Source: Verrucomicrobiota bacterium (GTDB lineage Bacteria > Verrucomicrobiota > Verrucomicrobiia > JADLBR01). From it: a stretch of DNA of 64,000 bases. Every line of letters begins with the position of its first letter. The first letter of the stretch is position 1. This document shows, piece after piece, positions 1 to 64,000 of the stretch. The stretch lies in NCBI GenBank assembly GCA_029560585.1, contig JAKQKQ010000010.1, positions 1 through 64,000 on the forward strand, given 5' to 3'. Below the pieces are notes generated by a model. That model was given only the letters and a program-made list of their open reading frames with translations. It ran no database searches and was not told the DNA's origin. A program made the translations under genes and the position numbers.

Positions 1-1
1 G

Positions 2-20
2 GGCATCTCTGTGAGATGCC
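2..20. repeat. Hairpin repeat unit at window edge
   Basis: Perfect inverted repeat GGCATCTC-TGT-GAGATGCC. It matches the terminal hairpin of the intergenic repeat family whose longer copies lie at 121-195, 9696-9830 and 49384-49435, so this is probably the end of a copy cut by the window edge. Confidence 0.5.
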
Positions 21-120
21 GTGCATTGTCGCGCGCCGCACACCATTGGAAGTCCCCTCTATCATCAGATGGGCATTGATTGTTGGGTGTTCCGTGTTGG
101 GCGTTTGAGTTTTGAGACAG

Positions 121-195
121 CCTCAGGCCGCGGGCCCTCCCCAGGATGCCCGCATGGCGCGCCCAAGATCTTGTGGGGCGTCTCTGCGCGCCGTT
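121..195 (+). repeat. Dispersed intergenic repeat, family C, partial copy
   Basis: The stretch with GGCCGCGGGCCCT, then CCCGCATGG, then CCCAAGAT and TGTGGGGCGTCT, also occurs at 9696-9830 and, in part, at 36591-36683. It fills most of the 326-bp gap before the first gene. Just upstream (77-115) is a low-complexity TTGGGTGTT/GTTGGGCGTT run resembling 36691-36730. I see no gene in 1-326. Confidence 0.6.
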
Positions 196-326
196 CCAAA
201 GCGGTGGCGTTGCCACCGCGCTCCAAAGGAAGGATCGCGCCACAAGCCTTGCCTTCACTTGATCAAGACCGGATGTCCAAAAACGCTCTCTTCGCGCCAT
301 TAGTACTCTGATAGGACATTCGCCAT

Positions 327-1787
327 ATGAGAAAACGATTTGAACGACGCATCCCAATGATCACCGCCCTGTTCTGCATCGGCGCACTGGTGCCATCGGC
401 TCACGTCGCTGGCGCCCCGCCCGCCAAGCGACCGAACATCCTCATCGTCACGACCGACCAGCAGCAGGTGGGCGCGATGAGCGCCGTCGGAAATCCCCTG
501 CTCAAGACGCCGGGCATGGATTCGATCGCCGCGAACGGCGTCTGTTTCACGAAGTCGTATTGCCCCTATCCGCTATGCAGTCCCTCGCGCTCGAGCCTGC
601 ACACGGGGCGCCCGCCCCACGAGATCCGCGTCGACCAGAACACCGTCCCTATCGATCCCGCCATCCCGATCTCGGGGCAGGTCTTCCGCGCGGCCGGTTA
701 CGACACCGGGTACGCCGGCAAATGGCACATGCCCGATCCCTATCCGAATGACGGCATCGCGGGCTACGAGGTGCTCAATAAGACCACGCGCCTGGGAAAA
801 CTCGCCCATGACGTGGACGAGGCCACGATGAATGCCGCGATCGAGTTCCTGCGCCGCGAGCGCGAGAAGCCCTTCCTGCTCGTGACCTCCTTCATCAACC
901 CGCATGACATATGCCTGTTGGCCGGCGAAAAAGGCCCCCTCGTGGAGGATGTATGGAAAAAGTACGAGCCGCCCGCGGGCGCGGAGCTGCCCCCGTTGCC
1001 CCCCAACTTCGCGGTGACGGCTGGAGGGCCCGACACCCCCGCGAAACGCCGTGGGCACGACGCGTGGGACGAGAACCAATGGCGGCGGTACCGCTACGCC
1101 TACTGTCGCATGGTCGAGGACGTGGACCGGCAGGTCGGCCAAGTGATGGATGCGCTGCGCCAGGCCGGTCGGGAGGATGACACGCTCGTCATCTTTACCA
1201 GCGACCACGGCGAGGGACTGGGCTCGCATCGCTGGACAGGGAAGATGATGTACTACGAGGAGGAGGTCGCCGTTCCCCTCGTCGTGAGCTGGAAGGGGAT
1301 CACGCCCGCCGGCCGGATCGACCGCGAGCATCTGGTCTCGACGCTCGATGTGCTGCCCACGCTCTGCGACTACGCGGGCGTGCAGGCCCCACCCTCGATG
1401 CGCGGCGAAAGCCTGCGCGGCATCATCGAAAATCCCAAGCTCCCGGGCCACGAATTCGTCGCCGCCGAAATGGCCCAGGGCAATGCCGCCGGCCGCCCCC
1501 GCAGCTTCATGATCCGCACCCCGAAATTCAAATACATGATCTTCCCCGGCGTCGCCGACGCCTCACCCGCCGAACTTCTCTTCAACCTCGACTCCGACCC
1601 GGGCGAACTGACGAACATCGCATCAGAGGCCGCGTCCGCCGCCGAACTCGACCGCCATCGGCGCCTCCTCGAACAGTGGAAAACCACCACCTGCGAGAAG
1701 GATTTTCCGCCCGCGACCAGCCCCGCGCACCCGCGCAAAAAGGGGAAACGCAAAGGCGCGTCGGCAGGTGCGGGGGCGACGCCCTGA
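327..1787 (+). CDS. Secreted formylglycine-dependent sulfatase
   Basis: Family S1 sulfatase (486 aa), expected to hydrolyse sulfate esters, probably on a polysaccharide, outside the cytoplasm. The N-terminus has a basic stretch and a hydrophobic core (residues 11-30), consistent with a signal peptide. The sulfatase domain begins PNILIVTTDQ, where D44 is a metal ligand. The activation motif CSPSR-SSLHTG starts at C84, the cysteine converted to formylglycine. TSDHGEG in the middle supplies further metal ligands. The tail is Lys/Arg-rich. An internal ATG at 357 would also leave an intact signal peptide. No formylglycine-generating enzyme is in the window. The substrate cannot be read from sequence. 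It is monocistronic as far as can be seen, with repeat-rich DNA on both sides. Confidence 0.92.
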   Translation: MRKRFERRIPMITALFCIGALVPSAHVAGAPPAKRPNILIVTTDQQQVGAMSAVGNPLLKTPGMDSIAANGVCFTKSYCPYPLCSPSRSSLHTGRPPHEIRVDQNTVPIDPAIPISGQVFRAAGYDTGYAGKWHMPDPYPNDGIAGYEVLNKTTRLGKLAHDVDEATMNAAIEFLRREREKPFLLVTSFINPHDICLLAGEKGPLVEDVWKKYEPPAGAELPPLPPNFAVTAGGPDTPAKRRGHDAWDENQWRRYRYAYCRMVEDVDRQVGQVMDALRQAGREDDTLVIFTSDHGEGLGSHRWTGKMMYYEEEVAVPLVVSWKGITPAGRIDREHLVSTLDVLPTLCDYAGVQAPPSMRGESLRGIIENPKLPGHEFVAAEMAQGNAAGRPRSFMIRTPKFKYMIFPGVADASPAELLFNLDSDPGELTNIASEAASAAELDRHRRLLEQWKTTTCEKDFPPATSPAHPRKKGKRKGASAGAGATP

Positions 1788-1882
1788 CAGGATTCAAGCG
1801 ATCGGAGCGTCGGCCCCTGTGGCCCCGTGAGAGAAAATGAGGACAAGGATCCTTCCCGATCCCGCGCGCATTCGCGCGCAGA

Positions 1883-1965
1883 TGTCAAGAATCGAGAGTT
1901 GACCCCATCATCCGACGGGAAACCCCATGCGCTCCACGATGTGTCAAGAATCGAGAGTTGACCCC
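1883..1965 (+). repeat. Pair of 24-bp direct repeats
   Basis: A 24-bp sequence starting TGTCAAGAATCGAG and ending GTTGACCCC occurs at 1883-1906 and, identically, at 1942-1965, with starts 59 bp apart. The pair sits in the 372-bp gap between the sulfatase and the FG-GAP gene, which shows no convincing gene of its own. Identical short repeats with an unrelated core could be the ends of a small or excised mobile unit; this is inference. Confidence 0.7.
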
Positions 1966-2159
1966 CGAAACGAAACGACCCCCGAAACCTCGAGTCTTTG
2001 TCTTTGGGCTTGCCTATGGTGGTCGATACCTACCATGGATGGGGCTGATGAACGACGGAGGGGTTGGCATGTCATCGGGGCCGATCGTTTCGACGTTCTG
2101 GTGCGGGCGCAGCTCGGATGTGCCGGTCGATGTGCCGTTGGCATGAAAGGATGGATTCG

Positions 2160-4997
2160 ATGAACCATCGTGTGCTCCCACTTGCGACAGCCGGTCTGCT
2201 GCTCGCATGTCCATGCATCGGCCTTTGCGCCGAGAACACCCCGAAGCAGGCACCGGGCAAGACGCAACAGCAGGCCTACGCGGAACAGGTGCCCAAGGGG
2301 CTTTCGGCCCCGGATTGGTCGGGTATCGGTGCGGCGCGTGAGAACTGGCGGCACGCGGTGGTCCGCGAGGCAGACGGCATGCTTGGGGCGAGCAATCCGG
2401 GCCAGCGGTGGCGCACGCGCTTCGACGGGCGCGGGTTCACCGTCACCCCGGGCGCGGGCGGCTGGAGCTGGGGGCTTGAACTTCTGCGCTATGGTTTCCC
2501 CGGCTCGGAACGGGCCGTGGCGACGAAAGCGACCGTGGGCCACGAGGGGGGCAATGTGCATTACGAATGGGACGCCGTTCTGCGGGAGTGGTTCATCAAT
2601 GACGGGCGGGGTCTCCAGCAGGGCTGGACCCTGGAGGAACGGCCCGCGGGCGCGCGGGAGGACGAACCGCTACGGCTGGAGTTTGCGGTGCGCGGGGGGC
2701 TAAGGCCGGCAGTGGGGCCGGGAGGCGTGGGCGTGAGCTTCCTAGACGCCGGCGGGGCCCGGGTGGTGGACTTCGGCGGGCTGCGGGCCTGGGACGCTGA
2801 CGGCCGGGCGCTGGTCGCGCGCTTCGAGGCGTCCGACGGCGGTGCGGGTGTCCTCCGCGTGGAGGTGAACGAAAGCGGCGCGCGTTATCCGATCAACGTG
2901 GACCCAGTCGCCCAGCAGGTTTATCTGAAGGCCTCCAACACTGGGGCGGGTGATTCCTTCGGCCGTTCGGTGGCGGTTTCGGGGGACACGGTCGTGGTCG
3001 GGGCCTCTGGGGAGGACAGCGACACCACGGGGGTCAACGGCGACGGGACCACCAACGGCGCCATCGATGCCGGCGCGGCGTACGTGTTCGTGCGCGAGGG
3101 GACCAACTGGAGCCAGCAGGCGTACCTGAAGGCCTCCAACACCGGGGCCGGAGACTATTTCGGCTACTCGGTGGCGATTTTTGGGGACACGGTCGTGGTC
3201 GGCGCCTATGGGGAGGATAGCGGCGCCACGGGGATCAACGGCAATGCTGCCGACAACAGCGCGTCTGTTTCTGGCGCGGCGTACGTATTCGTGCGCGAGG
3301 GGACCAACTGGAGCCAGCAGGCGTACCTGAAGGCCTCCAACACCGACACGGGTGACAGCTTCGGCTACTCGGTGGCGATTCTTGGGGACACGGTCGTGGT
3401 CGGGGCCTCTGGGGAGGATAGCGGCGCCACGGGGATCAACGGCAATGCTGCCGACAACAGCGCCGGCGATTCTGGCGCGGCGTACGTGTTCGTGCGGGGT
3501 GGGACCAACTGGAGCCAGCAGGCGTACCTGAAGGCCTCCAACACCGGGGCGGGTGACAGCTTCGGCTACTCGGTGGCGGTGTCGGGCGATGCGGTCGTGA
3601 TCGGCGCCCCTTGGGAGGACAGCGGGGCAATGGGGGTCAACGGCGACGGGACCAACAACGGCACCCTCAGTGCCGGCGCGGCGTACGTGTTTGTGCGCGA
3701 GGGGACCAACTGGAGCCAGCGGGCGTACCTGAAAGCCTCCAACACCGGGGCGAGTGACTTGTTTGGCTACTCGGTGGCGGCGTCGGGGGACACGGCCGTG
3801 ATCGGGGCTTACTACGAGGACAGCAATGCCACGGGAATCAACGGCAATCAGTCCAACAACAGCTTGGGCGATTCCGGCGCAGCGTACGTGTTTGTGGGGG
3901 AGGGGACCAACTGGAGCCAGCAGGCGTACCTGAAGGCCTCCAACACCGGGGCGGGTGACAGCTTCGGCTACTCGGTGGCGGTGTCGGGTGACACGGCCAT
4001 GGTCGGGGCTTATTTGGAGGACAGTGGCACCGTGGGGGTCAACGGTGATGGGGCCGACAACAGCCGAGGCAATTCCGGCGCGGCGTACGTGTTCGCGCGG
4101 GAGGGGACCAACTGGAGCCAGCAGGCGTACCTGAAAGCCTCCAACACCGGGGTGGGTGACTATTTCGGCGTCTTTGTGGCGGTGTCGGGGGACACGGCCG
4201 TGGTCGGGGCCTATGGGGAGGACAGCGGCGCCACGGGGATCAACGGCAATCAGGCGGACAACGGCACTGGCGATTCTGGCGCGGCCTACGTGTTTCATGC
4301 GCCTTCGCCGCAACAGGAAATCGTCGTGGAACAGCCGACAGGCGCGGAAGTTCTCGATGGCGGGACGAGGACTTCCTTCGGGGCGCCGCCGGGTGGCGAT
4401 ATGAGCCTGACCTTCACGATCCGCAACATCGGCGAAAGCAACCTGACGGGACTCGTCATCACCAAGGACGGGGCCGATGCCTCCGATTTCACGGTGACGA
4501 GCAGCCCGGTCGCCCCGATCGCGCCGGGCAGTAACACCACTTTCGTGATTCAGTTCGCACCCACGAGCGCCGGGGCCAAGACCGCCGCCATCCACATCGC
4601 CAACAACGACGCGGATGAGAATCCTTTCGATATCACCCTGACAGGTCGGGGCCACTCGACAGCAGACGACACCGACGGTGACGGCCTAAACGACGTTGCG
4701 GAGTTCAAACTGACCGCGCTGGGTTTTGACTGGCGGGTGAACAACGGCAGTTTGGTGACGCCGTACTTCGACGCGGCCAGCAGCGCCGGTCTCTACACGG
4801 AGAGCGACTTCCGCAACCTCTACGTTGGCGCCCCGATGGTTGGCGTCTCGAACGGTACGGTCACGGTGGAGCTTCAGCTCCAGAAATCCGACGATTTGAA
4901 AAACTGGGCACCTTTCGGCGATCCAGTACAATGGACCGAGCCCGGTTCCGGCAAGTGTTTCTACCGCCTTTTCTTCGATGGGGGCACGCAACCGTAG
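2160..4997 (+). CDS. Secreted FG-GAP repeat / choice-of-anchor D protein
   Basis: Large extracellular protein (945 aa), likely a beta-propeller or adhesion-type surface protein. The chosen ATG at 2160 follows AAAGGA with good spacing and begins a signal peptide (hydrophobic residues 6-20, likely cleavage after LCA); an upstream in-frame extension lacks one. Residues about 30-250 form an N-terminal beta-rich region. Residues about 252-720 hold seven 67-aa repeats of the form AYLKASNT-G-GD-FGYSVAVSGDT-VVGA-EDSGATG(I/V)NG...GAAYVFVREGTNWSQQ, an FG-GAP/integrin-alpha-like repeat. Residues about 720-835 resemble a HYDIN/choice-of-anchor D domain (FTIRNIGESNLTGL, IQFAPTSAG). The C-terminus has a short DTDGDGLND calcium-binding-like loop and a final beta domain (LQKSDDLKNWAPFGDPV) common in verrucomicrobial exported proteins. 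No enzymatic motif was seen. Confidence 0.88.
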   Translation: MNHRVLPLATAGLLLACPCIGLCAENTPKQAPGKTQQQAYAEQVPKGLSAPDWSGIGAARENWRHAVVREADGMLGASNPGQRWRTRFDGRGFTVTPGAGGWSWGLELLRYGFPGSERAVATKATVGHEGGNVHYEWDAVLREWFINDGRGLQQGWTLEERPAGAREDEPLRLEFAVRGGLRPAVGPGGVGVSFLDAGGARVVDFGGLRAWDADGRALVARFEASDGGAGVLRVEVNESGARYPINVDPVAQQVYLKASNTGAGDSFGRSVAVSGDTVVVGASGEDSDTTGVNGDGTTNGAIDAGAAYVFVREGTNWSQQAYLKASNTGAGDYFGYSVAIFGDTVVVGAYGEDSGATGINGNAADNSASVSGAAYVFVREGTNWSQQAYLKASNTDTGDSFGYSVAILGDTVVVGASGEDSGATGINGNAADNSAGDSGAAYVFVRGGTNWSQQAYLKASNTGAGDSFGYSVAVSGDAVVIGAPWEDSGAMGVNGDGTNNGTLSAGAAYVFVREGTNWSQRAYLKASNTGASDLFGYSVAASGDTAVIGAYYEDSNATGINGNQSNNSLGDSGAAYVFVGEGTNWSQQAYLKASNTGAGDSFGYSVAVSGDTAMVGAYLEDSGTVGVNGDGADNSRGNSGAAYVFAREGTNWSQQAYLKASNTGVGDYFGVFVAVSGDTAVVGAYGEDSGATGINGNQADNGTGDSGAAYVFHAPSPQQEIVVEQPTGAEVLDGGTRTSFGAPPGGDMSLTFTIRNIGESNLTGLVITKDGADASDFTVTSSPVAPIAPGSNTTFVIQFAPTSAGAKTAAIHIANNDADENPFDITLTGRGHSTADDTDGDGLNDVAEFKLTALGFDWRVNNGSLVTPYFDAASSAGLYTESDFRNLYVGAPMVGVSNGTVTVELQLQKSDDLKNWAPFGDPVQWTEPGSGKCFYRLFFDGGTQP
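2913..4319 (+). repeat. Seven tandem 201-bp coding repeats
   Basis: Repeat units begin at 2913, 3114, 3315, 3516, 3717, 3918 and 4119. Every step is exactly 201 bp with no insertion or deletion. Each unit starts CAGCAGGCGTACCTGAAGGC (the first and fifth vary slightly) and encodes one 67-aa FG-GAP-type module. Between-copy differences cluster in the segment after GGGATCAACGGC and in the stretch before GGCGCGGCGTACGTGTT. This is expansion or gene-conversion-prone DNA. Confidence 0.95.
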
Positions 4998-5253
4998 TGC
5001 GACGTCGCGGCCGCGATGGGGTCGGACCATGGCTTTTGACGCTCACCGGAAGCGCCGAAAATGCGCTGGATCAGCAATCCCAATATCGTGGCGTGGACCT
5101 TCCAGAAAATGCGACGCGCGATACGACCCTCTCAGATTAGAGTGCTGACGAGAAAATGCCGGAAACCGGGGCGTAGCCGAACGCGTGAGCGTCCGGCCCT
5201 CGCGACACCCGCCAAGCGCCGCAGGCGATCGGCTTCAGCCTTCGGCCGCCGAG

Positions 5254-8200
5254 CTAGCGGCCGATGAGGCGGAACAATTTGGTGCCGCCGGCCTGGAATT
5301 CGGCATCGAAGGATTCCGCGCGGTCCGCGACCACCATGCCGGAGTAGACATCGATGACCTTGGCGGGGCGGGGGAGTCGGATCGTTCGCCTGCCGGGCTG
5401 GTCCACCGTGACCGCGAGGGTCTCCTTCGCCGCCCAAACCACGTCGTCGGTCTCGATGAAGCGATGCACGCCGGCCTTGGCCGTCGCCGCGCGCAGCAGT
5501 CTCGCCGGCAGCGCGGGCCCCGCCGACCAAAAGACCGTATGGCCATCGCCCTCGACCATGACGAGCCCCGGCTCCCCGGAGGGCAGGGTCCCGAGCGTTT
5601 TTCCGGGGGAGCCCTTGGGCACGAAATAGCCGCGCGCCTTCACGCCCGTTGCGTATTCCAGCGCGCCCACGGCCGGCATGGCACCCGCGGGGATCTTCAC
5701 CGAAAGAGGGCCCTCCTGGGCGCGATGCTCGAGCGGGAATCCGATGAGCCGCTCGGATGCTCGCGGGGAAAATGCGCCGTTCTCATACACTCCGGCGCCG
5801 TACAGGTAAATCAACACGCGCCCCTCGGATCTGAGCCTCGCGATGTTCGCGAGATCCTTCGCCGTGGGATCGAACAGGTTGAGGAAGACGTACATCTTTC
5901 GCGGCGGCAGCGTGTCGAGGTCGGAGATGTCATACCAACCCACCGGCGCGCCGATCCGATGCGCCTGCGGGATCTGCGCCATGATGAGGTGGCGCGAGAG
6001 GGAATTGCCCACTTCCATCATCGACAGCGCGCGCGAATCGACCACGAAGGCGATCTCGTCGACCGGCGAGCGGTCCGCATCCATCAGGGCCGAGCCGCAT
6101 CGCGCGAGTTTTGTGATCGAGCCCATGAGCGCGGGGTCGTCGTAGCGGTTGCGGCCCACGTCGAACCACCACAGGCCGAAACCGCGGGACAGCACGAGCG
6201 CCAGCTCCCGCTCCTGCTGGAGGATGTCGCCATGGACGTCGGCGGGCCTGCCCCACTCCCCAAGTTTGCCCGCCGAGAGCGAGGTGCGGATATCGTCCTC
6301 GTCGATCCAGATCTTGCCCGCGCGCATGGCTCCATCCAGCAGCGACATCATGTGCGCCGTGCCGCTGCCGACGGCGCGGAAGGCGTAGCTCGTGGGACAT
6401 GCGATGAAATCCACATCGGGGCAATCCCAGACCGCGCGCAGCGCCAGGTGCCCGGCGTTCTGCTGCCGGCGCTCGCCCGCCAGCTGCAGCACGTAGCCGT
6501 AGAACACGCCCGCGAGCTTGGTGCGTCGCGTGGCCTCTTTCACCGTCCCGCAAAAATACGCGATCGTCTCGGCCACGAGGTCCGACGTGTACAGCGCGTA
6601 GTCCACAGACGGCTGCTCCACCGAGGGATCGCGCAGGGTTCCGAGGCGGCATGACATCCGCTCCTTCTTCGACGGTATCGCGGCGTCCGCGAGCGTGGCC
6701 GCGCCGTTGCCCCATGCCTTCTGGAGGGCCGCGTCCGTGCCGTACCTGGCGGCGAGCCACGCGCGAAATTTCTTCAAATTCGCGGGGCTGTAGTCCACCC
6801 AGAGGCCATCATTCGACCCCCACTGCATCCACTCCTCCGTCGTTCCCGACGCGATGTGATAACCGATGATACGGTCCGCGTACGGCGATCCCTCGACATG
6901 CGCGATCAGCTTTCGGATCGCCGCGGCCGTATCCCTGCGCCAGATCTCCGACGCCCACGAGGGCACCGGTTTGCCTCCCTGCACGAAAACCACGGGCTTT
7001 CCGTCGCCGGGGTCGTGCGTGACGACCTCGTCGGGGTGCTTCGCGCACCACCATTTTGGGGCGGCGATATAGATGCGCGGGATGACGTGGGCGTTCGGGT
7101 CCCCGGCGAGGACCATCTCCATCCGCTCGTCGAGCTGCGTGAAATCGAATTCCTTCTCGGATTTCCAGGCGGTCCTCGCCAACGAATAGCCGTGGTCCGT
7201 GGGCGTCGCCATCACGCAGAAGAGCGACACGCCCGCATCCTCAAAGTCGGTGAAGACCTCGGTCGATGGCCCGTAGGCCGAATATGAGAGCCACGGCTCG
7301 GGTTTCCCGTCGATGAAAAGGGTCGGGACGCCCAGCCGCGGCTTCACCTCCGCCACGACGGTACCGCGCTGGCGCTCTCTGACCGTGACGCGCGGCGCGA
7401 CGGGTTTTCCCCCCGCGACCAATTCGGCATCCGCCCCATCGAGCCTGACCACCGCATCGAATTCGCCCCCGCGGGCAAAGAGGCCGATCTTCGTCCCGTC
7501 CGTGGCAAAGGAGCGTCTTTCGCCGATCCGCCAATTCGCCAGCGGCGCATCGGGGACGAGCGGGATCCGGGTGCGCCTCGCCCCGGGCGCGCGCAGTTCG
7601 ATGGTCGCGCCATTGCCGCGGAATTCGCCGCGCAGCAGCGTGGCGGAAAAGGATGCGTCGAACCGGGAACCCGCGGGTACGGAGGGGGGAATCGAAATCG
7701 AATCGACCCCCAGTTGCGGCGGCGGATCATATTCGAGCGCGATCGACTGAACCGCGAGGGAATACGCCTTGTTCGGTCGAATGCCAAAGGCGATGAGCAC
7801 GAACTGGCCCAGTGGGAAATCGAGGGTGCCGTCCACGTCCTTCGACCAGCTCGCGACCTTGAAATCCGACAGCGGGATCACGATCTCGCGGGCGCCGCCG
7901 CCTTCTGCCAGCGCGATGGGCTTGGTCGTCCACTCGGCGTTGTTTGCGTCAACCGTCTTCACCGCGAAATCGAACGGGCACCCGCGGTTCTCGAGAACGA
8001 TCTTCACGCGCGCGAATCGATCTTCGATCCCGCACGCGTGCCACAGGTCATTGTATCTCGCGGAGCGCGGCGAAAACGACCAGAGGAGCGCCGGTTTATC
8101 GCCTGTCGTCGCCGAAACCGAGGACGAGGCAAACTCGCGCGCCAGCCGCGCCGGATCGCGCCGGGTATCCCAGCCCGACGCGTCGTGGCCATCGGACAGG

Positions 8201-8304
8201 ACGACGCTCTTCTGCGCATGGGAAAGCGAGAACATCCACGATGCGCCGACAGCGATCGCCATCAGCTTCTTGCCTATGATTATCATCTCGGGCCGCCGGG
8301 ACAT
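5254..8304 (-). CDS. Large secreted glycosyl-hydrolase-like protein (GH42-related architecture)
   Basis: A 1016-aa protein with an N-terminal signal-like segment (MIIIGKKLMAIAVGASWMFS), an N-terminal beta-sandwich region to about residue 340, and a TIM-barrel-type region. The barrel region has features of GH42/GH-A clan enzymes: PRIYIAAPKWWCAKHPDE, GYHIASGTTEEW on a beta-4-like strand, and GKIWIDEDDIRTSL later. A Rossmann/trimerisation-like segment (YVFLNLFDP, RLRSEGRVLIYLYGAG) and a beta-rich C-terminus follow. This suggests action on a galactoside or related glycan, but the usual Asn-Glu acid/base pair is not obvious (TTEEW stands there), so activity and substrate are uncertain. The start at 8304 is ATG with GGAAAG directly upstream; ATG at 8286 is an alternative. 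It is divergent from recF. Confidence 0.75.
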   Translation of the reverse strand: MSRRPEMIIIGKKLMAIAVGASWMFSLSHAQKSVVLSDGHDASGWDTRRDPARLAREFASSSVSATTGDKPALLWSFSPRSARYNDLWHACGIEDRFARVKIVLENRGCPFDFAVKTVDANNAEWTTKPIALAEGGGAREIVIPLSDFKVASWSKDVDGTLDFPLGQFVLIAFGIRPNKAYSLAVQSIALEYDPPPQLGVDSISIPPSVPAGSRFDASFSATLLRGEFRGNGATIELRAPGARRTRIPLVPDAPLANWRIGERRSFATDGTKIGLFARGGEFDAVVRLDGADAELVAGGKPVAPRVTVRERQRGTVVAEVKPRLGVPTLFIDGKPEPWLSYSAYGPSTEVFTDFEDAGVSLFCVMATPTDHGYSLARTAWKSEKEFDFTQLDERMEMVLAGDPNAHVIPRIYIAAPKWWCAKHPDEVVTHDPGDGKPVVFVQGGKPVPSWASEIWRRDTAAAIRKLIAHVEGSPYADRIIGYHIASGTTEEWMQWGSNDGLWVDYSPANLKKFRAWLAARYGTDAALQKAWGNGAATLADAAIPSKKERMSCRLGTLRDPSVEQPSVDYALYTSDLVAETIAYFCGTVKEATRRTKLAGVFYGYVLQLAGERRQQNAGHLALRAVWDCPDVDFIACPTSYAFRAVGSGTAHMMSLLDGAMRAGKIWIDEDDIRTSLSAGKLGEWGRPADVHGDILQQERELALVLSRGFGLWWFDVGRNRYDDPALMGSITKLARCGSALMDADRSPVDEIAFVVDSRALSMMEVGNSLSRHLIMAQIPQAHRIGAPVGWYDISDLDTLPPRKMYVFLNLFDPTAKDLANIARLRSEGRVLIYLYGAGVYENGAFSPRASERLIGFPLEHRAQEGPLSVKIPAGAMPAVGALEYATGVKARGYFVPKGSPGKTLGTLPSGEPGLVMVEGDGHTVFWSAGPALPARLLRAATAKAGVHRFIETDDVVWAAKETLAVTVDQPGRRTIRLPRPAKVIDVYSGMVVADRAESFDAEFQAGGTKLFRLIGR

Positions 8305-8420
8305 CTTTCCATCATCGCATGCGCCGCATGAGGATCGAGCCCGGATATTTCGGGACGCGTGGCTGCCTTTCCGCTTCTGGCGGATGAGCGAGCGGCGCTC
8401 CGCTCGTCAAGTCGCATGTC

Positions 8421-8466
8421 GTAGCCTGCTTGCAGGCGATGCGAATCGCGCGCGAGCGCGCTCCTG
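8421..8466. repeat. REP-like palindromic repeat, family A
   Basis: A degenerate copy of the family whose best form is GTAGGAGCCTGCTTGCAGGC followed by GATTCGAATCGCGCGCAAGCGCGCTCC. It contains two adjacent hairpins (CCTGCTTGCAGG and GCGCGCGAGCGCGC). It lies in the recF upstream region, which argues against in-frame start codons upstream of 8559. Confidence 0.75.
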
Positions 8467-8558
8467 CAGCGTCTTTTCGCCCCCTGTGCCGACCGAATCC
8501 GCTGGTGGGGGAGGGACTGCTGTGGCATCCATTTTGGCGGCCCCATTCTGAAAACACC

Positions 8559-9575
8559 GTGGTCAAGGAACTGCAGCTCCGAGATTTTCGCTGCCACGAG
8601 CGCGTCTGCCTCGCCTTCGAGGGCGGTGCGACGGTTTTCTGCGGGCCGAACGGCGCGGGCAAATCGGCGCTGCTGGAGGCGATCCATTTCGCGTGCCGCC
8701 TGCGGTCGTTCCGCGCGGCGACGGCCAGGGACATGGTGCGGCATGGCGCGGAGTGCTTCGAGATCAGTGTGGCGACCGCCCGCGACCGCATGGACGTGCA
8801 TTGGGCGCCGGGGCACCGACGTCTCGCATTGAATGGGATCGAGGCATCGTCTGCGGCGGACTACTGGGGCACGCTGCCGTGCGTGGCGCTGGTCCCCTCT
8901 GACGTTCGACTGGTGACGGGCCCGGTGGCCGAGGCGAGGCGGTTTCTCTCGGCGCTCGCCAGCCAACTGGACCGCGGCGCTTTGCGCGGCCTCCTGCGCT
9001 ATCGCCGCCTGGCGTCCCAGCGGCAGGCGCTGATCGGCGCGCGGCGCCCGGATCGGGCGCTGTGGGATCTGCTGACGGCCCAGTTACGGGATACGGGCGC
9101 GCCCTTGCAGCGCCAGCGGCGCGCGCTGGTGCGGCGGCTGGCGGTGCATGCCGCGCGCGCCTACCGGGAGATCTCGGGCGGCGCGGAGGCCCTGCGGATC
9201 GTTTACCGGCCGGGCTCTTGGGAGGCGGACATGGAGGCGGAACAGCGCGCGGGCCGGACGCTCATCGGGCTCCAGCGGGATAGCCTGGACATCGCGATCG
9301 GTGATTCGCCCGCGCGGCGCCACGCCAGCGAGGGCCAACTGCGTTCCGCCGCCATCGCGATTCGGGCCGCGGAGATCGCCGTCCTGCAAGCGGCGGGATC
9401 ACAGCCGCCGGTGGTCTTGGTGGACGATGTCTTCGGCGAGCTGGATCCCGCGCGCCGGGCGGCCCTCGCTCGCCTCATCCCGGCCGACGCGCAGCTCTTT
9501 GCGACGGTCGCCGATGGCCGATGGGTGCCGGAGACCCTGTCCCGCGCCCGCGTGGTCCCGCTCCCGCTGAGCTGA
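8559..9575 (+). CDS. recF: DNA replication and repair protein RecF
   Basis: SMC-like ATPase (338 aa) that loads RecA at single-strand gaps with RecO and RecR. The domain begins VKELQLRDFRCHE. Walker A is GPNGAGKSALLE, the signature region is ASEGQLRS, and Walker B is VVLVDDVFGELD near the C-terminus. I take the GTG at 8559 as start: the open frame runs further upstream but crosses a palindromic repeat (8421-8466), and RecF proteins begin within a few residues of this motif. Length is close to the usual 350-370 aa, with a compact C-terminus. recF is normally next to dnaN and gyrB; here neither is present and no DnaA-box cluster was noticed. Downstream lies 0.5 kb of repeats. Confidence 0.92.
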   Translation: MVKELQLRDFRCHERVCLAFEGGATVFCGPNGAGKSALLEAIHFACRLRSFRAATARDMVRHGAECFEISVATARDRMDVHWAPGHRRLALNGIEASSAADYWGTLPCVALVPSDVRLVTGPVAEARRFLSALASQLDRGALRGLLRYRRLASQRQALIGARRPDRALWDLLTAQLRDTGAPLQRQRRALVRRLAVHAARAYREISGGAEALRIVYRPGSWEADMEAEQRAGRTLIGLQRDSLDIAIGDSPARRHASEGQLRSAAIAIRAAEIAVLQAAGSQPPVVLVDDVFGELDPARRAALARLIPADAQLFATVADGRWVPETLSRARVVPLPLS

Positions 9576-9695
9576 GGGACAGGAGATCGATCCCAAACGC
9601 CTTGGCGCCCGATGACGAATGTTGGCGGATGCCGAGTCGCATCTGCCTCAAAACTCCAGACCATCACCTCGCCGATGGCGCCTCAGTCTCAGTTG

Positions 9696-9830
9696 GGAGG
9701 GACGCCGTCCCCGGCGTCCGCGATTCACCAGCCGCGCGACACCTGGGCCAACCCGGCCCGCGAGGCCGCGGGCCCTTCCCAGGATACCCGCATGGTGTGC
9801 CCAAGATTTTTTGGGGCGTCTGTGTGAAAC
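9696..9830 (+). repeat. Dispersed intergenic repeat, family C, longest copy
   Basis: Begins GGAGGGACGCCGTCCCCGG and runs through CGATTCACCAGCCGCGCG, CCAACCCGGCCCGCGAGGC and CCCAAGATTTTTTGGGG to GCGTCTGTGTGAAAC. Copies or parts lie at 121-195, 36591-36683 and 49384-49435. It consists of chained small hairpins. The 525-bp gap between recF and the GT2 gene (9576-10100) shows this repeat and the one at 9912, and no convincing gene. Confidence 0.75.
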
Positions 9831-9911
9831 GCCGCAGGGGAAGGCGGGCGCCATGCGCCGTCCGTGTCAGGCGGCATTCGGGGGCCGAACGCGCCGCTCC
9901 GTCGAGTCCGT

Positions 9912-9935
9912 CCTTCGACAGGCTCAGGACGAACG
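9912..9935 (+). repeat. Short dispersed repeat, family D
   Basis: The motif CCTTCGACAGGCTCAGGACG plus AACG is present here and, reverse-complemented, at 43238-43261. A diverged relative lies at about 43282-43322. Intergenic in each case. Confidence 0.7.
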
Positions 9936-10100
9936 GGGAATCGAGCGCCCCAAAGAAGCTCGGCGGGCCGCATCGGCTGAGAACGCGGATGGATCCTTTA
10001 GTGGGCCCGTGGGTTAGAAAACAAGAGGCCCCGCGGTGCGCGCCCTGCGGGGGCCGAATTTTCTTGTGTGAGCCCATCTGGCGACCCTTCACTTTGCGGG

Positions 10101-10979
10101 ATGGCCAATCCCGAGGCGCGATTCCCGTCTGGAATCACCGTCCTGATCCCCGCCTTTAACGAGGAGGGGGCGCTCAGGTCCACCGTCGAGGCGATCCTCT
10201 CGTGCGCGCAATACGCCGCCGACTTCGAGGTGATCGTGATTGATGATGGCTCCACGGACCGGACCGCCGAGGTGGCGGCCGGGCTGCCGGTCACGCTGGT
10301 GCGCCATCCGACCAACCGGGGCTACGGCAGCTCCCTCATGACCGGGATGCGACGCGCGCGCCACGACTGGATCCTCATCGCGGATGCGGACGGCACCTAC
10401 CCCCTCGAGGATATCCCGCGGCTGCTGGCCGAGGCCAAGGACGCCGACATGGTCGTCGGGGCGCGCACCGGCAGCGAGGTCCACGTGCCGCTGCTCCGGC
10501 GCCCCGGCAAGTGGATCATCACCCGCCTCGCCGAGTACCTCAGCCAGAGCCGGATCCCCGACCTCAACTCCGGTTTCCGGGTTTTTCGCAAAGAGGCCGC
10601 CATGCGATTCCTCACGCTCTACCCCGAGGGCTTCTCCTTCACGACGACCATCACCCTCGCGTTCATGACCAACGGCTACCACGTGGCCTTCGTGCCGATC
10701 AACTACCGCAAGCGCGTGGGCAAGTCCTCGATCAAACCGGTGCGCGATTTCACCGCCTTCTTCATTCTCATCATCCGCATCTGTGCGTATTTCCGGCCGT
10801 TGAACGTGTTCATCCCACCGGCGCTATTCTTCCTCGTCGCGGGCATCGGCAAAGGGATCATCGATTATACCGGGCAGGGCCATCTCGGGCTGTTGGCCAT
10901 CGCCTCGGCGCTCACGGGCGTGCAGATGATCTTCATCGGGTTGCTGGCGGACCTCATCGATCGCCGGATGAAGCTGTGA
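10101..10979 (+). CDS. GT2 glycosyltransferase, dolichol/undecaprenyl-phosphate sugar synthase type
   Basis: Family 2 glycosyltransferase (292 aa) that would move a sugar from a nucleotide donor to a polyprenyl phosphate at the inner membrane. The GT-A fold starts TVLIPAFNEEGAL. DDGSTD and DADGTYPLEDI are the two nucleotide/metal-binding Asp motifs, and NSGFRVFRKEA follows. Two C-terminal membrane helices (PPALFFLVAGIGKGII; LLAIASALTGVQMIFIGLL) resemble DPM1/GtrB-type enzymes. ATG 10101 is preferred; a GTG at 10068 is the upstream alternative. The stop overlaps the next start by one base (TGATG), so the two are translationally coupled. The product probably supplies the donor for the membrane protein encoded next. 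Confidence 0.88.
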   Translation: MANPEARFPSGITVLIPAFNEEGALRSTVEAILSCAQYAADFEVIVIDDGSTDRTAEVAAGLPVTLVRHPTNRGYGSSLMTGMRRARHDWILIADADGTYPLEDIPRLLAEAKDADMVVGARTGSEVHVPLLRRPGKWIITRLAEYLSQSRIPDLNSGFRVFRKEAAMRFLTLYPEGFSFTTTITLAFMTNGYHVAFVPINYRKRVGKSSIKPVRDFTAFFILIIRICAYFRPLNVFIPPALFFLVAGIGKGIIDYTGQGHLGLLAIASALTGVQMIFIGLLADLIDRRMKL

Positions 10980-12688
10980 TGCGCCCCCGCTGGCAGACCT
11001 TCGCGGCCGCGGCGCTCCCGGTCCTGATCGGGTATGCCTACCATGTGCTCGCGCACCTCTGGGGCCACCCGCTGGCCTATCAGGATGACATGCGCCAGCA
11101 CCTGTTGGGCCTGCGGCCGACCGCGGATCTCTTCGGCGCCTACTTCGCGGCGACGGTGCCGTTCGGCGTGGGCGCGCTGGACGCGATCACCTCGAGGTTC
11201 TGCAGCGCGCTCGACTGGGCGCGCTGGGTGCAGCCACTGCTGATCGGCGCCTGGCTGGCATTCGGCGCCCGCAGGCTGGCGGCGGCGCTCGGCCGCGAAG
11301 AGGATGGCTGGGTTTTGGCCGCGTGGCTCCAGGTGTTCGTCTGGACCGGGGATGACCTCGTCAGCAGCACCCCGAGGGCCTGGGCGCTGCCGTTCCTTGT
11401 CGAGATCCTCGGGAGCGCCGCGGGGCGAAATCCCGCGAGGTTTGCGGTCGGGGTCGCGCTTGCCGTGCTGTGGTATCCTCCCGTGGCGGTGCTCGGCTGG
11501 TGCATCGGAGCGGGGATGGCCGCGTGGTTGCCGGTGGAGGCCGCCTGCGGCGAGGGTGAGTTGCGCGGCATTCCCGGCGTGAAAGCGGTCTCGTTTTGGG
11601 CAAAGTGGCGCACCGGTTGGCGGAACGAGCTGCTGCGCTGGTCTCTGGCAATTTTGATCTCGGCGTGCGCGCTGCTGATCGTGGCGCACCTCTACGGGCA
11701 GCGGCTGGAGCCGTTCGGGCCGAGCATCACGAAGGATGCGGCGCGCCGGATCGAGGAATTCGGCGGCGCCGGACGGGCCGCATTCTTCTCCGATAACCCG
11801 ATCTCATCTTGGGTAACCAATTCCCGCGGAGGCCTGGTGAATCGGGATTCCGAGATCCCGTGGATAATCGTGGTGGCATTCGGGGTCATGACGTTTTTCA
11901 GCCTGCCGCCGACGACGGCCCGGCTGCTCCCGGGGCTCTGGTCGCCGCGGGGACGGGCACCCATGACCGCATGGCTCGCGACCTCGGCCCTGCTCTTTAT
12001 CCTGGCCCACTGCCTGTGGCATCGGCTGTTCCATCCGAGCCGATATGTCCAGTTCTCGGTGATGCTCCTCAGCGCGCTGCTCCTCGCGGCCCTGGTATCG
12101 CGCTGGCGGTGGCCCCTGCGCGCGTGCGCCATGGCGGCCGTCTTCGCCGTCGCCCTCCGGCAGGGGCGCGCGAGCTATGACGATGGCAGCCTGGCCTCGA
12201 CCATCCAGTACGAGATTGGGCCCCCCGAGCGCGCCGTGCTGGCGGTGCATCCAGAGAGTGAGCTTTCGGCCACCCCGCCGCTCCTTTTTGGGGCGAGGTC
12301 CGTGGCCTCCGTGGAATTGTCCCTGCCCTATCACCTCGGTTTCTACAGGGCGGCCGCCGGGCGCATCCGGGACGCCTTCACCGCCTGGTACACGGATGAC
12401 CCCGGGAAAGTCCTGGCGTTTCAGAGCAAGTACGGCGTGACCCACTGGATCTTGGAGGGGGAGGCCTGGAAGGGGAGGGAGCACGGGTTTCATGTCCACC
12501 AGCCCTGGCGCGGCCTGGTCCCCAAGAGGATGGGCGAGATCGCCAAACCCGTGCTGGCCAGCATCCACGAGGGGAGGGCCCACGGGCGACCCGTCGTCGT
12601 GTCCGCCGCCGAGATGACGGAACTTCTGAACCATTGGCCGAGGCCCGCGCCAGCCTTGCCTGTCCCAAACCTCCGCATACAACGTTGA
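10979..12688 (+). CDS. Polytopic membrane protein, possible GT-C glycosyltransferase
   Basis: 569 aa with many hydrophobic segments (about ten). After the first membrane segment there is an acidic loop motif AYQDDMRQH, placed like the Asp motif of GT-C enzymes (ArnT/PMT families), which take sugars from polyprenyl-phosphate donors. A soluble C-terminal part (from about residue 410) contains VLAVHPESELSATPP and GVTHWILEGEAW. The start overlaps the GT2 stop by one base, and the next gene starts three bases after its stop. The GT-C reading is inference from topology, the DD motif and the neighbour; I cannot name a family. Confidence 0.65.
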   Translation: MRPRWQTFAAAALPVLIGYAYHVLAHLWGHPLAYQDDMRQHLLGLRPTADLFGAYFAATVPFGVGALDAITSRFCSALDWARWVQPLLIGAWLAFGARRLAAALGREEDGWVLAAWLQVFVWTGDDLVSSTPRAWALPFLVEILGSAAGRNPARFAVGVALAVLWYPPVAVLGWCIGAGMAAWLPVEAACGEGELRGIPGVKAVSFWAKWRTGWRNELLRWSLAILISACALLIVAHLYGQRLEPFGPSITKDAARRIEEFGGAGRAAFFSDNPISSWVTNSRGGLVNRDSEIPWIIVVAFGVMTFFSLPPTTARLLPGLWSPRGRAPMTAWLATSALLFILAHCLWHRLFHPSRYVQFSVMLLSALLLAALVSRWRWPLRACAMAAVFAVALRQGRASYDDGSLASTIQYEIGPPERAVLAVHPESELSATPPLLFGARSVASVELSLPYHLGFYRAAAGRIRDAFTAWYTDDPGKVLAFQSKYGVTHWILEGEAWKGREHGFHVHQPWRGLVPKRMGEIAKPVLASIHEGRAHGRPVVVSAAEMTELLNHWPRPAPALPVPNLRIQR

Positions 12689-12691
12689 CCC

Positions 12692-14278
12692 ATGAGCCGC
12701 CGCAGAGATCTTTTCGCCCGGGCCGCCCTCCAGAACATACCGAAGATCCTCACGCTCCAGGACCGCAATCCGCACAGCCCGACCTACGGTTGCTTCGACA
12801 GGAACTACTGGCTCTATAGAATCATCGATTTTCCCAGCGGCATGGCCCAGGAATTCTGCTGGCCGCTGGCCCTCGCCCACGAGGCCGACCTGCCAGACAA
12901 TCCCTTCCATCGGCAGCCGGAGATCCGCGAATGGGCCGTCGCCGGCGTTCGCTATGCCGCCCGGAGCGCGCACCCGGACGGATCGTGCGACGATTACTTC
13001 CCCTACGAGAAGGCGGGAGGCGCCGCCGCGTTCTCGCTGCTGGCGTGTGTCTCCACGTGTCGGCTGCTGGAACTGAATGACGAAGAGATCGTGTCATTCC
13101 TCGAACGGCGGGCGGACTGGCTGGCCTCGCACCAGGAAAGCGGGCGGCTCACCAATCACCACGCGCTGATCCTCCTGGGGCTCCATGAACTCGGCGAGTG
13201 GCTCGGGACCGACCGCTGGGCCGAGGCCGCGGAGCGCAGGCTGGAGCAGGTCCTCGCCTGGCAGCACGCCGAGGGCTGGTTTCAGGAGTACGAGGGTTGC
13301 GACCCCGGCTACCTCACGCTCACCATCTCGTGTCTCGCGGCATATCATGCCAAGCGCCCGGACGAGCGTGTCGAGGAGGCCCTCCGGCGCGCCGTCGATG
13401 TGGCCGGCCTCTTCATCCATCCCGACGGCACGTTCGGCGGGGAGTACGGCAGCCGCAACACCCTCAATTTCTTCCCCCATGGTTTCGAACTCGTGGGGCG
13501 GTGGATGCCCGAGGCCCTCGCGATCAACGACCGCTTCCTCGACGGCCTGCACCGAGGGCTCCAGCCCTGCTATGCCGACGACCACATCATCGGCCACCAC
13601 GCGTGGAACTACCTCCTCGCCTGGCGCGATTTCGTGCCGGAGCGCGGCCCCGCCGAGGCGCCCGCCGACGAGAGGCGATACCTCGAGGGCGCGGAAATAC
13701 TCGTCGAACGCCGTGGCGACGCGCGGCTCTACGTGGCCCTCAATAAGGGCGGCGCATTCAAACTCTTCCGCGGGGGGAGGCTGGTCGCCTCCGACACCCA
13801 TCTGTCCTTGCGCGTGGCTGGCCGAAACGCCGTCGGCCATCTCATCGACCGGTACGACTGCTCGGTGGATGCCGATCGCATCTCGGTAGCGGGCTCGCTC
13901 GGGTGGGCGAAACACAAGCTCATGAACCCGCTCGCCATGGTGATTTCCCGCATCGCCATGCTCACCATCGGGCGCTTTTGCGCCGACTTGATCCGCCGCC
14001 TTCTCCAGCGACTGCTGGTCACCGGGAAACGGGCCGCCCCCTTCCGTTTCCAGCGCGTCTTCGAGTGGGAGGGGAATCGGCTGGCCGTCACCGATCGCCT
14101 CGAGGCCGATTCCTGGGAGGGCGTCGAATCTTGCGGCATCGGCGGCCACCAGACGTCGATCTGCGTGGTCATGAGCCGGACTTTTCAACCGGCCCAGCTC
14201 CAGCCATGGTGCGAGCTTACCGAGGACATCCGGCGCCTTGCGCCCGGCGAGGCCTTCGCCATGCGCCGCGAGCTCTGA
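12692..14278 (+). CDS. Hypothetical alpha/alpha-toroid protein of a glycan gene set
   Basis: 528 aa with no signal peptide seen. Residues about 60-310 look like helical pairs of an alpha/alpha toroid, as in polysaccharide lyases and heparinase II/III-like proteins: PDGSCDDYFPYEKA, HHALILLGLHELG, HPDGTFGGEYGSRNT, GHHAWNYLL. A beta-rich C-terminal region follows (GGAFKLFRGGRLVASDTH, FRFQRVFEWEGN). The toroid plus beta-sheet order fits a heparinase-like fold, but no catalytic triad could be assigned. It is third in the set behind GT2 and the membrane protein, so it probably trims or handles the same glycan. Family unknown to me. Confidence 0.7.
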   Translation: MSRRRDLFARAALQNIPKILTLQDRNPHSPTYGCFDRNYWLYRIIDFPSGMAQEFCWPLALAHEADLPDNPFHRQPEIREWAVAGVRYAARSAHPDGSCDDYFPYEKAGGAAAFSLLACVSTCRLLELNDEEIVSFLERRADWLASHQESGRLTNHHALILLGLHELGEWLGTDRWAEAAERRLEQVLAWQHAEGWFQEYEGCDPGYLTLTISCLAAYHAKRPDERVEEALRRAVDVAGLFIHPDGTFGGEYGSRNTLNFFPHGFELVGRWMPEALAINDRFLDGLHRGLQPCYADDHIIGHHAWNYLLAWRDFVPERGPAEAPADERRYLEGAEILVERRGDARLYVALNKGGAFKLFRGGRLVASDTHLSLRVAGRNAVGHLIDRYDCSVDADRISVAGSLGWAKHKLMNPLAMVISRIAMLTIGRFCADLIRRLLQRLLVTGKRAAPFRFQRVFEWEGNRLAVTDRLEADSWEGVESCGIGGHQTSICVVMSRTFQPAQLQPWCELTEDIRRLAPGEAFAMRREL

Positions 14279-14334
14279 ACCGGCGCTTCGCTCATCGTCT
14301 TGACCCGGCACCCTTAAACGATCATACTTCACCC

Positions 14335-15735
14335 ATGGCCGTCATGAGGGAGGCGGAACTCACGCCCCGCCAGAGAGAAACCTTTAAGAAGGCGCGCCAG
14401 GCCGCGCAGCGCGACAACTTTGATTACGTCGTGAACCTATTGCAGCAGTTGCTGAAGGAGGCTCCCGCGTTCTTGGATGGCCGCAAGCTGCTTCGCGAGA
14501 CCTGCATCCGCAAATCCAAGACCGGCTCGCGGATCATGCAGTCGCTCAGTTCCCTCTCCACGGCCCCCGCCCTTATGAAGGCGCAGAGCCTCGCCAAGAA
14601 GAACGGTCAAGAGGCGCTGGCGGTACTGGAGAACGTGCTGGTCGATGATCCGTTCAACGAGCAGGCCAATAACCTCCTCAGCCACGTCGCGCGCGATCTG
14701 GACATGGTCGAGACCGCCTGTTTCGCCCACGAGATCCTGCAGCGGGCCAAGCCCAACGATATCCCGAACCTTCTCGATCTCGGCAAGATGTACCTCGAGC
14801 TCAAGGACCCGCGCGCCCTCGAGGTCTTCGAGGCAGTCCTGAATGTGGATCCCCGAAACAACGACGCCCTGAGCAACCTCAAGGCGGCGGAGGCCATCCG
14901 CAGCATGGAGCGGGCCGGCTGGGGGGAGGCGGGGGATTATCGGCAGCTTATCAAGGATTCCGAAGAGGCCGAGCAGCTCGAGCAGACCGCCCGCATCTCG
15001 AAATCCCACGACGCGATCGACAAGCTGATCGCCGAGCACTACGAGCGCTTTCAGGCCGACCCCAACAATGTCATCGAGGCACGCAAGATCGGCGATCTCT
15101 ACCGGCAGAAAGGCGATCTTCCCAACGCCCTGGCGTTTTTCGAGCACGCCAACCAGCTGGCCAACCGGGCCGATCCTCACATCGAGCGCACGATATTCGA
15201 GATCCGCGTCCAGCAGTACGATGAGCTGGTCAAGCAGTGGGAGAAATTCATCGAGGAGAATCCCGGCCACCCGGAGCACGAGCAGCACGTCCAGACGCTC
15301 GAAACCAACCGCAAGGAACGGGCCGACCTCGTGCTGTCCGAAGCCCGCGCCCGCGTGGCGAAGTACCCGAACGACCTCCAGTTTCGCTTCGAGCTAGGCG
15401 AGGCGCTGCTGCACGCCGGTCAGCACAGCGATGCCATCCCCGAACTCCAGGCCGCGCTCAGGCAACCGAACTTCCGGGTGCGGGCGATGACCCTCCTCAG
15501 CCTGTGTTTCCGCGCCAAGGGCATGCTCGACATGGCCGCCAAGCGCCTCGAGGAGGCCGACGCCGAGCTGCGCGTCATGGATGATTCCAAGAAGGACATC
15601 CTCTACAATCTCGGGCTCGTCTATGACGAGATGGGCCAGAAGGACAAGGCGGTCGAGGCCTTCAAAAAGATATACGAGGCCGATTACGGCTACCGCGACG
15701 TGGCGAAACGCGTCGAGGATTCCTACCGCACGTGA
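14335..15735 (+). CDS. Tetratricopeptide-repeat protein
   Basis: 466 aa, almost wholly helical, with TPR-like pairs (NFDYVVNLLQQLLKEAP; DPRALEVFEAVLNVDPRN; GDLPNALAFFEHANQL; HSDAIPELQAALRQP; QKDKAVEAFKKIYEADYGY). No signal peptide or membrane helix was seen, so it is probably a cytoplasmic scaffold. ATG at 14335 is chosen; a second ATG at 14344 is possible. Its TGA stop overlaps the GTG start of ubiE (GTGA), so translation is coupled to a menaquinone-biosynthesis gene. Whether the link is functional is unknown. Confidence 0.85.
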   Translation: MAVMREAELTPRQRETFKKARQAAQRDNFDYVVNLLQQLLKEAPAFLDGRKLLRETCIRKSKTGSRIMQSLSSLSTAPALMKAQSLAKKNGQEALAVLENVLVDDPFNEQANNLLSHVARDLDMVETACFAHEILQRAKPNDIPNLLDLGKMYLELKDPRALEVFEAVLNVDPRNNDALSNLKAAEAIRSMERAGWGEAGDYRQLIKDSEEAEQLEQTARISKSHDAIDKLIAEHYERFQADPNNVIEARKIGDLYRQKGDLPNALAFFEHANQLANRADPHIERTIFEIRVQQYDELVKQWEKFIEENPGHPEHEQHVQTLETNRKERADLVLSEARARVAKYPNDLQFRFELGEALLHAGQHSDAIPELQAALRQPNFRVRAMTLLSLCFRAKGMLDMAAKRLEEADAELRVMDDSKKDILYNLGLVYDEMGQKDKAVEAFKKIYEADYGYRDVAKRVEDSYRT

Positions 15736-16433
15736 CCATCGACACCCTCCGGGAACCTGGCGCCATCCGGGAGATGTTCGCCCGCATCCGTGGGCGCTAT
15801 GACCTGCTCAATCGCCTCCTGAGCCTGGGCTCCGACGTGCGCTGGAGACGTCGATTGGCCCGGCGCGTGGCGGAGGCTCGCCCGCGGCGCATTCTGGATC
15901 TCGCCACCGGCAGCGGCGATGTGTGCCTGGTCCTCAAGCGCGAGATCCCCGGGGCGGAACTCATCTGCGGCGCGGATTTCTGCCATCCGCTGTTGTCCTT
16001 GGCGCAGGCCAAGGGTGCGACTCCACTCGTCGTGGCGGACGCCCTGCGGCTGCCGTTTGCCGATGGTGCGTTCGACGCGGTCACGATCGCTTTCGGGGTC
16101 AGGAACTTTGCGGACAGGGGCGCGGCGTTTCGGGAGTGCGCCCGCGTGCTGCGCCCCGGTGGGCGCCTCTGCGTGCTGGAATTCACACCCCCGCCGCGAG
16201 TGATCGCCCCGCTTTACTTCTGGTACGTGGGGCGCATTGGGCCACTGATCGCCCGCGCAGTGGGCACGGATGCGGGGGCCTACCGCTATCTTGGGGATTC
16301 GATCCGACACTTTCCGGGTGCGGCGGATCTGGCGGGAGAACTATCCGCCGCGGGTTTTACTGCGGCGGGTTTTGATCTTTTTTCTTTCGGGACCGTTGCT
16401 CTTCACTGGGCGGAATGCCCTGGCCCGGCGTGA
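15732..16433 (+). CDS. ubiE: Demethylmenaquinone methyltransferase (UbiE/MenG family)
   Basis: Class I SAM-dependent methyltransferase (233 aa) for the last C-methylation of menaquinone. MFARIRGRYDLLNRLLSLG is the family N-terminal signature. LDLATGSGDVCLVLK is the SAM-binding motif I. DALRLPFADGAFDAVTIAFGVRNFADR is the typical UbiE middle region (given here in parts: ADGAFDAVT, GVRNFADR). YRYLGDSIRHFP is the C-terminal signature. The GTG start overlaps the TPR stop. The last 77 bp overlap, tail to tail, the gene on the other strand. Confidence 0.92.
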   Translation: MTIDTLREPGAIREMFARIRGRYDLLNRLLSLGSDVRWRRRLARRVAEARPRRILDLATGSGDVCLVLKREIPGAELICGADFCHPLLSLAQAKGATPLVVADALRLPFADGAFDAVTIAFGVRNFADRGAAFRECARVLRPGGRLCVLEFTPPPRVIAPLYFWYVGRIGPLIARAVGTDAGAYRYLGDSIRHFPGAADLAGELSAAGFTAAGFDLFSFGTVALHWAECPGPA

Positions 16434-17295
16434 GCACCGCCGGCGGCTGCGTGCCCGTGAGGCTGTCGCTGGAACCGAAGTCCTCGCGGCTCACCCCTCC
16501 GACCAGCTCGATCTGTCCGCCCTGCACCAGCAGCCGTGGCCGCGTCTGGGTCTTGGCCAGTTCCTTGTTTTCGGTCACGCGCCCGGCGATGTCGAACTGG
16601 TAATATCCGAAGGTGTTCGCGCCCGAACGGAATAGGACATGCCACCCGTACGCCGAGTCGAATAGCGACTCGATGCGCTCCCCTTGCACCAGCGGACCGA
16701 GCTGGCGGCACGCGAAGACCAGGTTCTCCGCCTCGCTCTCCACCTGCGCGTACAGGTACGCACGATCGAGATGCTGCCGATCATCCCGGACCAGGTGCGT
16801 GATGAGGCTGAATTTGCGCGGCTGCGCCACGCCGGGCGGGGTGATCTCCTTGGACCATACCTCGTGGCCCCTGAGGACGTTGAATAGCGTCGGCCGGGAC
16901 ATCACGTCGCCGCTGAAGCCAGGCACCCTGACCACCACCTGCACCGAATAGGCCCCCGGATCCCTGAGGCCGTAGTAGGGTGTCAGGTTAAACGTGAACC
17001 GCGCCACGTCGCCCGGCTCGAGCACCATCCCCGGCTGCGAGAACTCCTGCACGGGCTTGACCATCATGGCGCTCCCGCGGGTCACGAGGAAGCGGAGCCA
17101 GCCCTTGTTGCCAAAATCCTTGAGTTCAAGGACCCGACCGGTGCCGTTGGCGATCTTGATCTTTAGGAGGATCGGCTCGTAGAGAAGATAGTTCGACTGG
17201 GGTTCGACGATCTCGACCTGGAGCTGCGCGCGGGCCAGCGGGGCGAGGGACAGCGCGAGGGCGATGGCGAGCAGCGGGCGGGCGGGTGGTCGCAT
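16357..17295 (-). CDS. Secreted protein of unknown function
   Basis: 312 aa with a clear signal peptide (RPPARPLLAIALALSLAPLARA-QLQ). The mature part is beta-rich: an Ig/BsuPI-like N-terminal region (YLLYEPILLKIKIANGTGR, LEPGDVARFTFNLTPYYGL) that may bind a partner or surface, then a second region (FSLITHLVRDDRQHL, YGWHVLFRSGANTFGYY). The C-terminal 45 residues are low-complexity (Pro, Gln, Lys). ATG 17295 is preferred to a GTG at 17310. It lies 17 bp behind the phosphoesterase gene, so probably the same transcript. The 3' end overlaps ubiE antisense by 77 bp. Not assigned to a family. Confidence 0.78.
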   Translation of the reverse strand: MRPPARPLLAIALALSLAPLARAQLQVEIVEPQSNYLLYEPILLKIKIANGTGRVLELKDFGNKGWLRFLVTRGSAMMVKPVQEFSQPGMVLEPGDVARFTFNLTPYYGLRDPGAYSVQVVVRVPGFSGDVMSRPTLFNVLRGHEVWSKEITPPGVAQPRKFSLITHLVRDDRQHLDRAYLYAQVESEAENLVFACRQLGPLVQGERIESLFDSAYGWHVLFRSGANTFGYYQFDIAGRVTENKELAKTQTRPRLLVQGGQIELVGGVSREDFGSSDSLTGTQPPAVLTPGQGIPPSEEQRSRKKKDQNPPQ

Positions 17296-17311
17296 GGCGG
17301 AACCTACCACC

Positions 17312-18034
17312 TCAGCGGCCGGCGGCCAGTCGTTCGGCCAGCCGGCGCGGCAATCCGGCCGCCACGATCTTCTTCTGCGCCTTCACGACGTCGTACTCCA
17401 TCCGGCGCAGCTCGATGAGCCCTTTCTGGGTGTCGTAGATGGCATAGGAGCAGCGCCAATCGCCGTCCCGCGGCTGGCCCACGCTGCCGACGTTGATGAA
17501 GTATTTTCGTTTGGTCTGGATCTTGATCTTCGAATAGAAACCGCCGTGGAGGTCGGTGTCCCGAATGAAAACGTGGGGGACGTGCGTGTGACCGAAGAAA
17601 CAGAGCTGGCTGACCTGATACGTGAAACTCGCGGCGGCCTCCAGTTTGTTGAAGACGTAGCCCCACTTCTCGGGCGAATCGAGCGAGGCGTGCACGATGG
17701 TGAAATCGGCCACCGGGCGCGAGTAGCGGATCTGTTTGAGGAAGCCGCGCTGCTCGGTCGAGAGCTGCTTGCGCGTCCAGCGGATGGCCTCGGCCGCGGC
17801 GGGATTGAAGTCGCGCAGGTCGCTCTCGGTCGATGCCTCTTCGTCGTGGTTGCCCTTGACGAGGGGACAATTCAGTTGGCGGACCAACTCGAGGCATTCG
17901 ACGGGGTTGGCGCCATATCCCACGACATCACCGATGCACACGGGGTGGGTCACCCCCTGGTCCTGCATGTCGTTGAGCACGACCTCAAGGGCTTCGAGAT
18001 TTCCGTGGATGTCGCCAAAAATGCCAAATCGCAT
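17312..18034 (-). CDS. Calcineurin-like metallophosphoesterase (YfcE/MJ0936-type)
   Basis: 240-aa cytoplasmic metallophosphoesterase. All metal-binding blocks are visible in order: GDIHGN, GDVVGYG, KGNHD, HASLD, and GHTHVP near residue 150, then FINVGSVGQPRDGD. The family hydrolyses phosphodiesters or phosphoproteins with two metal ions; the substrate is unknown. The start is set by GGAG eight bases before ATG 18034, which is better placed than for the GTG six bases upstream at 18040. The secreted-protein gene follows after 17 bp. Confidence 0.9.
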   Translation of the reverse strand: MRFGIFGDIHGNLEALEVVLNDMQDQGVTHPVCIGDVVGYGANPVECLELVRQLNCPLVKGNHDEEASTESDLRDFNPAAAEAIRWTRKQLSTEQRGFLKQIRYSRPVADFTIVHASLDSPEKWGYVFNKLEAAASFTYQVSQLCFFGHTHVPHVFIRDTDLHGGFYSKIKIQTKRKYFINVGSVGQPRDGDWRCSYAIYDTQKGLIELRRMEYDVVKAQKKIVAAGLPRRLAERLAAGR

Positions 18035-18238
18035 GCGCACTACTCCGGCCGATCGGACGTTCCGACAAGCCCTGCTTTCCTAGGCGGAGAGATTCGCCGC
18101 TTTGGGCCCCATTCGCAAGCCGCGAAATAGGGAGGGTGGGGAGACCGGGCAGGGCGCGCGGGCGGCAGAGGAACCGGGGCCGGAGCGGCGGCGTCGGGTC
18201 GGTGGACCCGGGTTTTGCGGAGCGCGGTTTTCCTTCGA

Positions 18239-18276
18239 GCCTGCATGTTTCACGCGGAAGCGTGAAATATGCAGGC
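18239..18276. terminator. Strong hairpin after the ABC-transporter gene set
   Basis: A 17-bp stem with one mismatch and a GGAA loop (arm GCCTGCATGTTTCACGC). It begins at the stop codon of the 18276-19085 gene on the minus strand. There is no T-tract on either side, so it may block exonucleases or act as a Rho-aided terminator rather than a classical intrinsic terminator. Confidence 0.5.
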
Positions 18277-19085
18277 TAGCGGTGGTCCCGGACGCCGGAG
18301 GTGTCGAGCCGTTGGCCGGGGGGGATCTGGAGCCGATCCTCCAATTGACGGATGCGGTCGGCGATCCGATCCCAGAGCATGAACGGCTCGCCGCTCTTTT
18401 GGGGATGCGCCGCCCACAGTTCGCGCCAGTAGCGGTAGGCCTCGTCGAGTTTGCCGGCCATCTCCAGTTGATAGCCGACCTGGCGGCTCGCATAGGCCGG
18501 GGCGCCGGGGAATGAGGCGGCCCTGCGCCAGTTTTCGGCCGCGGCGGCATGGTCGCCGACCCGCTGGTCGAGGAGCCATGCGAGGCGCGCCCAGAGTTCA
18601 TAGCGGTCGGGTATGTTCTCCACGCCGCGCTGGAGGAGCTGGCGCCCGGCATCGATCCATTTGCGCTCGGCCCAGAGCCGCTTGGCGAGCCGGGGCTCGT
18701 CCGGGTCGTTCCGCGCGTCGTGGGCGATGTTCCACGCCATGTGCCAGGACGACATGTCCCAGAAGAGGACCGAACGTGGCTGAAGCAGGCAGACCAGCTC
18801 CATGAGGCGATGCATGCGGAACCACTCGCGCTGTTCCCAGTACGTGTGCGCGACGACCCAGAGGTAGTCGGCGACCGCCCCGCGAAATCCGCTGAGGAGG
18901 GCCATCGCGGCGCCCTGGCTGACGAGGTCGCGCATCTCTGGGGTCACCCGCGCGCCGCCATATCGCAGCCGGACCTGCTCGGCGCCGAGCGCCCGCTCCA
19001 GGGGCAGCTTGAACGCGCCCCAGCCGCCCAGAAGCAGGGCCGCCGCCAGCCATGCCCGCCACCGTCGCGATGCGATCGATGTCAC
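18276..19085 (-). CDS. Membrane-anchored helical-repeat (TPR-like) protein linked to an ABC transporter
   Basis: 269 aa. One N-terminal membrane segment (WLAAALLLGGWGAFKL) precedes a helical region with TPR-like pairs (YELWARLAWLLDQRVGDHAAAAENWRRAA written in parts: LARLAWLLDQRV-like, AAENWRRAASFPGAP; GKLDEAYRYWRELWAAHP). The Trp-rich middle (DYLWVVAHTYWEQREWFRMH) is distinctive. The start GTG overlaps the permease stop by four bases (GTGA), and it is last in the set acyP-ATPase-permease. It probably assembles with the transporter at the inner membrane. Function not known. Confidence 0.78.
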   Translation of the reverse strand: MTSIASRRWRAWLAAALLLGGWGAFKLPLERALGAEQVRLRYGGARVTPEMRDLVSQGAAMALLSGFRGAVADYLWVVAHTYWEQREWFRMHRLMELVCLLQPRSVLFWDMSSWHMAWNIAHDARNDPDEPRLAKRLWAERKWIDAGRQLLQRGVENIPDRYELWARLAWLLDQRVGDHAAAAENWRRAASFPGAPAYASRQVGYQLEMAGKLDEAYRYWRELWAAHPQKSGEPFMLWDRIADRIRQLEDRLQIPPGQRLDTSGVRDHR

Positions 19086-19963
19086 AGCTCCCTAGATTCG
19101 AATAGGGCGCACGCCACCAGCAGCACCACCGTCAGGCAACCGCCGGCGTACGCCATCGCTTTCAGAAGGTAGACGATCGTCACGGTGTTCCCGAGCACGA
19201 TCTCGTCGATCAGGTTGAAGACGCCGAGATCGGGGATCAGGATGCTCACGATCGCGAGAAAAACTTTTGCCGCGGGGCCAGCGGGCTGCGCGGGATCCAG
19301 CCAGACGGCGCGCGCCGTCGATTCGAGATGCCCCGCGATGTAGATCAGGCTGGTCACCACCACGGTGAACATCATCGAGGTCGCGATGGTCGAGATCGCG
19401 AGCGCGATGGCCGCGACGAGCAGGACCTTGAGCGAGACGAGGACCACCGCCGCGAGCAGCCACGGGTCGCGGGCGGCTGCCGCGATCTTCGCGATGCTGG
19501 CTTTCGCGGCCTCGATGGCCTGCGGGTCCCTGGCGCGCGCGAGGCCCTCCCGCGCATCGGAGACGAGGGAGTGCTCCTGGGCAAAGAGCACCGCGGCCGA
19601 GACGGCTGTCATGAGCAGCAGCGTGAGCAGCAGCATCGCCACGACGCCCAGGTACTTGCCCATCAGGAATTCCCAGCGGCGCACGGGCTTCGACAGAATC
19701 GTGAAGATGGTGCGCGCCTCCATCTCGGCGGGGAGGAGCTGCGCGACCGCCACGATCGCCATGATCACGCCGATCAGCGACATCACGCCAAGACAGTAGT
19801 CCTTGATGAATTTGAATTGGTCATCGAACGAGAATTCGCTGAAGAGGTTGGCGCCCGCCAGCACCACGAGCCCGAAGACGAGGATGACATTGAGCACCCG
19901 CTGGCGGAGGGCCTCCAGGAGGGTGTTGCGCGCGATGGCGGCGATGCGGGCGAGGGGATTCAT
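19082..19963 (-). CDS. ABC-2 type transporter permease
   Basis: 293-aa membrane subunit with about six hydrophobic helices (VLNVILVFGLVVLAGANLF; GVMSLIGVIMAIVAVAQLL; YLGVVAMLLLTLLLMTAVS; LLAAVVLVSLKVLLVAAIAL; MMFTVVVTSLIYIAGH; AYAGGCLTVVLLVACALF). PAEMEARTIFTILSKPVRRWEFLMGKY is the NosY/GldF-like cytoplasmic segment between helices 2 and 3 (key residues E-x-RT, KP-x-R). It works with the ATPase encoded directly upstream, overlapping it by four bases. Cargo unknown. Confidence 0.88.
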   Translation of the reverse strand: MNPLARIAAIARNTLLEALRQRVLNVILVFGLVVLAGANLFSEFSFDDQFKFIKDYCLGVMSLIGVIMAIVAVAQLLPAEMEARTIFTILSKPVRRWEFLMGKYLGVVAMLLLTLLLMTAVSAAVLFAQEHSLVSDAREGLARARDPQAIEAAKASIAKIAAAARDPWLLAAVVLVSLKVLLVAAIALAISTIATSMMFTVVVTSLIYIAGHLESTARAVWLDPAQPAGPAAKVFLAIVSILIPDLGVFNLIDEIVLGNTVTIVYLLKAMAYAGGCLTVVLLVACALFESREL

Positions 19964-20823
19964 CCTTTGTCGCCCCCCGCGCGGCGCACCTCGCGCACGA
20001 ATATCTCCTCGAGCGTGAGCCTCGGCCGACCGACGGCGACGAGCTGGGCGCCGGCCGAGGCGAGCGCGGCCCGGATTGCATCGGTCCGCGCCGCGTCATA
20101 GCCCGAGACCTCCAGGGTGGCGCGGTCGCCCGAGGAGAGTAGCGAATCCAGCGGTCCCTCGACGATCTTGCGGCCCAGGTGGAGGATGGCGACGCGGTCG
20201 CAGACCTCCTCGACCTGCTCCAGCAGGTGCGAGCTGAGGACGACGGTCTTTCCCGCGGCCTTGAGGCGTAGGATGAGGTCCTTGATGTCGCGCGAGCCCA
20301 TCGGGTCCACGCCGGCGGTCGGCTCATCGAGCAGGACGAGTTCGGGATCGTGCACCAGCGCCTGCGCCAGACCGATGCGCTGGAGCATGCCCTTGGAATA
20401 TGTCGCCAGCGGGCGGTCGCGGCCATGGGCGAGGCCCACGAGCGCGATGAGTTCATCGATGCGCTCGTCGAGGCGCCTGTTCGGCACGCCGCAGAGCCTG
20501 CCGAAGAAGCGGAGCGTCTCGGCGCCAGAGAGAAACCGATAGAAATAGGGGCTTTCCGGGAGAAAGCCGAGGCGGCGGCGGGAGTCGGGGCGCGCGGGCG
20601 GCTCGCCGAAGAGCTCGACCTCGCCGCGGGTCGGGGGTGTCAGGCCCAATATCATTTTGAGCGTCGTGCTCTTGCCCGAGCCGTTTGGCCCGAGGAGACC
20701 GAAGACCTCGCCCCGCCGGATTTCCAGATCCAGGTTTTCGACGGCGATGACGCGCCCCCGCCTCCAGTGGAGCGGAAAGTGCTTGGCCACGCCTCGCAAC
20801 CGTATGGGGTGCGTGTCGCTCAT
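19960..20823 (-). CDS. ABC transporter ATP-binding protein
   Basis: 287-aa ATPase. Walker A is GPNGSGKST. The Q-loop region is LGFLPESPYFYRFL, the signature YSKGMLQRIGLAQAL is slightly divergent (SKGM), Walker B is ELVLLDEPTAGVD, and the switch is SSHLLEQVEEVCDR. A C-terminal regulatory tail of about 70 aa follows. The family moves substrates together with ABC-2 permeases of the NosF/YhaQ type. ATG 20823 is chosen because it overlaps the acylphosphatase stop by one base (TGATG). Confidence 0.93.
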   Translation of the reverse strand: MSDTHPIRLRGVAKHFPLHWRRGRVIAVENLDLEIRRGEVFGLLGPNGSGKSTTLKMILGLTPPTRGEVELFGEPPARPDSRRRLGFLPESPYFYRFLSGAETLRFFGRLCGVPNRRLDERIDELIALVGLAHGRDRPLATYSKGMLQRIGLAQALVHDPELVLLDEPTAGVDPMGSRDIKDLILRLKAAGKTVVLSSHLLEQVEEVCDRVAILHLGRKIVEGPLDSLLSSGDRATLEVSGYDAARTDAIRAALASAGAQLVAVGRPRLTLEEIFVREVRRAGGDKG

Positions 20824-21092
20824 CACCGGATCTCGAATCCCCTGAGCCCGGTCCCTGTGGACCACGCCGTCTCCTCGCGACGGATGAATCCGCCGAGATG
20901 GCTGTCTCGGATGGCCTGAAGGAATTCCTCCAATTCGGCGCGCTGGCCCTCGGCGACCATCTCGACTCGGCCATCGGGCAGGTTGCGCGCCCAACCGCAG
21001 ACATCGAACCCGCGGGCGACCAGCTTGGCGCTATAGCGGAAGCCCACCCCCTGCACGCGCCCCTCGTAGAAAACCTGTACGCGCTCGGCCAT
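20823..21092 (-). CDS. acyP: Acylphosphatase
   Basis: 89 aa, the usual full length. It hydrolyses acyl-phosphate bonds in the cytosol. YEGRVQGVGFRYSAK carries the phosphate loop and catalytic Arg; GWARNLPDGRVE carries the catalytic Asn. It is the first gene of the run acyP-ABC ATPase-permease-helical protein, overlapping the ATPase start by one base; a link with transport is not obvious. Confidence 0.93.
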   Translation of the reverse strand: MAERVQVFYEGRVQGVGFRYSAKLVARGFDVCGWARNLPDGRVEMVAEGQRAELEEFLQAIRDSHLGGFIRREETAWSTGTGLRGFEIR

Positions 21093-21125
21093 AACCCAAA
21101 GTGATCAATGGATGGAGTCCCGATA

Positions 21126-21194
21126 CCACGAATGGGCACGCATGGGCGCGGATCCTGGCGGCCGGCATTCGTGCCTGTTCGAATCCATTCGTGG
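21126..21194. repeat. Inverted repeat between acyP and tatD
   Basis: Arms CCACGAATGG at 21126-21135 and CCATTCGTGG at 21185-21194, perfectly complementary. The same CCACGAATGG core forms the big hairpin at 44941-45013, so these are members of one dispersed family (E). Confidence 0.6.
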
Positions 21195-21215
21195 CTCCGG
21201 ATGCTCCATCGCGGT

Positions 21216-22088
21216 TCAATTCGCTGTTGTGCGCCGGAATGCAAAAAATTGCTCGGCTGCGGCGGTGGTTTGCCGCGCGATCGCCTCGAGGTTTGTGCCG
21301 CGGATCTCCGCGATCTTTTCCGCCGTGATCCGGGCGTGCGCGGGCTCGCAGCGTTTGCCGCGGTGTGGCACGGGCGCGAGGTAGGGGCAGTCGGTCTCCA
21401 CCATGAAGGAGCCCTCGGGAACGGCCGCCACCGTCTCGCGCAACAGGTCCGCGTTGCGGAACGTCACGATCCCTGTGAACGAGACCATGTGGTTTCCCGA
21501 GATCAGCTCCTGGGCCTGGTCGGCCCCGCCGCCGAAGCAGTGGAAAACGGCGCGCAGCTTGCCCGTGAAAGGCGCAAGGATATCGAGCGTGTCCCGCCAG
21601 GCCTCGCGCTGGTGGACAATGATGTTGAGGCCAAGATCCACCGCCAGTTCCAACTGTGCGCGGAAGGCATCGGCCTGCCGGTTCTTGTACTCGTCGTCGC
21701 CGATGCGGCGCACCAGCTCCCCGGAACCCCCCGCGACGGCAGCAGCGGCGAGATCGCGGAATGGTTCGGCGACCTCCGCGGAGGGCAGGTGGTGGAAATC
21801 GAGGCCAGTCTCGCCGATGGCCACGACCTTCGGGTGGGCGGCGAGGGACTGAAGTTCGCCGATCCAGTCACCGGAGGCATCTTGCGCCTCGGAGGGATGC
21901 AGCCCCACCGCGGCAAAGACGCCATCGAAACGCTCGGCCAGCGCAATGGCCCGCCGCGAGGAGGCCGGATCGGTGCCGATCGTGATGATCCGCGCCACCC
22001 CCGCCTCGCGCGCGCGCGCGACGACGTCGTCGATATCCCCCTCAAAGTCCGGAAAGTCCAGGTGGGCGTGTGTGTCGATCAGCTGCAT
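21216..22088 (-). CDS. tatD: TatD-family metal-dependent DNase
   Basis: 290-aa TIM-barrel hydrolase with two metal ions, a 3'-5' exonuclease or DNase in characterised members. It starts MQLIDTHAHLDFPDF with the HxH metal site. Other ligands: GETGLDFHH, IVHQREAW, VFHCFGG, VETDCPYLAP. ATG 22088 places the HxH motif at residues 7-9 as is usual; the open frame upstream is not conserved-looking. A 30-residue insert (EVAEPFRDLAAAAV...) follows the GETGLD motif. It runs in the same direction as the operon upstream, 79 bp away, and may be read from it. Confidence 0.93.
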   Translation of the reverse strand: MQLIDTHAHLDFPDFEGDIDDVVARAREAGVARIITIGTDPASSRRAIALAERFDGVFAAVGLHPSEAQDASGDWIGELQSLAAHPKVVAIGETGLDFHHLPSAEVAEPFRDLAAAAVAGGSGELVRRIGDDEYKNRQADAFRAQLELAVDLGLNIIVHQREAWRDTLDILAPFTGKLRAVFHCFGGGADQAQELISGNHMVSFTGIVTFRNADLLRETVAAVPEGSFMVETDCPYLAPVPHRGKRCEPAHARITAEKIAEIRGTNLEAIARQTTAAAEQFFAFRRTTAN

Positions 22089-22167
22089 GAGAGACCCTCT
22101 GATGGACAATGCTGCCGAAGTGGATGAGTCGCAAGTAAAAGCGGTTATCGGGGGGCCGCGCGCCACC

Positions 22168-23118
22168 TCATTCGCGCCGGCCATTGAGGTGCGCCTGGAG
22201 CAGGCAGAGGCCGCCGATGCCGTAGTACGTGTACTCGATGTCACACTCCGGGTCCGCCATCGATCCGCAGAAGCCGCCCTGCGTTCGCAGATCCAGGATG
22301 AACCTCCCGACCGAGGCCAGCCGGACCACGTTCAGGGCGCGCACGCCGGCGAGGCACGTGAGGGCGGTGAACGTCGATAGCAGATCGGCCCCTGGCGCGT
22401 CCATGTGTGCCCGGATGCCGCCGTCGGGGCCCTGGAGGCCAACGAGAAACCGCGCGGCCTCTTCGGTTTCCCGCGCATCGGCGGCGCCGATCAGCCCCAG
22501 CGCGGCGATGGCGGCGGCGGTGGTGCTGGCCTGGGCCAACGCCTCGCCGGGACGGTCCGCGAAGCCGCCCCCGGGCCTCCGCAAGGCGCGCACTGCGGCG
22601 GCGGCGCTCGCGGGTTCCGGGAAGGCATCGCCCGTTATTTCGCACGCGAGGGCCGCGAGAAACGTCAGGTATGCGGAAGGTTCCCGCCTTCCGGGTTGGG
22701 CGAATCCACCGCCCTCGGCGCGCTGGGCGCGCAGCACTTCTCCCGCATTCTCGGGCCAGGGCATGGCGATTTCCCGGCGACGCAGCAGCCGAACCGCATT
22801 CAGTCGGCTGAATAGATCCACGAGGTCGGTGGCGCGACGCAATGATCGGAGGTACCGATCGACGCGCCCGAACCCATCCGCCGGCGCATCGGCGAGGTCC
22901 AGTAATCGCACGCCAAAATCGGTGTAGTAAGTGTCGGCCGATCCGCGGCGACCGCGGTAGCCGCCATGGGCGTCGGCAAAAGGCTCCAACCACGCGAGCA
23001 CCGAATCGCGCAGGGTGGGGGCGAGGCTCTGCCAGCCCTCCCGCAGACGGGCATCGAGTTGTCCGAGAAATCCGGCGGACTGGGAACTGTGGATTTCTTT
23101 GGAAATCATCCGTGGCAT
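22168..23118 (-). CDS. Prenyltransferase-like alpha/alpha-toroid protein
   Basis: 316 aa of the prenyltransferase / squalene-oxidase repeat type. Repeats include AEGGGFAQPGRREPSAYLT, RPGGGFADRPGEALAQAST, QGPDGGIRAHMDAPGADLL and the C-terminal TQGGFCGSMADPECDIEYT followed by YYGIGGL. The last element looks like the final repeat of protein prenyltransferase beta subunits (D-x-EYTYY). No DxDD acid motif is present, and the Cys/His zinc ligands of protein prenyltransferases are not evident, so it is unlikely to be a standard enzyme of either class. Last gene of the five-gene terpenoid-like operon, 45 bp after the DUF116 fusion. A partner or terminal transferase role is inference. Confidence 0.78.
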   Translation of the reverse strand: MPRMISKEIHSSQSAGFLGQLDARLREGWQSLAPTLRDSVLAWLEPFADAHGGYRGRRGSADTYYTDFGVRLLDLADAPADGFGRVDRYLRSLRRATDLVDLFSRLNAVRLLRRREIAMPWPENAGEVLRAQRAEGGGFAQPGRREPSAYLTFLAALACEITGDAFPEPASAAAAVRALRRPGGGFADRPGEALAQASTTAAAIAALGLIGAADARETEEAARFLVGLQGPDGGIRAHMDAPGADLLSTFTALTCLAGVRALNVVRLASVGRFILDLRTQGGFCGSMADPECDIEYTYYGIGGLCLLQAHLNGRRE

Positions 23119-23163
23119 TCTGATTTTTCTGCAGCGGTCGCCGCCGTAGCTCGCGACGTTGCC

Positions 23164-24873
23164 TCAGCTCGGGTCGAGGACCACGCGGACGAGGAAGCCG
23201 AACAACTCGCGCATCGGCGCGCCCTCCAGAGCGTCCGCGACCCGGAGGGCCCGCTCGCGCAGTTTGGCCACCAGCGCGCGGGCCTTGTCGAATGCCCCGG
23301 TGTCATCGTAGGCGCGGCGCGTGAGTTCCACGCGTGCCTCGTGCGATGGCGCGCCGGCGGCCTGCTCCAGGGCATCGGCGCCACCGGCCTCCAGGGCGAA
23401 GGCCCGCAAGATCGTTGGCCGGGAGAGCGCCGCATCCTGGCCGGATTCGATCTTGTTGCGGTCGTCGGCGCGCCAGTCGTCCAGATCGTTGAGGATCTGG
23501 TAGCCCTCGCCGAGGCACGCCGAGAACCTGCGCAGCACGGACGCCTCGGGCACGGCGTCGGCCGCGCGCAAGCCCGCGTAGAGGGCCGCCTCGAATGCCG
23601 GCCCTGTCTTCATCGCGTGAATGGCGAGCACATCCAGGGCCCGAAGATCGTTCCGGCCCGGGTCCGTTTCCATTTCCGCGCCCTGGCCGCGGCATAATTG
23701 CAGGTGCGCGGATGTCAGGTGATCCAGGATATCTGCGACGCGCTCGGCGCCCAGCGCCCCGCGGCCGCCCGCCACCAGCCGGTAGCCGAGCCCCACCAAG
23801 TAGTCGCCGACGTTCAGGGCCGCGGGAACCCCGCGCTCCTGGTGCAGGGTGGCACGCCCATAGCGGAATGGGCTGCCGTCCTCGATGTCATCGTGGACCA
23901 GCGAGGCCTTGTGCAAGGACTCGATCGCGAGCGCCAGCCGCCTCACGGGCAGTGGCAGCAGCTCCGCCAGGTTCGCGTCGGCGCGCAATGCCGCGGCACC
24001 GTGCCGGGCGACGGCATAGGCCGCCAGCGTCACGAAGGGCCGGAAACGCTTGCCTCCCTCCCGCAGCCACTCGATCGCCAGCGCCTCGGTGCTCGTGCGG
24101 GATTCCGCGGGCCCGCACCGTTCGAAGGCACCCCGTTCCACAAAGGGTGCCAGCAATTCCTGCAGCGCCTCCGGCGCGCACAGGCGGCGCGCCTCGCGCA
24201 AGAGCGGCAGATAGGTCTGTGTGGACACTTGCGCGGAAGACTGCTCCCGCAGCATCCCCTCGATCAGCGGGGTCTCGGCCTGGGTGTGCACACAGCCGTT
24301 CGAGAGAAGCGGAACCGCCAGATGCGGGATGCCCAGCTCGACGACGCGCGCAAAGGACTTCTCGAGCGAATCCAGGCAGGCGACGCCGAGCACCGCGTCG
24401 CGCCCCTCATCCAGGATCTCGTTCGTGACCGCCGTCGTGCCCTCGGCGATCAGGACGCGATAACCGAGCGCCTCGGCCTGCGCCTTGAGCCCATCGATGC
24501 GGCAGGATCCACAGCCGGCGCAATGCAGGCCCAGCGAATCGTATTTGCCCGCGCACTTGTCCTCATCCCGCATGCAGTGCGGCAGGAGGAAAAGCCGCCG
24601 CCCGAAGGGCACCGCCGCAAACGCATCATGCCAGAAGGCGTTGTTCAGGGCGACCATCGCGAAGCCGAGGAATGATTCTGGCAATCCGGCATTGCTCAGG
24701 AGGTCGCGGCCGGTGGCATCGAGGAATTCGCGGGTGGGGGCGCGCGACCGATCATGCTGCGCCATGGCCCGGCCCGCCGCCTCGCGGATCCGCTGGCGCA
24801 ATTCATCCGTCGGTGGAACGGACTTGATGTCCACCGGTTCGGCTGGCTTGAGTCCTGGCGGGCCGATATGCAT
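23164..24873 (-). CDS. DUF116 domain fused to a trans-polyprenyl diphosphate synthase
   Basis: 569 aa with two joined parts. Residues about 30-240 match DUF116: a short hydrophobic helix at 63-80 and a Cys set (C100, C107, C118, C121, C124 in LPHC, DKC, HCAGCGSC), suggesting a metal or Fe-S site. Residues about 255-569 are a polyprenyl diphosphate synthase: GGKRFRP at 273-279, first Asp-rich motif DDIED at 328-332 with the following YGRATLH, and second Asp-rich motif NDLDD at 462-466. It would condense isopentenyl diphosphate into a C15-C25 or longer allylic diphosphate. Starts at ATG 24873 with AGGA nearby, 8 bp after the cyclase stop. The fusion implies that prenyl chain making is tied to a metal-dependent DUF116 step; its chemistry is unknown. 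Confidence 0.85.
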   Translation of the reverse strand: MHIGPPGLKPAEPVDIKSVPPTDELRQRIREAAGRAMAQHDRSRAPTREFLDATGRDLLSNAGLPESFLGFAMVALNNAFWHDAFAAVPFGRRLFLLPHCMRDEDKCAGKYDSLGLHCAGCGSCRIDGLKAQAEALGYRVLIAEGTTAVTNEILDEGRDAVLGVACLDSLEKSFARVVELGIPHLAVPLLSNGCVHTQAETPLIEGMLREQSSAQVSTQTYLPLLREARRLCAPEALQELLAPFVERGAFERCGPAESRTSTEALAIEWLREGGKRFRPFVTLAAYAVARHGAAALRADANLAELLPLPVRRLALAIESLHKASLVHDDIEDGSPFRYGRATLHQERGVPAALNVGDYLVGLGYRLVAGGRGALGAERVADILDHLTSAHLQLCRGQGAEMETDPGRNDLRALDVLAIHAMKTGPAFEAALYAGLRAADAVPEASVLRRFSACLGEGYQILNDLDDWRADDRNKIESGQDAALSRPTILRAFALEAGGADALEQAAGAPSHEARVELTRRAYDDTGAFDKARALVAKLRERALRVADALEGAPMRELFGFLVRVVLDPS

Positions 24874-24881
24874 TTCCTGTC

Positions 24882-26702
24882 CTATCCCCCGCTGGGGACC
24901 CTTAAGTTCGCCATTTCCCTTCCGGATAGGCTCTGAGGAGCGCCGCGCCGTGTCAATACGCGACCGAGCGCCTCGACCGTCCAGATGGCGGGGTAGGCAG
25001 CCTCGCTATACCACAATCGGGCGAAATACAAACCGATGGGCGCAGCCGCGAGCCACGTGTCGGCCTCCACTCGATCCACGAGGTAGGACGCGCCCCGGTC
25101 GAGCGCCTCCCCCGCTTCCGAATGGGGCGCTTCCGCGAGCGCCGAGACGGCCAGTGCGGTCTCTTCGATGGTGGATGAGAGCCCCGCGGCGCTACCCCAT
25201 CCGCCATCGCGATTCTGGGATTCCAGCAGGAACCGCTGGCCGCGCCGGGTGTGGTCGCGACCGGGCTCGAATAACGCCAGTGCTCGCAGCACGCGGGCGG
25301 TGCCGATGACGGGGTTGGTTTGGTCGTGGGATCCCTGATTGCCAAACCAGAGCGGATGCCATGAGCCGTCGGCGCGCAACTCCCGCTGCAGGTACCGGAG
25401 CCCCCTTTCCTTGGCCCTCTGGCAATCGGGGCGGCTGGATTCCGGGTCCGCGGCATCGAGCGCCCGCAGGACGTGGGCCGTGAGATCCGGCGCGCTGCGG
25501 TCGAATGGCAGGTGCCCCCAGCCGCGGCAAAAGGTCGGCCATCCGCCGTCGGAATTCTGAAGATCCAGAAGCCATCTCACGCCCGAATCGACGGCCGCGT
25601 GGCGTTCGCTGGCGCGCGCCAGCGCGAGGATGGCCCCGGCGGTGTCATCGGCGTCCGGCACGCCACCGGGCAAGTCGGTCCACGCCCATCCGCCCGGCGG
25701 CGAATCCGTGTACGGATGGCGGCGGAGATGCTGCGCGGCCAGGATCCAGTCCCGCGTCCCGCCGATCTCGTGTGCCCTGCCCGCTTCGGCCAAGGCCACG
25801 GTGGATGCGGTGGTGATCCAGACGGAAAGATCGCTGTCGATCGGCCAACTCCCGTCTTCTCGCGCCGAGGCGCGCAGAAACGCAAGGCCCTTGCGCGCGA
25901 CCGGCTGGCCCGGACCGAAGAGGGAGACGAGGCTCATCGTGACAAAACTCGTCAGCGGCACGGCCTCCAGAAACCCGCCGCTGGATGGCTGGATATTCTC
26001 CAGCTTGCGGAGGGATGCGCCGGTCGCGGCCGCCCGCACCCACCGCCGCAGGAGGCTGCGCGACGCGTTGTGCCGGTCGATCGCGAGGCCGACGGCGATG
26101 AGGGCTGGCAATGCGTAGCTGACGACGTGCAGTCGCAGGAAGCGGAACCAGGCCGAGGGACACGCGGCAAGCTCGAAGGGAAGGGGGGGGACCCCTTCCC
26201 ATGGCGTGAGCCCCGCCAGCGCGAGATTCGTGAGGATGGGGACGGCGAACGTCCGATCGGGTGCGTAGGCGGCACAAATGGCCTCGCGGCGTTCGTCCTC
26301 CGTGGCACCGGCCACGCGGCAAAGATATCCGTCCAGCCGCCGCGACGGTTCATCCCCCAATAATGGACCTTGGCGCCCCAGCGCCAGCGCCGCGCGCACG
26401 AGCAGACTGGTGGAGAGATTGCTCGGGCTATCGGTCGTATCACCCCAGCCACCATCGGCATTCTGTGTTTGGACGAGCCATCCGACGCCGCCGCGAACAA
26501 GCGCGTCATCCTCTGGCAACCCGGCGATCGAGAGTGCGCTCACGGCCGTGGCGGTGGAGAGCGCCGACGAGGAGAGCCGGCCCCTCCAGGAACCGTCCCC
26601 GCCGCGCATGGCCAGCAACCTGTCCGTCGCTTTGCGGAGGGCGGCTTCGAGGCGTTCTCGATTCGGATCGCGCGCAACCCCCGTCCTGCCTCCCATGCTC
26701 AT
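24882..26702 (-). CDS. Class II terpene cyclase (squalene-hopene cyclase family)
   Basis: 606-aa double alpha-barrel protein of the squalene-hopene cyclase superfamily, which cyclises polyenes by protonation at a membrane surface. The catalytic DxDD motif is DADD at residues 350-353 (VPDADDTAGA). QW repeats include QNADGGWGD near 80, QNSDGGWPTF near 382 and QNRDGGWG near 496. Length is near that of hopene cyclases (about 630). The late active-site region reads WFGNQGSHDQTNPVIGT, unlike the Tyr-rich GVNYIYGT-type segment of hopene cyclases, so the substrate may differ. ATG 26702 overlaps the radical SAM stop (ATGA). No squalene synthase is in the window. Precursor and product are not known. 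Confidence 0.87.
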   Translation of the reverse strand: MSMGGRTGVARDPNRERLEAALRKATDRLLAMRGGDGSWRGRLSSSALSTATAVSALSIAGLPEDDALVRGGVGWLVQTQNADGGWGDTTDSPSNLSTSLLVRAALALGRQGPLLGDEPSRRLDGYLCRVAGATEDERREAICAAYAPDRTFAVPILTNLALAGLTPWEGVPPLPFELAACPSAWFRFLRLHVVSYALPALIAVGLAIDRHNASRSLLRRWVRAAATGASLRKLENIQPSSGGFLEAVPLTSFVTMSLVSLFGPGQPVARKGLAFLRASAREDGSWPIDSDLSVWITTASTVALAEAGRAHEIGGTRDWILAAQHLRRHPYTDSPPGGWAWTDLPGGVPDADDTAGAILALARASERHAAVDSGVRWLLDLQNSDGGWPTFCRGWGHLPFDRSAPDLTAHVLRALDAADPESSRPDCQRAKERGLRYLQRELRADGSWHPLWFGNQGSHDQTNPVIGTARVLRALALFEPGRDHTRRGQRFLLESQNRDGGWGSAAGLSSTIEETALAVSALAEAPHSEAGEALDRGASYLVDRVEADTWLAAAPIGLYFARLWYSEAAYPAIWTVEALGRVLTRRGAPQSLSGREMANLRVPSGG

Positions 26703-28234
26703 CCCGCCTGGTTCCCTTCCGGCAGGCCATGGGCGCCAGCCCGCCAGTGGTTCCAGCGCAGCAGCAGCCACCACTGGATGATCTGCCCGCTTCCCATGGA
26801 GCGAAGGAGCGCGCGGCGCCACAGCGGAACACCCGCGCCGCTCTGGTTATCCCAATAGAGGCGCGGGATCCATTTGAAGTTAAGGCGATAGCACGCGCGA
26901 AGGAGCTGCCAGTGGCGCGGCGTTAAATCCCCGGGCTCCAGCGCCCTGCCGCCGTTCACGGGTGCGTAGATGACGGGGAACACCGCCAGCCTCCCCTCGC
27001 GGAATCGGTTGACCCACTCCAGCGTGCGCGCGACATCCTCGTCTGTCTCACCCGGGAGGCCGATGATTAGACTCACGAAGGGGAAGTAACCCGCGTCGAT
27101 CAGGCGCTGGACTTGGACGGCGGAGAACTCGCCCCACCCGCGCGGATATCGCCCTCCCAATTTCGCGGCGCCACCATTCTCCTTGAGGAGTCTGCCGGAA
27201 GCCGTCTCGACGCCCACGTTGACCCAGAGATACCTCTGCCGTGGGCCATCCGTCAGGAGGCACCGGATCGTCGAAAGATCGGAATCGCCAAACTGCGCGA
27301 CGCTGCAGAGATTCGCGTGGTCGATCTGCAGAAGCCTCACGCCGGGAACGGCGCGGATCATGCGGACCAGCTCGATCAGTGCGCCCGGATTGGCGCGGCT
27401 GCCTTTGCCGCCATAGCGGAAGAAATCCTCGCTGAGCAGCGCCAGATTGGATTGTTCCCCGGCGATGTTGGCCCGCACATCGGCAAGGATCGTCTCGGGT
27501 GGCAGGTGGACCATCGGCTCCCTGGCGATGGTGCAAAAGTGGCATCCCATGCCGCAGCCGCGGCTGATCTCGACGGCGCCCATCGTGCTCGGCGCGCGTA
27601 TGAATGGGATGTCCCGCGCCACCGGTCCCTGGCCCTCTAGCACTTCGGGCTGGGCCCCGCCGCGCATGAGTTTCCGGAAGATCTCGGCGACATTGGCCTC
27701 CGCATAGCCGGTGACGATGTGATCGATGCCCGCGGCCCTTCGTTCCTCGGGGGACATCTGCCAGGCGCCCGGGCCCCCGAGAACGACGCGGGCCCCGGGA
27801 GCCCGCTCCGAAACGAGGCCCCGCACGCGGCGCAGGAGGCGCTCGAAACGGTCGCGCGGAACGATGCGCCCACCGGCAATGGCCGTCATCGTGGAGGAGT
27901 TCATGCCGCGGCCCGCGGGTTCGCCGGAGGAGATGCCGATCACGCGGGTGCGGGAACCGATCGCCGTCGGCAGTTGCGCCTCGTCCACGACGGCGACATC
28001 GGCCGGCGAGAAATCAGCGCGCAAGAGCGCCGCCTCGATCCGGCGCAGGCCCAACGGCGCGCGCTCGGCAAATCCGTTCGCGGAACCCCGGCGGGGCATG
28101 AGCAGTTTTTCGGTGATGAACCCGGGCGTCGTGGTGGTGGTGCTGGCCGCCAACATGCCATCGAAAAGCAGATCGTACCGCGCGGTCAGGGTGCGGTCGG
28201 CGGTGAGGACGATCGGGTACCCGGGATCGGACAC
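26699..28234 (-). CDS. Radical SAM protein with B12-binding-like N-terminal domain
   Basis: 511 aa. Residues about 1-190 form a Rossmann-like domain of the B12-binding type (VIGISSGEPAGRG, VVLGGPGAW, HIVTGYAEANVAEI); the DxHxxG cobalamin motif is absent. The radical SAM core begins VEISRGCGMGCHFCTIA with the CxxxCxxC cluster ligands and includes LLSEDFFRYGG, VNVGVETAS and SLIIGLPGETDED. Known relatives methylate or rearrange carbon skeletons (the hopanoid methylases HpnP and HpnR belong to this broad class). GTG 28234 is used: it lies one base after the ferredoxin stop; an upstream extension would overlap that gene by 260 bp. Coupled by ATGA to the cyclase. Its role in modifying a prenyl or cyclised product is inferred from position. 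Confidence 0.87.
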   Translation of the reverse strand: MSDPGYPIVLTADRTLTARYDLLFDGMLAASTTTTTPGFITEKLLMPRRGSANGFAERAPLGLRRIEAALLRADFSPADVAVVDEAQLPTAIGSRTRVIGISSGEPAGRGMNSSTMTAIAGGRIVPRDRFERLLRRVRGLVSERAPGARVVLGGPGAWQMSPEERRAAGIDHIVTGYAEANVAEIFRKLMRGGAQPEVLEGQGPVARDIPFIRAPSTMGAVEISRGCGMGCHFCTIAREPMVHLPPETILADVRANIAGEQSNLALLSEDFFRYGGKGSRANPGALIELVRMIRAVPGVRLLQIDHANLCSVAQFGDSDLSTIRCLLTDGPRQRYLWVNVGVETASGRLLKENGGAAKLGGRYPRGWGEFSAVQVQRLIDAGYFPFVSLIIGLPGETDEDVARTLEWVNRFREGRLAVFPVIYAPVNGGRALEPGDLTPRHWQLLRACYRLNFKWIPRLYWDNQSGAGVPLWRRALLRSMGSGQIIQWWLLLRWNHWRAGAHGLPEGNQAG

Positions 28235-28235
28235 G

Positions 28236-29036
28236 TCAGCGCGGCCCTTCCTGAAGTCGCTCCAGGCCATCCAGCAGTGCGTCGAGCTCGTCGCGGTCCC
28301 TTTTCGCGGCGACGCGGGGGCGCCCGCACTCGTCGCACGCGGGTGCGCCCGGTTGCGGGGCGGGTTTTCCCGCCTGGCCGCAGCGGGGACACGGCAGGCC
28401 GGTGCGCGCATAATACATCTTTCGTGCGGCCGCATCGGGCTTCGGGAATCGGCCCGGCGCGCCGGCGATGGCGGGGTCCTTGTCGTACAGCGCAAAAATT
28501 AGCGCGCCCTGGGGGCAGATCCGACTGCACGCCGGACAACCCGGCTTGCACCGATCGGGATGGACGATCCGCACCTTCTTTCTCTCATCCATCTCGTACA
28601 CGCCAAAGAGGCAGAACTGAAAACAGCTTCCGCAGTGCGTGCAGCGGCTCTCGTCCACGAGCGGGTACCAGCGCGCGCCGGCCGACGCGTCCCGCCTCTG
28701 GATGGAGCCCGCGCCCGAGGGCGAGCCGAGCCGCCTGGATAGCTCCGCAGCGAGAGGGGCGGGGGCCTCCCGCGTGCGCGAGTCCACGGCCAGGCATTCC
28801 GTGCGCCAGGCACCATGGCGGCGCAGCAGGGCCTCTATCGGCCTCGGGTGCAGCGGCAACAGGAAAACCGCCCCGCCCTCAAGGGACGCGAGATCGCGCC
28901 AGAGTTCGCACGCTTCGGCGACGTGATAGAGATTCGGGACGAGCCACACGTCAAACCCAGCATCGCTCAAGTGGCGGGGCAGCTCGTCAAGCCGCCCGTC
29001 AGAGGCGTCCAGTGCGAGCACGGCGGTAGGTCTCAC
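28236..29036 (-). CDS. Dicluster ferredoxin with N-terminal domain and C-terminal zinc ribbon
   Basis: 266 aa. Residues 1-125 form a small alpha/beta domain (TAVLALDASDGRLDELP, VFLLPLHPRPIEAL). Cys 132, 135, 138, 142 (CTHCGSCFQFC) and 163, 167, 170, 174 (CKPGCPACSRIC) bind two [4Fe-4S] clusters. Cys 216, 219, 234, 237 (CPRC, CDEC) form a zinc ribbon. The GTG start is decided by AGGAGG at 29043-29048, six bases upstream. As the first gene of the operon with its own promoter, it is the likely electron donor for the radical SAM enzyme and possibly for the DUF116 centre. Confidence 0.87.
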   Translation of the reverse strand: MRPTAVLALDASDGRLDELPRHLSDAGFDVWLVPNLYHVAEACELWRDLASLEGGAVFLLPLHPRPIEALLRRHGAWRTECLAVDSRTREAPAPLAAELSRRLGSPSGAGSIQRRDASAGARWYPLVDESRCTHCGSCFQFCLFGVYEMDERKKVRIVHPDRCKPGCPACSRICPQGALIFALYDKDPAIAGAPGRFPKPDAAARKMYYARTGLPCPRCGQAGKPAPQPGAPACDECGRPRVAAKRDRDELDALLDGLERLQEGPR

Positions 29037-29042
29037 GTTCTT

Positions 29043-29048
29043 CCTCCT
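29043..29048 (-). promoter_or_regulatory. Strong Shine-Dalgarno for the terpenoid-like operon
   Basis: AGGAGG, a perfect anti-16S match, six bases before GTG 29036. It fixes this start against the ATG-like extension to 29111. Few genes here have so clear a site. Confidence 0.85.
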
Positions 29049-29065
29049 GATGCGAACTGCCAAAC

Positions 29066-29094
29066 AGCATACTGTCCCGCGCGCAGGTAGCCAA
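29066..29094 (-). promoter_or_regulatory. Sigma70-like promoter of the terpenoid-like operon
   Basis: On the minus strand, -35 TTGGCT (29094-29089), a 17-bp spacer and -10 TATGCT (29071-29066). A start near 29059 would give a leader of about 23 nt carrying the AGGAGG site. Positions fit well, but the call rests on sequence only. Confidence 0.6.
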
Positions 29095-29205
29095 GAAAAG
29101 GCCACCCCCAAACCGACGTTCGATCACAAAATGACGGGGTCGGGTTCATTCGTATCATCCGCAAAATGGGAAAGACCAGTCATCTGAAAATTCACATGCC
29201 GAATC

Positions 29206-29255
29206 GTAGGAGCCTGCTTGCAGGCGATTCGAATCGCGCGCAAGCGCGCTCCCAC
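29206..29255. repeat. REP-like palindromic repeat, family A, full copy
   Basis: Begins GTAGGAGCCTGCTTGCAGGC and continues GATTCGAATCGCGCGCAAG-CGCGCTCC. Two hairpins, CCTGCTTGCAGG and GCGCGCAAGCGCGC. Nearly identical to the copy at 57174-57224. It lies in the 309-bp gap (29037-29345) that also holds the operon promoter; nothing else was seen there. Confidence 0.85.
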
Positions 29256-29345
29256 GTCCCATTTCTTTCTCCGGTGGAGCCCCGGCCGCGTCGGGCATGT
29301 TGTCTGATTCGAAGATTCAGGTCGGGGCGCCAGAGCAATATGCCA

Positions 29346-30329
29346 TCACGAGATCACGCCGTTGACCACATTCTCCAGCGGTTCGCCGCGCACCGCGGCA
29401 CGGGCGATGCGGGCGGAGGTGCGCCTCATTTCCAGTTGCGACTCCGCGCTGCAGAACGCCGAGTGGCAGGTGACGATCAAATTCGGGGTGGCGGCCTCCT
29501 CGGCCGTTTTGAGCGGTTCGTCTTCCACCACGTCCAGTCCGGCGCCGGCCAGTCGGCCCTCGCGCAGCGCGGCCAGGATGGCCGTCTTCTTGATGATCGC
29601 GCCCCGGGCCGTGTTCACGACGTAGGCGGTGGGCTTCATCAGCGCGAGCTCGCGCTCGGCGATCAGGTGGCGCGTCTCGTCGTTGAGAGGACAATGGATC
29701 GACAGGACGTCGGCTTTTGCCAGCAACTCATCGAGCGTCCTTGCGCGGCCCACGCCGACGGCCTTGTCGGCACCGTTGGGCAGGTAGGGATCGTAGAAGC
29801 AGACCTGAAACCCGAGCGCCTTCGCCCGCAGCGCGGCGGCGGTGCCGATGCGCCCCATGCCCACGATGCCGAAGGTCAACTCCCGCAATCGCCGCAGCCT
29901 CCGCTCGACGGGGATGAGCCAGCTCAGGCGCTTGGCCTCCGCGTCGAGCGGGAATAGCTGCCGGCAGAGGGCCATCGCCAGCGCGATCGCGTGGTCCGCC
30001 ACCTCCTCCGTGCCATAGTCGGGCACGTTGCAGACCGCGATGCCGCGCTCGCGCGCCGCCGCGATATCCACCGAATCAAAACCCACGCCGTTGCGGATGA
30101 TCACCCGACAGTCGCGCAATCGGCCAATGCCCGCGGCGGTCAGGGGCATGTTGTGCCACACGATCATCGCGCGCGCGCGGCAGGTCTCCTCGTTGAGGTC
30201 GGCGTCGGTCGAGCAAAGATAGCGCCGCAGATCGGCATCCTCTCCGATGACGGCGCGCTCCACGGTGGATTCGGGATCTCCCCTGGGTGAGATGGTCCAG
30301 TCAACGATGGCGATCAGAGGCTTTCCCAT
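29346..30329 (-). CDS. D-isomer-specific 2-hydroxyacid dehydrogenase
   Basis: 327-aa NAD-dependent oxidoreductase of the SerA/CtBP type. The dinucleotide loop is GIVGMGRIGTAAALRAKALGF (GMGRIG core). Catalytic residues: Arg in VNTARGAII, Glu in VEDEPL, His in TCHSAFCSAES. NGVGFDSVDIAAARERGIA and GTEEVADHAIALAMAL are typical of the family. The substrate is unknown; there is no serine-synthesis neighbour. ATG 30329 is chosen because the upstream extension runs into the sigma-factor control region. It runs away from the sigma gene, so the 194-bp gap between them is divergent. Confidence 0.88.
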   Translation of the reverse strand: MGKPLIAIVDWTISPRGDPESTVERAVIGEDADLRRYLCSTDADLNEETCRARAMIVWHNMPLTAAGIGRLRDCRVIIRNGVGFDSVDIAAARERGIAVCNVPDYGTEEVADHAIALAMALCRQLFPLDAEAKRLSWLIPVERRLRRLRELTFGIVGMGRIGTAAALRAKALGFQVCFYDPYLPNGADKAVGVGRARTLDELLAKADVLSIHCPLNDETRHLIAERELALMKPTAYVVNTARGAIIKKTAILAALREGRLAGAGLDVVEDEPLKTAEEAATPNLIVTCHSAFCSAESQLEMRRTSARIARAAVRGEPLENVVNGVIS

Positions 30330-30468
30330 GGTGACGAGCGCGGTGGCAAGATGTGGGCAAGTTATCCTGCGACCCGCCTTTTCTCCATCGAATTCCCGCC
30401 TTGGATCGACCTCCCCGGTCCGGTCGCAAACGCGATGGCACGCCACACATTGATGCCCTCCGTGCATC

Positions 30469-30497
30469 TGTAACATTTTCCCTCCAACACGTCAGGA
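30469..30497 (+). promoter_or_regulatory. Putative ECF promoter of the sigma-factor gene
   Basis: TGTAAC (30469-30474), 15 bp, then CGTCAGGA (30490-30497). The -35 resembles the AAC-containing boxes used by ECF sigma factors and the -10 starts CGTC. The same bipartite motif with the same spacing lies before the kinase gene at 31294. It lies 27 bp before ATG 30524. Confidence 0.55.
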
Positions 30498-30523
30498 ATT
30501 AGTGGCACCATACGCACGCACCC

Positions 30524-31285
30524 ATGACCACCGATCCAGCATCGCGGTCATCGACACCGCACCCCCGCGAAGCGCGCGGCGCGGATTTTCGCACGACGCG
30601 ATGGACGCAGGTCAACCGGGCGAAGGCCGACTCGGAAGAGGGACGCCAGGCGCTCGCCGATCTCTGCGATGCCTATTATGAGCCCGTCGTCGCGTTCTTC
30701 AGGTGCGAGCTCCGTGAATCGGACGCGTCGCGCGAGATGGCGCACGAGTTCTTTGCCCGCGTCCTTGCAGGCGATGCCCTCGCAAGCGCCGAGCGGGAAC
30801 GCGGCCGGTTTCGCTCATATCTGCTGGGCGCGGTTAAGCATTTTCTTTCGCATCGACGGGAGGCGGCGCGCCGGCTCAAGCGCGGTGGCGGGGCGGAATG
30901 CGTGTCCTTGGATGACGATGATAGCGCCGTGGTGCGGTCGCTCCCGGACCCGACGGCGATGGGCCCCGACTCGGCTTTTGACCGGCAGTGGGCGTTGACC
31001 GTGCTGGCGCGGGCTCTGGAGTCGTTGCGCCTCGAATGCGCCGCGGAGGGGCGCGCGGCAGTGTTTGAGCAGACAAGGCCATGGCTCACGGGCGATGCGG
31101 CACAAGGCGATCAGGCGGCGGTGGCGGCGAAGTGCGGATTGAGCGCCGCCGCGCTCAAGGTGGCCGTGCATCGCATGAGGAAGCGATTTCGCGGGCTGGT
31201 GAAGGCGGAGGTCGCCCAGACGCTCGATGATCCCGGTCAGGTCGAGGCTGAGATGAGCGTCTTGTTTGCCGCTTTAGGGGGCTGA
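30524..31285 (+). CDS. ECF-type RNA polymerase sigma factor
   Basis: 253 aa. Region 2: ALADLCDAYYEPVVAFFR, SREMAHEFFARVLAGD and RGRFRSYLLGAVKHFLSHRR (key block FRSYLLGAVKHFL). Region 4, helix-turn-helix: AAVAAKCGLSAAALKVAVHRMRKRFR (key block LSAAALKVAVHRMRKRFR). The linker between the two is long, as in PVC-group ECF factors that pair with membrane kinases. The kinase gene starts 43 bp downstream. No anti-sigma gene of the usual kind is adjacent, so the kinase may control it by phosphorylation; this is inference. Confidence 0.88.
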   Translation: MTTDPASRSSTPHPREARGADFRTTRWTQVNRAKADSEEGRQALADLCDAYYEPVVAFFRCELRESDASREMAHEFFARVLAGDALASAERERGRFRSYLLGAVKHFLSHRREAARRLKRGGGAECVSLDDDDSAVVRSLPDPTAMGPDSAFDRQWALTVLARALESLRLECAAEGRAAVFEQTRPWLTGDAAQGDQAAVAAKCGLSAAALKVAVHRMRKRFRGLVKAEVAQTLDDPGQVEAEMSVLFAALGG

Positions 31286-31293
31286 AGAAACCT

Positions 31294-31322
31294 TGTAACC
31301 AATCCCCGCTTTTCTGTCAGGA
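31294..31322 (+). promoter_or_regulatory. Putative ECF promoter of the kinase gene
   Basis: TGTAAC (31294-31299), 15 bp, TGTCAGGA (31315-31322), matching 30469-30497 in sequence and spacing. The -10 ends seven bases before ATG 31329, so transcription from here would give a leaderless or near-leaderless message. Confidence 0.55.
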
Positions 31323-31328
31323 CATGGC

Positions 31329-34300
31329 ATGGGCGAATCAACTTCAGTCACGAGATCATGTCCCCGATGCGGTGCCACGCTGCCGTCGGAGGCCACCGCG
31401 GGCCTGTGCCCCCGCTGCCTGATGGCCGAGGCGATGGCGCCGACAGACCCGGGCACGGAGCCCGCCGGACCCGGGAAGGCGCTGTCGCCAGGGGAACTCG
31501 CGCCGCACTTCCCTCAATTGGAGATCCTCGAATGCCTCGGCCGCGGCGGCATGGGCGTCGTTTACAAGGCCCGCCAGAAGAGCCTCAATCGTTTCGTCGC
31601 GTTGAAACTTCTCGCGCCCGAGCGCGTGGGCGATCCGAAGTTTGCCGAACGCTTCACTGGCGAGGCGCAGGCGCTGGCGGCCCTGAATCATCCGAATATC
31701 GTGACCATCCACGATTTTGGCCAGGCGGGTGGCTTCTATTACCTGCTCATGGAATTCGTCGATGGCGTGAACCTGCACCAGGCGATGAAGGTGGGCCGCT
31801 TCACACCGGAACAGGCCCTGGCCATCGTGCCGCCCGTCTGCGAGGCGCTCCAATACGCGCACCGGCACGGCATCGTCCATCGAGACATCAAGCCGGAGAA
31901 CCTGCTGCTGGATAAAGAGGGGCGTGTGAAGATCGCGGATTTCGGCATCGCGAAGATGTTCGCGGCGGATCTTCCGGGCGCGGGCCCGGAAGAGTCCCAG
32001 CCCGCCGGCACGCCACAATACATGGCGCCAGAGCAGAAGGCACATCGCACCACCGACCATCGCGCGGACATCTACTCGCTCGGCGTGGTTCTCTACGAAA
32101 TGCTCACGGGTGAACTGCCCGGCAAGCCGATCGAGCCGCCATCGAGAAAGGTGCAGATTGACGTGCGGCTCGACGAGGTCGTGCTGCGCGCGCTGGAGAA
32201 GGATCCCGAGCGCCGCTACCAGCACGCGAGCGATGTCGGGACGATGGTCGAGACGATCACGAGCGCGCCCGCGGGCACCGCGGGCAAAGCCGCACAACGC
32301 TCGGATATGGTCCGCATCTTCGAGATCTTATCCGGCACCACCTTCACGTCCCCGCTGGCGATCAAACTCCTCAACGTTTCGGCGCTCGGGTTCCTCGGTT
32401 TCCTGTCCGCCCTTGGGTCTTTGCCGTTTCACGAGATGCGATGGTGCTTCGGGTTTTCTGGCTTCTTCGGTTTCTTTGGGCTGATCGGCGTCGCCTTTCT
32501 TATCGAGATGTCCACCCGGAGAAAGACAGGCCAATCGGTTACGGGGCCGCGGCCTCTCGTGGTCGTGGGATGCCGCGGCAACAAGGCGGTGATCCACTGG
32601 CCCGGCGTCGCGCTGAGCTTCGTCCTGACACTCGCGGTCACTGGAACTGCGGCGATCGTGGCATCCTCGGCCCTGGCCGACAGAATCGATTCAAGCGCCA
32701 TTCTCATCGCCGTCTTCCTCGCGCTGATGATCACCGGCATCCGCATCCGGTGCGGGCGGAAGATACCGGTGGATCGGTTGACATCGCTCGATGAGGGATG
32801 TGGTCCCGCGAACGCTCCTCCGAGGAATCTGCCGCTGTTCATCGAGCACGCGGGGCGACGGCGCCCCTGCTGGCCTGGCGTGTTGTTGTTCTGCGGGACG
32901 ATCGGATTGGTCGTGCTGGGCGTCAATCTCGCGATCGCGCTGCTGCTCTGGCTGCTGACCGAACAGCCCTGGCCGCTGTTCCAGCCCCGCGAATTGCCAT
33001 GGGTGCTCGTACTGATGGGGGCCTGCGCCGTCATGCGCCTGGCGGCGTTGAAATTGGGTGCCAGTGACCAGGCGCGACCCGCTTCCGCCCCGGCGGCCAA
33101 GGTCAGCACGGCGCGGATAGTCATTATCGCATTCCTGGGAATGGCGGTGGCGGCCGTCATCGCGGTAGCCGTCGCGCGTGTGACCCGGTTGATAGCCAGG
33201 GCGCCCCTGACCACGCCGATCGACGGTGGCTCGATGAACGACATCGCCAGGGTTGCGGCATGGGTTGTCATCGCCATCGCGGCGGGTGCTTTCATCGTCT
33301 ATCGCATCGGGCGCAGCAGGAAGGAGCCGCCCGGTGAGGCGCGGCGGGGGGCGGCGCCGGATCGCACCCTGTGGTCTCCCTTCCAGCCGCCGTTGGTTCG
33401 GGAGATTTGCGCGCACATGACGGAAACCGAGAAGCGGGAGGCCATGTGGCGGGGATTGCTCTTCGGACTCTGGAATGCCGGGACGTTTTTCGGTCCATTC
33501 TTCTTCATCTGGTTTTCCTCCGTACCGAAGCCGCTGAACTGGATTTACGGGGGCGCCATCCTTGTCATCGGGCTATCCCTTTATCCGCTGTTACGGCGAA
33601 TGGACCGAGAGTTTCTTGCCTCGACGGCCTGGGCGCGACAGCGGGGGATCACGGCGGAGCAATTGAAATCGACACGCCTGAATCGCCGGGCGCGAGATAT
33701 GATCTCGAGCATCATCGTCGCCCTGACACTCGCGCTCCTTCTCCGCGCTTTTGTCATTGGGAATTACCGGGCCAAAACGGATGCGGTGAGTCCCGAGATC
33801 CCGCGGGGGAGCTGGATGCTGGTCTACAAGCTGGCCCGCACATTCAAGCCGGGCGATATCGTCGCGTACTGGTGCGGGCAGAAGGTTTTTGTGGGCCGGG
33901 TGGTGGAATCCGCGTCGCACGATGGCGTCGTGCAAGTCGTGCGATCGCAGGCGCCCCCGGAACCCATAGGCACGGCCAGGATCATCGGCAGGGTCGTTTT
34001 CAACACCCGTGCCACGAGTGCGGCGGATCGGCAGATCGGGGAACCGGTGGCGGGTCCGGCCATCACCCGAGCGACCGGTCGCGCCGGCCGTGTTGTCATC
34101 GAGGGCCAAGGCGCCGCGAATGCGAGGTTTGTCATCGGGGTTGGCGGGGGGTCAATGAAGTGTGGCTTTCTCAGCGATACGCCGTTTACGGCCACTATCG
34201 CGCGCGCGTGGTGGGGAGGAGGATTGCATTGCGTCATCAAGGATTCACGCGGCCATGCGCTCTTTACCGTTGATGGCAAGACCGGTCCCATGACGGAACA

Positions 34301-34790
34301 GCAGCGGGGTCGGATTGTGTTTCGCAAGGGCACGCTGGTACGACAGCCCGACGGGTCGTACATCGTTGGCGAGTTCCAGCCGGAATCGGGCGCGCCGGTC
34401 GCGATCGTGATCCGGTTGGAGAGCGTGGGCGAGTCCGCCGCCGCGAAAAAAGCACCACTTGAGGTACTCCGCGTGCAACTCCGTCAGGCCCGGGAAGCCT
34501 TGTCTCTGGCCGAATCCCAGTTCAAGGCGGGGACGCTCGACGCCCGCAAGTTTCAGGCGGCAAAGGACGCCGTGGCCTTGCTGGAGGCCCGGATCACCGG
34601 CGATCCAGTACAGATCGCCCGTGTGCGGTTGGAGGCGGCAGAGAGTCAGCTCCGACTCGCTGAAGTCCTGTTCAATGCGGGGGCCATGAGCTTTTCCGAC
34701 TATCAGGCCGCGAAAGGTGAGGTCGAAGTGCGGAAGGCCGAGCTGAACGCCGTTCAGGCTGGACGATCCGCCATCGCGCCCGGCCCGTAG
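31329..34790 (+). CDS. Membrane Ser/Thr kinase with zinc ribbon and signal-peptidase-like domain
   Basis: 1153 aa in order: zinc ribbon (C11, C14, C27, C30); Hanks-type kinase about 64-320 with GRGGMG 71-76, catalytic Lys93, HRDIKPEN 184-191 and DFG 204-206; about ten hydrophobic helices between 345 and 810, including FGFSGFFGFFGLIGVAFLI. A peptidase S26-like domain follows at about 795-895 (IPRGSWMLVYK 824-834, KPGDIVAY 840-847). Then comes a beta-rich region and a C-terminal pair of helical repeats (SQFKAGTLDARKFQAAKD; LFNAGAMSFSDYQAAKG). The S26-like part keeps the Ser (828), but FVGRVVE stands where active enzymes have the Lys-Arg pair of box D, so proteolysis is doubtful. Likely phosphorylates a regulator in response to envelope signals and works with the sigma factor upstream. 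Confidence 0.88.
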   Translation: MGESTSVTRSCPRCGATLPSEATAGLCPRCLMAEAMAPTDPGTEPAGPGKALSPGELAPHFPQLEILECLGRGGMGVVYKARQKSLNRFVALKLLAPERVGDPKFAERFTGEAQALAALNHPNIVTIHDFGQAGGFYYLLMEFVDGVNLHQAMKVGRFTPEQALAIVPPVCEALQYAHRHGIVHRDIKPENLLLDKEGRVKIADFGIAKMFAADLPGAGPEESQPAGTPQYMAPEQKAHRTTDHRADIYSLGVVLYEMLTGELPGKPIEPPSRKVQIDVRLDEVVLRALEKDPERRYQHASDVGTMVETITSAPAGTAGKAAQRSDMVRIFEILSGTTFTSPLAIKLLNVSALGFLGFLSALGSLPFHEMRWCFGFSGFFGFFGLIGVAFLIEMSTRRKTGQSVTGPRPLVVVGCRGNKAVIHWPGVALSFVLTLAVTGTAAIVASSALADRIDSSAILIAVFLALMITGIRIRCGRKIPVDRLTSLDEGCGPANAPPRNLPLFIEHAGRRRPCWPGVLLFCGTIGLVVLGVNLAIALLLWLLTEQPWPLFQPRELPWVLVLMGACAVMRLAALKLGASDQARPASAPAAKVSTARIVIIAFLGMAVAAVIAVAVARVTRLIARAPLTTPIDGGSMNDIARVAAWVVIAIAAGAFIVYRIGRSRKEPPGEARRGAAPDRTLWSPFQPPLVREICAHMTETEKREAMWRGLLFGLWNAGTFFGPFFFIWFSSVPKPLNWIYGGAILVIGLSLYPLLRRMDREFLASTAWARQRGITAEQLKSTRLNRRARDMISSIIVALTLALLLRAFVIGNYRAKTDAVSPEIPRGSWMLVYKLARTFKPGDIVAYWCGQKVFVGRVVESASHDGVVQVVRSQAPPEPIGTARIIGRVVFNTRATSAADRQIGEPVAGPAITRATGRAGRVVIEGQGAANARFVIGVGGGSMKCGFLSDTPFTATIARAWWGGGLHCVIKDSRGHALFTVDGKTGPMTEQQRGRIVFRKGTLVRQPDGSYIVGEFQPESGAPVAIVIRLESVGESAAAKKAPLEVLRVQLRQAREALSLAESQFKAGTLDARKFQAAKDAVALLEARITGDPVQIARVRLEAAESQLRLAEVLFNAGAMSFSDYQAAKGEVEVRKAELNAVQAGRSAIAPGP

Positions 34791-34880
34791 GATTCGCACG
34801 CCGGGGTCGACGTCCCTCCCCCGATCATCCTGAGCGCGACCGTCAGGGAGCGGTCGAAGGACGCGCTCACTTGCCAGCTG

Positions 34881-35034
34881 TAGCGAAGGGCTTGCGCCCT
34901 TCGGTGGGGGCCATGGGCAAGATGCCCATGCCACGGTCCTGTGGCACGGGCGTCCCGCCCGTGGCGACCGAGCGAACGCCGAAGCCGGGATGTTGGGAAA
35001 ATCGCCTCTGGCGATCGGCTTCGCCACGGGCCCA
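34881..35034 (+). repeat. Long dispersed repeat, copy 1 (family B)
   Basis: About 150 bp of chained hairpins: GCGAAGGGCTTGCGCCCTTCG, CATGGGCAAGATGCCCATG, CACGGTCCTGTGGCACGG, GGGCGTCCCGCCC and GCCTCTGGCGATCGGC. The reverse complement, nearly identical, is at 51447-51592. It sits between the kinase and the convergent sulfatase gene, so it could also work as a two-way terminator. A family D relative (TCCTGAGCG) precedes it. Confidence 0.85.
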
Positions 35035-35050
35035 CACCTTCGCCGTGCCC

Positions 35051-36526
35051 CTACTTGAGTGCGGGTTTTTTTCCGCGGGCAGGTACAGCGAACAGGGGCC
35101 AATCCGGCGAATCCACGCGCGCGCGAGAGAGATACGCGTCCAGCTTCGCCGTGACATCGGGGTATCTGGCGGCGACGTTGTCTGCCTCGGCGGCGTCGGC
35201 GCGGAGATCGTACAGCTCCAGGGGCGCGGTGCGGCCGCCGCCGCGAATGGCTTTCCATCGGCCTTCCATGAGCGCCGCCTGTGAGTCGGACGCGCCGCCG
35301 CCGTGATACTCCCAATAGAGGAATTCGTGCTTCTGCTGTTCGTTGCCCCGACCCAGCAACGACGGCACAAGGCTGATGCCGTCGAGGCCGTCGGGTGTTC
35401 GCGCCCCGCCCAATTCGGCCGCCGTCGCCAGGAAATCGCCGAAATAGCCGACGTGTTCGGTGATGCCCGCGGGCCGGATCTTGCCAGGCCAGCGCGCGAT
35501 GAATGGCACGCGGATGCCGCCGTCGGTGTGATCGCGCTTGAAGCCGCGGCACGGGCCGGAGGACTTGAAGAAGGCCGTGTCGTAGCCGGTGAATTCCTTC
35601 TTCTCGGGGCCATTGTCGGACGAGAAAAGCACCAGCGTGTTCTCATCGATGCCGAGCGCCTTGAGTTTCTGCAAAATCGAGCCGACCTGCGCGTCGAGGT
35701 ATGAGATCATCGCCGCGTATCCTTTCTCGGGATCCGGCCACGGTTTGTCCGCGTAGGGGCCGAGGTCCGGGACTTCGGCGCCGTTGCCGAGTTCCTTTGC
35801 GGCCTCGTTGTTTGCGTGTGGGATGGTGGTGGCGAAATAGAGGAAGAAGGGGCGCGCCTTGTTGCGTTCGATGAATTGCAGCGCCTCGTCGAGCATCAGC
35901 TTCGGGCTATAGGCCACCCTGTTCGTCGTGATGCCGCCGGTACCCCACGCGCCCTCCTTGCCGACCGGGATCGGGCGAATGCGATTGGGCAGTGCAACCT
36001 TCTCTCGGTCCCGCCAGAGCCATTCGGGAAAGTACATGTGGGCGTGGACCTGATCGAGGTACCCGAAGAACAGATCAAAACCCTGCGCGAGCGGGTGCCC
36101 GGGCGTATCCGCGTCGCCGAGCCCCCACTTGCCCACGAGGGCGGTCGCGTAGCCCGCCTCCTTGAGCAGCGCGGCGACGGTCACGTCCTCGCGCGCGAGC
36201 GACTGCCTGAGGCGCTGCGTGGTCGGAGCGTTGCCGCGCACGCGGCTGTGGCCGCCGTGCTTGCCCGTCATCAGGACGCAGCGCGATGGCGCGCAAACGC
36301 TGGCCCCGGCGTAGAACTGCGTGAACTTGATCCCCTCGGCGGCCAAGCGGTCGATGTTCGGCGTCTGGATCAGCCGCTGGCCGTAACAGCCGACATCGCC
36401 GTAGCCGAGATCATCCGCGAGGATCAGCACGATGTTGGGGCGCGGGCCTGCATCGGCGCCTCGGACGGTGCCCGCGGCCAGCAGCACGGCCGCCATGGCG
36501 AGGACGCATCTTTGAACGGCGATCAT
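35051..36526 (-). CDS. Secreted arylsulfatase-type sulfatase
   Basis: 491-aa S1 sulfatase. Signal peptide (VLAMAAVLLAAGTVRG-ADA). PNIVLILADDLGYGD supplies metal ligands D38 and D39. The activation motif CAPSRCVLMTGKH has the formylglycine Cys at 78. Catalytic-region residues occur in LVGKWGLG, TTIPHANNEA and FSSDNGPEKKEF, and the C-terminal subdomain has PLELYDLRADAAEADN. Unlike the 327-1787 enzyme it has the longer DDLGYGD form found in arylsulfatase A-like enzymes acting on carbohydrate sulfates. Convergent with the kinase gene across a repeat. Confidence 0.93.
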   Translation of the reverse strand: MIAVQRCVLAMAAVLLAAGTVRGADAGPRPNIVLILADDLGYGDVGCYGQRLIQTPNIDRLAAEGIKFTQFYAGASVCAPSRCVLMTGKHGGHSRVRGNAPTTQRLRQSLAREDVTVAALLKEAGYATALVGKWGLGDADTPGHPLAQGFDLFFGYLDQVHAHMYFPEWLWRDREKVALPNRIRPIPVGKEGAWGTGGITTNRVAYSPKLMLDEALQFIERNKARPFFLYFATTIPHANNEAAKELGNGAEVPDLGPYADKPWPDPEKGYAAMISYLDAQVGSILQKLKALGIDENTLVLFSSDNGPEKKEFTGYDTAFFKSSGPCRGFKRDHTDGGIRVPFIARWPGKIRPAGITEHVGYFGDFLATAAELGGARTPDGLDGISLVPSLLGRGNEQQKHEFLYWEYHGGGASDSQAALMEGRWKAIRGGGRTAPLELYDLRADAAEADNVAARYPDVTAKLDAYLSRARVDSPDWPLFAVPARGKKPALK

Positions 36527-36590
36527 GGCAGGAGCAATGAGTATCCTGATGACCGCCTCAGAGAAAAGAAATTTTCCGCCGATTCACGCA

Positions 36591-36683
36591 GGGAGGGACG
36601 TCGGCCTCGGCGTCCGCGATTCACCGGCCGCGCGCCACCTTGGGCCAACCCGGTCCGCGAGGCCGCGGGCCCTCCCCAAGATT
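36591..36683 (+). repeat. Dispersed intergenic repeat, family C copy
   Basis: GGGAGGGACGTCGGCCTCGG, then CGTCCGCGATTCACCGGCCG, CCAACCCGGTCCGCGAGGC and GCGGGCCCTCCCC, matching 9696-9790. The right-hand hairpin part of the long copy is replaced by GTTGGGCGTT-type low-complexity sequence (36691-36730), as at 77-115. Confidence 0.75.
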
Positions 36684-36770
36684 CTGTCGTTGGGCGTTGT
36701 TTGTTGAATGTTCATTGTTGGGCGTTGAGATCGGCAATCAAATGAAGCTTCGCGCCGGGCCGTCCTCGTC

Positions 36771-36793
36771 ATCGCCCGCGAGCGGGCTCCTAC
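36771..36793. repeat. Short REP-like hairpin overlapping a stop codon
   Basis: CGCCCGCGAGCGGGCTCCTAC, half of a family A unit. It covers the TAG stop (36790-36792) of the HAD gene, so the repeat supplies that protein's last codons or stop. Confidence 0.55.
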
Positions 36794-37458
36794 AGCTTTT
36801 GGATCCATGCCGGAAGATCGGCGACGGAGGGTAGGATGTCCGTCACGCCCCGGGCGAGAGCCTCCGCCTCGGTGAGGTGGCCCGTCAGCACGATGACGAT
36901 GGGCACGGACTGGCTCTGGGCCATCAGGATGTCCGACGCGGCGTCGCCGACGCACAGCACTTCCTGCGGGTCGAGCCCCTCGACCTGCAAGAGCCGGCGC
37001 AAGTGATAGCCGGTGGGCTTCTGCTTGTCGGGGTCGTCGGTGTCGGATGTGGAAATGGCGTGGCGGAGGTGCCCGCGCAAGCCAAAGCGGTCCAGCAGGC
37101 GACCGAGATTGTCGCCGTTCATTCCGGTGACGACCGAAAGCCGATGGTCGCGCCCCAATTCCTCGAAGCACTCGCGCACGCCGGGCACGAGCGAGGCCGT
37201 CTCCAGGAAAAGGTCTGATCGCACCAGCCGCCGGTAGTTGGCGACGACCTCATCGACGCGGTCTGGATGCTCGGGAATCATGCCCTCGACCTCGATGCGG
37301 GCCGACTGCCCCCAGCTCTGGAGGATGCGCTCCCGGGCGATGGCGCAATCGATCTCGATCCCCGCCTCGATCGCGGCCCGATGGTAGCAGAGGAAGTAGC
37401 CGTCGTTCGTCCCCTGCCAGAGGACCCCGTCGCAATCGAAGATGATGTGCCGGAGCAT
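36790..37458 (-). CDS. HAD-superfamily hydrolase, phosphoglycolate-phosphatase-like
   Basis: 222-aa HAD subfamily IA phosphatase. Motif 1 FDCDGVLW with the nucleophile Asp, motif 2 SVVTGMNG, Lys motif in KQKPTGYHL, motif 4 VGDAASDIL. A helical cap (residues about 15-90) includes an unusually long IEVEGMIPEHPDRVDEVV segment. Substrate is a small phosphorylated metabolite, not identified. The stop codon falls inside a REP-like repeat. Confidence 0.88.
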   Translation of the reverse strand: MLRHIIFDCDGVLWQGTNDGYFLCYHRAAIEAGIEIDCAIARERILQSWGQSARIEVEGMIPEHPDRVDEVVANYRRLVRSDLFLETASLVPGVRECFEELGRDHRLSVVTGMNGDNLGRLLDRFGLRGHLRHAISTSDTDDPDKQKPTGYHLRRLLQVEGLDPQEVLCVGDAASDILMAQSQSVPIVIVLTGHLTEAEALARGVTDILPSVADLPAWIQKL

Positions 37459-37569
37459 GGACCAGTCTATACATGGGGCGTCAAGGCAACCCAGCGATAC
37501 CTGACTTTTCCCAAATTACCCATCCCAGATTCCGCTGACTCCGCCCGTTGATCATGCTACGTTTCAAGC

Positions 37570-37770
37570 GTGGGACTCGAACCGCTGCACCCGATTCAGA
37601 TCCGGAGATTCCGGGAGATGACCCCCGCCGAAAAGTGGCAGGTGGCGCTCGGGTTGCTCCGGACAGCGCGCCAGACGCGGGCGGTCGCCATCCGGACGCG
37701 CCATCCCTCGTGGACGAATGAAGAAGTCGAGCGGGCCGTGGCCCAGGAGATCGCCCGTGCCAGAACCTGA
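37570..37770 (+). CDS. Small basic protein paired with a nucleotidyltransferase
   Basis: 66 aa starting at GTG. Sequence features: MTPAEKWQVALGLLRTARQ and HPSWTNEEVERAVAQEI, a helical pattern seen in short genes that sit directly before AbiEii-like or minimal nucleotidyltransferase genes. It overlaps the next gene by 14 bp. An antitoxin or accessory role is inference; no DNA-binding motif is clear. Confidence 0.6.
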   Translation: MGLEPLHPIQIRRFREMTPAEKWQVALGLLRTARQTRAVAIRTRHPSWTNEEVERAVAQEIARART

Positions 37771-38317
37771 CCTGATCGAGATCTTCGTGCGCCCCATTCA
37801 CGATGCCGGGATCGAGTATCTCGTGTCCGGTTCTGTCGGATGCATGTTTTTCTCGGAACCGCGTCTCACCCTCGACATCGATATAGCCATCGCCATGCCG
37901 GACGATGCCCTGTCGCAGTTATCGAGCATTTTTCTGGAGACCGGCTTCTACTGCCCGCCGCCAGATGTCCTCATCTGCGAGAATCGACGTGAATGCCGTG
38001 GCCACTTCAACGTGATTGATATCTCCACGGGCTTGAAGGCGGATTTCTATCCGTCCCGCACCGACCCGTTTTTCCACTGGGCGTGGGAGAACCGTCGCCG
38101 CGCCGATTATCCTCACGGCCCTATTTTCTACGCCCCGCCGGAATATGTCTTGGTCTGGAAGGTCACATACTACCGCGAGGGCCGAAGCGAGAAACACCTC
38201 CGTGATGTCCGCCGTATGATCGAAGTATCGGGCGGCGAGATAGACAATGCCCTCCTGGAAGCCGAGCTCGATCACCGCGGACTGATAGACACGTATCGAT
38301 CGATGCTAGCCCAATAG
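37757..38317 (+). CDS. Nucleotidyltransferase-like protein of a two-gene unit
   Basis: 186 aa. Carries a nucleotidyltransferase core: G25-S26 (LVSGSVGCMF) and D40/D42 (LTLDIDIAIAMP), then LKADFYPSR with a third Asp. FYAPPEYVLVWKVTYYREG and KHLRDVRRMI are typical of the helical tail in AbiEii/DUF6036-like proteins. GTG at 37757 is used, overlapping the 66-aa gene. Such pairs act as toxin-antitoxin or abortive-infection units in some genomes; here function is inferred only from architecture. Confidence 0.75.
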   Translation: MPEPDLIEIFVRPIHDAGIEYLVSGSVGCMFFSEPRLTLDIDIAIAMPDDALSQLSSIFLETGFYCPPPDVLICENRRECRGHFNVIDISTGLKADFYPSRTDPFFHWAWENRRRADYPHGPIFYAPPEYVLVWKVTYYREGRSEKHLRDVRRMIEVSGGEIDNALLEAELDHRGLIDTYRSMLAQ

Positions 38318-38335
38318 GTCCGGGTGGGAGGCCCC

Positions 38336-40573
38336 TTATTTTTCCGCCACGACCATGGCGTGGATCTCCAGCTCCGGGATGGTGACGCGGAGGCCGGCGG
38401 GGGTATCCTCCGGCTGGAGGGGGGTATCGCCGGGCACGAGGCGGATATTGCGGAGGGATTTGTCGCGGAACGTGACCCGGATTCGGCGGATGGGCAGGAC
38501 CTCGCGTCGGAGGCGGAGGCTTTCGCCCTGCACATTCTGGGAGCGCCCGAAGGAGGAGATGTCGTTGAGCAGGTGAACGACGAGGCGTTCGCCCTGGTGG
38601 TGGGTCATGGCCTGGACGCAGGAGGGCGCCTCGACCTCGGCGGGCGGCGGCTCCCCGGCCGCCTCGCGCGCGGCCAGCTCGATGAGGCGGCCGAGGTATT
38701 CGTGGCCATAGCGGAAAAAGGACCAGGTGATATCCGCCGGAAAATAGAACACGCGACCCTTGCCGAAGCGCGATTCGATCAGCGCGGGCGCGGCGATCGT
38801 TTCTCCCGGCGCATCGCCCTTGCCAGCGCGGTAGGCGCTCAGGGCCAGGGCAGACCGTTTCCCATCCTGCCCCTCCGCGAACAGCATGCGGCAGTGCAGC
38901 GGCACGTGGCGGGTGATCTTCCCCTCGGGTGTCGCGACGGACCGGAGCTTCAGGGTTTCCAGCACGATGGGGTCCTGGCTCCATCGATGCGCCTCGCCGA
39001 AATATATATTAGCATTGGATATTCTCGGACCGCTGTGGGAGACCCGCATGACGCGGTTATCGAAATCGCCGGTCCTGCGCGCCCCCAGCACGTCGGCCAA
39101 TCCGAAACTGTCGCGGGGCTGGCCGAGCGGGTCATACAGCGAGGTCTCGTACGTCGTGACGAGGCCGCCGCCCTCGCGCACGAATTTCCGGATTGTCTCC
39201 ATCTCGGCATCGGACATCGCGGCGCAATTGGGCATGAGGAGTACGCGATGTGGCTCGAGGCGGCCCAGCTCGAGGTCGCGATCGGTCACGAGCGAGACGG
39301 GGAGATGGCGCTCGAGCATGGCTTGGAATGCGCCGTAGATGCCCTTGACGTACCTCTCCTTCGGGTCGTCGCGCCCATACCAGAGTTCCGAGCGCTCGGA
39401 GACCACCAGCCCGCACCACGGCGCGAGACGCGAGCCGGCGAAGTATTTGTCCCTCGCGGCGATGTCCTTCATGTAGGCGGCGAGCGTGTCCCGGCCGGGC
39501 ACGGAGTGCGCGGGGACCGAGCCGTTGGACATCATGGTCATCACGCGGATGCGCGCCTCGGTCTCGGGCACATTTCGCCAGCCCGGGAGAGTCCCGGCTC
39601 CCCACATGAACGCGCGCTTCTCGCGGCAGATCCCGGCGAGGTGCCAATTCATGAAGTTGTGGCGCGTGGGGAACGCGAAGAAAGACGGATCCACCACGTC
39701 GTACCACCCCGTTTCCTCGAGCAATCCGTCGACGCAATCGGCCACCCGGATCGAGCTGCGGATGTTGCCGCGGTTGCGATAGACCCAGGCGCTCCACGAG
39801 TTGATGATCAGCGCGGCGTCTTTGTTGGCTGACTTGATCGCGCGATTGAAATCCAGCAGGGCGTCCTCGATGGAGCGGTACTTGAATTCGACCCACTGCG
39901 GCCACAGGGGATTCGCGAAATCCTCCTTCGTGGGCGGATCCTGCCCCGTGAGCCCCTTGAACTTAGCGCGGCACGACGCGCAATAGCACTCCGTGGCACG
40001 GGCGTGGAACATGTCGAAGAAAACGCCGTCCACCCCGACGTCCTTCACCAGTTCCACGATCCGGTCGCGGACGAGATCGCGCGCGCCAGTATTATAGCAG
40101 TAATAGTGGGAGGGTTTTCCATCAGCGTTGAGCGCGTGCCACTCTGGGTGTGCCTGGCCGACGCTCTCGGGTTCGCGCTGCGCCCAATAGTACGTGACGT
40201 AGCGGATGCCGTGCTTGTGGCAGAGCGCGACCACCTCGCGGGTGCCGTCGCGGGCGCCCATCTTCGGATCCGGGGCGCCGTGTTGGCTCTTCCAACCGAT
40301 CCCCTGCCAGCCATCGCCGCTCTGGCATCGGGAGAACATCATCTGCACCCCGGCAGCCGCAAAATCCGCAATGACCTTCTCCGGCCAATCCTCGATGGCC
40401 TGGATGTTCGGAAGATCCGTGTAGGCCACTCGGGTGATCCCCTCCAGCCATGCCGGCGGCGGCGGCGCGTCGTAGCGCCCCGCGGGAGCGGTCGGCGAAG
40501 CCGCTTGGGCGCAGGCCGTCGCGAGGGCCAAACCGACGCAAGCTATCGGCGCGAGACGCGGATTGGATTTCAT
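38336..40573 (-). CDS. Secreted glycosyl-hydrolase-like protein (GHL6 / GH42-like)
   Basis: 745 aa with a signal peptide (IACVGLALATACAQAAS). Residues about 45-330 resemble hypothetical glycosyl hydrolase family 6 barrels: YTDLPNIQAIEDWPEKVIAD, GIRYVTYYWAQREPES, VGVDGVFFDMFHARATECYC with an acidic Asp at the strand end. Residues about 400-650 resemble the GH42 trimerisation/glutamine-amidotransferase-like domain (VLLMPNCAAMSDAEMETIR, FVREGGGLVTTYETSL, GKGRVFYFPADITWSF). A beta C-terminus follows. Likely degrades or binds a glycan outside the cytoplasm. Adjacent FecR-domain gene is upstream in the same direction. Confidence 0.8.
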   Translation of the reverse strand: MKSNPRLAPIACVGLALATACAQAASPTAPAGRYDAPPPPAWLEGITRVAYTDLPNIQAIEDWPEKVIADFAAAGVQMMFSRCQSGDGWQGIGWKSQHGAPDPKMGARDGTREVVALCHKHGIRYVTYYWAQREPESVGQAHPEWHALNADGKPSHYYCYNTGARDLVRDRIVELVKDVGVDGVFFDMFHARATECYCASCRAKFKGLTGQDPPTKEDFANPLWPQWVEFKYRSIEDALLDFNRAIKSANKDAALIINSWSAWVYRNRGNIRSSIRVADCVDGLLEETGWYDVVDPSFFAFPTRHNFMNWHLAGICREKRAFMWGAGTLPGWRNVPETEARIRVMTMMSNGSVPAHSVPGRDTLAAYMKDIAARDKYFAGSRLAPWCGLVVSERSELWYGRDDPKERYVKGIYGAFQAMLERHLPVSLVTDRDLELGRLEPHRVLLMPNCAAMSDAEMETIRKFVREGGGLVTTYETSLYDPLGQPRDSFGLADVLGARRTGDFDNRVMRVSHSGPRISNANIYFGEAHRWSQDPIVLETLKLRSVATPEGKITRHVPLHCRMLFAEGQDGKRSALALSAYRAGKGDAPGETIAAPALIESRFGKGRVFYFPADITWSFFRYGHEYLGRLIELAAREAAGEPPPAEVEAPSCVQAMTHHQGERLVVHLLNDISSFGRSQNVQGESLRLRREVLPIRRIRVTFRDKSLRNIRLVPGDTPLQPEDTPAGLRVTIPELEIHAMVVAEK

Positions 40574-40619
40574 GGGCGGAGCCTATGGTCTCCACCCATC
40601 AACGGCAATCTCCGTCGCC

Positions 40620-41279
40620 TCAGCGCTGCCGCATCTCGCGCTCGATCAGGGCGCGGCTCGGGAGCGGGCGCCGAAACGCGGTGACCAGGTCATTTGACTT
40701 GAGGAATGTGGGGACATCAAAGCCACGCTTGGGTACGGCGTAGATCCCGGAAGAGCCGCGGGCATCGAGCAGTTGGCCGCAGTAGAGCACGTGGGAGCCC
40801 ACACGACACTTGCCCTCGAGGCAGTAGTAGCGGATGCGCCCTGGCGCCGCGTCGATGTAGACCGTCGTGCCGAGGATCGCCGCCACAGCAACGCCGCCGT
40901 AGACCCGGCGCTCGCCCTGCCCTTTCGGGAACACGAAAAGGCCGCGGCCCTGATCGAGGCGGTAGTCTCCCCGCGTCAGATCGAAACGGAACACGCTATT
41001 AGGGCCGATGCGGATCAGTGCGCCGTTGTCGCACGACATCTCGGCCCGCGATTGGCGTGCCGTTTTCGCGAACTCGTCGGACGTGAAGCGCTGGCCCACG
41101 GCCGCGGGGGTCTCGCCCCGGGTCACCAGGGAACCGACGCTCACCTTGCCGACGACCTCCGTGAATTGCGCCGAGGGGGACCCGGCGCCCGCTAACATCG
41201 GTGCGCCAAGGCCCAGCAGCAGCCCGGCGGCGATGTGTTTGGATGTTTGAATGCCATTGCAGAATAATCGATGGCTCAT
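40620..41279 (-). CDS. Secreted FecR-domain protein
   Basis: 219 aa. Signal-like N-terminus (IAAGLLLGLGAPMLAGAGS). FecR-type domain: TEVVGKVSVGSLVTRGET, GQRFTSDEFAKTARQSRAEM, LIRIGPNSVFRFD, GRGLFVFPKGQG, VAAILGTTVYIDA, GKCRVGSHVLYCGQLLDA. In this lineage such proteins are usually exported and not tied to iron sensing; no sigma/anti-sigma partner is adjacent. ATG 41279 is chosen over the upstream extension because it starts the signal region. Confidence 0.85.
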   Translation of the reverse strand: MSHRLFCNGIQTSKHIAAGLLLGLGAPMLAGAGSPSAQFTEVVGKVSVGSLVTRGETPAAVGQRFTSDEFAKTARQSRAEMSCDNGALIRIGPNSVFRFDLTRGDYRLDQGRGLFVFPKGQGERRVYGGVAVAAILGTTVYIDAAPGRIRYYCLEGKCRVGSHVLYCGQLLDARGSSGIYAVPKRGFDVPTFLKSNDLVTAFRRPLPSRALIEREMRQR

Positions 41280-41327
41280 GGCGCCCTGTAAGCCCGATCC
41301 GTGATTTGGCAACTGCACGAACGGGCC

Positions 41328-41356
41328 TTGGTCAAAGGCCGATCCCACGATACGCT
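41328..41356 (+). promoter_or_regulatory. Possible promoter of the frameshifted gene
   Basis: TTGGTC (41328-41333), 17 bp, TACGCT (41351-41356), seven bases before ATG 41363. Spacing is good but the -10 is weak, and the message would be leaderless. Confidence 0.3.
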
Positions 41357-41362
41357 TATTGC

Positions 41363-42114
41363 ATGAGCCTCGATTTGCGGGGCGTGGTTGGCGCGGCGCT
41401 TGTCACCGGATCCTTCGGGTTGGCGGCGGTCTCCTCGACCGCGGCGAGCGCCGCCACCTTTCCCAGGCACGTCGAAATGGGTCCCCCCGAGACGGTCCTC
41501 GCCCACGGCCGGTTCGGGCTGACTTATTTTCCCGACGAACGCCTCACCGTGGTGCGCGACCGGCCGTCCTATCGCGCGCTGATCGCCGCGGGCGTATCCT
41601 CGTATCTGCTTGAGGGGCCAGGACCGACGCATGGCGCAAGTTCTTCGAGGGCGATTTCACCGAGCCCGGCATCGGTGGGCGCGACACGCCCATCGTGACG
41701 GGGAACCAGGAGAATGAAGCGGCCCTGTTCCCACACGTGATCCACTTCCCGTTGCCGCCGCAGTTCGTGATGCTGTTTTGCCTGAACGCGCGGGGCGAGG
41801 ATGGGGATCCGGCCCGGTCCGGCATCTACGCCGCGTTTTCAGACGACGGAATCGCTTGGCCGAAGGAAAGATTCTTGCAGGTTTGGAAGGTGCCCGTCCT
41901 GCCGAAGATCGGCCGGAGGCTCGCCTGGCATCCGACCTTTGTCCCGGATGACGTCGGCGACTGGCTCGGCTGGCTGTACTACGGCTACAGCGAGACTTGG
42001 GGCCATGGGTCGCCCCACGAACCGCACCACTTGATGCGCAGGCCTCTATCCTTCACGATGTCACGCGCACCGCACCAAGGAGCAAATGAGCGCGCCCCGG
42101 CCCTGGACCCTTGA
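41363..42114 (+). pseudogene. Frameshifted secreted protein gene
   Basis: Frame one from ATG 41363 encodes a signal peptide (RGVVGAALVTGSFGLAAVSS) and then RHVEMGPPETVLAHGRFGL and VVRDRPSYRALIAAGVS, ending about 41615. The sequence continues in the next frame as TDAWRKFFEGDFTEPGIG and GRDTPIVTGNQENEAALFPH, down to the stop at 42114. Both halves together look like one secreted protein with a beta-propeller flavour (YAAFSDDGIAWPKERFL, WHPTFVPDDVGDWLGWLYYG). One base gained or lost near 41605-41625 (in GAGGGGCCAGGACC) explains the break. It may be a real mutation or a sequencing error in a G/C run. Its 3' end overlaps the URO-D-like gene. Confidence 0.7.
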
Positions 42115-43177
42115 GCTTGCGGGGATGCCGCATTTTGACGAGGCCATGCGGCGCGTCTCCGCGTGGTACGAGCAGGCGGTCATCGATCGCCCACCGATCC
42201 GGTTTGCCCGGCACAACGTGCAGCACGATGCGGGCCGCCCATTGGACATGTCGCGCTGGTCGACGCTCAAGGACCGCTGGTTCGACGCGGAATACCAGGT
42301 CGAGGCATTCGCGCAACGCGTCCGGGGCCGGAATTTCCCGGCCGAGACCTTTCCGGTCTTCTGGCCGAACCTCGGCCCTGAGGTCTATGCGGCATTCTAC
42401 GGCTGCGAGCTTGTCTTTCAGGATGTCACGTCGTACGCGAAGCCCATCGTCCATGACTGGGATGACATGGCCACGTTGCGGCTCGACATGGACAACCCCT
42501 GCCTGCGCAAGATCGACGAGATCACGCGCGTCGCGCTCGATCGCGGAAAGGGGCTCTTCCTCGTCGGCTACACCGACCTGCATCCGGGCATCGACTGCGC
42601 CGCCGCCTGGCGCGACCCCCAGAGCCTGTGCGTGGACATGGTCATGGAACCCGACGACGTCAAGATCCTCATCGACCTCGCCAACCGCGACTTCGCCAGG
42701 GTCTTCGACCATTTCCATGGCGTGCTCAGGGGGCATGGCCAGCCGTCGGTGGGGTGGATGGGCGTCCCCTCGTTTGGCAGGCTGCACCTTCCCGCCGCCG
42801 ACTTCGCGAGCCTCGTCTCGCCCGAAATGTTCGACGAATTCATCCTCCCCGCGTTCGCGCGCGAGATGGAGCACGTGGACCACAACATCTTTCACGTCGA
42901 TGGCCGCGGCGTCGCGAAGAACATTGACCGCATTCTGGAACTTCCCAACCTCAACGCCATCCAGTGGGCGCAGGGCGTCGGGAATGACCGGCCGATCCTA
43001 CAGTGGGTCCCCCTTATCAAGAGAATCCAGGCCGCCGGCAAATCCGTCATCGTGGACTTGGCCCCGGCCGAACTGGAGGAACTGATCGGACAGCTCCGGC
43101 CCGAGGGCCTCTTCCTCTGGATCGCCGCAGAGCCCGGGACCGAGGAGGACATCATCCGGCGGACCGAGCGATGGTAG
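42086..43177 (+). CDS. Uroporphyrinogen decarboxylase-superfamily protein
   Basis: 363 aa, URO-D/MtaA-like barrel. AYALFYGCE-like AAFYGCELVFQDVTSY, then FLVGYTDLHPGIDCAAAWRD, LVSPEMFDEFILPAFARE, HNIFHVDGRGVAKNIDRIL and ILELPNLNAIQWAQGVGND are the family blocks. The tetrapyrrole-binding N-terminal Arg motif of true URO-D is not seen, and no haem gene is nearby, so this is probably the corrinoid methyltransferase-like or sugar-locus subtype frequent in PVC genomes. ATG 42086 follows AAGGAG by four bases. Confidence 0.8.
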   Translation: MSAPRPWTLELAGMPHFDEAMRRVSAWYEQAVIDRPPIRFARHNVQHDAGRPLDMSRWSTLKDRWFDAEYQVEAFAQRVRGRNFPAETFPVFWPNLGPEVYAAFYGCELVFQDVTSYAKPIVHDWDDMATLRLDMDNPCLRKIDEITRVALDRGKGLFLVGYTDLHPGIDCAAAWRDPQSLCVDMVMEPDDVKILIDLANRDFARVFDHFHGVLRGHGQPSVGWMGVPSFGRLHLPAADFASLVSPEMFDEFILPAFAREMEHVDHNIFHVDGRGVAKNIDRILELPNLNAIQWAQGVGNDRPILQWVPLIKRIQAAGKSVIVDLAPAELEELIGQLRPEGLFLWIAAEPGTEEDIIRRTERW

Positions 43178-43237
43178 AATAACTCCGTTCCAATGGCCCA
43201 TGCGGAAATTTCTGATCTTGGGAGCACTTCTTTCAAT

Positions 43238-43322
43238 CGTTCGTCCTGAGCCTGTCGAAGGACGTGCTGCATACGCCATTCGCCCTTCGACCGCTCGCTG
43301 CGCTCGCGCTCAGGACGAACGG
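43238..43322. repeat. Inverted family D repeat pair upstream of rhaB
   Basis: CGTTCGTCCTGAGCCTGTCG-AAGG at 43238-43261, then CCTTCGACCGCTCGCTGCG and GCTCAGGACGAACG ending 43322. The outer parts are complementary, so the pair can fold into a long hairpin. First copy is the reverse complement of 9912-9935. Confidence 0.65.
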
Positions 43323-43431
43323 CTGCGGTGTGAGCAGATTATCGCAACGCTGCTCTTCGACACAGGAGGGACCGCTGAAGCCCGCTTCCGTTTTCTTGCC
43401 GCCCCATTTGCGCCTCTGATAGCATGTCGCC

Positions 43432-44904
43432 ATGACTCAATATCTCGCGGTCGATCTTGGTGCGGACAGCGGCAGGGTGATGCTGGCGACGCTGGAGGGG
43501 GGCAAGCTGAATCTGGAGGAGATGCATCGCTTCGCGAACACGCCGGAGCCGAGGGGCGATTCGCTGCGATGGCGGATCGAGGTGCTGTTCGGCGAGATCC
43601 TCGCGGGGCTGGCGAAGGCGAAGGCCGCGGGGGCCCGACCCAAGAGCGTGAGCTGCGATTCGTGGGGGGTGGACTACGGGTTGCTGGGGGCGGACGGCAA
43701 GCTGATGGAGCCGCCATATATCTACCGCGACAAGCGGACCGACGGTGTGCCGGAGGCTGTGTACGCGAAGGTGCCGAAGTCCGAGATATTCGATGCGACG
43801 GGCATCCAGTTCATGCAGTTGAACACGCTGTATCAGCTCGTCGCGGCCGACGCCGAAAAGGGCGCGCCCCTGCGCAAGGCCGATCGCTTCGTGATGATCG
43901 GCGACCTCATGAATCACCTCCTGTCCGGCAAGGGCGTGGCCGAGCGCTCGCTGGCCAGCACGAGCCAGCTGTTCTGTCCGAGGAAAATGGACTGGGCCTG
44001 GGGACTCATCGAGCGGTTGGGGTTGCCGCGCAGCGTGTTTCCGCAGATCGTCGATTCCGGGACGCGCCTTGGTCCGCTGCTGCCCGAGGTCGCTGCGAAA
44101 ACGGGGCTGGAGGGCGTCGGCGTTATCGCCTCCTGCTCCCACGACACCGGTGCCGCGGTGGCCGCGATCCCCGCGGCGGCGTCTGACGACTGGGCCTATC
44201 TGTCCTGCGGCACGTGGTCGCTGATGGGCGTGGAGCTGCGCCACCCCCGGATCAACGCGGATGTCCTGGCGGCGAACTTCACGAACGAGGTCGGCTTCGG
44301 CGGCACAATACGGTTCTTGAAGAACATCACGGGCCTTTGGCTTGTGCAGGAATCGCGCCGCGCGTGGGAGGCCGAGGGCAAGAAATTCGATTTCAAGACC
44401 CTCGAGGAGAAGGCGGCCGCCGCGAAGCCATTCCAGGGCTTCGTGCGCACCGACGACCGGCGCTTCGGGAGCCCCGGGGGCATGCCGGCCAAGATCCGCG
44501 ATTATCTCAAAGAGACCGGCCAGCCCGCGCCCGAAGACGAGGGCTCGATCATCCGCATCGCGCTGGAGAGCCTCGCGCTGACTTACCGGGAAACCCTAGA
44601 TCGCATCGAGGCGCTCACGGGGCGCAAGATTGCGCGCCTGCACATGGTCGGCGGCGGCACGCGCGACCGCCTGCTCTGCCAGTTGACCGCGGACGCCATC
44701 GAGCGGCCCGTGCTGGCGGGTCCGGTGGAGGCCACGGCCGCCGGCAACGCGCTGGTGCAGGCGATCGCCTCCGGCGACCTCAGCGATCTCGACGCGCTGC
44801 GCGCCGTCGTGCGGTCGTCCTTCGAGATCAAAGAGTATCGGCCCGTCGGCGGAAAGGGCTGGGCCGAGGCCCGCGCGAGATTTGCGAAGCTCGAGGCGCG
44901 GTGA
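43432..44904 (+). CDS. rhaB: Rhamnulokinase
   Basis: 490-aa FGGY-family kinase that phosphorylates L-rhamnulose in the cytosol. N-terminal ATPase motif YLAVDLGADSGRVMLATL; substrate region SCDSWGVDYGLLGADG; IYRDKRTDG; TGIQFMQLNTLYQL; second half LSCGTWSLMGVEL, HMVGGGTRDRLLCQLTA and GPVEATAAGNALVQAI. Length and motif order fit RhaB rather than xylulokinase. No rhamnose isomerase or aldolase gene is next to it. With the sulfatases and glycosidases here, it suits breakdown of a sulfated rhamnose polymer. Confidence 0.93.
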   Translation: MTQYLAVDLGADSGRVMLATLEGGKLNLEEMHRFANTPEPRGDSLRWRIEVLFGEILAGLAKAKAAGARPKSVSCDSWGVDYGLLGADGKLMEPPYIYRDKRTDGVPEAVYAKVPKSEIFDATGIQFMQLNTLYQLVAADAEKGAPLRKADRFVMIGDLMNHLLSGKGVAERSLASTSQLFCPRKMDWAWGLIERLGLPRSVFPQIVDSGTRLGPLLPEVAAKTGLEGVGVIASCSHDTGAAVAAIPAAASDDWAYLSCGTWSLMGVELRHPRINADVLAANFTNEVGFGGTIRFLKNITGLWLVQESRRAWEAEGKKFDFKTLEEKAAAAKPFQGFVRTDDRRFGSPGGMPAKIRDYLKETGQPAPEDEGSIIRIALESLALTYRETLDRIEALTGRKIARLHMVGGGTRDRLLCQLTADAIERPVLAGPVEATAAGNALVQAIASGDLSDLDALRAVVRSSFEIKEYRPVGGKGWAEARARFAKLEAR

Positions 44905-44940
44905 CTTGCGGGCCGCGCCACCGGTTGTTATCGGTTTCCA

Positions 44941-45013
44941 ACCACGAATGGACACCAATGAACACGAATATCAAGTCGGTGGAAATTGGTGTTGATTGGT
45001 GTCCATTCGTGGT
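44941..45013. terminator. 25-bp-arm hairpin between convergent rhaB and clpB
   Basis: Left arm 44941-44965 (ACCACGAATGGACACCAATG plus five) pairs with 44989-45013 with a single mismatch; loop 23 nt. Placed between two convergent genes it could stop both transcripts, though no T-tract is present. The arm is a member of dispersed family E (also 21126-21194). Confidence 0.65.
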
Positions 45014-45052
45014 CCAGAACCGCACCCACGGGCGTGCGAGAGTCTGGACCAC
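45009..45052. terminator. Second hairpin after clpB
   Basis: Perfect 10-bp arms GTGGTCCAGA (45009-45018) and TCTGGACCAC (45043-45052), with an inner CGCAC/GTGCG stem. It shares five bases with the previous hairpin, so the two could be alternative folds. Confidence 0.55.
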
Positions 45053-45083
45053 GGATCGCGCGGGTGGTTCGTCGGGGTCCTGA

Positions 45084-47693
45084 TCAACCCTTGCTCTGGA
45101 AGACGAGCGCGCCCTTCTTGGCATCGACGGTGACTTGGGCGCCGTCGCTGATCTCGCCCATGAGCAATTTGCGCGAGAGGGCGGTCTCGATCTCGCGCTG
45201 GAGGTAGCGCTTCAATGGGCGCGCGCCATAGACCGGGTCGTAGCCTTGGCGGGCGACGAATTCGCGTGCCGCCTCGGTGAGGTGGAGCTGGATGGAGCGT
45301 GCCTCGATGCGTTTGCGGATGAGGTCCAGCTGCAGCTCCACGATGCGCTCGATCTCCGCGAGGGTGAGGGGTTTGAAGAGCACGATGTCGTCGACGCGGT
45401 TGAGGAATTCGGGCCGGAAGTGGGCGCGCATCTCGCGAAGGACGCGGTCCCGGATGTCGTCGCTGATCTCGCCGCGGTCGCTGACGTTTTCCAGCAGCAG
45501 GGGGCTGCCGATGTTCGACGTCATGATGATGATCGTGTTCTTGAAATCGACGGTGCGGCCCTGGCTGTCGGTGAGACGGCCATCGTCGAGGATCTGGAGC
45601 AGCACATTGAAAGCGTCGTGGTGCGCCTTCTCGATCTCGTCGAATAGGATGACGGCGTAGGGCCTGCGGCGGACTGCCTCGGTGAGCTGGCCGCCCTCCT
45701 CGTAGCCGACGTAGCCCGGGGGCGCGCCGATGAGCCGCGCGACGGCGTGTTTCTCCATGTACTCGGACATGTCGATGCGGATCAGGGCCTCCTCGCTGTC
45801 GAAGAGCGCCTCGGCGAGCGCGCGGGCCAGCTCGGTTTTTCCGACGCCGGTGGGGCCGAGGAAGATGAACGAACCGATGGGGCGCTTCGGGTCTTTGAGG
45901 CCGGAGCGGGCGCGGATGACGGCATCGGCGGCGGCCTGCACGGCCTCGTCCTGGCCGATGACGCGGCGATGCAGCAATTCGTCCAGGCGGAGGAGCTTTT
46001 CTTTTTCACCCTCCAGGAGGCGGGAGACGGGGATGCCGGTCCAGCGGGCGACGACCTCGGCGATCTCATCGGGCGTGACCTCCTCCTGGATGAGGCGACG
46101 CGCGCCCTCGGCACCGGCCAGCTGCTGCTCCTTTTCGCGAATCTTCTTTTCCAGCTCCGGGATGCGGCCGTACTGGAATTCGGCGACGCGGTCCAAGCGG
46201 TGCTCGCGCTGGGCCTTTTGCATCTCATTCCGCGCATGCTCCAGCGCCAGGCGGAGGCCGCGGACCTCCTCGATGCCGGCCTTTTCGCCATCCCATTGGG
46301 CCTTGAGGGCGTCGCGCTGCGCCTTCTGTTCGGCGAGGTCGCGCTCCAGGTCGGCGAGGCGTTCGCGGGAGGCCTTGTCCTTTTCCTTCTTGAGCGCCTC
46401 GCGCTCGATCTCCAGCTGCATGATGCGCCGCTGGAGGCCCTCCAATTCCTCGGGCATGCTCTCCATCTCGGTGCGGAGTTTTGCTGCGGACTCATCGACC
46501 AGGTCGATGGCCTTATCGGGGAGGAAACGGTCGGAGATATAGCGGTGCGAGAGCGTGGCGGCGGCGACGAGGGCGGCGTCCTGAATGCGCACCCCGTGGT
46601 GCAGCTGGTAGCGCTCGCTGAGGCCGCGGAGTATGGAGATCGTGTCCTCGACGCTGGGCTCGGTGACGAGCACGGGCTGGAAGCGGCGCTCCAGGGCGGC
46701 GTCTTTTTCGACGTGTTTCCGGTATTCGTCCAGGGTCGTCGCGCCGATGCAGTGCAGTTCGCCGCGGGCGAGCATGGGCTTGAGCATGTTGCCGGCATCC
46801 ATGGCACCCTCGGCCTTGCCCGCGCCGACCATGGTGTGGATCTCGTCGATGAAGAGAATGATCTGGCCCTGTGCGGCGGCGATCTCGTGGAGGACGGCCT
46901 TGAGGCGCTCCTCGAACTCGCCGCGGTACTTCGCGCCCGCGATGAGTGCGCCCAGGTCCAGCGCGACGATGCGCTTCTCTTTTAGGCTCTCGGGGACATC
47001 GCCCGCGACGATCCGTCGGGCGAGGCCCTCGACGATGGCGGTCTTGCCGACGCCCGGCTCGCCGATGAGCACGGGGTTGTTCTTTGTCCGCCGCGAAAGC
47101 ACCTGGATGCAGCGGCGGATCTCGCCGTCGCGGCCGATGACGGGGTCGAGCTTGTTCTGGCGCGCGAGTCGGGTGAGGTCGCGGCCGTATTTCTCCAATG
47201 CCTCGTAGGTGGTTTCGGGATTTTGGCTGGTGACGCGCTGGTTGCCGCGCACCGCCGTGAGCGCCTGAAGGAGCTGGCCCTCGGTGATCTTCAGTTCGCG
47301 AAAGATCTTCGCGACGGCGGTTTCCGATGGCTCTCGGAACATCGCCAGCACGAGGTGCTCCACGCTGACGAATTCGTCCTTGAGCCGCTTGGCGTCATCT
47401 TCCGCGCGCGCCAGGAGCTGGTTCAGGCGCTGCGTTACGGCGATGCTCGCCATGGGGCCGGTCGAGGCGATCACGCGCGGGAGGGAATCCAGCGCCTGTT
47501 CCACGCGGCCGCGCAACGCTTGCATCGGCGCACCAGCGCGCTCGAACAGACGGGGCACCAGTCCCTCGGGCTGTTGGATGAGCGCGAGCAGCAGATGCTC
47601 CACATCGACGGCCTGATGGCCCAGGCGCGTGGCGATCCCCTGCGCCTCCACCAGCGCCATCTGCGCTTTCTCGGTCAATCGATTCATGTCCAT
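45084..47693 (-). CDS. clpB: ATP-dependent disaggregase ClpB
   Basis: 869-aa Hsp104/ClpB hexameric unfoldase that rescues aggregated protein with DnaK. N-domain to about 150 (two ClpN repeats, [15 protein letters not shown]). AAA1 with GEPGVGKT and [14 protein letters not shown] coiled-coil middle domain about 400-525, Lys/Glu-rich ([19 protein letters not shown]). AAA2 with [39 protein letters not shown] (pore loop GYVG) and [13 protein letters not shown]. Full length for ClpB; the middle domain separates it from ClpA and ClpC. No CIRCE element or sigma32-like box was seen upstream. ATG 47693; [12 protein letters not shown] at 47687 is the alternative. Confidence 0.97.
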
Positions 47694-47977
47694 CGGTGTA
47701 TAAGACTCCCTGCGGATTAGGTAACGGTTCGATCCTGCAGAGAACCTAGATCACGATTCGTGCCAGCCTGAAGATGATCGTATTGATTTTGCAACATGCT
47801 GTCGTTGAGGTATATATGGATAATTGATGCGCGCCAGGGCCCTTCGCGGCAGTGCCAAAATGACACTTTCGAGGGACTCTGATTGACAGTCATGGGCCGA
47901 ATGCTGCCGTCTTGCGGATCGTTGTGGTGCGACGCGGACGGGCTTCCCAAAGTCTGACGGGTTCTTACGATCCGCGC
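47694..47977. other. Divergent control region of clpB and the spermidine-synthase-like gene
   Basis: 284 bp, more AT-rich than its surroundings at 47760-47830 (TATATATGGATAATTGATG). It should carry the clpB promoter (minus) and that of the gene starting 47978. GGGAGTC lies shortly before clpB. No known heat-shock operator was recognised. Confidence 0.5.
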
Positions 47978-48700
47978 ATGGGCAAGGACTTCGAGGTGAT
48001 CGATTTCCAACAGACGCCACTCGGCGATTTGATGCTTCGACGGAGGACCGTCGCTACTCTGGGGGGTCTGGAAGTTTTCGAGGTGAAGCTTGGCGATGAG
48101 TTCTTGATGACGAGCTTGTTCCATGACGTGGAGGTCGCTTTAGCGGATTTCGCTCTGGCGGAGTTGGACGGAACGGCCCTGGATGTTGTCGTGGGTGGTC
48201 TCGGGCTGGGATACACGGCGCTCGCGGCCCTGAAAGACGCGCGCGTGCGCTCGCTGGCGGTGGTCGAGGCTTTGAAACCCGTGATCGACTGGCACAATCA
48301 AGGCCGGGTTCCGCTGGCATCGCAATTGGTGGGCGATCCTCGCTGTCGATTCGTCCACGGAGACTTCTTTGGATTAGCCGCGGTTCCGGGAGCGGGGTTC
48401 GACCCCGAATGTCCTGGGCAACGCTTCCACGCCGTCCTCTTGGACATCGACCACTCGCCGCGGCACCTGTTGCACCCGCGCCATGCAGCGTTCTACGAGC
48501 CGGACGGTCTCCGCCAGTTCGCGGCGCACATGCAACCCCGGGGCGTTTTCGGTCTCTGGTCTGACGATCCGCCGGACCCGGATTTTCTGCGGAATCTCGG
48601 CCACGTCTTTATCAGCTCGAGGGCGCAGGTCGTTAAATTCTACAACCCGCTCCAGGGCCGCGATTCGGCGAGCACCGTCTATATCGCACGGGTCGAGTAA
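47978..48700 (+). CDS. Spermidine-synthase-like methyltransferase-fold protein
   Basis: 240 aa with a Rossmann core of the spermidine synthase family: DVVVGGLGLGYTALAALKD (glycine-rich loop), SLAVVEALKPVIDWH, CRFVHGDFFGL, HAVLLDIDHSPRHLLHPRH. The Asp pairs that hold decarboxylated AdoMet and putrescine are not all conserved (DIDHSP in place of D-x-TDP), so it may not make polyamine. ATG 47978 is preferred; the upstream extension is low in conservation. Confidence 0.78.
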   Translation: MGKDFEVIDFQQTPLGDLMLRRRTVATLGGLEVFEVKLGDEFLMTSLFHDVEVALADFALAELDGTALDVVVGGLGLGYTALAALKDARVRSLAVVEALKPVIDWHNQGRVPLASQLVGDPRCRFVHGDFFGLAAVPGAGFDPECPGQRFHAVLLDIDHSPRHLLHPRHAAFYEPDGLRQFAAHMQPRGVFGLWSDDPPDPDFLRNLGHVFISSRAQVVKFYNPLQGRDSASTVYIARVE

Positions 48701-48942
48701 ACGGAGGGGCCCGCGACCGGCGCCCTGATGGCACATGGTTGGCGCCTGATCAGCGGCGTGGACAGTCGGCGCCTGCGGCAGAGAGCACCCACATTTGAGG
48801 GCCTCTGGGCCAGCAGGGTGCGGCGGGCCATGGCCGGCCTCAATGATCGCGGTATTTGTATTTGTCGCATTCCGCGCCATAGTCTGCGGGCCGTCGGTCG
48901 GGTTCGGATTACCGGCCGGGAGGCACCGTGGAGGATATGGCG

Positions 48943-49350
48943 ATGGTACAGGATGATTCGTTGGTGATGCGGAAGACGCGGGAGCTGTGCGAGGTGATCG
49001 TCGCGCAGCCAGAGTTTCGGTCGATCCAGGAGCGGGTGAGCGCGTTCGAGGCGGACCCCGAGGCGCGCCGGCTGTACGACTCGCTGGTGGAGCGTCACCA
49101 GCAACTCCAGCGGCAGCAGGAGATGGGCCGGGTCATCGGCGATGACGAGATGGACGATTTCGACAAGTTGCGCCAGCAAGTCTTTGACAACGGGGTGGCC
49201 AAGGGATTCCTCGATGCGCGCGAGCAGGCGCACAACTTCCAGATGTCCGTGCGCCGATTCGTCTCAAAGACCTTTGAGCTGGGGCGCCTGCCGGAGCCCG
49301 AAGACATGGATGGCGGCGGCTGCTGCGAGAGCGGCTGCTCGTGCCATTAG
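48943..49350 (+). CDS. YlbF-family regulator with Cys-rich tail
   Basis: 135 aa. Coiled helices of the YlbF/YmcA (DUF964) family: TRELCEVIVAQPEFRSIQER, DPEARRLYDSLVERHQQLQ, FDKLRQQVFDNGVAKGFL, AREQAHNFQMSVRRFVSK. In Bacillus, relatives join RNase Y in mRNA processing. The C-terminus GGGCCESGCSCH holds five Cys and a His, which could bind a metal or Fe-S cluster, as in the [4Fe-4S]-bearing YmcA-YlbF-YaaT complex. ATG 48943 is chosen because GGAGG lies eight bases upstream; GTG 48928 with GGGAGG is also possible. Confidence 0.83.
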   Translation: MVQDDSLVMRKTRELCEVIVAQPEFRSIQERVSAFEADPEARRLYDSLVERHQQLQRQQEMGRVIGDDEMDDFDKLRQQVFDNGVAKGFLDAREQAHNFQMSVRRFVSKTFELGRLPEPEDMDGGGCCESGCSCH

Positions 49351-49383
49351 GCCGCATCATTCAGGGGAAAACTCGACGCCCGT

Positions 49384-49435
49384 TGCCGCCTGAGACAGGC
49401 GGCCCACAAAACTTGTGGGGCGTCTCTGCGAGACG
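49384..49435. repeat. Three tandem hairpins after the YlbF gene (family C end)
   Basis: GCCGCCTG-AGA-CAGGCGGC (49385-49403), CCCACAA-AAC-TTGTGGG (49403-49419), CGTCTC-TGC-GAGACG (49421-49435). All stems are perfect. The last two match the right half of family C. They could end the ylbF transcript. Confidence 0.75.
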
Positions 49436-49479
49436 GCAAACGCGCGCGTAGTATCAGGGCATCATGCCCGCCCGCCCGC

Positions 49480-49620
49480 CGGCGGTCATCCGGGGCACCA
49501 CCGGGGGTGAAAATGAGGCGTAGGAGCGCGCTCGCGCGCGATTCGCGCATGGAGTCGCCTGCAAGCAGGCTCCTACGATTCGGTGTCCGGATTTTCGAGC
49601 TAGGCCCGGACGCCGGGGCC
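49480..49620. repeat. REP-containing repeat left of rmuC
   Basis: Core 49520-49576: GTAGGAGCGCGCTCGCGCGCG ... TCGCCTGCAAGCAGGCTCC-TAC, the reverse orientation of family A. Flanks (GGTCATCCGGGGCACC before; TTTTCGAGCT after) also match 51280-51420, so the repeat is about 130 bp and lies in direct orientation on both sides of rmuC. Confidence 0.7.
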
Positions 49621-49691
49621 GACGTCGCTCCCAGATGGGACCGGATGCCCCATGCGCATTCCATCCACGGAAGGAAGCGCACCGGTGATCT

Positions 49692-49925
49692 TCAGCGTTC
49701 CGGGTCGGCATCGGGCAGGCGGATATTCCACTTGAGCGCGGCCATGCGCAGCAGGGAGGTCTTGGCCTCAATTGCGTAGGCTGCCCCCGTGATGCTAAAC
49801 AGGGCCAGGCCAAGCGCGTCGGGTATGGGGAGGAATCGCTCGAGTCGCCGGATCGCGCGGGGCAATCGTACGCCAAAGGGCTTGGGGAGAACAATCCCGA
49901 TGCCGATGGCCGCAACGCGCGTCGC
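49692..49925 (-). pseudogene. TRIC/UPF0126 channel gene remnant
   Basis: A stretch without a start codon encodes VAAIGIGIVLPKPFG, LERFLPIPDALGLALFSITG, AAYAIEAKTSLLRMAALKWN and IRLPDADPER-stop. PDALGLALF-x-xTGA and the C-terminal LRMAALKWNIRLP are characteristic of the TRIC (UPF0126) cation-channel family. Between TS and LLRMAAL about 70-80 residues of the second membrane repeat (where GVIRDVL-like sequence belongs) are absent, and the first repeat is missing as well. This looks like an internally deleted, 5'-truncated gene. It is not the dispersed-repeat DNA that fills the rest of 49351-50023. Confidence 0.6.
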
Positions 49926-50023
49926 ACGACACCGGTGGAAGGACCTGCGGCCGCGCGGGCCGCTCGCGCAAGCGGCCGGATTACGCTGTTGTCATTACTG
50001 CGGTCGTCCTAGGATGCGCGCCG

Positions 50024-51241
50024 ATGGGCGTTGTTCAACCGGACTGGATTTTGCTGGCGGTGGTGGGAGTGCTGGCGCTGCTGGCGGGGGCTGGGCTGGG
50101 CTGGGCGATCAGCTATGCGCGATTGCACGGGCGACTCGCCGCGGCGCGGGAGGAGAACGCGGTGCTTCGCGAGCGGCAGGAGGGACTCCAGCAGGCGGGC
50201 GACCGGATGCGTTTGGAGATCGAGGCCCTGGCGGGGAGGATCTTTCAGGACACGACGACGGCATTCCGGAAACAGAGCCAGGCGGATATCCAGGGATTGC
50301 TGGCGCCGCTCCAGCGGCAGATCGGGGATTTTCGGCAGCGCCTGGATCAGGTCCATACGGCGGAGACCGATCAGGTCGGGCAATTGAAGAACAAGCTCGA
50401 CGCGATCGAGCGTCTCAACGTGCAGCTCACGAGCGAGGCGCACAACCTGACGCTGGCCTTGAAGCAAGATCCGCAGGCGCAGGGTGCCTGGGGCGAGATG
50501 ACATTCGAGAATCTCCTGCAGGCGGCGGGATTCCAGCCGGGCAACGACTACGAGACGCAGGCGGTATTCGAGGTCGAGGGGCGACGGCTGCGGCCCGACT
50601 TCCTGATCAAGGTGCCCGCGGAGCGGGAGGGCGAGCCTCCGCGCCACCTGATCGTGGATTCGAAGGTGTCCCTCACCGACTACGAGCGCTTCTGCCGTGC
50701 CGAGGGCAAGGAGCGCGAGGTGGCCCTGCGCGCGCACTGCGATTCCGTCAAGCGCCACATCGACGAGCTGTGGGAGAAGGGATACCACGACATCCCCGGC
50801 CTCAGCACGCTGGGCCGGGTGTTCATGTTCGTGCCGGTGGAGTCCGCCCTGGCCGTGGCCCTGCGCGCGGTGCCCGATCTCCAGCCGTACGCGATCAAGC
50901 GGAACGTCGTGCTGCTCTCACCATCCCTCGCGCTGTCGGTCCTGACGGTGGTGGCCGGACTGTGGCGCGCGGAGCGCCAGCGCCGCAACATGGGAGAGAT
51001 CGTCGAACAGGTCGGACGGATGATCGACAAGCTTGCGGATTTCGTGGCCGACCTAGACAAGGTGGGCGAGAGGCTCCATCAGGCCGAGGAGAGCCTCGCG
51101 AGCGCCCGGGCGAGGCTCGCGACCGGAAAAGGGAATGTCCTCAACCGCGCCCGAAAGATCGTGAGGCTCGGCGCGCCCTCGAACAAGGCGCTGCCCCCGC
51201 CGACGGAAGGCGAGGGCGACGAGGAGGAAGAGGGGGGCTGA
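50024..51241 (+). CDS. rmuC: DNA recombination protein RmuC
   Basis: 405 aa. N-terminal membrane helix (ILLAVVGVLALLAGAGLGWAI), a coiled coil about 35-150, then the RmuC nuclease-like domain: QGAWGEMTFENLLQAAGF, RRLRPDFLIKVP, HLIVDSKVSLTDYERF, HIDELWEKGYHDIPGL, RVFMFVPVESALAVAL and VLLSPSLALSVLTVVAGLW. The D-x-K (VDSK) motif fits a PD-(D/E)xK fold. It limits inversions between short repeats in E. coli. The acidic C-terminal tail (EGEGDEEEEGG) is distinct. REP-bearing direct repeats flank it. Confidence 0.94.
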   Translation: MGVVQPDWILLAVVGVLALLAGAGLGWAISYARLHGRLAAAREENAVLRERQEGLQQAGDRMRLEIEALAGRIFQDTTTAFRKQSQADIQGLLAPLQRQIGDFRQRLDQVHTAETDQVGQLKNKLDAIERLNVQLTSEAHNLTLALKQDPQAQGAWGEMTFENLLQAAGFQPGNDYETQAVFEVEGRRLRPDFLIKVPAEREGEPPRHLIVDSKVSLTDYERFCRAEGKEREVALRAHCDSVKRHIDELWEKGYHDIPGLSTLGRVFMFVPVESALAVALRAVPDLQPYAIKRNVVLLSPSLALSVLTVVAGLWRAERQRRNMGEIVEQVGRMIDKLADFVADLDKVGERLHQAEESLASARARLATGKGNVLNRARKIVRLGAPSNKALPPPTEGEGDEEEEGG

Positions 51242-51319
51242 AATCGGCGCGCGGCCGCGCGCAGGCTCCGGACGCCGGGCGGCGGGCATTCGGGGCACGG
51301 CCGGGGCAGAAAATGGGAT

Positions 51320-51376
51320 GTGGGAGCGCGCCTGCGCGCGACTCGTGGATGGAATCGCCTGCAAGCAGGCTCCTAC
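51320..51376. repeat. REP-like repeat right of rmuC, family A
   Basis: GTGGGAGCGCGCCTGCGCGCG ... TCGCCTGCAAGCAGGCTCC-TAC, parallel to 49520-49576. The 365-bp gap 51242-51606 holds this repeat, a 14-bp palindrome CCGGCAGCTGCCGG (51411-51424) and the family B copy; no gene was seen. Confidence 0.8.
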
Positions 51377-51446
51377 TGCACGGCATCTGAATTATCGAGC
51401 TGGATTCCATCCGGCAGCTGCCGGACCACCGGGGCAGAAAATTCGT

Positions 51447-51592
51447 AGCGAAGCCGATCGCCAGAGGCGATGTTCCCAACATCCCGGCTTCGGCGAACGC
51501 CCGGTCGCCACGGGCGGGACGCCCGTGCCACAGGACCGTGGCATGGGCATCTTGCCCATGGCCCACGCCGAAGGGCGCAAGCCCTTCGCTAC
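51447..51592 (-). repeat. Long dispersed repeat, copy 2 (family B)
   Basis: Reverse complement of 34881-35034. Blocks GCCGATCGCCAGAGGCGAT, CACGGGCGGGACGCCCGTG, CACAGGACCGTGG, CATGGGCATCTTGCCCATG and GCGAAGGGC in reverse order. 16.5 kb apart in inverted orientation, so recombination between them would invert the rhaB/clpB region. Confidence 0.85.
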
Positions 51593-51606
51593 TCAGTCGT
51601 TACGCC

Positions 51607-52365
51607 CTATTTTCGAGCTAATCGGATCTTCTGCGAGCGCGTTGCGATGGTCATGTGCTGGGAAGCTGGCTGAAAATCCGCGAATGGGTAGGTGATGGCG
51701 ACCCGCAGCTCTGCGGTTCCATCAGGGACGGGTGCTTGTCCGGTCCATGCGTCGCCGGGCGAGATGGGATCCTTGTGTCCGATCTCGATCCGCCTGGAAT
51801 CCAGGGTGTTTCCGGAGTCGTTTAGCGCGGACATGGTGATGATGAGGGTCTTGACGGTGGCGAGGGGGAGCGCGTGGCCGACTCCGACATTGGCCACGGA
51901 GTCGGCGCCGGTTGGGGTGATCTCAATGCGAAGGGCACTGGCCACGAAGGCCGCGTCATGTGAGCCGAGGAATGTGTGTCGGTGCCTTGGGCGTCCAGGA
52001 CCGCCCGCCGCTCCGGCGGCCTGTGGGGCGTGCGGCGGAACGGCGACGGGCATGTGACAATCGACGCAGCTCTTATCCCGCATGGCGGCCGGTCGGGCAT
52101 CAAAACTTCTTTCTGCATCGCGGTGGCACGTGCGGCACAGTGCTTCCGCTCTCGTGTTGGGGAAAACGGAAGATTCTTGTTCTGGGTGATGGGGAGATCG
52201 AATATCCCGTGGTCCGATCATGACGCATTCCGCCGTGCAATGGCACGTCTTGCAGCTGACCCCGAGTTCTCGACCGCCTTGCCGCGCCGTCGCCGATACG
52301 CCCCCTTTGCCGTCGAATTCCAGCTTCGCGGCATGACATGCCGCGCTGGTATCAAGGCCCAGCGA
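51607..52365 (-). pseudogene. 5'-truncated multihaem cytochrome c
   Basis: The frame encodes three complete haem sites, CKTCH (52240-52254), CRTCH (52123-52137) and CVDCH (52054-52068). Further out, SAACH at 52333-52347 would be a site if Ser were Cys (AGC for TGC). The beta C-terminal region includes NVGVGHALPLATVK, like the cytochrome c554/MtrA-type family. There is no signal peptide: upstream of about 52365 the frame runs antisense into the DUF2264 gene and looks unlike a cytochrome. Conclusion: the 5' end was removed by rearrangement at about 52365-52420. Confidence 0.65.
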
Positions 52366-52420
52366 GGTGGTCAAGGCGCGCCTCGTTTTTGGTTTTCGTT
52401 CGGTCGGTGTGCCGCGCACG

Positions 52421-53710
52421 ATGATCGTCATGGCAACAGATGGCTCTGTGGGGCGCACGCGGCGGGAGTTCCTTGGTGTGGTATCGGCCGGCGCGGCTGT
52501 GGGCGGGATCCCGGGTCGGCTCGCCGCGAACAATGCGGGGGACGCAAGCGGACGGCCCTACTGGACGGGGATGCTGGCGCGGGCGGTGGAGCCGGTGCTG
52601 GAGAATCTGGCGGCCGGGACATTGAAAGCGAAGATGCCCGTGGAGGCGGCGACGGAGGGGGATGTGCCGAAGCGGCGACTCTTCACGCATTTCGAGGCGT
52701 TCGGGCGCGCGATGTGCGGGCTGGCGCCGTGGTTGGAGTTGGCCGACAAACCGCCCGGCGAGATCGAGGATGCGCGAAGGCTGGCGGGGCTCGCGCGGAA
52801 GTGTTTGGCGAACATCACGGATCCGGGATGTGCCGACCGCATGGATCTGGGCGCCGGGCCGCAGAATCTGGTGGATGCTGCGTTCCTGGCGCACGCGATC
52901 CTGCGGGCCAAGCACGAACTGTGGGAGAAGCTCGAGCCCGGCGCGAGGGATCGGTTGATCGCCGCGATCAAGACCGTGCGGCAGTTCAAGCCCGGCAACA
53001 ACAACTGGCTGCTGTTCGCCGCGATGGTGGAGGCGTTCCTGGCATGGGCCGGGACCGATTGGCAGGAGGGGCCGATTGAAAGAGCCGTCGCATCGCACGA
53101 GGAGTGGTACAAGGGCGACGGGGTCTATGGCGATGGTCCGGAATTCCACTGGGATTACTACAACAGTTTCGTGATCCAGCCAATGTACATCGACGTGCTG
53201 GAGCACATCGCGACGTTCACGGACAAGTGGTCGCAGGTGCTGCCAAAGGTCCTCGCGCGCGCGAGGCGATACGCGGCGATCCAGGAGCGGCTGATCGCGC
53301 CCGATGGCACGTATCCGGCGATCGGCAGATCGATCGCCTATCGGTGCGGGGCGTTCCAGCTGCTCGCGCAGATGGCGCTGCGCGACCAGTTGCCCGAGGG
53401 CGTGTCGCCCGCGCAGGTGCGGTGCGCGCTGGAGGCGGCGATGCGCCGCACGCTGGGCGCAAACGGCACCTTCGACGAGGGCGGATGGTTGCGCATCGGG
53501 CTCGCCGGGCACCAGCAGAGGCTGGCGGAGGGTTATATCAGCACGGGGAGCCTGTACCTCTGCACAGCGGCATTCCTACCGCTGGGCCTGCCGGCGTCTC
53601 ACCCGTTCTGGTCGGGGCCGGCGGCCGATTGGACCGCCCGCTCGCTGTGGGCCGGGAAAGACATGAAGGCTGATCACTCGCTGTACATCGCCCCGGCGCG
53701 CCCGAGATAG
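52421..53710 (+). CDS. Tat-exported DUF2264 protein
   Basis: 429 aa. Twin-arginine signal TRREFLGVVSAGAAVGG in residues 11-27. The rest is an alpha/alpha toroid of the DUF2264 family: FTHFEAFGRAMCGLAPWLEL, NNWLLFAAMVEAFLAWAG, YGDGPEFHWDYYNSFVIQP, IAPDGTYPAIGRSIAYRCG, GWLRIGLAGHQQRLAEGYIS and STGSLYLCTAAFLPLGLP. Some relatives are glycoside hydrolases of family GH154 (beta-glucuronidase). The Tyr/Asp-rich DGPEFHWDYY block is probably in the active cleft. ATG 52421 or 52430. It begins where the cytochrome remnant breaks off. Confidence 0.85.
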   Translation: MIVMATDGSVGRTRREFLGVVSAGAAVGGIPGRLAANNAGDASGRPYWTGMLARAVEPVLENLAAGTLKAKMPVEAATEGDVPKRRLFTHFEAFGRAMCGLAPWLELADKPPGEIEDARRLAGLARKCLANITDPGCADRMDLGAGPQNLVDAAFLAHAILRAKHELWEKLEPGARDRLIAAIKTVRQFKPGNNNWLLFAAMVEAFLAWAGTDWQEGPIERAVASHEEWYKGDGVYGDGPEFHWDYYNSFVIQPMYIDVLEHIATFTDKWSQVLPKVLARARRYAAIQERLIAPDGTYPAIGRSIAYRCGAFQLLAQMALRDQLPEGVSPAQVRCALEAAMRRTLGANGTFDEGGWLRIGLAGHQQRLAEGYISTGSLYLCTAAFLPLGLPASHPFWSGPAADWTARSLWAGKDMKADHSLYIAPARPR

Positions 53711-53828
53711 CATGGAGATTCTCGCGCGGCACGCGGGGAGGGACGTCGGCCGCGGCGAACGAGGTGCGGCCAAGGCCGGTCACCCTCCAGAATCGATTGT
53801 CATTCTTGGGGGTCCCGGCAACGGCACC

Positions 53829-55607
53829 TCACTCGCGTTTCGTGGTCGTGGCACTGTCGGCGACGCATTCGGCAGCGGCCTGAAAGAGCTTGGGGACCCA
53901 CTCGCCATGGCGCGGGCCTGACTCCCGGCGCGCCTGGACGACGAGCAGGTCGCGATCGAGGTCGCACGCGAAAAGGCAACCGCTGAACGACCCGTGCCCG
54001 ACGGTGTTTGTGCTGAATATCCAATCTTCCGGTTTTTTGGAATGTTCGGGCGCGCCGACCCTGGTGTTCCGCATCCAGTGCATGCCGATGCCCTCGTCCT
54101 CGCCATAGTTCTTTGTTGTCACGTTCACGGGCCTCGGCAGCAGCCGTTCGAATGTCATCGGGGAGATGAACTGCAGCGGGCCATAGCTGCCGCGATTGAG
54201 CACCCATTGGGCAAGGGCGCCCAGCTCTCGCGCGGTGAGGTGCGCGCCGGCGGCGGCGTCGTCGACGCGCGCGTCTTCGAAACCGAGGGGCTTGAAGAGG
54301 TGCTCGTGATAGAGACGCGCGGCGCATTTGCCGGCGACGATCTCCATGGCTTTCGCGGTGAGGTCGTAGCCCATGCCGCTGTACTGGTAGGTTTTGCCGG
54401 GCTCGTTGGCGTCGATGCCATTGAGGATGACGTTCTCGAAATGGGGGTTGCGCATCGCCCCAAAATCGCCGTGCCCCGTCAGACCACTCGTGTGCGTGAA
54501 GCATTGGCGGAAGGTGGGAACGTGCGGGTCGTCCTTTGGATAGTCGGGAAAGACGTCGGATGCGCGGCCCTCGAGATCGATCAGGCCCTGATCGACGAAC
54601 TGGCTGAACAAGAGGGCGGTGACCGTCTTTGTGATCGAGAAGACCTGGCAGCGATAGTCGCGTGCCACGGGTTTTCCATCCTTCTCGTTGCCAAAGGCCT
54701 CGTGCGTGACGATGACGCCATGGCGCGCCACGAGGGTGACGAACGGCACGCCGGAGTCCTTAGCCCACGCGCGGCAGACGGCATCGATCTTCGCCTTGGC
54801 GTCGGGCGCCACACCGGCCTCGGTGACGGAACCTTCGCGGAGCACGGGCGCGGGAGGACCCGTGCGTCTGCGGGGCGGCTGCAGGACACGCGTCTTCCCG
54901 GCGAGTCCCATGAGTTTCAGCTTGAGCCCGAGATGGAAGTCGTCGTTGAGGACGCCGGCCGAGTCGATGGGACGAGCGGGGTGCCCGAGGGGTTTGGCAT
55001 CGGTGAGGCCTGCCATGAGGATGCTGGCCATTTCGCTGTCCAGAAAACTCCTCAGCGCCGTCTCTTCAAGGGCGCGCGGAAATTCCTCCCCGCGCTCGAG
55101 CCACACCTGTTCGGCTATTGGGCCGGGTTGATACGGCCAGGACGCGGACAGCTTCGGCGGTTCGTAGAGCAGCCAGTCATCGGGTCGGCAGTAGAAGGTC
55201 ATCGCCCGGCGCACGGGTGTTCCGTTGGGGGCGGTCGCCTCGATGTATGCGGCCCAGCGACCGCGCGCGCGCGGGACATCGGCCTCATTGAATTCGGCGT
55301 CGAACCACCGCACGCGCGGCTTCGGATCCCCGCCGAGTCGCCGGACCTCCTCGGCATCGCGCCAGACGATCCTCGGGGGTTGGCCCGGATTGAATATATA
55401 CGAGCAGGGCTTGGCGGTGATCAGTTCCAGTTCCTGGAAGGCGCGGCGATCATCCCGCAACTGCTTCGCGGGGTCGCGGGGCTGGGCCGACGGCACGTCG
55501 GCCTGGGCCGCGAGGGTGCGGATGGGGAGCACGGCCGTCGCGAGTGCGAGGATCTGGAGCGGGATACCGATGGGGCGAGGGACGCTGGTCACGCCGGGAT
55601 GATGCAT
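53829..55607 (-). CDS. Secreted serine hydrolase of the beta-lactamase/esterase family
   Basis: 592 aa. Signal-like N-terminus (PLQILALATAVLPIRTLAAQ). Residues about 35-250 form an extra domain of unknown type (YIFNPGQPPRIVWRDAEEV, MTFYCRPDDWLLYEPP). From about 265 it is a class C beta-lactamase-like hydrolase: Ser-x-x-Lys in VFSITKTVTALLF, Tyr motif YQYSGMGYDL, and HGSFSGCLFACD near the C-terminus in place of KTG. Likely an esterase or D-amino-peptidase in the periplasm. ATG 55607 is preferred to TTG 55613. Confidence 0.85.
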   Translation of the reverse strand: MHHPGVTSVPRPIGIPLQILALATAVLPIRTLAAQADVPSAQPRDPAKQLRDDRRAFQELELITAKPCSYIFNPGQPPRIVWRDAEEVRRLGGDPKPRVRWFDAEFNEADVPRARGRWAAYIEATAPNGTPVRRAMTFYCRPDDWLLYEPPKLSASWPYQPGPIAEQVWLERGEEFPRALEETALRSFLDSEMASILMAGLTDAKPLGHPARPIDSAGVLNDDFHLGLKLKLMGLAGKTRVLQPPRRRTGPPAPVLREGSVTEAGVAPDAKAKIDAVCRAWAKDSGVPFVTLVARHGVIVTHEAFGNEKDGKPVARDYRCQVFSITKTVTALLFSQFVDQGLIDLEGRASDVFPDYPKDDPHVPTFRQCFTHTSGLTGHGDFGAMRNPHFENVILNGIDANEPGKTYQYSGMGYDLTAKAMEIVAGKCAARLYHEHLFKPLGFEDARVDDAAAGAHLTARELGALAQWVLNRGSYGPLQFISPMTFERLLPRPVNVTTKNYGEDEGIGMHWMRNTRVGAPEHSKKPEDWIFSTNTVGHGSFSGCLFACDLDRDLLVVQARRESGPRHGEWVPKLFQAAAECVADSATTTKRE

Positions 55608-55775
55608 CGGCAAATGGAAGATTCAATCGCTTCGGGACTGCTGGGCAGGTGCCATGAAATCCTTGCGCGAGATGCGGGGACCACCCATCCTAGGGACGCG
55701 GAGTTTTTGAAACTGCGATTGTAAATACCCATGGCCCTCGGAGATGGGGGCGAATCGGAGACGTGGTTGACGCTT

Positions 55776-57140
55776 ATGACGACGCGTGATCACCGGGCAA
55801 CACGGCGGCAATTCCTGAGAACTTCCTCTGGCCTCGCGGCACTGGGCGCGGCGAGTGGGCTGAATATCCATGTGCCGAGGGCCGCAGCCGCGACCGACGC
55901 GTCGCCGCTGTCGCCACCCAATGAGAGAATCCAGAAGGCGCGCGAGGTCGCCCTGTCGGTGCTGAAGCCGAGCCAGAAGGACATCGACCACGGCATGGAG
56001 CTGCACGCCGGCTCCCTCGTGTTCGAATCCTACGGCTTTGCGCCGCGGTGCGCCGTGGATGGCGACGCGTTCCGGGCGGCGGTCGATGCCGGTGCGTCGG
56101 ACGCGGAACTGGTGGACCTGCGCGAGGAGATGTCGATGACGCGCGGCGCCACCGACGCCGCGGAGCGAAAGGAATTCCTCGAGGCGTTCCGTGCGGCGGG
56201 CGTGACATGCATCTTCCAGAACGCCGGCGAGGAGGGCAACGATCCGCTGCGGCTCATCAAGCGGCTCGCGCGGTTCACGTTCACGACCGACATGCTCCGC
56301 GAGGAGCTATTCAAGGTCGTGAGGCCGGATGACATCGTCGCGGCGAAGAAGCAGGGCCGGCTCTGCCTCTGTTTCAGCGGGAATGGGGTGCCACTGGCTC
56401 AGCGGTGGAACAACGTGCGGGACGAACTCGGGTTCATCCGGATCTTCCACCAGCTCGGCATTCGCATGATGCACGTGACCTACAACCGCCGGAATCCGCT
56501 CGGCGATGGCTGCGGCGAAGAAAACGATGGCGGATTGAGCGATTTCGGCCACGCCGCCATCGAGGAGATGAACCGCGTCGGGGTCATCGTGGACGTGGCG
56601 CATTCCGGCTGGCGCACGAGCCTCGAGGCGGCGAAGGCATCAAAAAAACCCATGGTCGCGAGCCACACGACGGCGGCGGCGCTGTACCGCCACTTCCGCG
56701 GCAAACCCGACGAGGTCATCCGCGCGATCTGCGACACGGGCGGACTGGTGGGCATCTGCTGCATCCCCCGCTTTCTCGGCGGCGCGGGGGACATCGGGGT
56801 TTTCCTCGATCACATCGGGCACGTCGTGAAAAACTTCGGGGCCGAGCATGTCGCCATCGGGTGCGATACCTCCTACGCGTCGCGCAACGACGAGGCCGAG
56901 CGCAAGAAAGTGCCCAAGCGGGCGGATGGCCGCTCGGCGCTCTCGGTGCAGGGCGCCCGCTGGGAACATCTCTGGCCCGCGGAGAGCGCCAAGCCCGCCC
57001 CGCACGCCGAGGCGAGCCTCGCGTGGACCAATTGGCCGCTGTTCACCGTCGGCATGGTCCAGCGCGGCCTCAAGGATGACGACATCCGAAAGATCCTCGG
57101 CGAAAACATGCTGCGCGTCGCGCGGGAGAATTTTTCCTGA
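55776..57140 (+). CDS. Tat-exported M19 dipeptidase-like protein
   Basis: 454 aa. Tat signal RRQFLRTSSGLAALGAASG at residues 10-28, which decides the ATG at 55776 over 55731. M19 (renal dipeptidase) blocks: QNAGEEGND, GIRMMHVTYNRRNPLGDGC, VGVIVDVAHSGWRTSLEA, KKPMVASHTTAAALY, GGLVGICCIPRFLGGAGD, FGAEHVAIGCDTSY and GENMLRVARENF. The usual N-terminal metal motif H-x-D (in DGHND) is not found; SLVFESYGFAP stands there, so one metal site may be lost. Substrate and activity are therefore uncertain. Confidence 0.8.
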   Translation: MTTRDHRATRRQFLRTSSGLAALGAASGLNIHVPRAAAATDASPLSPPNERIQKAREVALSVLKPSQKDIDHGMELHAGSLVFESYGFAPRCAVDGDAFRAAVDAGASDAELVDLREEMSMTRGATDAAERKEFLEAFRAAGVTCIFQNAGEEGNDPLRLIKRLARFTFTTDMLREELFKVVRPDDIVAAKKQGRLCLCFSGNGVPLAQRWNNVRDELGFIRIFHQLGIRMMHVTYNRRNPLGDGCGEENDGGLSDFGHAAIEEMNRVGVIVDVAHSGWRTSLEAAKASKKPMVASHTTAAALYRHFRGKPDEVIRAICDTGGLVGICCIPRFLGGAGDIGVFLDHIGHVVKNFGAEHVAIGCDTSYASRNDEAERKKVPKRADGRSALSVQGARWEHLWPAESAKPAPHAEASLAWTNWPLFTVGMVQRGLKDDDIRKILGENMLRVARENFS

Positions 57141-57173
57141 TGGGCGCTAGCTCGAGAATCGGGATGTATGGAC

Positions 57174-57224
57174 GTAGGAGCCTGCTTGCAGGCGATTCGA
57201 ATCGCGCGCAAGCGCGCCCCTCCG
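57174..57224. repeat. REP-like palindromic repeat, family A
   Basis: GTAGGAGCCTGCTTGCAGGC, GATTCGAATCGCGCGCAAG, CGCGCC: almost identical to 29206-29255 over its first 45 bp. It lies in the 155-bp gap between dipeptidase and oxidoreductase genes. Confidence 0.85.
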
Positions 57225-57295
57225 TGAAAAACCCTCACGCCCGTCGTGCTCGCCGCGCCGGTTATCGGATCCGATGACAACCGAAGGAGCAAATC

Positions 57296-58369
57296 ATGAA
57301 CGACCGACCGATCCGACTTGGTGATTTCATCCGTCGCGGGCGCGCCAGTTTTCTGTGCGCCATCATGGGTCTCGCGCACGTCGGGCCCGTCGCGGCCGCC
57401 GAGGGCGCGAGGGCGGAGCCGCCGCAGCAACCGGCGGCCGGAAACCCGATCCGCGTCGGCATCATCGGGCTCGACGCGCATGCGGTGCCGTGGACCCAGA
57501 TCATCCAGGGGCCGAAGGCGCAACCGCCGATGACCGACATGAGGATCGTGGCGGCCTACCCGGCGTTCAGCGCGGACATCCCATTCAGCAGCACGAATAT
57601 TCAGAAGAACATCGAGACGATGCGAAAGCTGGGCGTGGAGATCAGCCCATCCATCGACGCGATGCTCGCCCGGGTCGATGCGGTGCTGTTGCTGAGCATC
57701 GACGGCCGACCGCATCTGGAACAGGCCCGCGCCGTCTTCAAGACCAGGAAGCCGCTGTTCGTGGACAAGCCCGTCGCCTCCTCTCTCGCCGACATCATCC
57801 TGTTCTTCAGGGAGGCCGATCAGAGCGGCACGCCCTGTTTTTCAAATTCTTCGCTCCGCTATGGATCGCTGGTCGCCGGCATGGTGAACGACCCGAAGGT
57901 CGGCCCCATTCTCGGTTGCACCGCCTACAGCAATGGCAAATCGATCCTCCCGGATCATCCCGAACTGTTTTACTATGGCATCCATGGCTGCGAGATCCTT
58001 TTCACGATAATGGGTCCCGGCTGCAAGACGGTCGCCTGCGCCAAGGGCCGGACCGCACAGGTGGCCACGGGCGTATGGGCCGATGGGCGGATCGGGACGC
58101 TGCGCGGCATCCTTGAGGGGCCGGTCGGTTTTGGCGCGACGGTATTCGGGCAAAAATCGACGGCGGTGGTCGACAAATTCGAGGGCTATGAACCGCTGCT
58201 CGTCGAGATCGCCAGGTTTTTTAAGACGCGCAAGCCGCCGATGACTGTCGAGAAGACCATCGAGATATATGCCTTCTTGGAGGGCGCGGACGAAAGTCTC
58301 AAGCAAGGTGGCAAGCCGGTGGCCCTTGATGCCGTCATCGAAAATGCTCGCAAGAAGGCGGGCGGATGA
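57296..58369 (+). CDS. Exported Gfo/Idh/MocA-family oxidoreductase
   Basis: 357 aa. N-terminal signal-like hydrophobic run (SFLCAIMGLAHVGPVAAAEG). Rossmann domain begins IRVGIIGLDAHAVPW, where the second Gly of the common GxGxxG is altered. DAVLLLSIDGRPHLEQA and KPLFVDKPVASSLAD (E/DKP motif) are present. The second domain has a YYGIHGCEILFTIMGPG His that may act as acid. Substrate is a sugar or cyclitol derivative, unknown. ATG 57296 follows AAGGAG by six bases. One base separates it from the next gene. Confidence 0.85.
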   Translation: MNDRPIRLGDFIRRGRASFLCAIMGLAHVGPVAAAEGARAEPPQQPAAGNPIRVGIIGLDAHAVPWTQIIQGPKAQPPMTDMRIVAAYPAFSADIPFSSTNIQKNIETMRKLGVEISPSIDAMLARVDAVLLLSIDGRPHLEQARAVFKTRKPLFVDKPVASSLADIILFFREADQSGTPCFSNSSLRYGSLVAGMVNDPKVGPILGCTAYSNGKSILPDHPELFYYGIHGCEILFTIMGPGCKTVACAKGRTAQVATGVWADGRIGTLRGILEGPVGFGATVFGQKSTAVVDKFEGYEPLLVEIARFFKTRKPPMTVEKTIEIYAFLEGADESLKQGGKPVALDAVIENARKKAGG

Positions 58370-58370
58370 G

Positions 58371-59570
58371 ATGGCCTCGGCGGCCGTGAGTGAAGAATTG
58401 GGCAAGGCGCCCCCCGACAAGGCGGGGAGACTCGCGTCGCTCGACGCGCTCCGGGGCCTGGACATGTTCTGGATCATCGGGGGCGGAACCGTGGCGCAGG
58501 CGGCGGCGAGCGCCAGCGGCAAACCATGGCTGAGTTGGGTTCCCGTGCAGATGAAGCACGTGCCATGGGAGGGTTTCCATTTCATCGACCTGATTTTCCC
58601 GCTGTTCCTGTTCATGATCGGGGTGGCGATTCCCTATGCGCTGGGCAAGCGCCTCGCCCGCGGCGACAGTCGCGCGAAGATCTACGGGCACATCGTTTTG
58701 CGGGTCGTCGTCATGATCGTGCTGGGGATGATGGTCAACGGCAGCCTGCTGACATTTGATCCGGCGCAGTTTGAATTGACCTACAGCGTGCTCCAGATGC
58801 TCGCGCTGGGTTATCTGGTCGCCGCGGTGCTATTCTTGAACCTGCGCTTGCGCGGCCAGGTCATCGCCACGATCGCGATGCTGCTTGGCTATTGGATCCT
58901 CCTGGCGTTCGTGCCCGGCCCCGGCCACGAGATTGGCAAGTTCCGCGAGGGCTGCAACTTTGGCGACTGGGTGACCGAGTGGATGTTCGGCAAATGGCGC
59001 GGGCACCAGATCGGCTGGGTCATCGGGATTCTCGGCCATGCCTCGTCGGCGATGCTGGGCGTGTTTGCGGGGCAGCTCCTGCGATCTGGCTTGGATGACC
59101 GGCTGAAGTTGCGATGGCTTACCGTGCTCGGCGTCGCCTGCCTGGCGGCCGGGATGTTCTGGGGCGGCTGGATTGCGGCGTGGTTTCCGGGCCTGCGGCT
59201 CTTCGGCTGTGACTGGAGCCAGTGGCCGATCTGGTTTCCGATCATCAAGGTCCGATGGACCAGCTCCTACGCCCTGTACGCCGGCGGCATCAGCTTTCTG
59301 CTGCTCGCGCTCTGTTATCTGATCATCGATGTGCGGGGTCATCGTCGGTGGGCCGTGCCTTTCATGGCCATCGGTGCGAATTCGATCTTCGCCTACATGG
59401 CGTGGTTATTGTGCAGTTCAGCCTTCCGGCGCGTGTCGGAGGTCTTCTTGGGTGGACTGAAGCCCTATGTCGGCCCATGGCACGAGACGATCCTCGCGGT
59501 AGGCGCACTGGCGGCGCTGTGGGTCCTTCTTGGCTACATGTACCGAAAAGGGACGTTAGTGCGCATCTGA
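58371..59570 (+). CDS. DUF5009 / HGSNAT-like membrane acyltransferase
   Basis: 399 aa with about ten membrane helices. N-terminal signature RLASLDALRGLDMFWIIGGG; HFIDLIFPLFLFMIGVAIP; LQMLALGYLVAAVLFL; GWVIGILGHASSAMLGVFAG with a conserved His in the helix, likely catalytic; FMAIGANSIFAYMAWLL. Human HGSNAT acetylates terminal glucosamine of heparan sulfate across the lysosomal membrane; bacterial relatives may acetylate glycans. Starts one base after the oxidoreductase stop, so co-translated. Confidence 0.88.
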   Translation: MASAAVSEELGKAPPDKAGRLASLDALRGLDMFWIIGGGTVAQAAASASGKPWLSWVPVQMKHVPWEGFHFIDLIFPLFLFMIGVAIPYALGKRLARGDSRAKIYGHIVLRVVVMIVLGMMVNGSLLTFDPAQFELTYSVLQMLALGYLVAAVLFLNLRLRGQVIATIAMLLGYWILLAFVPGPGHEIGKFREGCNFGDWVTEWMFGKWRGHQIGWVIGILGHASSAMLGVFAGQLLRSGLDDRLKLRWLTVLGVACLAAGMFWGGWIAAWFPGLRLFGCDWSQWPIWFPIIKVRWTSSYALYAGGISFLLLALCYLIIDVRGHRRWAVPFMAIGANSIFAYMAWLLCSSAFRRVSEVFLGGLKPYVGPWHETILAVGALAALWVLLGYMYRKGTLVRI

Positions 59571-59707
59571 TCGAGCGACGGCAAATCACAGGAGCCCACC
59601 ATGTCGTCTTCAAGACACCTATCGCGGCGCACATTGCTCCGGCCCGGCGGGGCAGTTCGCCGGACTTGCACGACGGTTGTTAAACTGAACGAAGAGGAGG
59701 AATCGGA

Positions 59708-61177
59708 ATGAAAAGGCATGCGGGTATAAATCACCACGTGGTTTCCAAGCTGGCCATCCTTGGATGCGCGGCACTGTTTGCGTGGCCGGGGTCTCTGGCG
59801 AGGGCCGCCGAACTGCGGATTGGCGCGGCCTCGACCGAGATCGCGCCCGACAGACCCGTTGCCCTCGATGGCCAATTCAACACGCGCATATCGCGCGGGA
59901 TCGACAACCCGCTTACGGCGACGGCGGTGGCGATCGAGGCTCACGATGGGAATAGCGCGCTGGACCATGCGGTTTTTTTGTCATGCGACCTCGTGGGGAT
60001 TCGCCCGACGGTGTCCGGCGCGCTGCGCAGCCGCCTGAAGGACAAATTGCCCGGATTTGATCCCCGGAAACTCATCATGACCGCCACGCACACGCATACG
60101 GCTCCCGTCACGGAAGAGGGGAAGTATGAGATCCCCGACACCGGCGTCATGCGGCCGACGGAATACGTCGCATTCTTGGTGGACCGGCTCGCCGAAGTGG
60201 TGGAGCGCGCATGGGCGGCGAGGAAGCCCGGTGGCGTAAGCTGGGGGCTTGGCCATGCCGTGGTGGGCCACAACCGCCGCGCGGTCTATGCGGACGGCAA
60301 GGCGAAGATGTATGGTCCCACCAACGTCCCAGAATTTCGCGGGATCGAGGGCGGTGAAGACCACGGCCTGGAGATGGTATTCTTCTGGGACGGGGCGGGG
60401 AAACCGCTCGCGGCCGGAATCAACGTGGCCTGTCCTTCTCAGGAGGTGGAGGGCCGTTCCACGATGAACGCGGACTTCTGGCACGACGTTCGGGAGCAAG
60501 TGCGGGGCGGGACGGCGAAAGATCTGCTGGTGCTGGGCTGGCCGGGTGCAGGCGGCGACATTTCCCCCCACCGGATGTACCGCAAGGCGGCCGAGGAACG
60601 AATGCTCAAATTGCGCGGCCTGACCTACACCCAGGAGATCGGTCGTCGCATCGCGCGCGAGGTGAACGACGTCCTTGCATTGGCCGCGAAGGACATCCGC
60701 AATGACGTCGTCTTTGAGCACCGCGTCGAGGATCTTGAATTGCCTGTCCGCAAGGTGACAGAGGCCGAGGTTGAGGAGGCGAGAAAGGAGATTGAGGCGC
60801 TCAAGAAGAAGGGCGATGCGACGCGCCGGGTCGCGTGGCTGCAATCGGCCATTGACCGCTATGAAAAGCAGGGCGCGAACGATACTGCCAGCGTCGAGGT
60901 GCACGTGCTGCGCATCGGCGACATCGCCATCACCACGAATCCCTTTGAGCTGTTCCACGATTATGGCGTTCAGATCAAGGGCCGCAGCAGGGCGCTTCAG
61001 ACCCTCGTGATACAGTTGACGGGCGGGCCGGGCCGTTATCTCCCGAGCGCGCGGGCCGTGGCGGGCGGCGGTTATAGCGCCGTCGTGCAGAGCAATACCT
61101 TCGGGCCGGAGGGCGGCCAGGTTTTCGTGGATCGTACGGTCCAGTTGATCGATGCCCTGTGGCCCGCGCCAAAATGA
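59708..61177 (+). CDS. Secreted neutral/alkaline ceramidase-like protein
   Basis: 489 aa. Signal peptide (VSKLAILGCAALFAWPGSLARA). Ceramidase-type N-terminal domain: RIGAASTEIAPDRPVALDGQ, HAVFLSCDLVGI, TATHTHTAPVTEEGK (zinc-binding HTH), NVACPSQEVEGR, GWPGAGGDISPH, and SNTFGPEGGQVFVDRTV. It is shorter than true ceramidases (about 650-760 aa), lacking the C-terminal Ig-like domain. Lys/Glu-rich coiled segment at about 350-390. AGGAGG lies seven bases before ATG 59708. Such homologues in PVC genomes often have unknown amide or ester substrates. The stop overlaps the next start. Confidence 0.85.
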   Translation: MKRHAGINHHVVSKLAILGCAALFAWPGSLARAAELRIGAASTEIAPDRPVALDGQFNTRISRGIDNPLTATAVAIEAHDGNSALDHAVFLSCDLVGIRPTVSGALRSRLKDKLPGFDPRKLIMTATHTHTAPVTEEGKYEIPDTGVMRPTEYVAFLVDRLAEVVERAWAARKPGGVSWGLGHAVVGHNRRAVYADGKAKMYGPTNVPEFRGIEGGEDHGLEMVFFWDGAGKPLAAGINVACPSQEVEGRSTMNADFWHDVREQVRGGTAKDLLVLGWPGAGGDISPHRMYRKAAEERMLKLRGLTYTQEIGRRIAREVNDVLALAAKDIRNDVVFEHRVEDLELPVRKVTEAEVEEARKEIEALKKKGDATRRVAWLQSAIDRYEKQGANDTASVEVHVLRIGDIAITTNPFELFHDYGVQIKGRSRALQTLVIQLTGGPGRYLPSARAVAGGGYSAVVQSNTFGPEGGQVFVDRTVQLIDALWPAPK

Positions 61178-63324
61178 TGGAGCGGAGAGTTTTTCTGCCC
61201 CCGATGTTTGAGTTCAGGTGGCTGGTGCTCCTGGTGCCGGCATTTACGGTCGCGGCCTTCCGCATGGATGGGGCACCGTCGCGGGCGATTCCGACTGGCC
61301 TGCGTTGCGAATGGAGGGTGGAACCCGCCGTCGTCCGCGATCCCTGCCCCGAGTTCTATTGGGAATGCGAAGGGCAACAGTACTATCGGCTCGCGGTGTC
61401 GAAGACCGCTGCCGGATTCGACGCCCCCATCTGGGAGATCACCCGGACAAACGATCTCACCATTGCCGAATATGGCGGACCAGAGCTGGAGAACGGTACG
61501 CCCTATTTCTGGCGCATATGGGTCTGGGACCGGGGCGGACGGTCGCCCGGAGCATCGCCGCCGCAGCGATTCACGTTCCGGCCCCGGCCAATGCCCCACG
61601 TCTTGCCGACCGTGCGGACGTTCGTGAACTTCGCGGGCGAGTCGGCATGGGCCAAAGACAAGGTCGACATGTGCTTTCGCAGGGAGGCGAAGGCGGGCCG
61701 CGCCGACATCCTGACGACCCAGTATGCGCTGATCTGCACGATGGTCGTGCCATCACCGAAGGCGGATGCCCTGCGCCAGTTTTGCGAGGCGCGCCGCGTC
61801 GGGTTCGAGGACTGCTTCTGCCATTTCGCGCAAGACACGGAGGTGACTCTCCACGTGGGGGCCGAGGCCGCCAAGAATCCGCGCGAGAAGCGGCTGTGCC
61901 CAGGCTGGGACCCGCGAAATGACCGGAACGGCGATGGGGCGGTGGATGACGCCGAGGCGAAGAGCTTCGCTAATCCAAGGGCGACCGCGCGTGAGCGGAG
62001 AGCCGCGAGGATTCCGATTTATTTCTGGGGTCCGCCCCGCGACGACTATGTGATGAACGTCGGCGACCCGGGCTATCAGGACTTCATGGCGACCGTCCAC
62101 GCGCCGGAGATGGCCGAGGGTTTCGACGGCATCTATTTTGACACCGTGCCGACCGATGTCGCGGGCGCGGGCCGCCACAGTCCCGTGGCGGAATATCCGC
62201 GCCCTCCGAGCGATCCGGGCCAATGGGTCCGGGACGTGCAGGTGCTGATGGCGAAGATCAAGTTGGCCCTCCCCGACAAGGTCGTGACGGGCAATGGCTG
62301 GCGCGCCGATCCGATGGTGATCGACGGCTTCCAATCGGAGAACTGGCTGAACATCACGGTGCCATGCGAGCCCTGGCGGCGGATCATCGACGATGCCCGC
62401 GCGTGCGATCGCCGAGGCAAGATCCAGATGCTGCAGCACAGCCCGATCTATGACGAGCGACTGGCGGAGTTCGGCCAGAAGGTTGAGGGCGTCAGCCGCG
62501 CGCGGGACCAGCTCTACGGCCTGGCCAGCTACCTCATGGCCCACGGCGATTTCACCTACTTCGGTTTCGGATCGCATCCGTATGCGCACGTCACCGAGCT
62601 GTGGTTCGACGCGATCCGGGCCGACCTGGGCCAACCCGAAGGAGAGTATCGCGTCTTTAGCGAGACGCTGCGCTCCACGGTGCAAGACGCAACGAACCTC
62701 CTCCCCAACGGGAGTTTCGAAACCGATGGGGGCTGGCGGTTTGCAGAGCCGGTCGAACGCGATGCAGGCACTAGGCACGGGGGCGGATTCAGCGCGCGGA
62801 TCGAGAGCGGCTCGGCGCAGATCAACAACATCAATAGCCAATACGTGACGTTGAAGCCGCGGACGACTTACACGCTCGGCGCGTGGGTCAGGACCGAGAA
62901 CGTTTGCGGTTCGCCCGGAGCGCAGGTGTACCCGTACGAATTCGATGGCGCCGCGGGGGCGAGCCCTCAGATCACCGTGACCGGAACCATCGGATGGACC
63001 CGCCACCGGCACGTGTTCACGACTGGCGACGATACCACGGGGCGCATCAATTTTCGCATGTACGGCGCGACGGGCACCGCCTGGTTCGACGACATTGAGT
63101 TGATCGAGGGCGCCATCTATACGGACACGGTCTTCGCCCGTCGGTTCACCAAAGGGTTGGTCGTGGTGCGGCCCGGAACGGGCTCTTGCTTCGGCGACGA
63201 AACGACGACGACCATCCCGTTGCCCCAGATGCTTCGCCCCCTGAATGCCGATGGCTCCCTGGGCGAGCCCGTGAGTACCGTCGCCCTGCGCAATGGCGAG
63301 GCCGCGATCCTGGTGGAACCGTGA
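61174..63324 (+). CDS. Secreted GHL15-like enzyme with carbohydrate-binding tail
   Basis: 716 aa. N-terminal hydrophobic segment (FRWLVLLVPAFTVAAFR). Residues about 40-140 form an Fn3-like domain. A TIM-barrel-like domain about 145-500 resembles hypothetical glycosyl hydrolase family 15: LTTQYALICTMVV, FDGIYFDTVPTDVAG with two Asp at the strand end, KVVTGNGWRADPM, DGFQSENWLN. An EF-hand-like loop DRNGDGAVDDAE sits at about residue 250. Residues about 515-645 form a CBM4/9-type domain (NLLPNGSFETDGGWRFAEP, TAWFDDIELIEG). ATG 61174 overlaps the ceramidase-like stop (ATGA). Confidence 0.8.
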   Translation: MMERRVFLPPMFEFRWLVLLVPAFTVAAFRMDGAPSRAIPTGLRCEWRVEPAVVRDPCPEFYWECEGQQYYRLAVSKTAAGFDAPIWEITRTNDLTIAEYGGPELENGTPYFWRIWVWDRGGRSPGASPPQRFTFRPRPMPHVLPTVRTFVNFAGESAWAKDKVDMCFRREAKAGRADILTTQYALICTMVVPSPKADALRQFCEARRVGFEDCFCHFAQDTEVTLHVGAEAAKNPREKRLCPGWDPRNDRNGDGAVDDAEAKSFANPRATARERRAARIPIYFWGPPRDDYVMNVGDPGYQDFMATVHAPEMAEGFDGIYFDTVPTDVAGAGRHSPVAEYPRPPSDPGQWVRDVQVLMAKIKLALPDKVVTGNGWRADPMVIDGFQSENWLNITVPCEPWRRIIDDARACDRRGKIQMLQHSPIYDERLAEFGQKVEGVSRARDQLYGLASYLMAHGDFTYFGFGSHPYAHVTELWFDAIRADLGQPEGEYRVFSETLRSTVQDATNLLPNGSFETDGGWRFAEPVERDAGTRHGGGFSARIESGSAQINNINSQYVTLKPRTTYTLGAWVRTENVCGSPGAQVYPYEFDGAAGASPQITVTGTIGWTRHRHVFTTGDDTTGRINFRMYGATGTAWFDDIELIEGAIYTDTVFARRFTKGLVVVRPGTGSCFGDETTTTIPLPQMLRPLNADGSLGEPVSTVALRNGEAAILVEP

Positions 63325-63425
63325 GCATGCCGCGCCCAGATAGCCCCACGCGGGCTTTTCAACAGGCCGCTAGACGTGCGGCGGATGGTCTGCCACGCTA
63401 TCCGGGATGGCTGGCGAGCTTCTTA

Positions 63426-63446
63426 CCCGAAGGTCAGGCCTTCGGG
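63426..63446. terminator. Hairpin after the GHL15-like gene
   Basis: Perfect 8-bp arms CCCGAAGG and CCTTCGGG with a TCAGG loop, 100 bp past the stop. No T-run. The 200-bp gap to DUF4870 also has CTTTTCAACAGGCCGCTAG, a common intergenic sequence motif. Confidence 0.4.
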
Positions 63447-63524
63447 CGGTCCCCGGGACGGCGCCCGCCGTTCGCGTCCCCGAAAAAAGAATCCCAATCC
63501 ATAGAATCGCAAAGGAGGTTCGAG

Positions 63525-63878
63525 ATGACCGACGAAGGCAAGACCACTCAGACTAGGCAATGGGCCATGTTTCTTCACCTCTCGCTGCTCGCGGGGTTTC
63601 TCATCCCCCTCGCCGGGCTGGTCGCGCCCATCATCATCTGGCAATTGAAGAAGGCGGAGCTTCCCGAGATCGATGCGCACGGGAAGATGGTCGCCAACTG
63701 GATCATCTCGTCACTGATCTACTGCGCCGCCGGAATCGCGCTCACCTTCGTGCTGATCGGCATACCGATCTTGGCCATCCTGGGCGTCATCGCCGTCATC
63801 TTCCCGATCGTGGGCGGGATAAAGGCGAACAATGGTGAACTCTGGAAGTATCCTCTGACGATCCCGTTCTTGAAATAG
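63525..63878 (+). CDS. DUF4870 membrane protein
   Basis: 117 aa with three membrane helices: MFLHLSLLAGFLIPLAGLVA, WIISSLIYCAAGIALTFVL, AILGVIAVIFPIVGGIKAN, with IIWQLKKAELPEIDAHGKM between the first and second. This is the DUF4870/Tic20-like small protein common in bacteria; role unknown. Perfect AAAGGAGG at 63511-63518 six bases before ATG 63525 fixes the start. Confidence 0.9.
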   Translation: MTDEGKTTQTRQWAMFLHLSLLAGFLIPLAGLVAPIIIWQLKKAELPEIDAHGKMVANWIISSLIYCAAGIALTFVLIGIPILAILGVIAVIFPIVGGIKANNGELWKYPLTIPFLK

Positions 63879-63963
63879 CGTCACGGCCGCAACCCGCCCC
63901 GACCCATGCGGCCCGAGCATGGGGCTGGACGCGAGGCCCGCGCCGCGTTACTATAAAAACACA

Positions 63964-64000
63964 ATGAGGGTGATCCTTCCCGCGCGCCGGGGGTCTCTGG
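63964..64000 (+). CDS. Possible start of a gene cut by the window edge
   Basis: ATG at 63964 opens a frame MRVILPARRGSL that runs off the window. TATAAA at 63951-63956 just upstream could be a -10. Too short to judge. Confidence 0.2.
   Translation, partial: MRVILPARRGSL

Follow-up and report, generated by a model that had tools for sequence, protein, structure and literature searches.

Paired boxes upstream of a sigma factor gene and a kinase gene

In a stretch of 64,000 nucleotides from a Verrucomicrobiota bacterium (hereafter the window), a gene for an ECF-like sigma factor is followed by one for a Ser/Thr kinase, and a bipartite motif recurs 5′ of both. The question raised by this locus is what reads the two motifs: the sigma factor encoded between them, some other regulator or, in the case of the kinase gene, the ribosome. 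The initial annotation had described the motif as TGTAAC-N15-(C/T)GTCAGG with a further A, and both copies are indeed found on the + strand with equal 15-bp spacing: P1, TGTAAC-attttccctccaaca-CGTCAGGA, at 30469-30497, 5′ of the sigma gene, and P2, TGTAAC-caatccccgcttttc-TGTCAGGA, at 31294-31322, 5′ of the kinase gene. The features of the locus are as follows.

30469..30474, + strand: putative −35 box of P1, TGTAAC, from the sequence; kept in orthologs
30475-30489, + strand: 15-bp spacer of P1, with conserved TTT and CTCCAA
30490..30496, + strand: putative −10 box of P1, CGTCAGG, from the sequence; kept in orthologs
30503..30511, + strand: second conserved element of P1, TG-g-CACCAT, 12 nt after CGTC; resembles an extended sigma70 −10 element (TGnnAnnnT)
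30524..31285, + strand: gene for the ECF-type sigma factor, 253 aa; single copy in this genome
31294..31299, + strand: putative −35 box of P2, TGTAAC, from the sequence; kept in orthologs
31315..31321, + strand: putative −10 box of P2, TGTCAGG; its TGTC ends 10 nt 5′ of the kinase ATG
31329..34790, + strand: gene for the Ser/Thr kinase, 1153 aa; kinase domain at residues 65-271

Shuffles of the window gave 0.23 matches at two mismatches or fewer and reached two matches in 3 of 100 cases; the real P1 and P2 match with no mismatch. Across the 7.06-Mb genome, P1 and P2 are the only occurrences without mismatch of the full pattern, and likewise of the 11-base core GTAAC-N15-YGTCAG. AAC and CGT are hallmark boxes of ECF sigma factors, about 55% of which are predicted to be autoregulated (PMC8103513). 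In agreement with the ECF form originally proposed, AAC lies in the −35 box and CGT in the −10 box of P1 and of its counterparts in relatives; P2 of the window reads TGTC.

According to the predicted structure of its product, the upstream gene encodes an ECF-like sigma factor. A Pfam search with this protein returned no hit, and its match to TIGR02937 (E 2.6e-5) falls under the curated cut-off. The AlphaFold model (pLDDT 76) consists of two helical parts and a low-confidence linker (residues 127-141), and the top matches in a structure search are sigma factors, mostly ECF, with probabilities up to 0.96 but E values above 0.1. Model and matches together give the layout of ECF (group IV) factors, namely sigma2 and sigma4 only, with a linker, and the chain ends shortly after sigma4.

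The other genome of the same genus (G001) holds no close ortholog, its best match reaching 39%, and close orthologs at 65-81% occur in other families; this patchy distribution implies loss or transfer. The neighbours on the minus strand (24882-28495 and 35051-36526) include a prenyltransferase/squalene-cyclase-like protein, a radical-SAM-like protein and a sulfatase, the first two named by eye.

Conservation of the boxes in related pairs

Relatives, almost all of them from Verrucomicrobiota, were gathered by protein search; the orthologous pairs treated here are sigma-first pairs with a sigma identity of at least 49%. In nearly all readable orthologous pairs, both genes are preceded by (T/G/C)GTAAC-N15-CGTCAGG, which we take as the refined common element, or by a close variant of it, and the 15-bp spacer is unchanged at both promoters in nearly all readable close relatives. 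The comparison of orthologous pairs suggested in the initial annotation thus reveals strong conservation before both genes. It also trims the second box, which had been given as eight bases: the first seven hold, whereas the eighth, A, is found mostly at P2 and varies at P1. A good P1 was sought and not found in L055, L057, L064 and L208.

In four loci (L051, L052, L054 and L022), a short upstream ORF runs from the GGCATGAT block and overlaps the sigma start codon; the window lacks it. Two near-identical sigma-kinase loci, L128 and L129, lie on two contigs of one genome (G243) and represent a recent duplication or an assembly duplicate.

The final A of the second box bears on the nature of P2. 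It completes an AGGA that lies six bases before the kinase ATG, a good Shine-Dalgarno distance, and its conservation mainly at P2 would fit a scenario in which P1 is the sole working promoter of a two-gene operon and what matches at P2 is a ribosome binding site. We consider this very improbable, as conservation extends to the −35 box of P2 and to its 15-bp spacing, and as three loci (L061, L065 and L068) do without AGGA and still keep the gap of 10-11 nt. Moreover, P2 stays attached to the kinase start where an insertion parts the genes (L059 and L071, with 200-330 bp between sigma and kinase), and in pairs with the kinase gene first, it is this gene that the promoter precedes. AGGA was also rejected as the cause of the common box: P1 has AGG too, far from any start codon.

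Co-variation of the boxes with the sigma factor

Common sites before adjoining genes would also be expected of a repressor or an activator, and the boxes might therefore belong to some other regulator, or be promoters used by a different sigma factor, that controls both genes. We give this reading only a slight chance, because the bases of the boxes change together with residues of the adjacent sigma factor at positions expected to read the −10 and −35 elements. P1 and P2 differ by 1.19/13 mismatches within a locus versus 2.78/13 between loci (p<5e-5), with the same result when one locus per subclade is used; in 28 loci, the values are 1.50 within and 2.82 between (p<5e-5). The spacers show no such effect, with 9.45/15 within a locus versus 9.39/15 between loci (p=0.61), which argues against duplication, gene conversion or promoter copying as the cause.

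Residues of sigma2 and sigma4 in ECF factors read the −10 and −35 boxes (PMC8103513). Residue-base associations were computed over 51 sigma-kinase pairs, with sites picked irrespective of the first two −10 bases. Of the sigma columns scanned, H110 in sigma2.4 shows the strongest association with the second −10 base (z 12.9), and E113, followed by H110, with the first; base 3 of the −35 box is associated with A210 and V213 in the sigma4 recognition helix, and base 4 with V213. By analogy with known ECF factors, and matched at the level of domains, these columns would lie in the parts of the protein that read the −10 and −35 boxes. At residue 110, H or K occurs with G at the second −10 base, D, E or Q with C, and N mostly with T. 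The association of this residue with the −10 base is partly phylogenetic, with four independent pairs on supported branches (p about 0.125); in these four, the base almost always went along with the residue, and the opposite direction was never seen. The clearest single case of a paired change is the second copy in genome G015 (L132), in which both −10 boxes read GCTCAG(G/A) and the protein, alone among those compared, carries KHFSSQ in sigma2.4, the others having KHFL(S/A)H or similar. A −10 variant peculiar to one paralogous pair of a genome, and present in both promoters of that pair, likewise speaks against a different regulator. Given the conservation of the boxes, their co-variation with the cognate sigma factor and the tracking by sigma2.4 and sigma4, the sigma factor very probably switches on its own gene and its partner kinase, as had been predicted from the two motifs.

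Placement of P2, a possible basal element in P1 and the proposed circuit

The kinase start codon follows the CGTC of P2 by 10 nt in 12 loci and by 11 nt in 20, that is, in all 32 loci. In the usual ECF geometry, such a gap puts the transcription start at or next to the ATG, and the kinase mRNA is thus predicted to be leaderless or nearly leaderless.

P1 holds a further element downstream of its −10 box. A sigma70 −10-like hexamer (TG-n-nAnnnT or TAnnnT) begins 10-13 nt after CGTC in 26 of 29 P1 sequences versus 1 of 32 P2 sequences and 0-1 in control windows, a count that is descriptive, since the pattern was framed after part of the sequences had been viewed. No full sigma70 promoter was called at P1 of the window, where no matching −35 was found. 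Primary sigma factors flip out A-11 and T-7 of such an element (PMC8103513), which makes a housekeeping-type basal promoter nested in P1 plausible. A sigma54-type reading of the downstream block was rejected, its spacing being unfit.

As a whole, we regard the following circuit as highly probable. The sigma factor of 30524-31285 would recognise the two boxes as −35 and −10 elements at both P1 and P2. Once active, it would autoregulate positively by transcribing its own gene from P1, and would use P2 for the partner kinase; there, the transcription start would coincide with the kinase ATG or lie no more than about two bases from it, which would yield the leaderless or nearly leaderless mRNA; the housekeeping-type −10 element nested in P1 probably supplies basal sigma factor and so starts the loop. 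The kinase, whose lineage-specific C-terminal part would act as the sensor, probably turns the sigma factor on or off by phosphorylating it, a step that we infer, together with its direction, from the pairing of the genes.

The kinase

The kinase has a Cys motif at its N-terminus (CPRC...CPRC) and many predicted transmembrane segments. Residues 1-314 are conserved at 47-80% across the orthologous pairs (relatives including L051-L071). The C-terminal parts are unrelated among relatives, whose kinases range in length from 358 to >1900 aa; these parts contain many membrane segments or none, and Pfam finds in them PDZ and DUF6263, sulfatase-modifying-factor domains, or nothing. That sensors have been swapped on an unchanging kinase core seems a fair reading of this pattern. 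In the window protein, a stretch resembling signal peptidase I (S26) lies between predicted membrane segments, at residues 790-847 (window 33696-33869), on the evidence of a weak match to PF10502 (E 2.5e-5). Its catalytic Lys region, judged by eye, seems not to have been kept, so that it may be an inactive sensor part. PADLOC hits of the kinase to PD-T4-6 stem from the common kinase domain and do not point to a defence role.

Size of the regulon

The motif had also been put forward as a guide to a wider regulon, an expectation that the scans do not support. Searching the genome for the motif gave no genome-wide enrichment: a mismatch-tolerant scan returned 18 matches versus 26 for the reversed pattern used as control, and a second such scan 53 versus 102. 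The initial annotation had named two outcomes that would count against its proposal, a lack of enrichment genome-wide and a lack of conservation in related pairs; the former is what we observe, yet conservation in related pairs is strong. In 286 genomes of the class, the refined motif has few exact hits, and those with the pair's own spacers lie at sigma-kinase pairs. Three near-matches were inspected, and they do not look like promoters. The first, in one relative, lies where an aspartyl-tRNA-synthetase-like frame ends, the second antisense inside a glycosyltransferase-like frame in the window genome (both frames named by eye), and the third, in a different relative, away from a gene start.

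Weak sites escape a consensus scan, and mismatched matches do exist genome-wide; both promoters could thus be real and the pair be the strongest target within a wider regulon with degenerate promoters. While this would be compatible with the circuit proposed above, we find it rather unlikely, if still a serious possibility, as near-matches do not outnumber those of the control and the ones examined, in this genome and in two relatives, are unlike promoters. Given the lack of enrichment genome-wide, the visible target set is the sigma-kinase pair, and beyond its own gene and partner kinase the sigma factor perhaps controls little else. If it serves its own pair only, whatever the circuit puts out must pass by way of the kinase.

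Distant pairs and possible insulation

For distant pairs, with a sigma identity of 35-49%, a de novo scan for boxes common to the sigma and kinase genes found nothing significant in most. Printed upstream regions and a pentamer count indicate that these pairs retain GTAAC in combination with other −10 boxes. Upstream of the kinase, GTAAC tops the pentamer count, with 23 of 39 regions; upstream of the sigma gene, with 4 of 43 regions, it does not. Many distant pairs have the order kinase-sigma and a single GTAAC promoter, before the kinase; pairs in this order include L166, L169, L170, L187, L189, L190 and L214. The first two −10 bases vary among distant pairs even within one genome, reading CG, TC, CC, CA and GC in the pairs of G055, and TC and GG in two adjoining pairs of G232. 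This variation suggests that parallel paralogous circuits may be insulated from each other. One could tentatively extend this to the whole family, although we would put the idea at somewhat less than an even chance: each sigma factor would act only on its own pair's promoters in a self-contained circuit, insulated, where a genome has many pairs, through joint changes in the first two −10 bases (NN-TCAGG) and sigma2.4 residue 110, with the −35 GTAAC fixed and the kinases swapping their C-terminal parts. The natural series of paired sigma/−10 changes forms a data set on the insulation of duplicated sigma factors, and the variants are a possible source of orthogonal parts.

Comparison with known systems

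Our literature search found no experimental paper on the kinase-linked sigma factor family of Verrucomicrobiota, for which the present analysis supplies a concrete promoter, a residue predicted to set specificity and a simple circuit open to testing in vitro. The locus resembles the autoregulated ECF (group IV) systems (PMC8103513) in its AAC-type −35, its CGT-type −10 and the predicted positive control of the sigma factor's own gene. It departs from them in that the partner is a Ser/Thr kinase rather than an anti-sigma factor, and in having two separate promoters, one per gene, with a spacer of exactly 15 bp.

An ECF gene beside that of a Hanks-type kinase is known from ECF43, as in EcfP/PknT of Vibrio parahaemolyticus and EcfK/PknS of Xanthomonas citri (PMC8999054, PMC13147305), and the adjacent Hanks-type kinase gene is found here as well. 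ECF43 factors lack the acidic DAED motif of sigma2.2 and have uncharged residues and a conserved Thr there, whereas the present family has A(A/S)R(E/D), with one acid kept and no conserved Thr. In ECF43, the kinase phosphorylates the sigma factor and thereby activates it. The window protein has a Ser in sigma2.2; since this is Ala in most relatives, an ECF43-like phosphorylation of the Ser was rejected as a conserved mechanism. Judged by these residues, the Verrucomicrobiota family is not ECF43-like.

Compared by description only, ECF59, ECF61, ECF62, ECF217 (planctomycete examples) and ECF283 likewise combine a sigma factor with a kinase neighbour (PMC8999054); in contrast to the planctomycete examples of kinase-linked ECFs, the relatives in this analysis come almost entirely from Verrucomicrobiota. 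ECF41 shares the narrow target set and a bipartite promoter with a −10 CGTC before neighbouring genes, but has a −35 of TGTCACA, a spacer of about 16 bp, a C-terminal extension and metabolic enzymes as partners (PMC3426412), whereas here the −35 is NGTAAC and the protein ends soon after sigma4. Read from its sequence, the system would be one of ECF autoregulation with a kinase partner, in a Verrucomicrobiota family.
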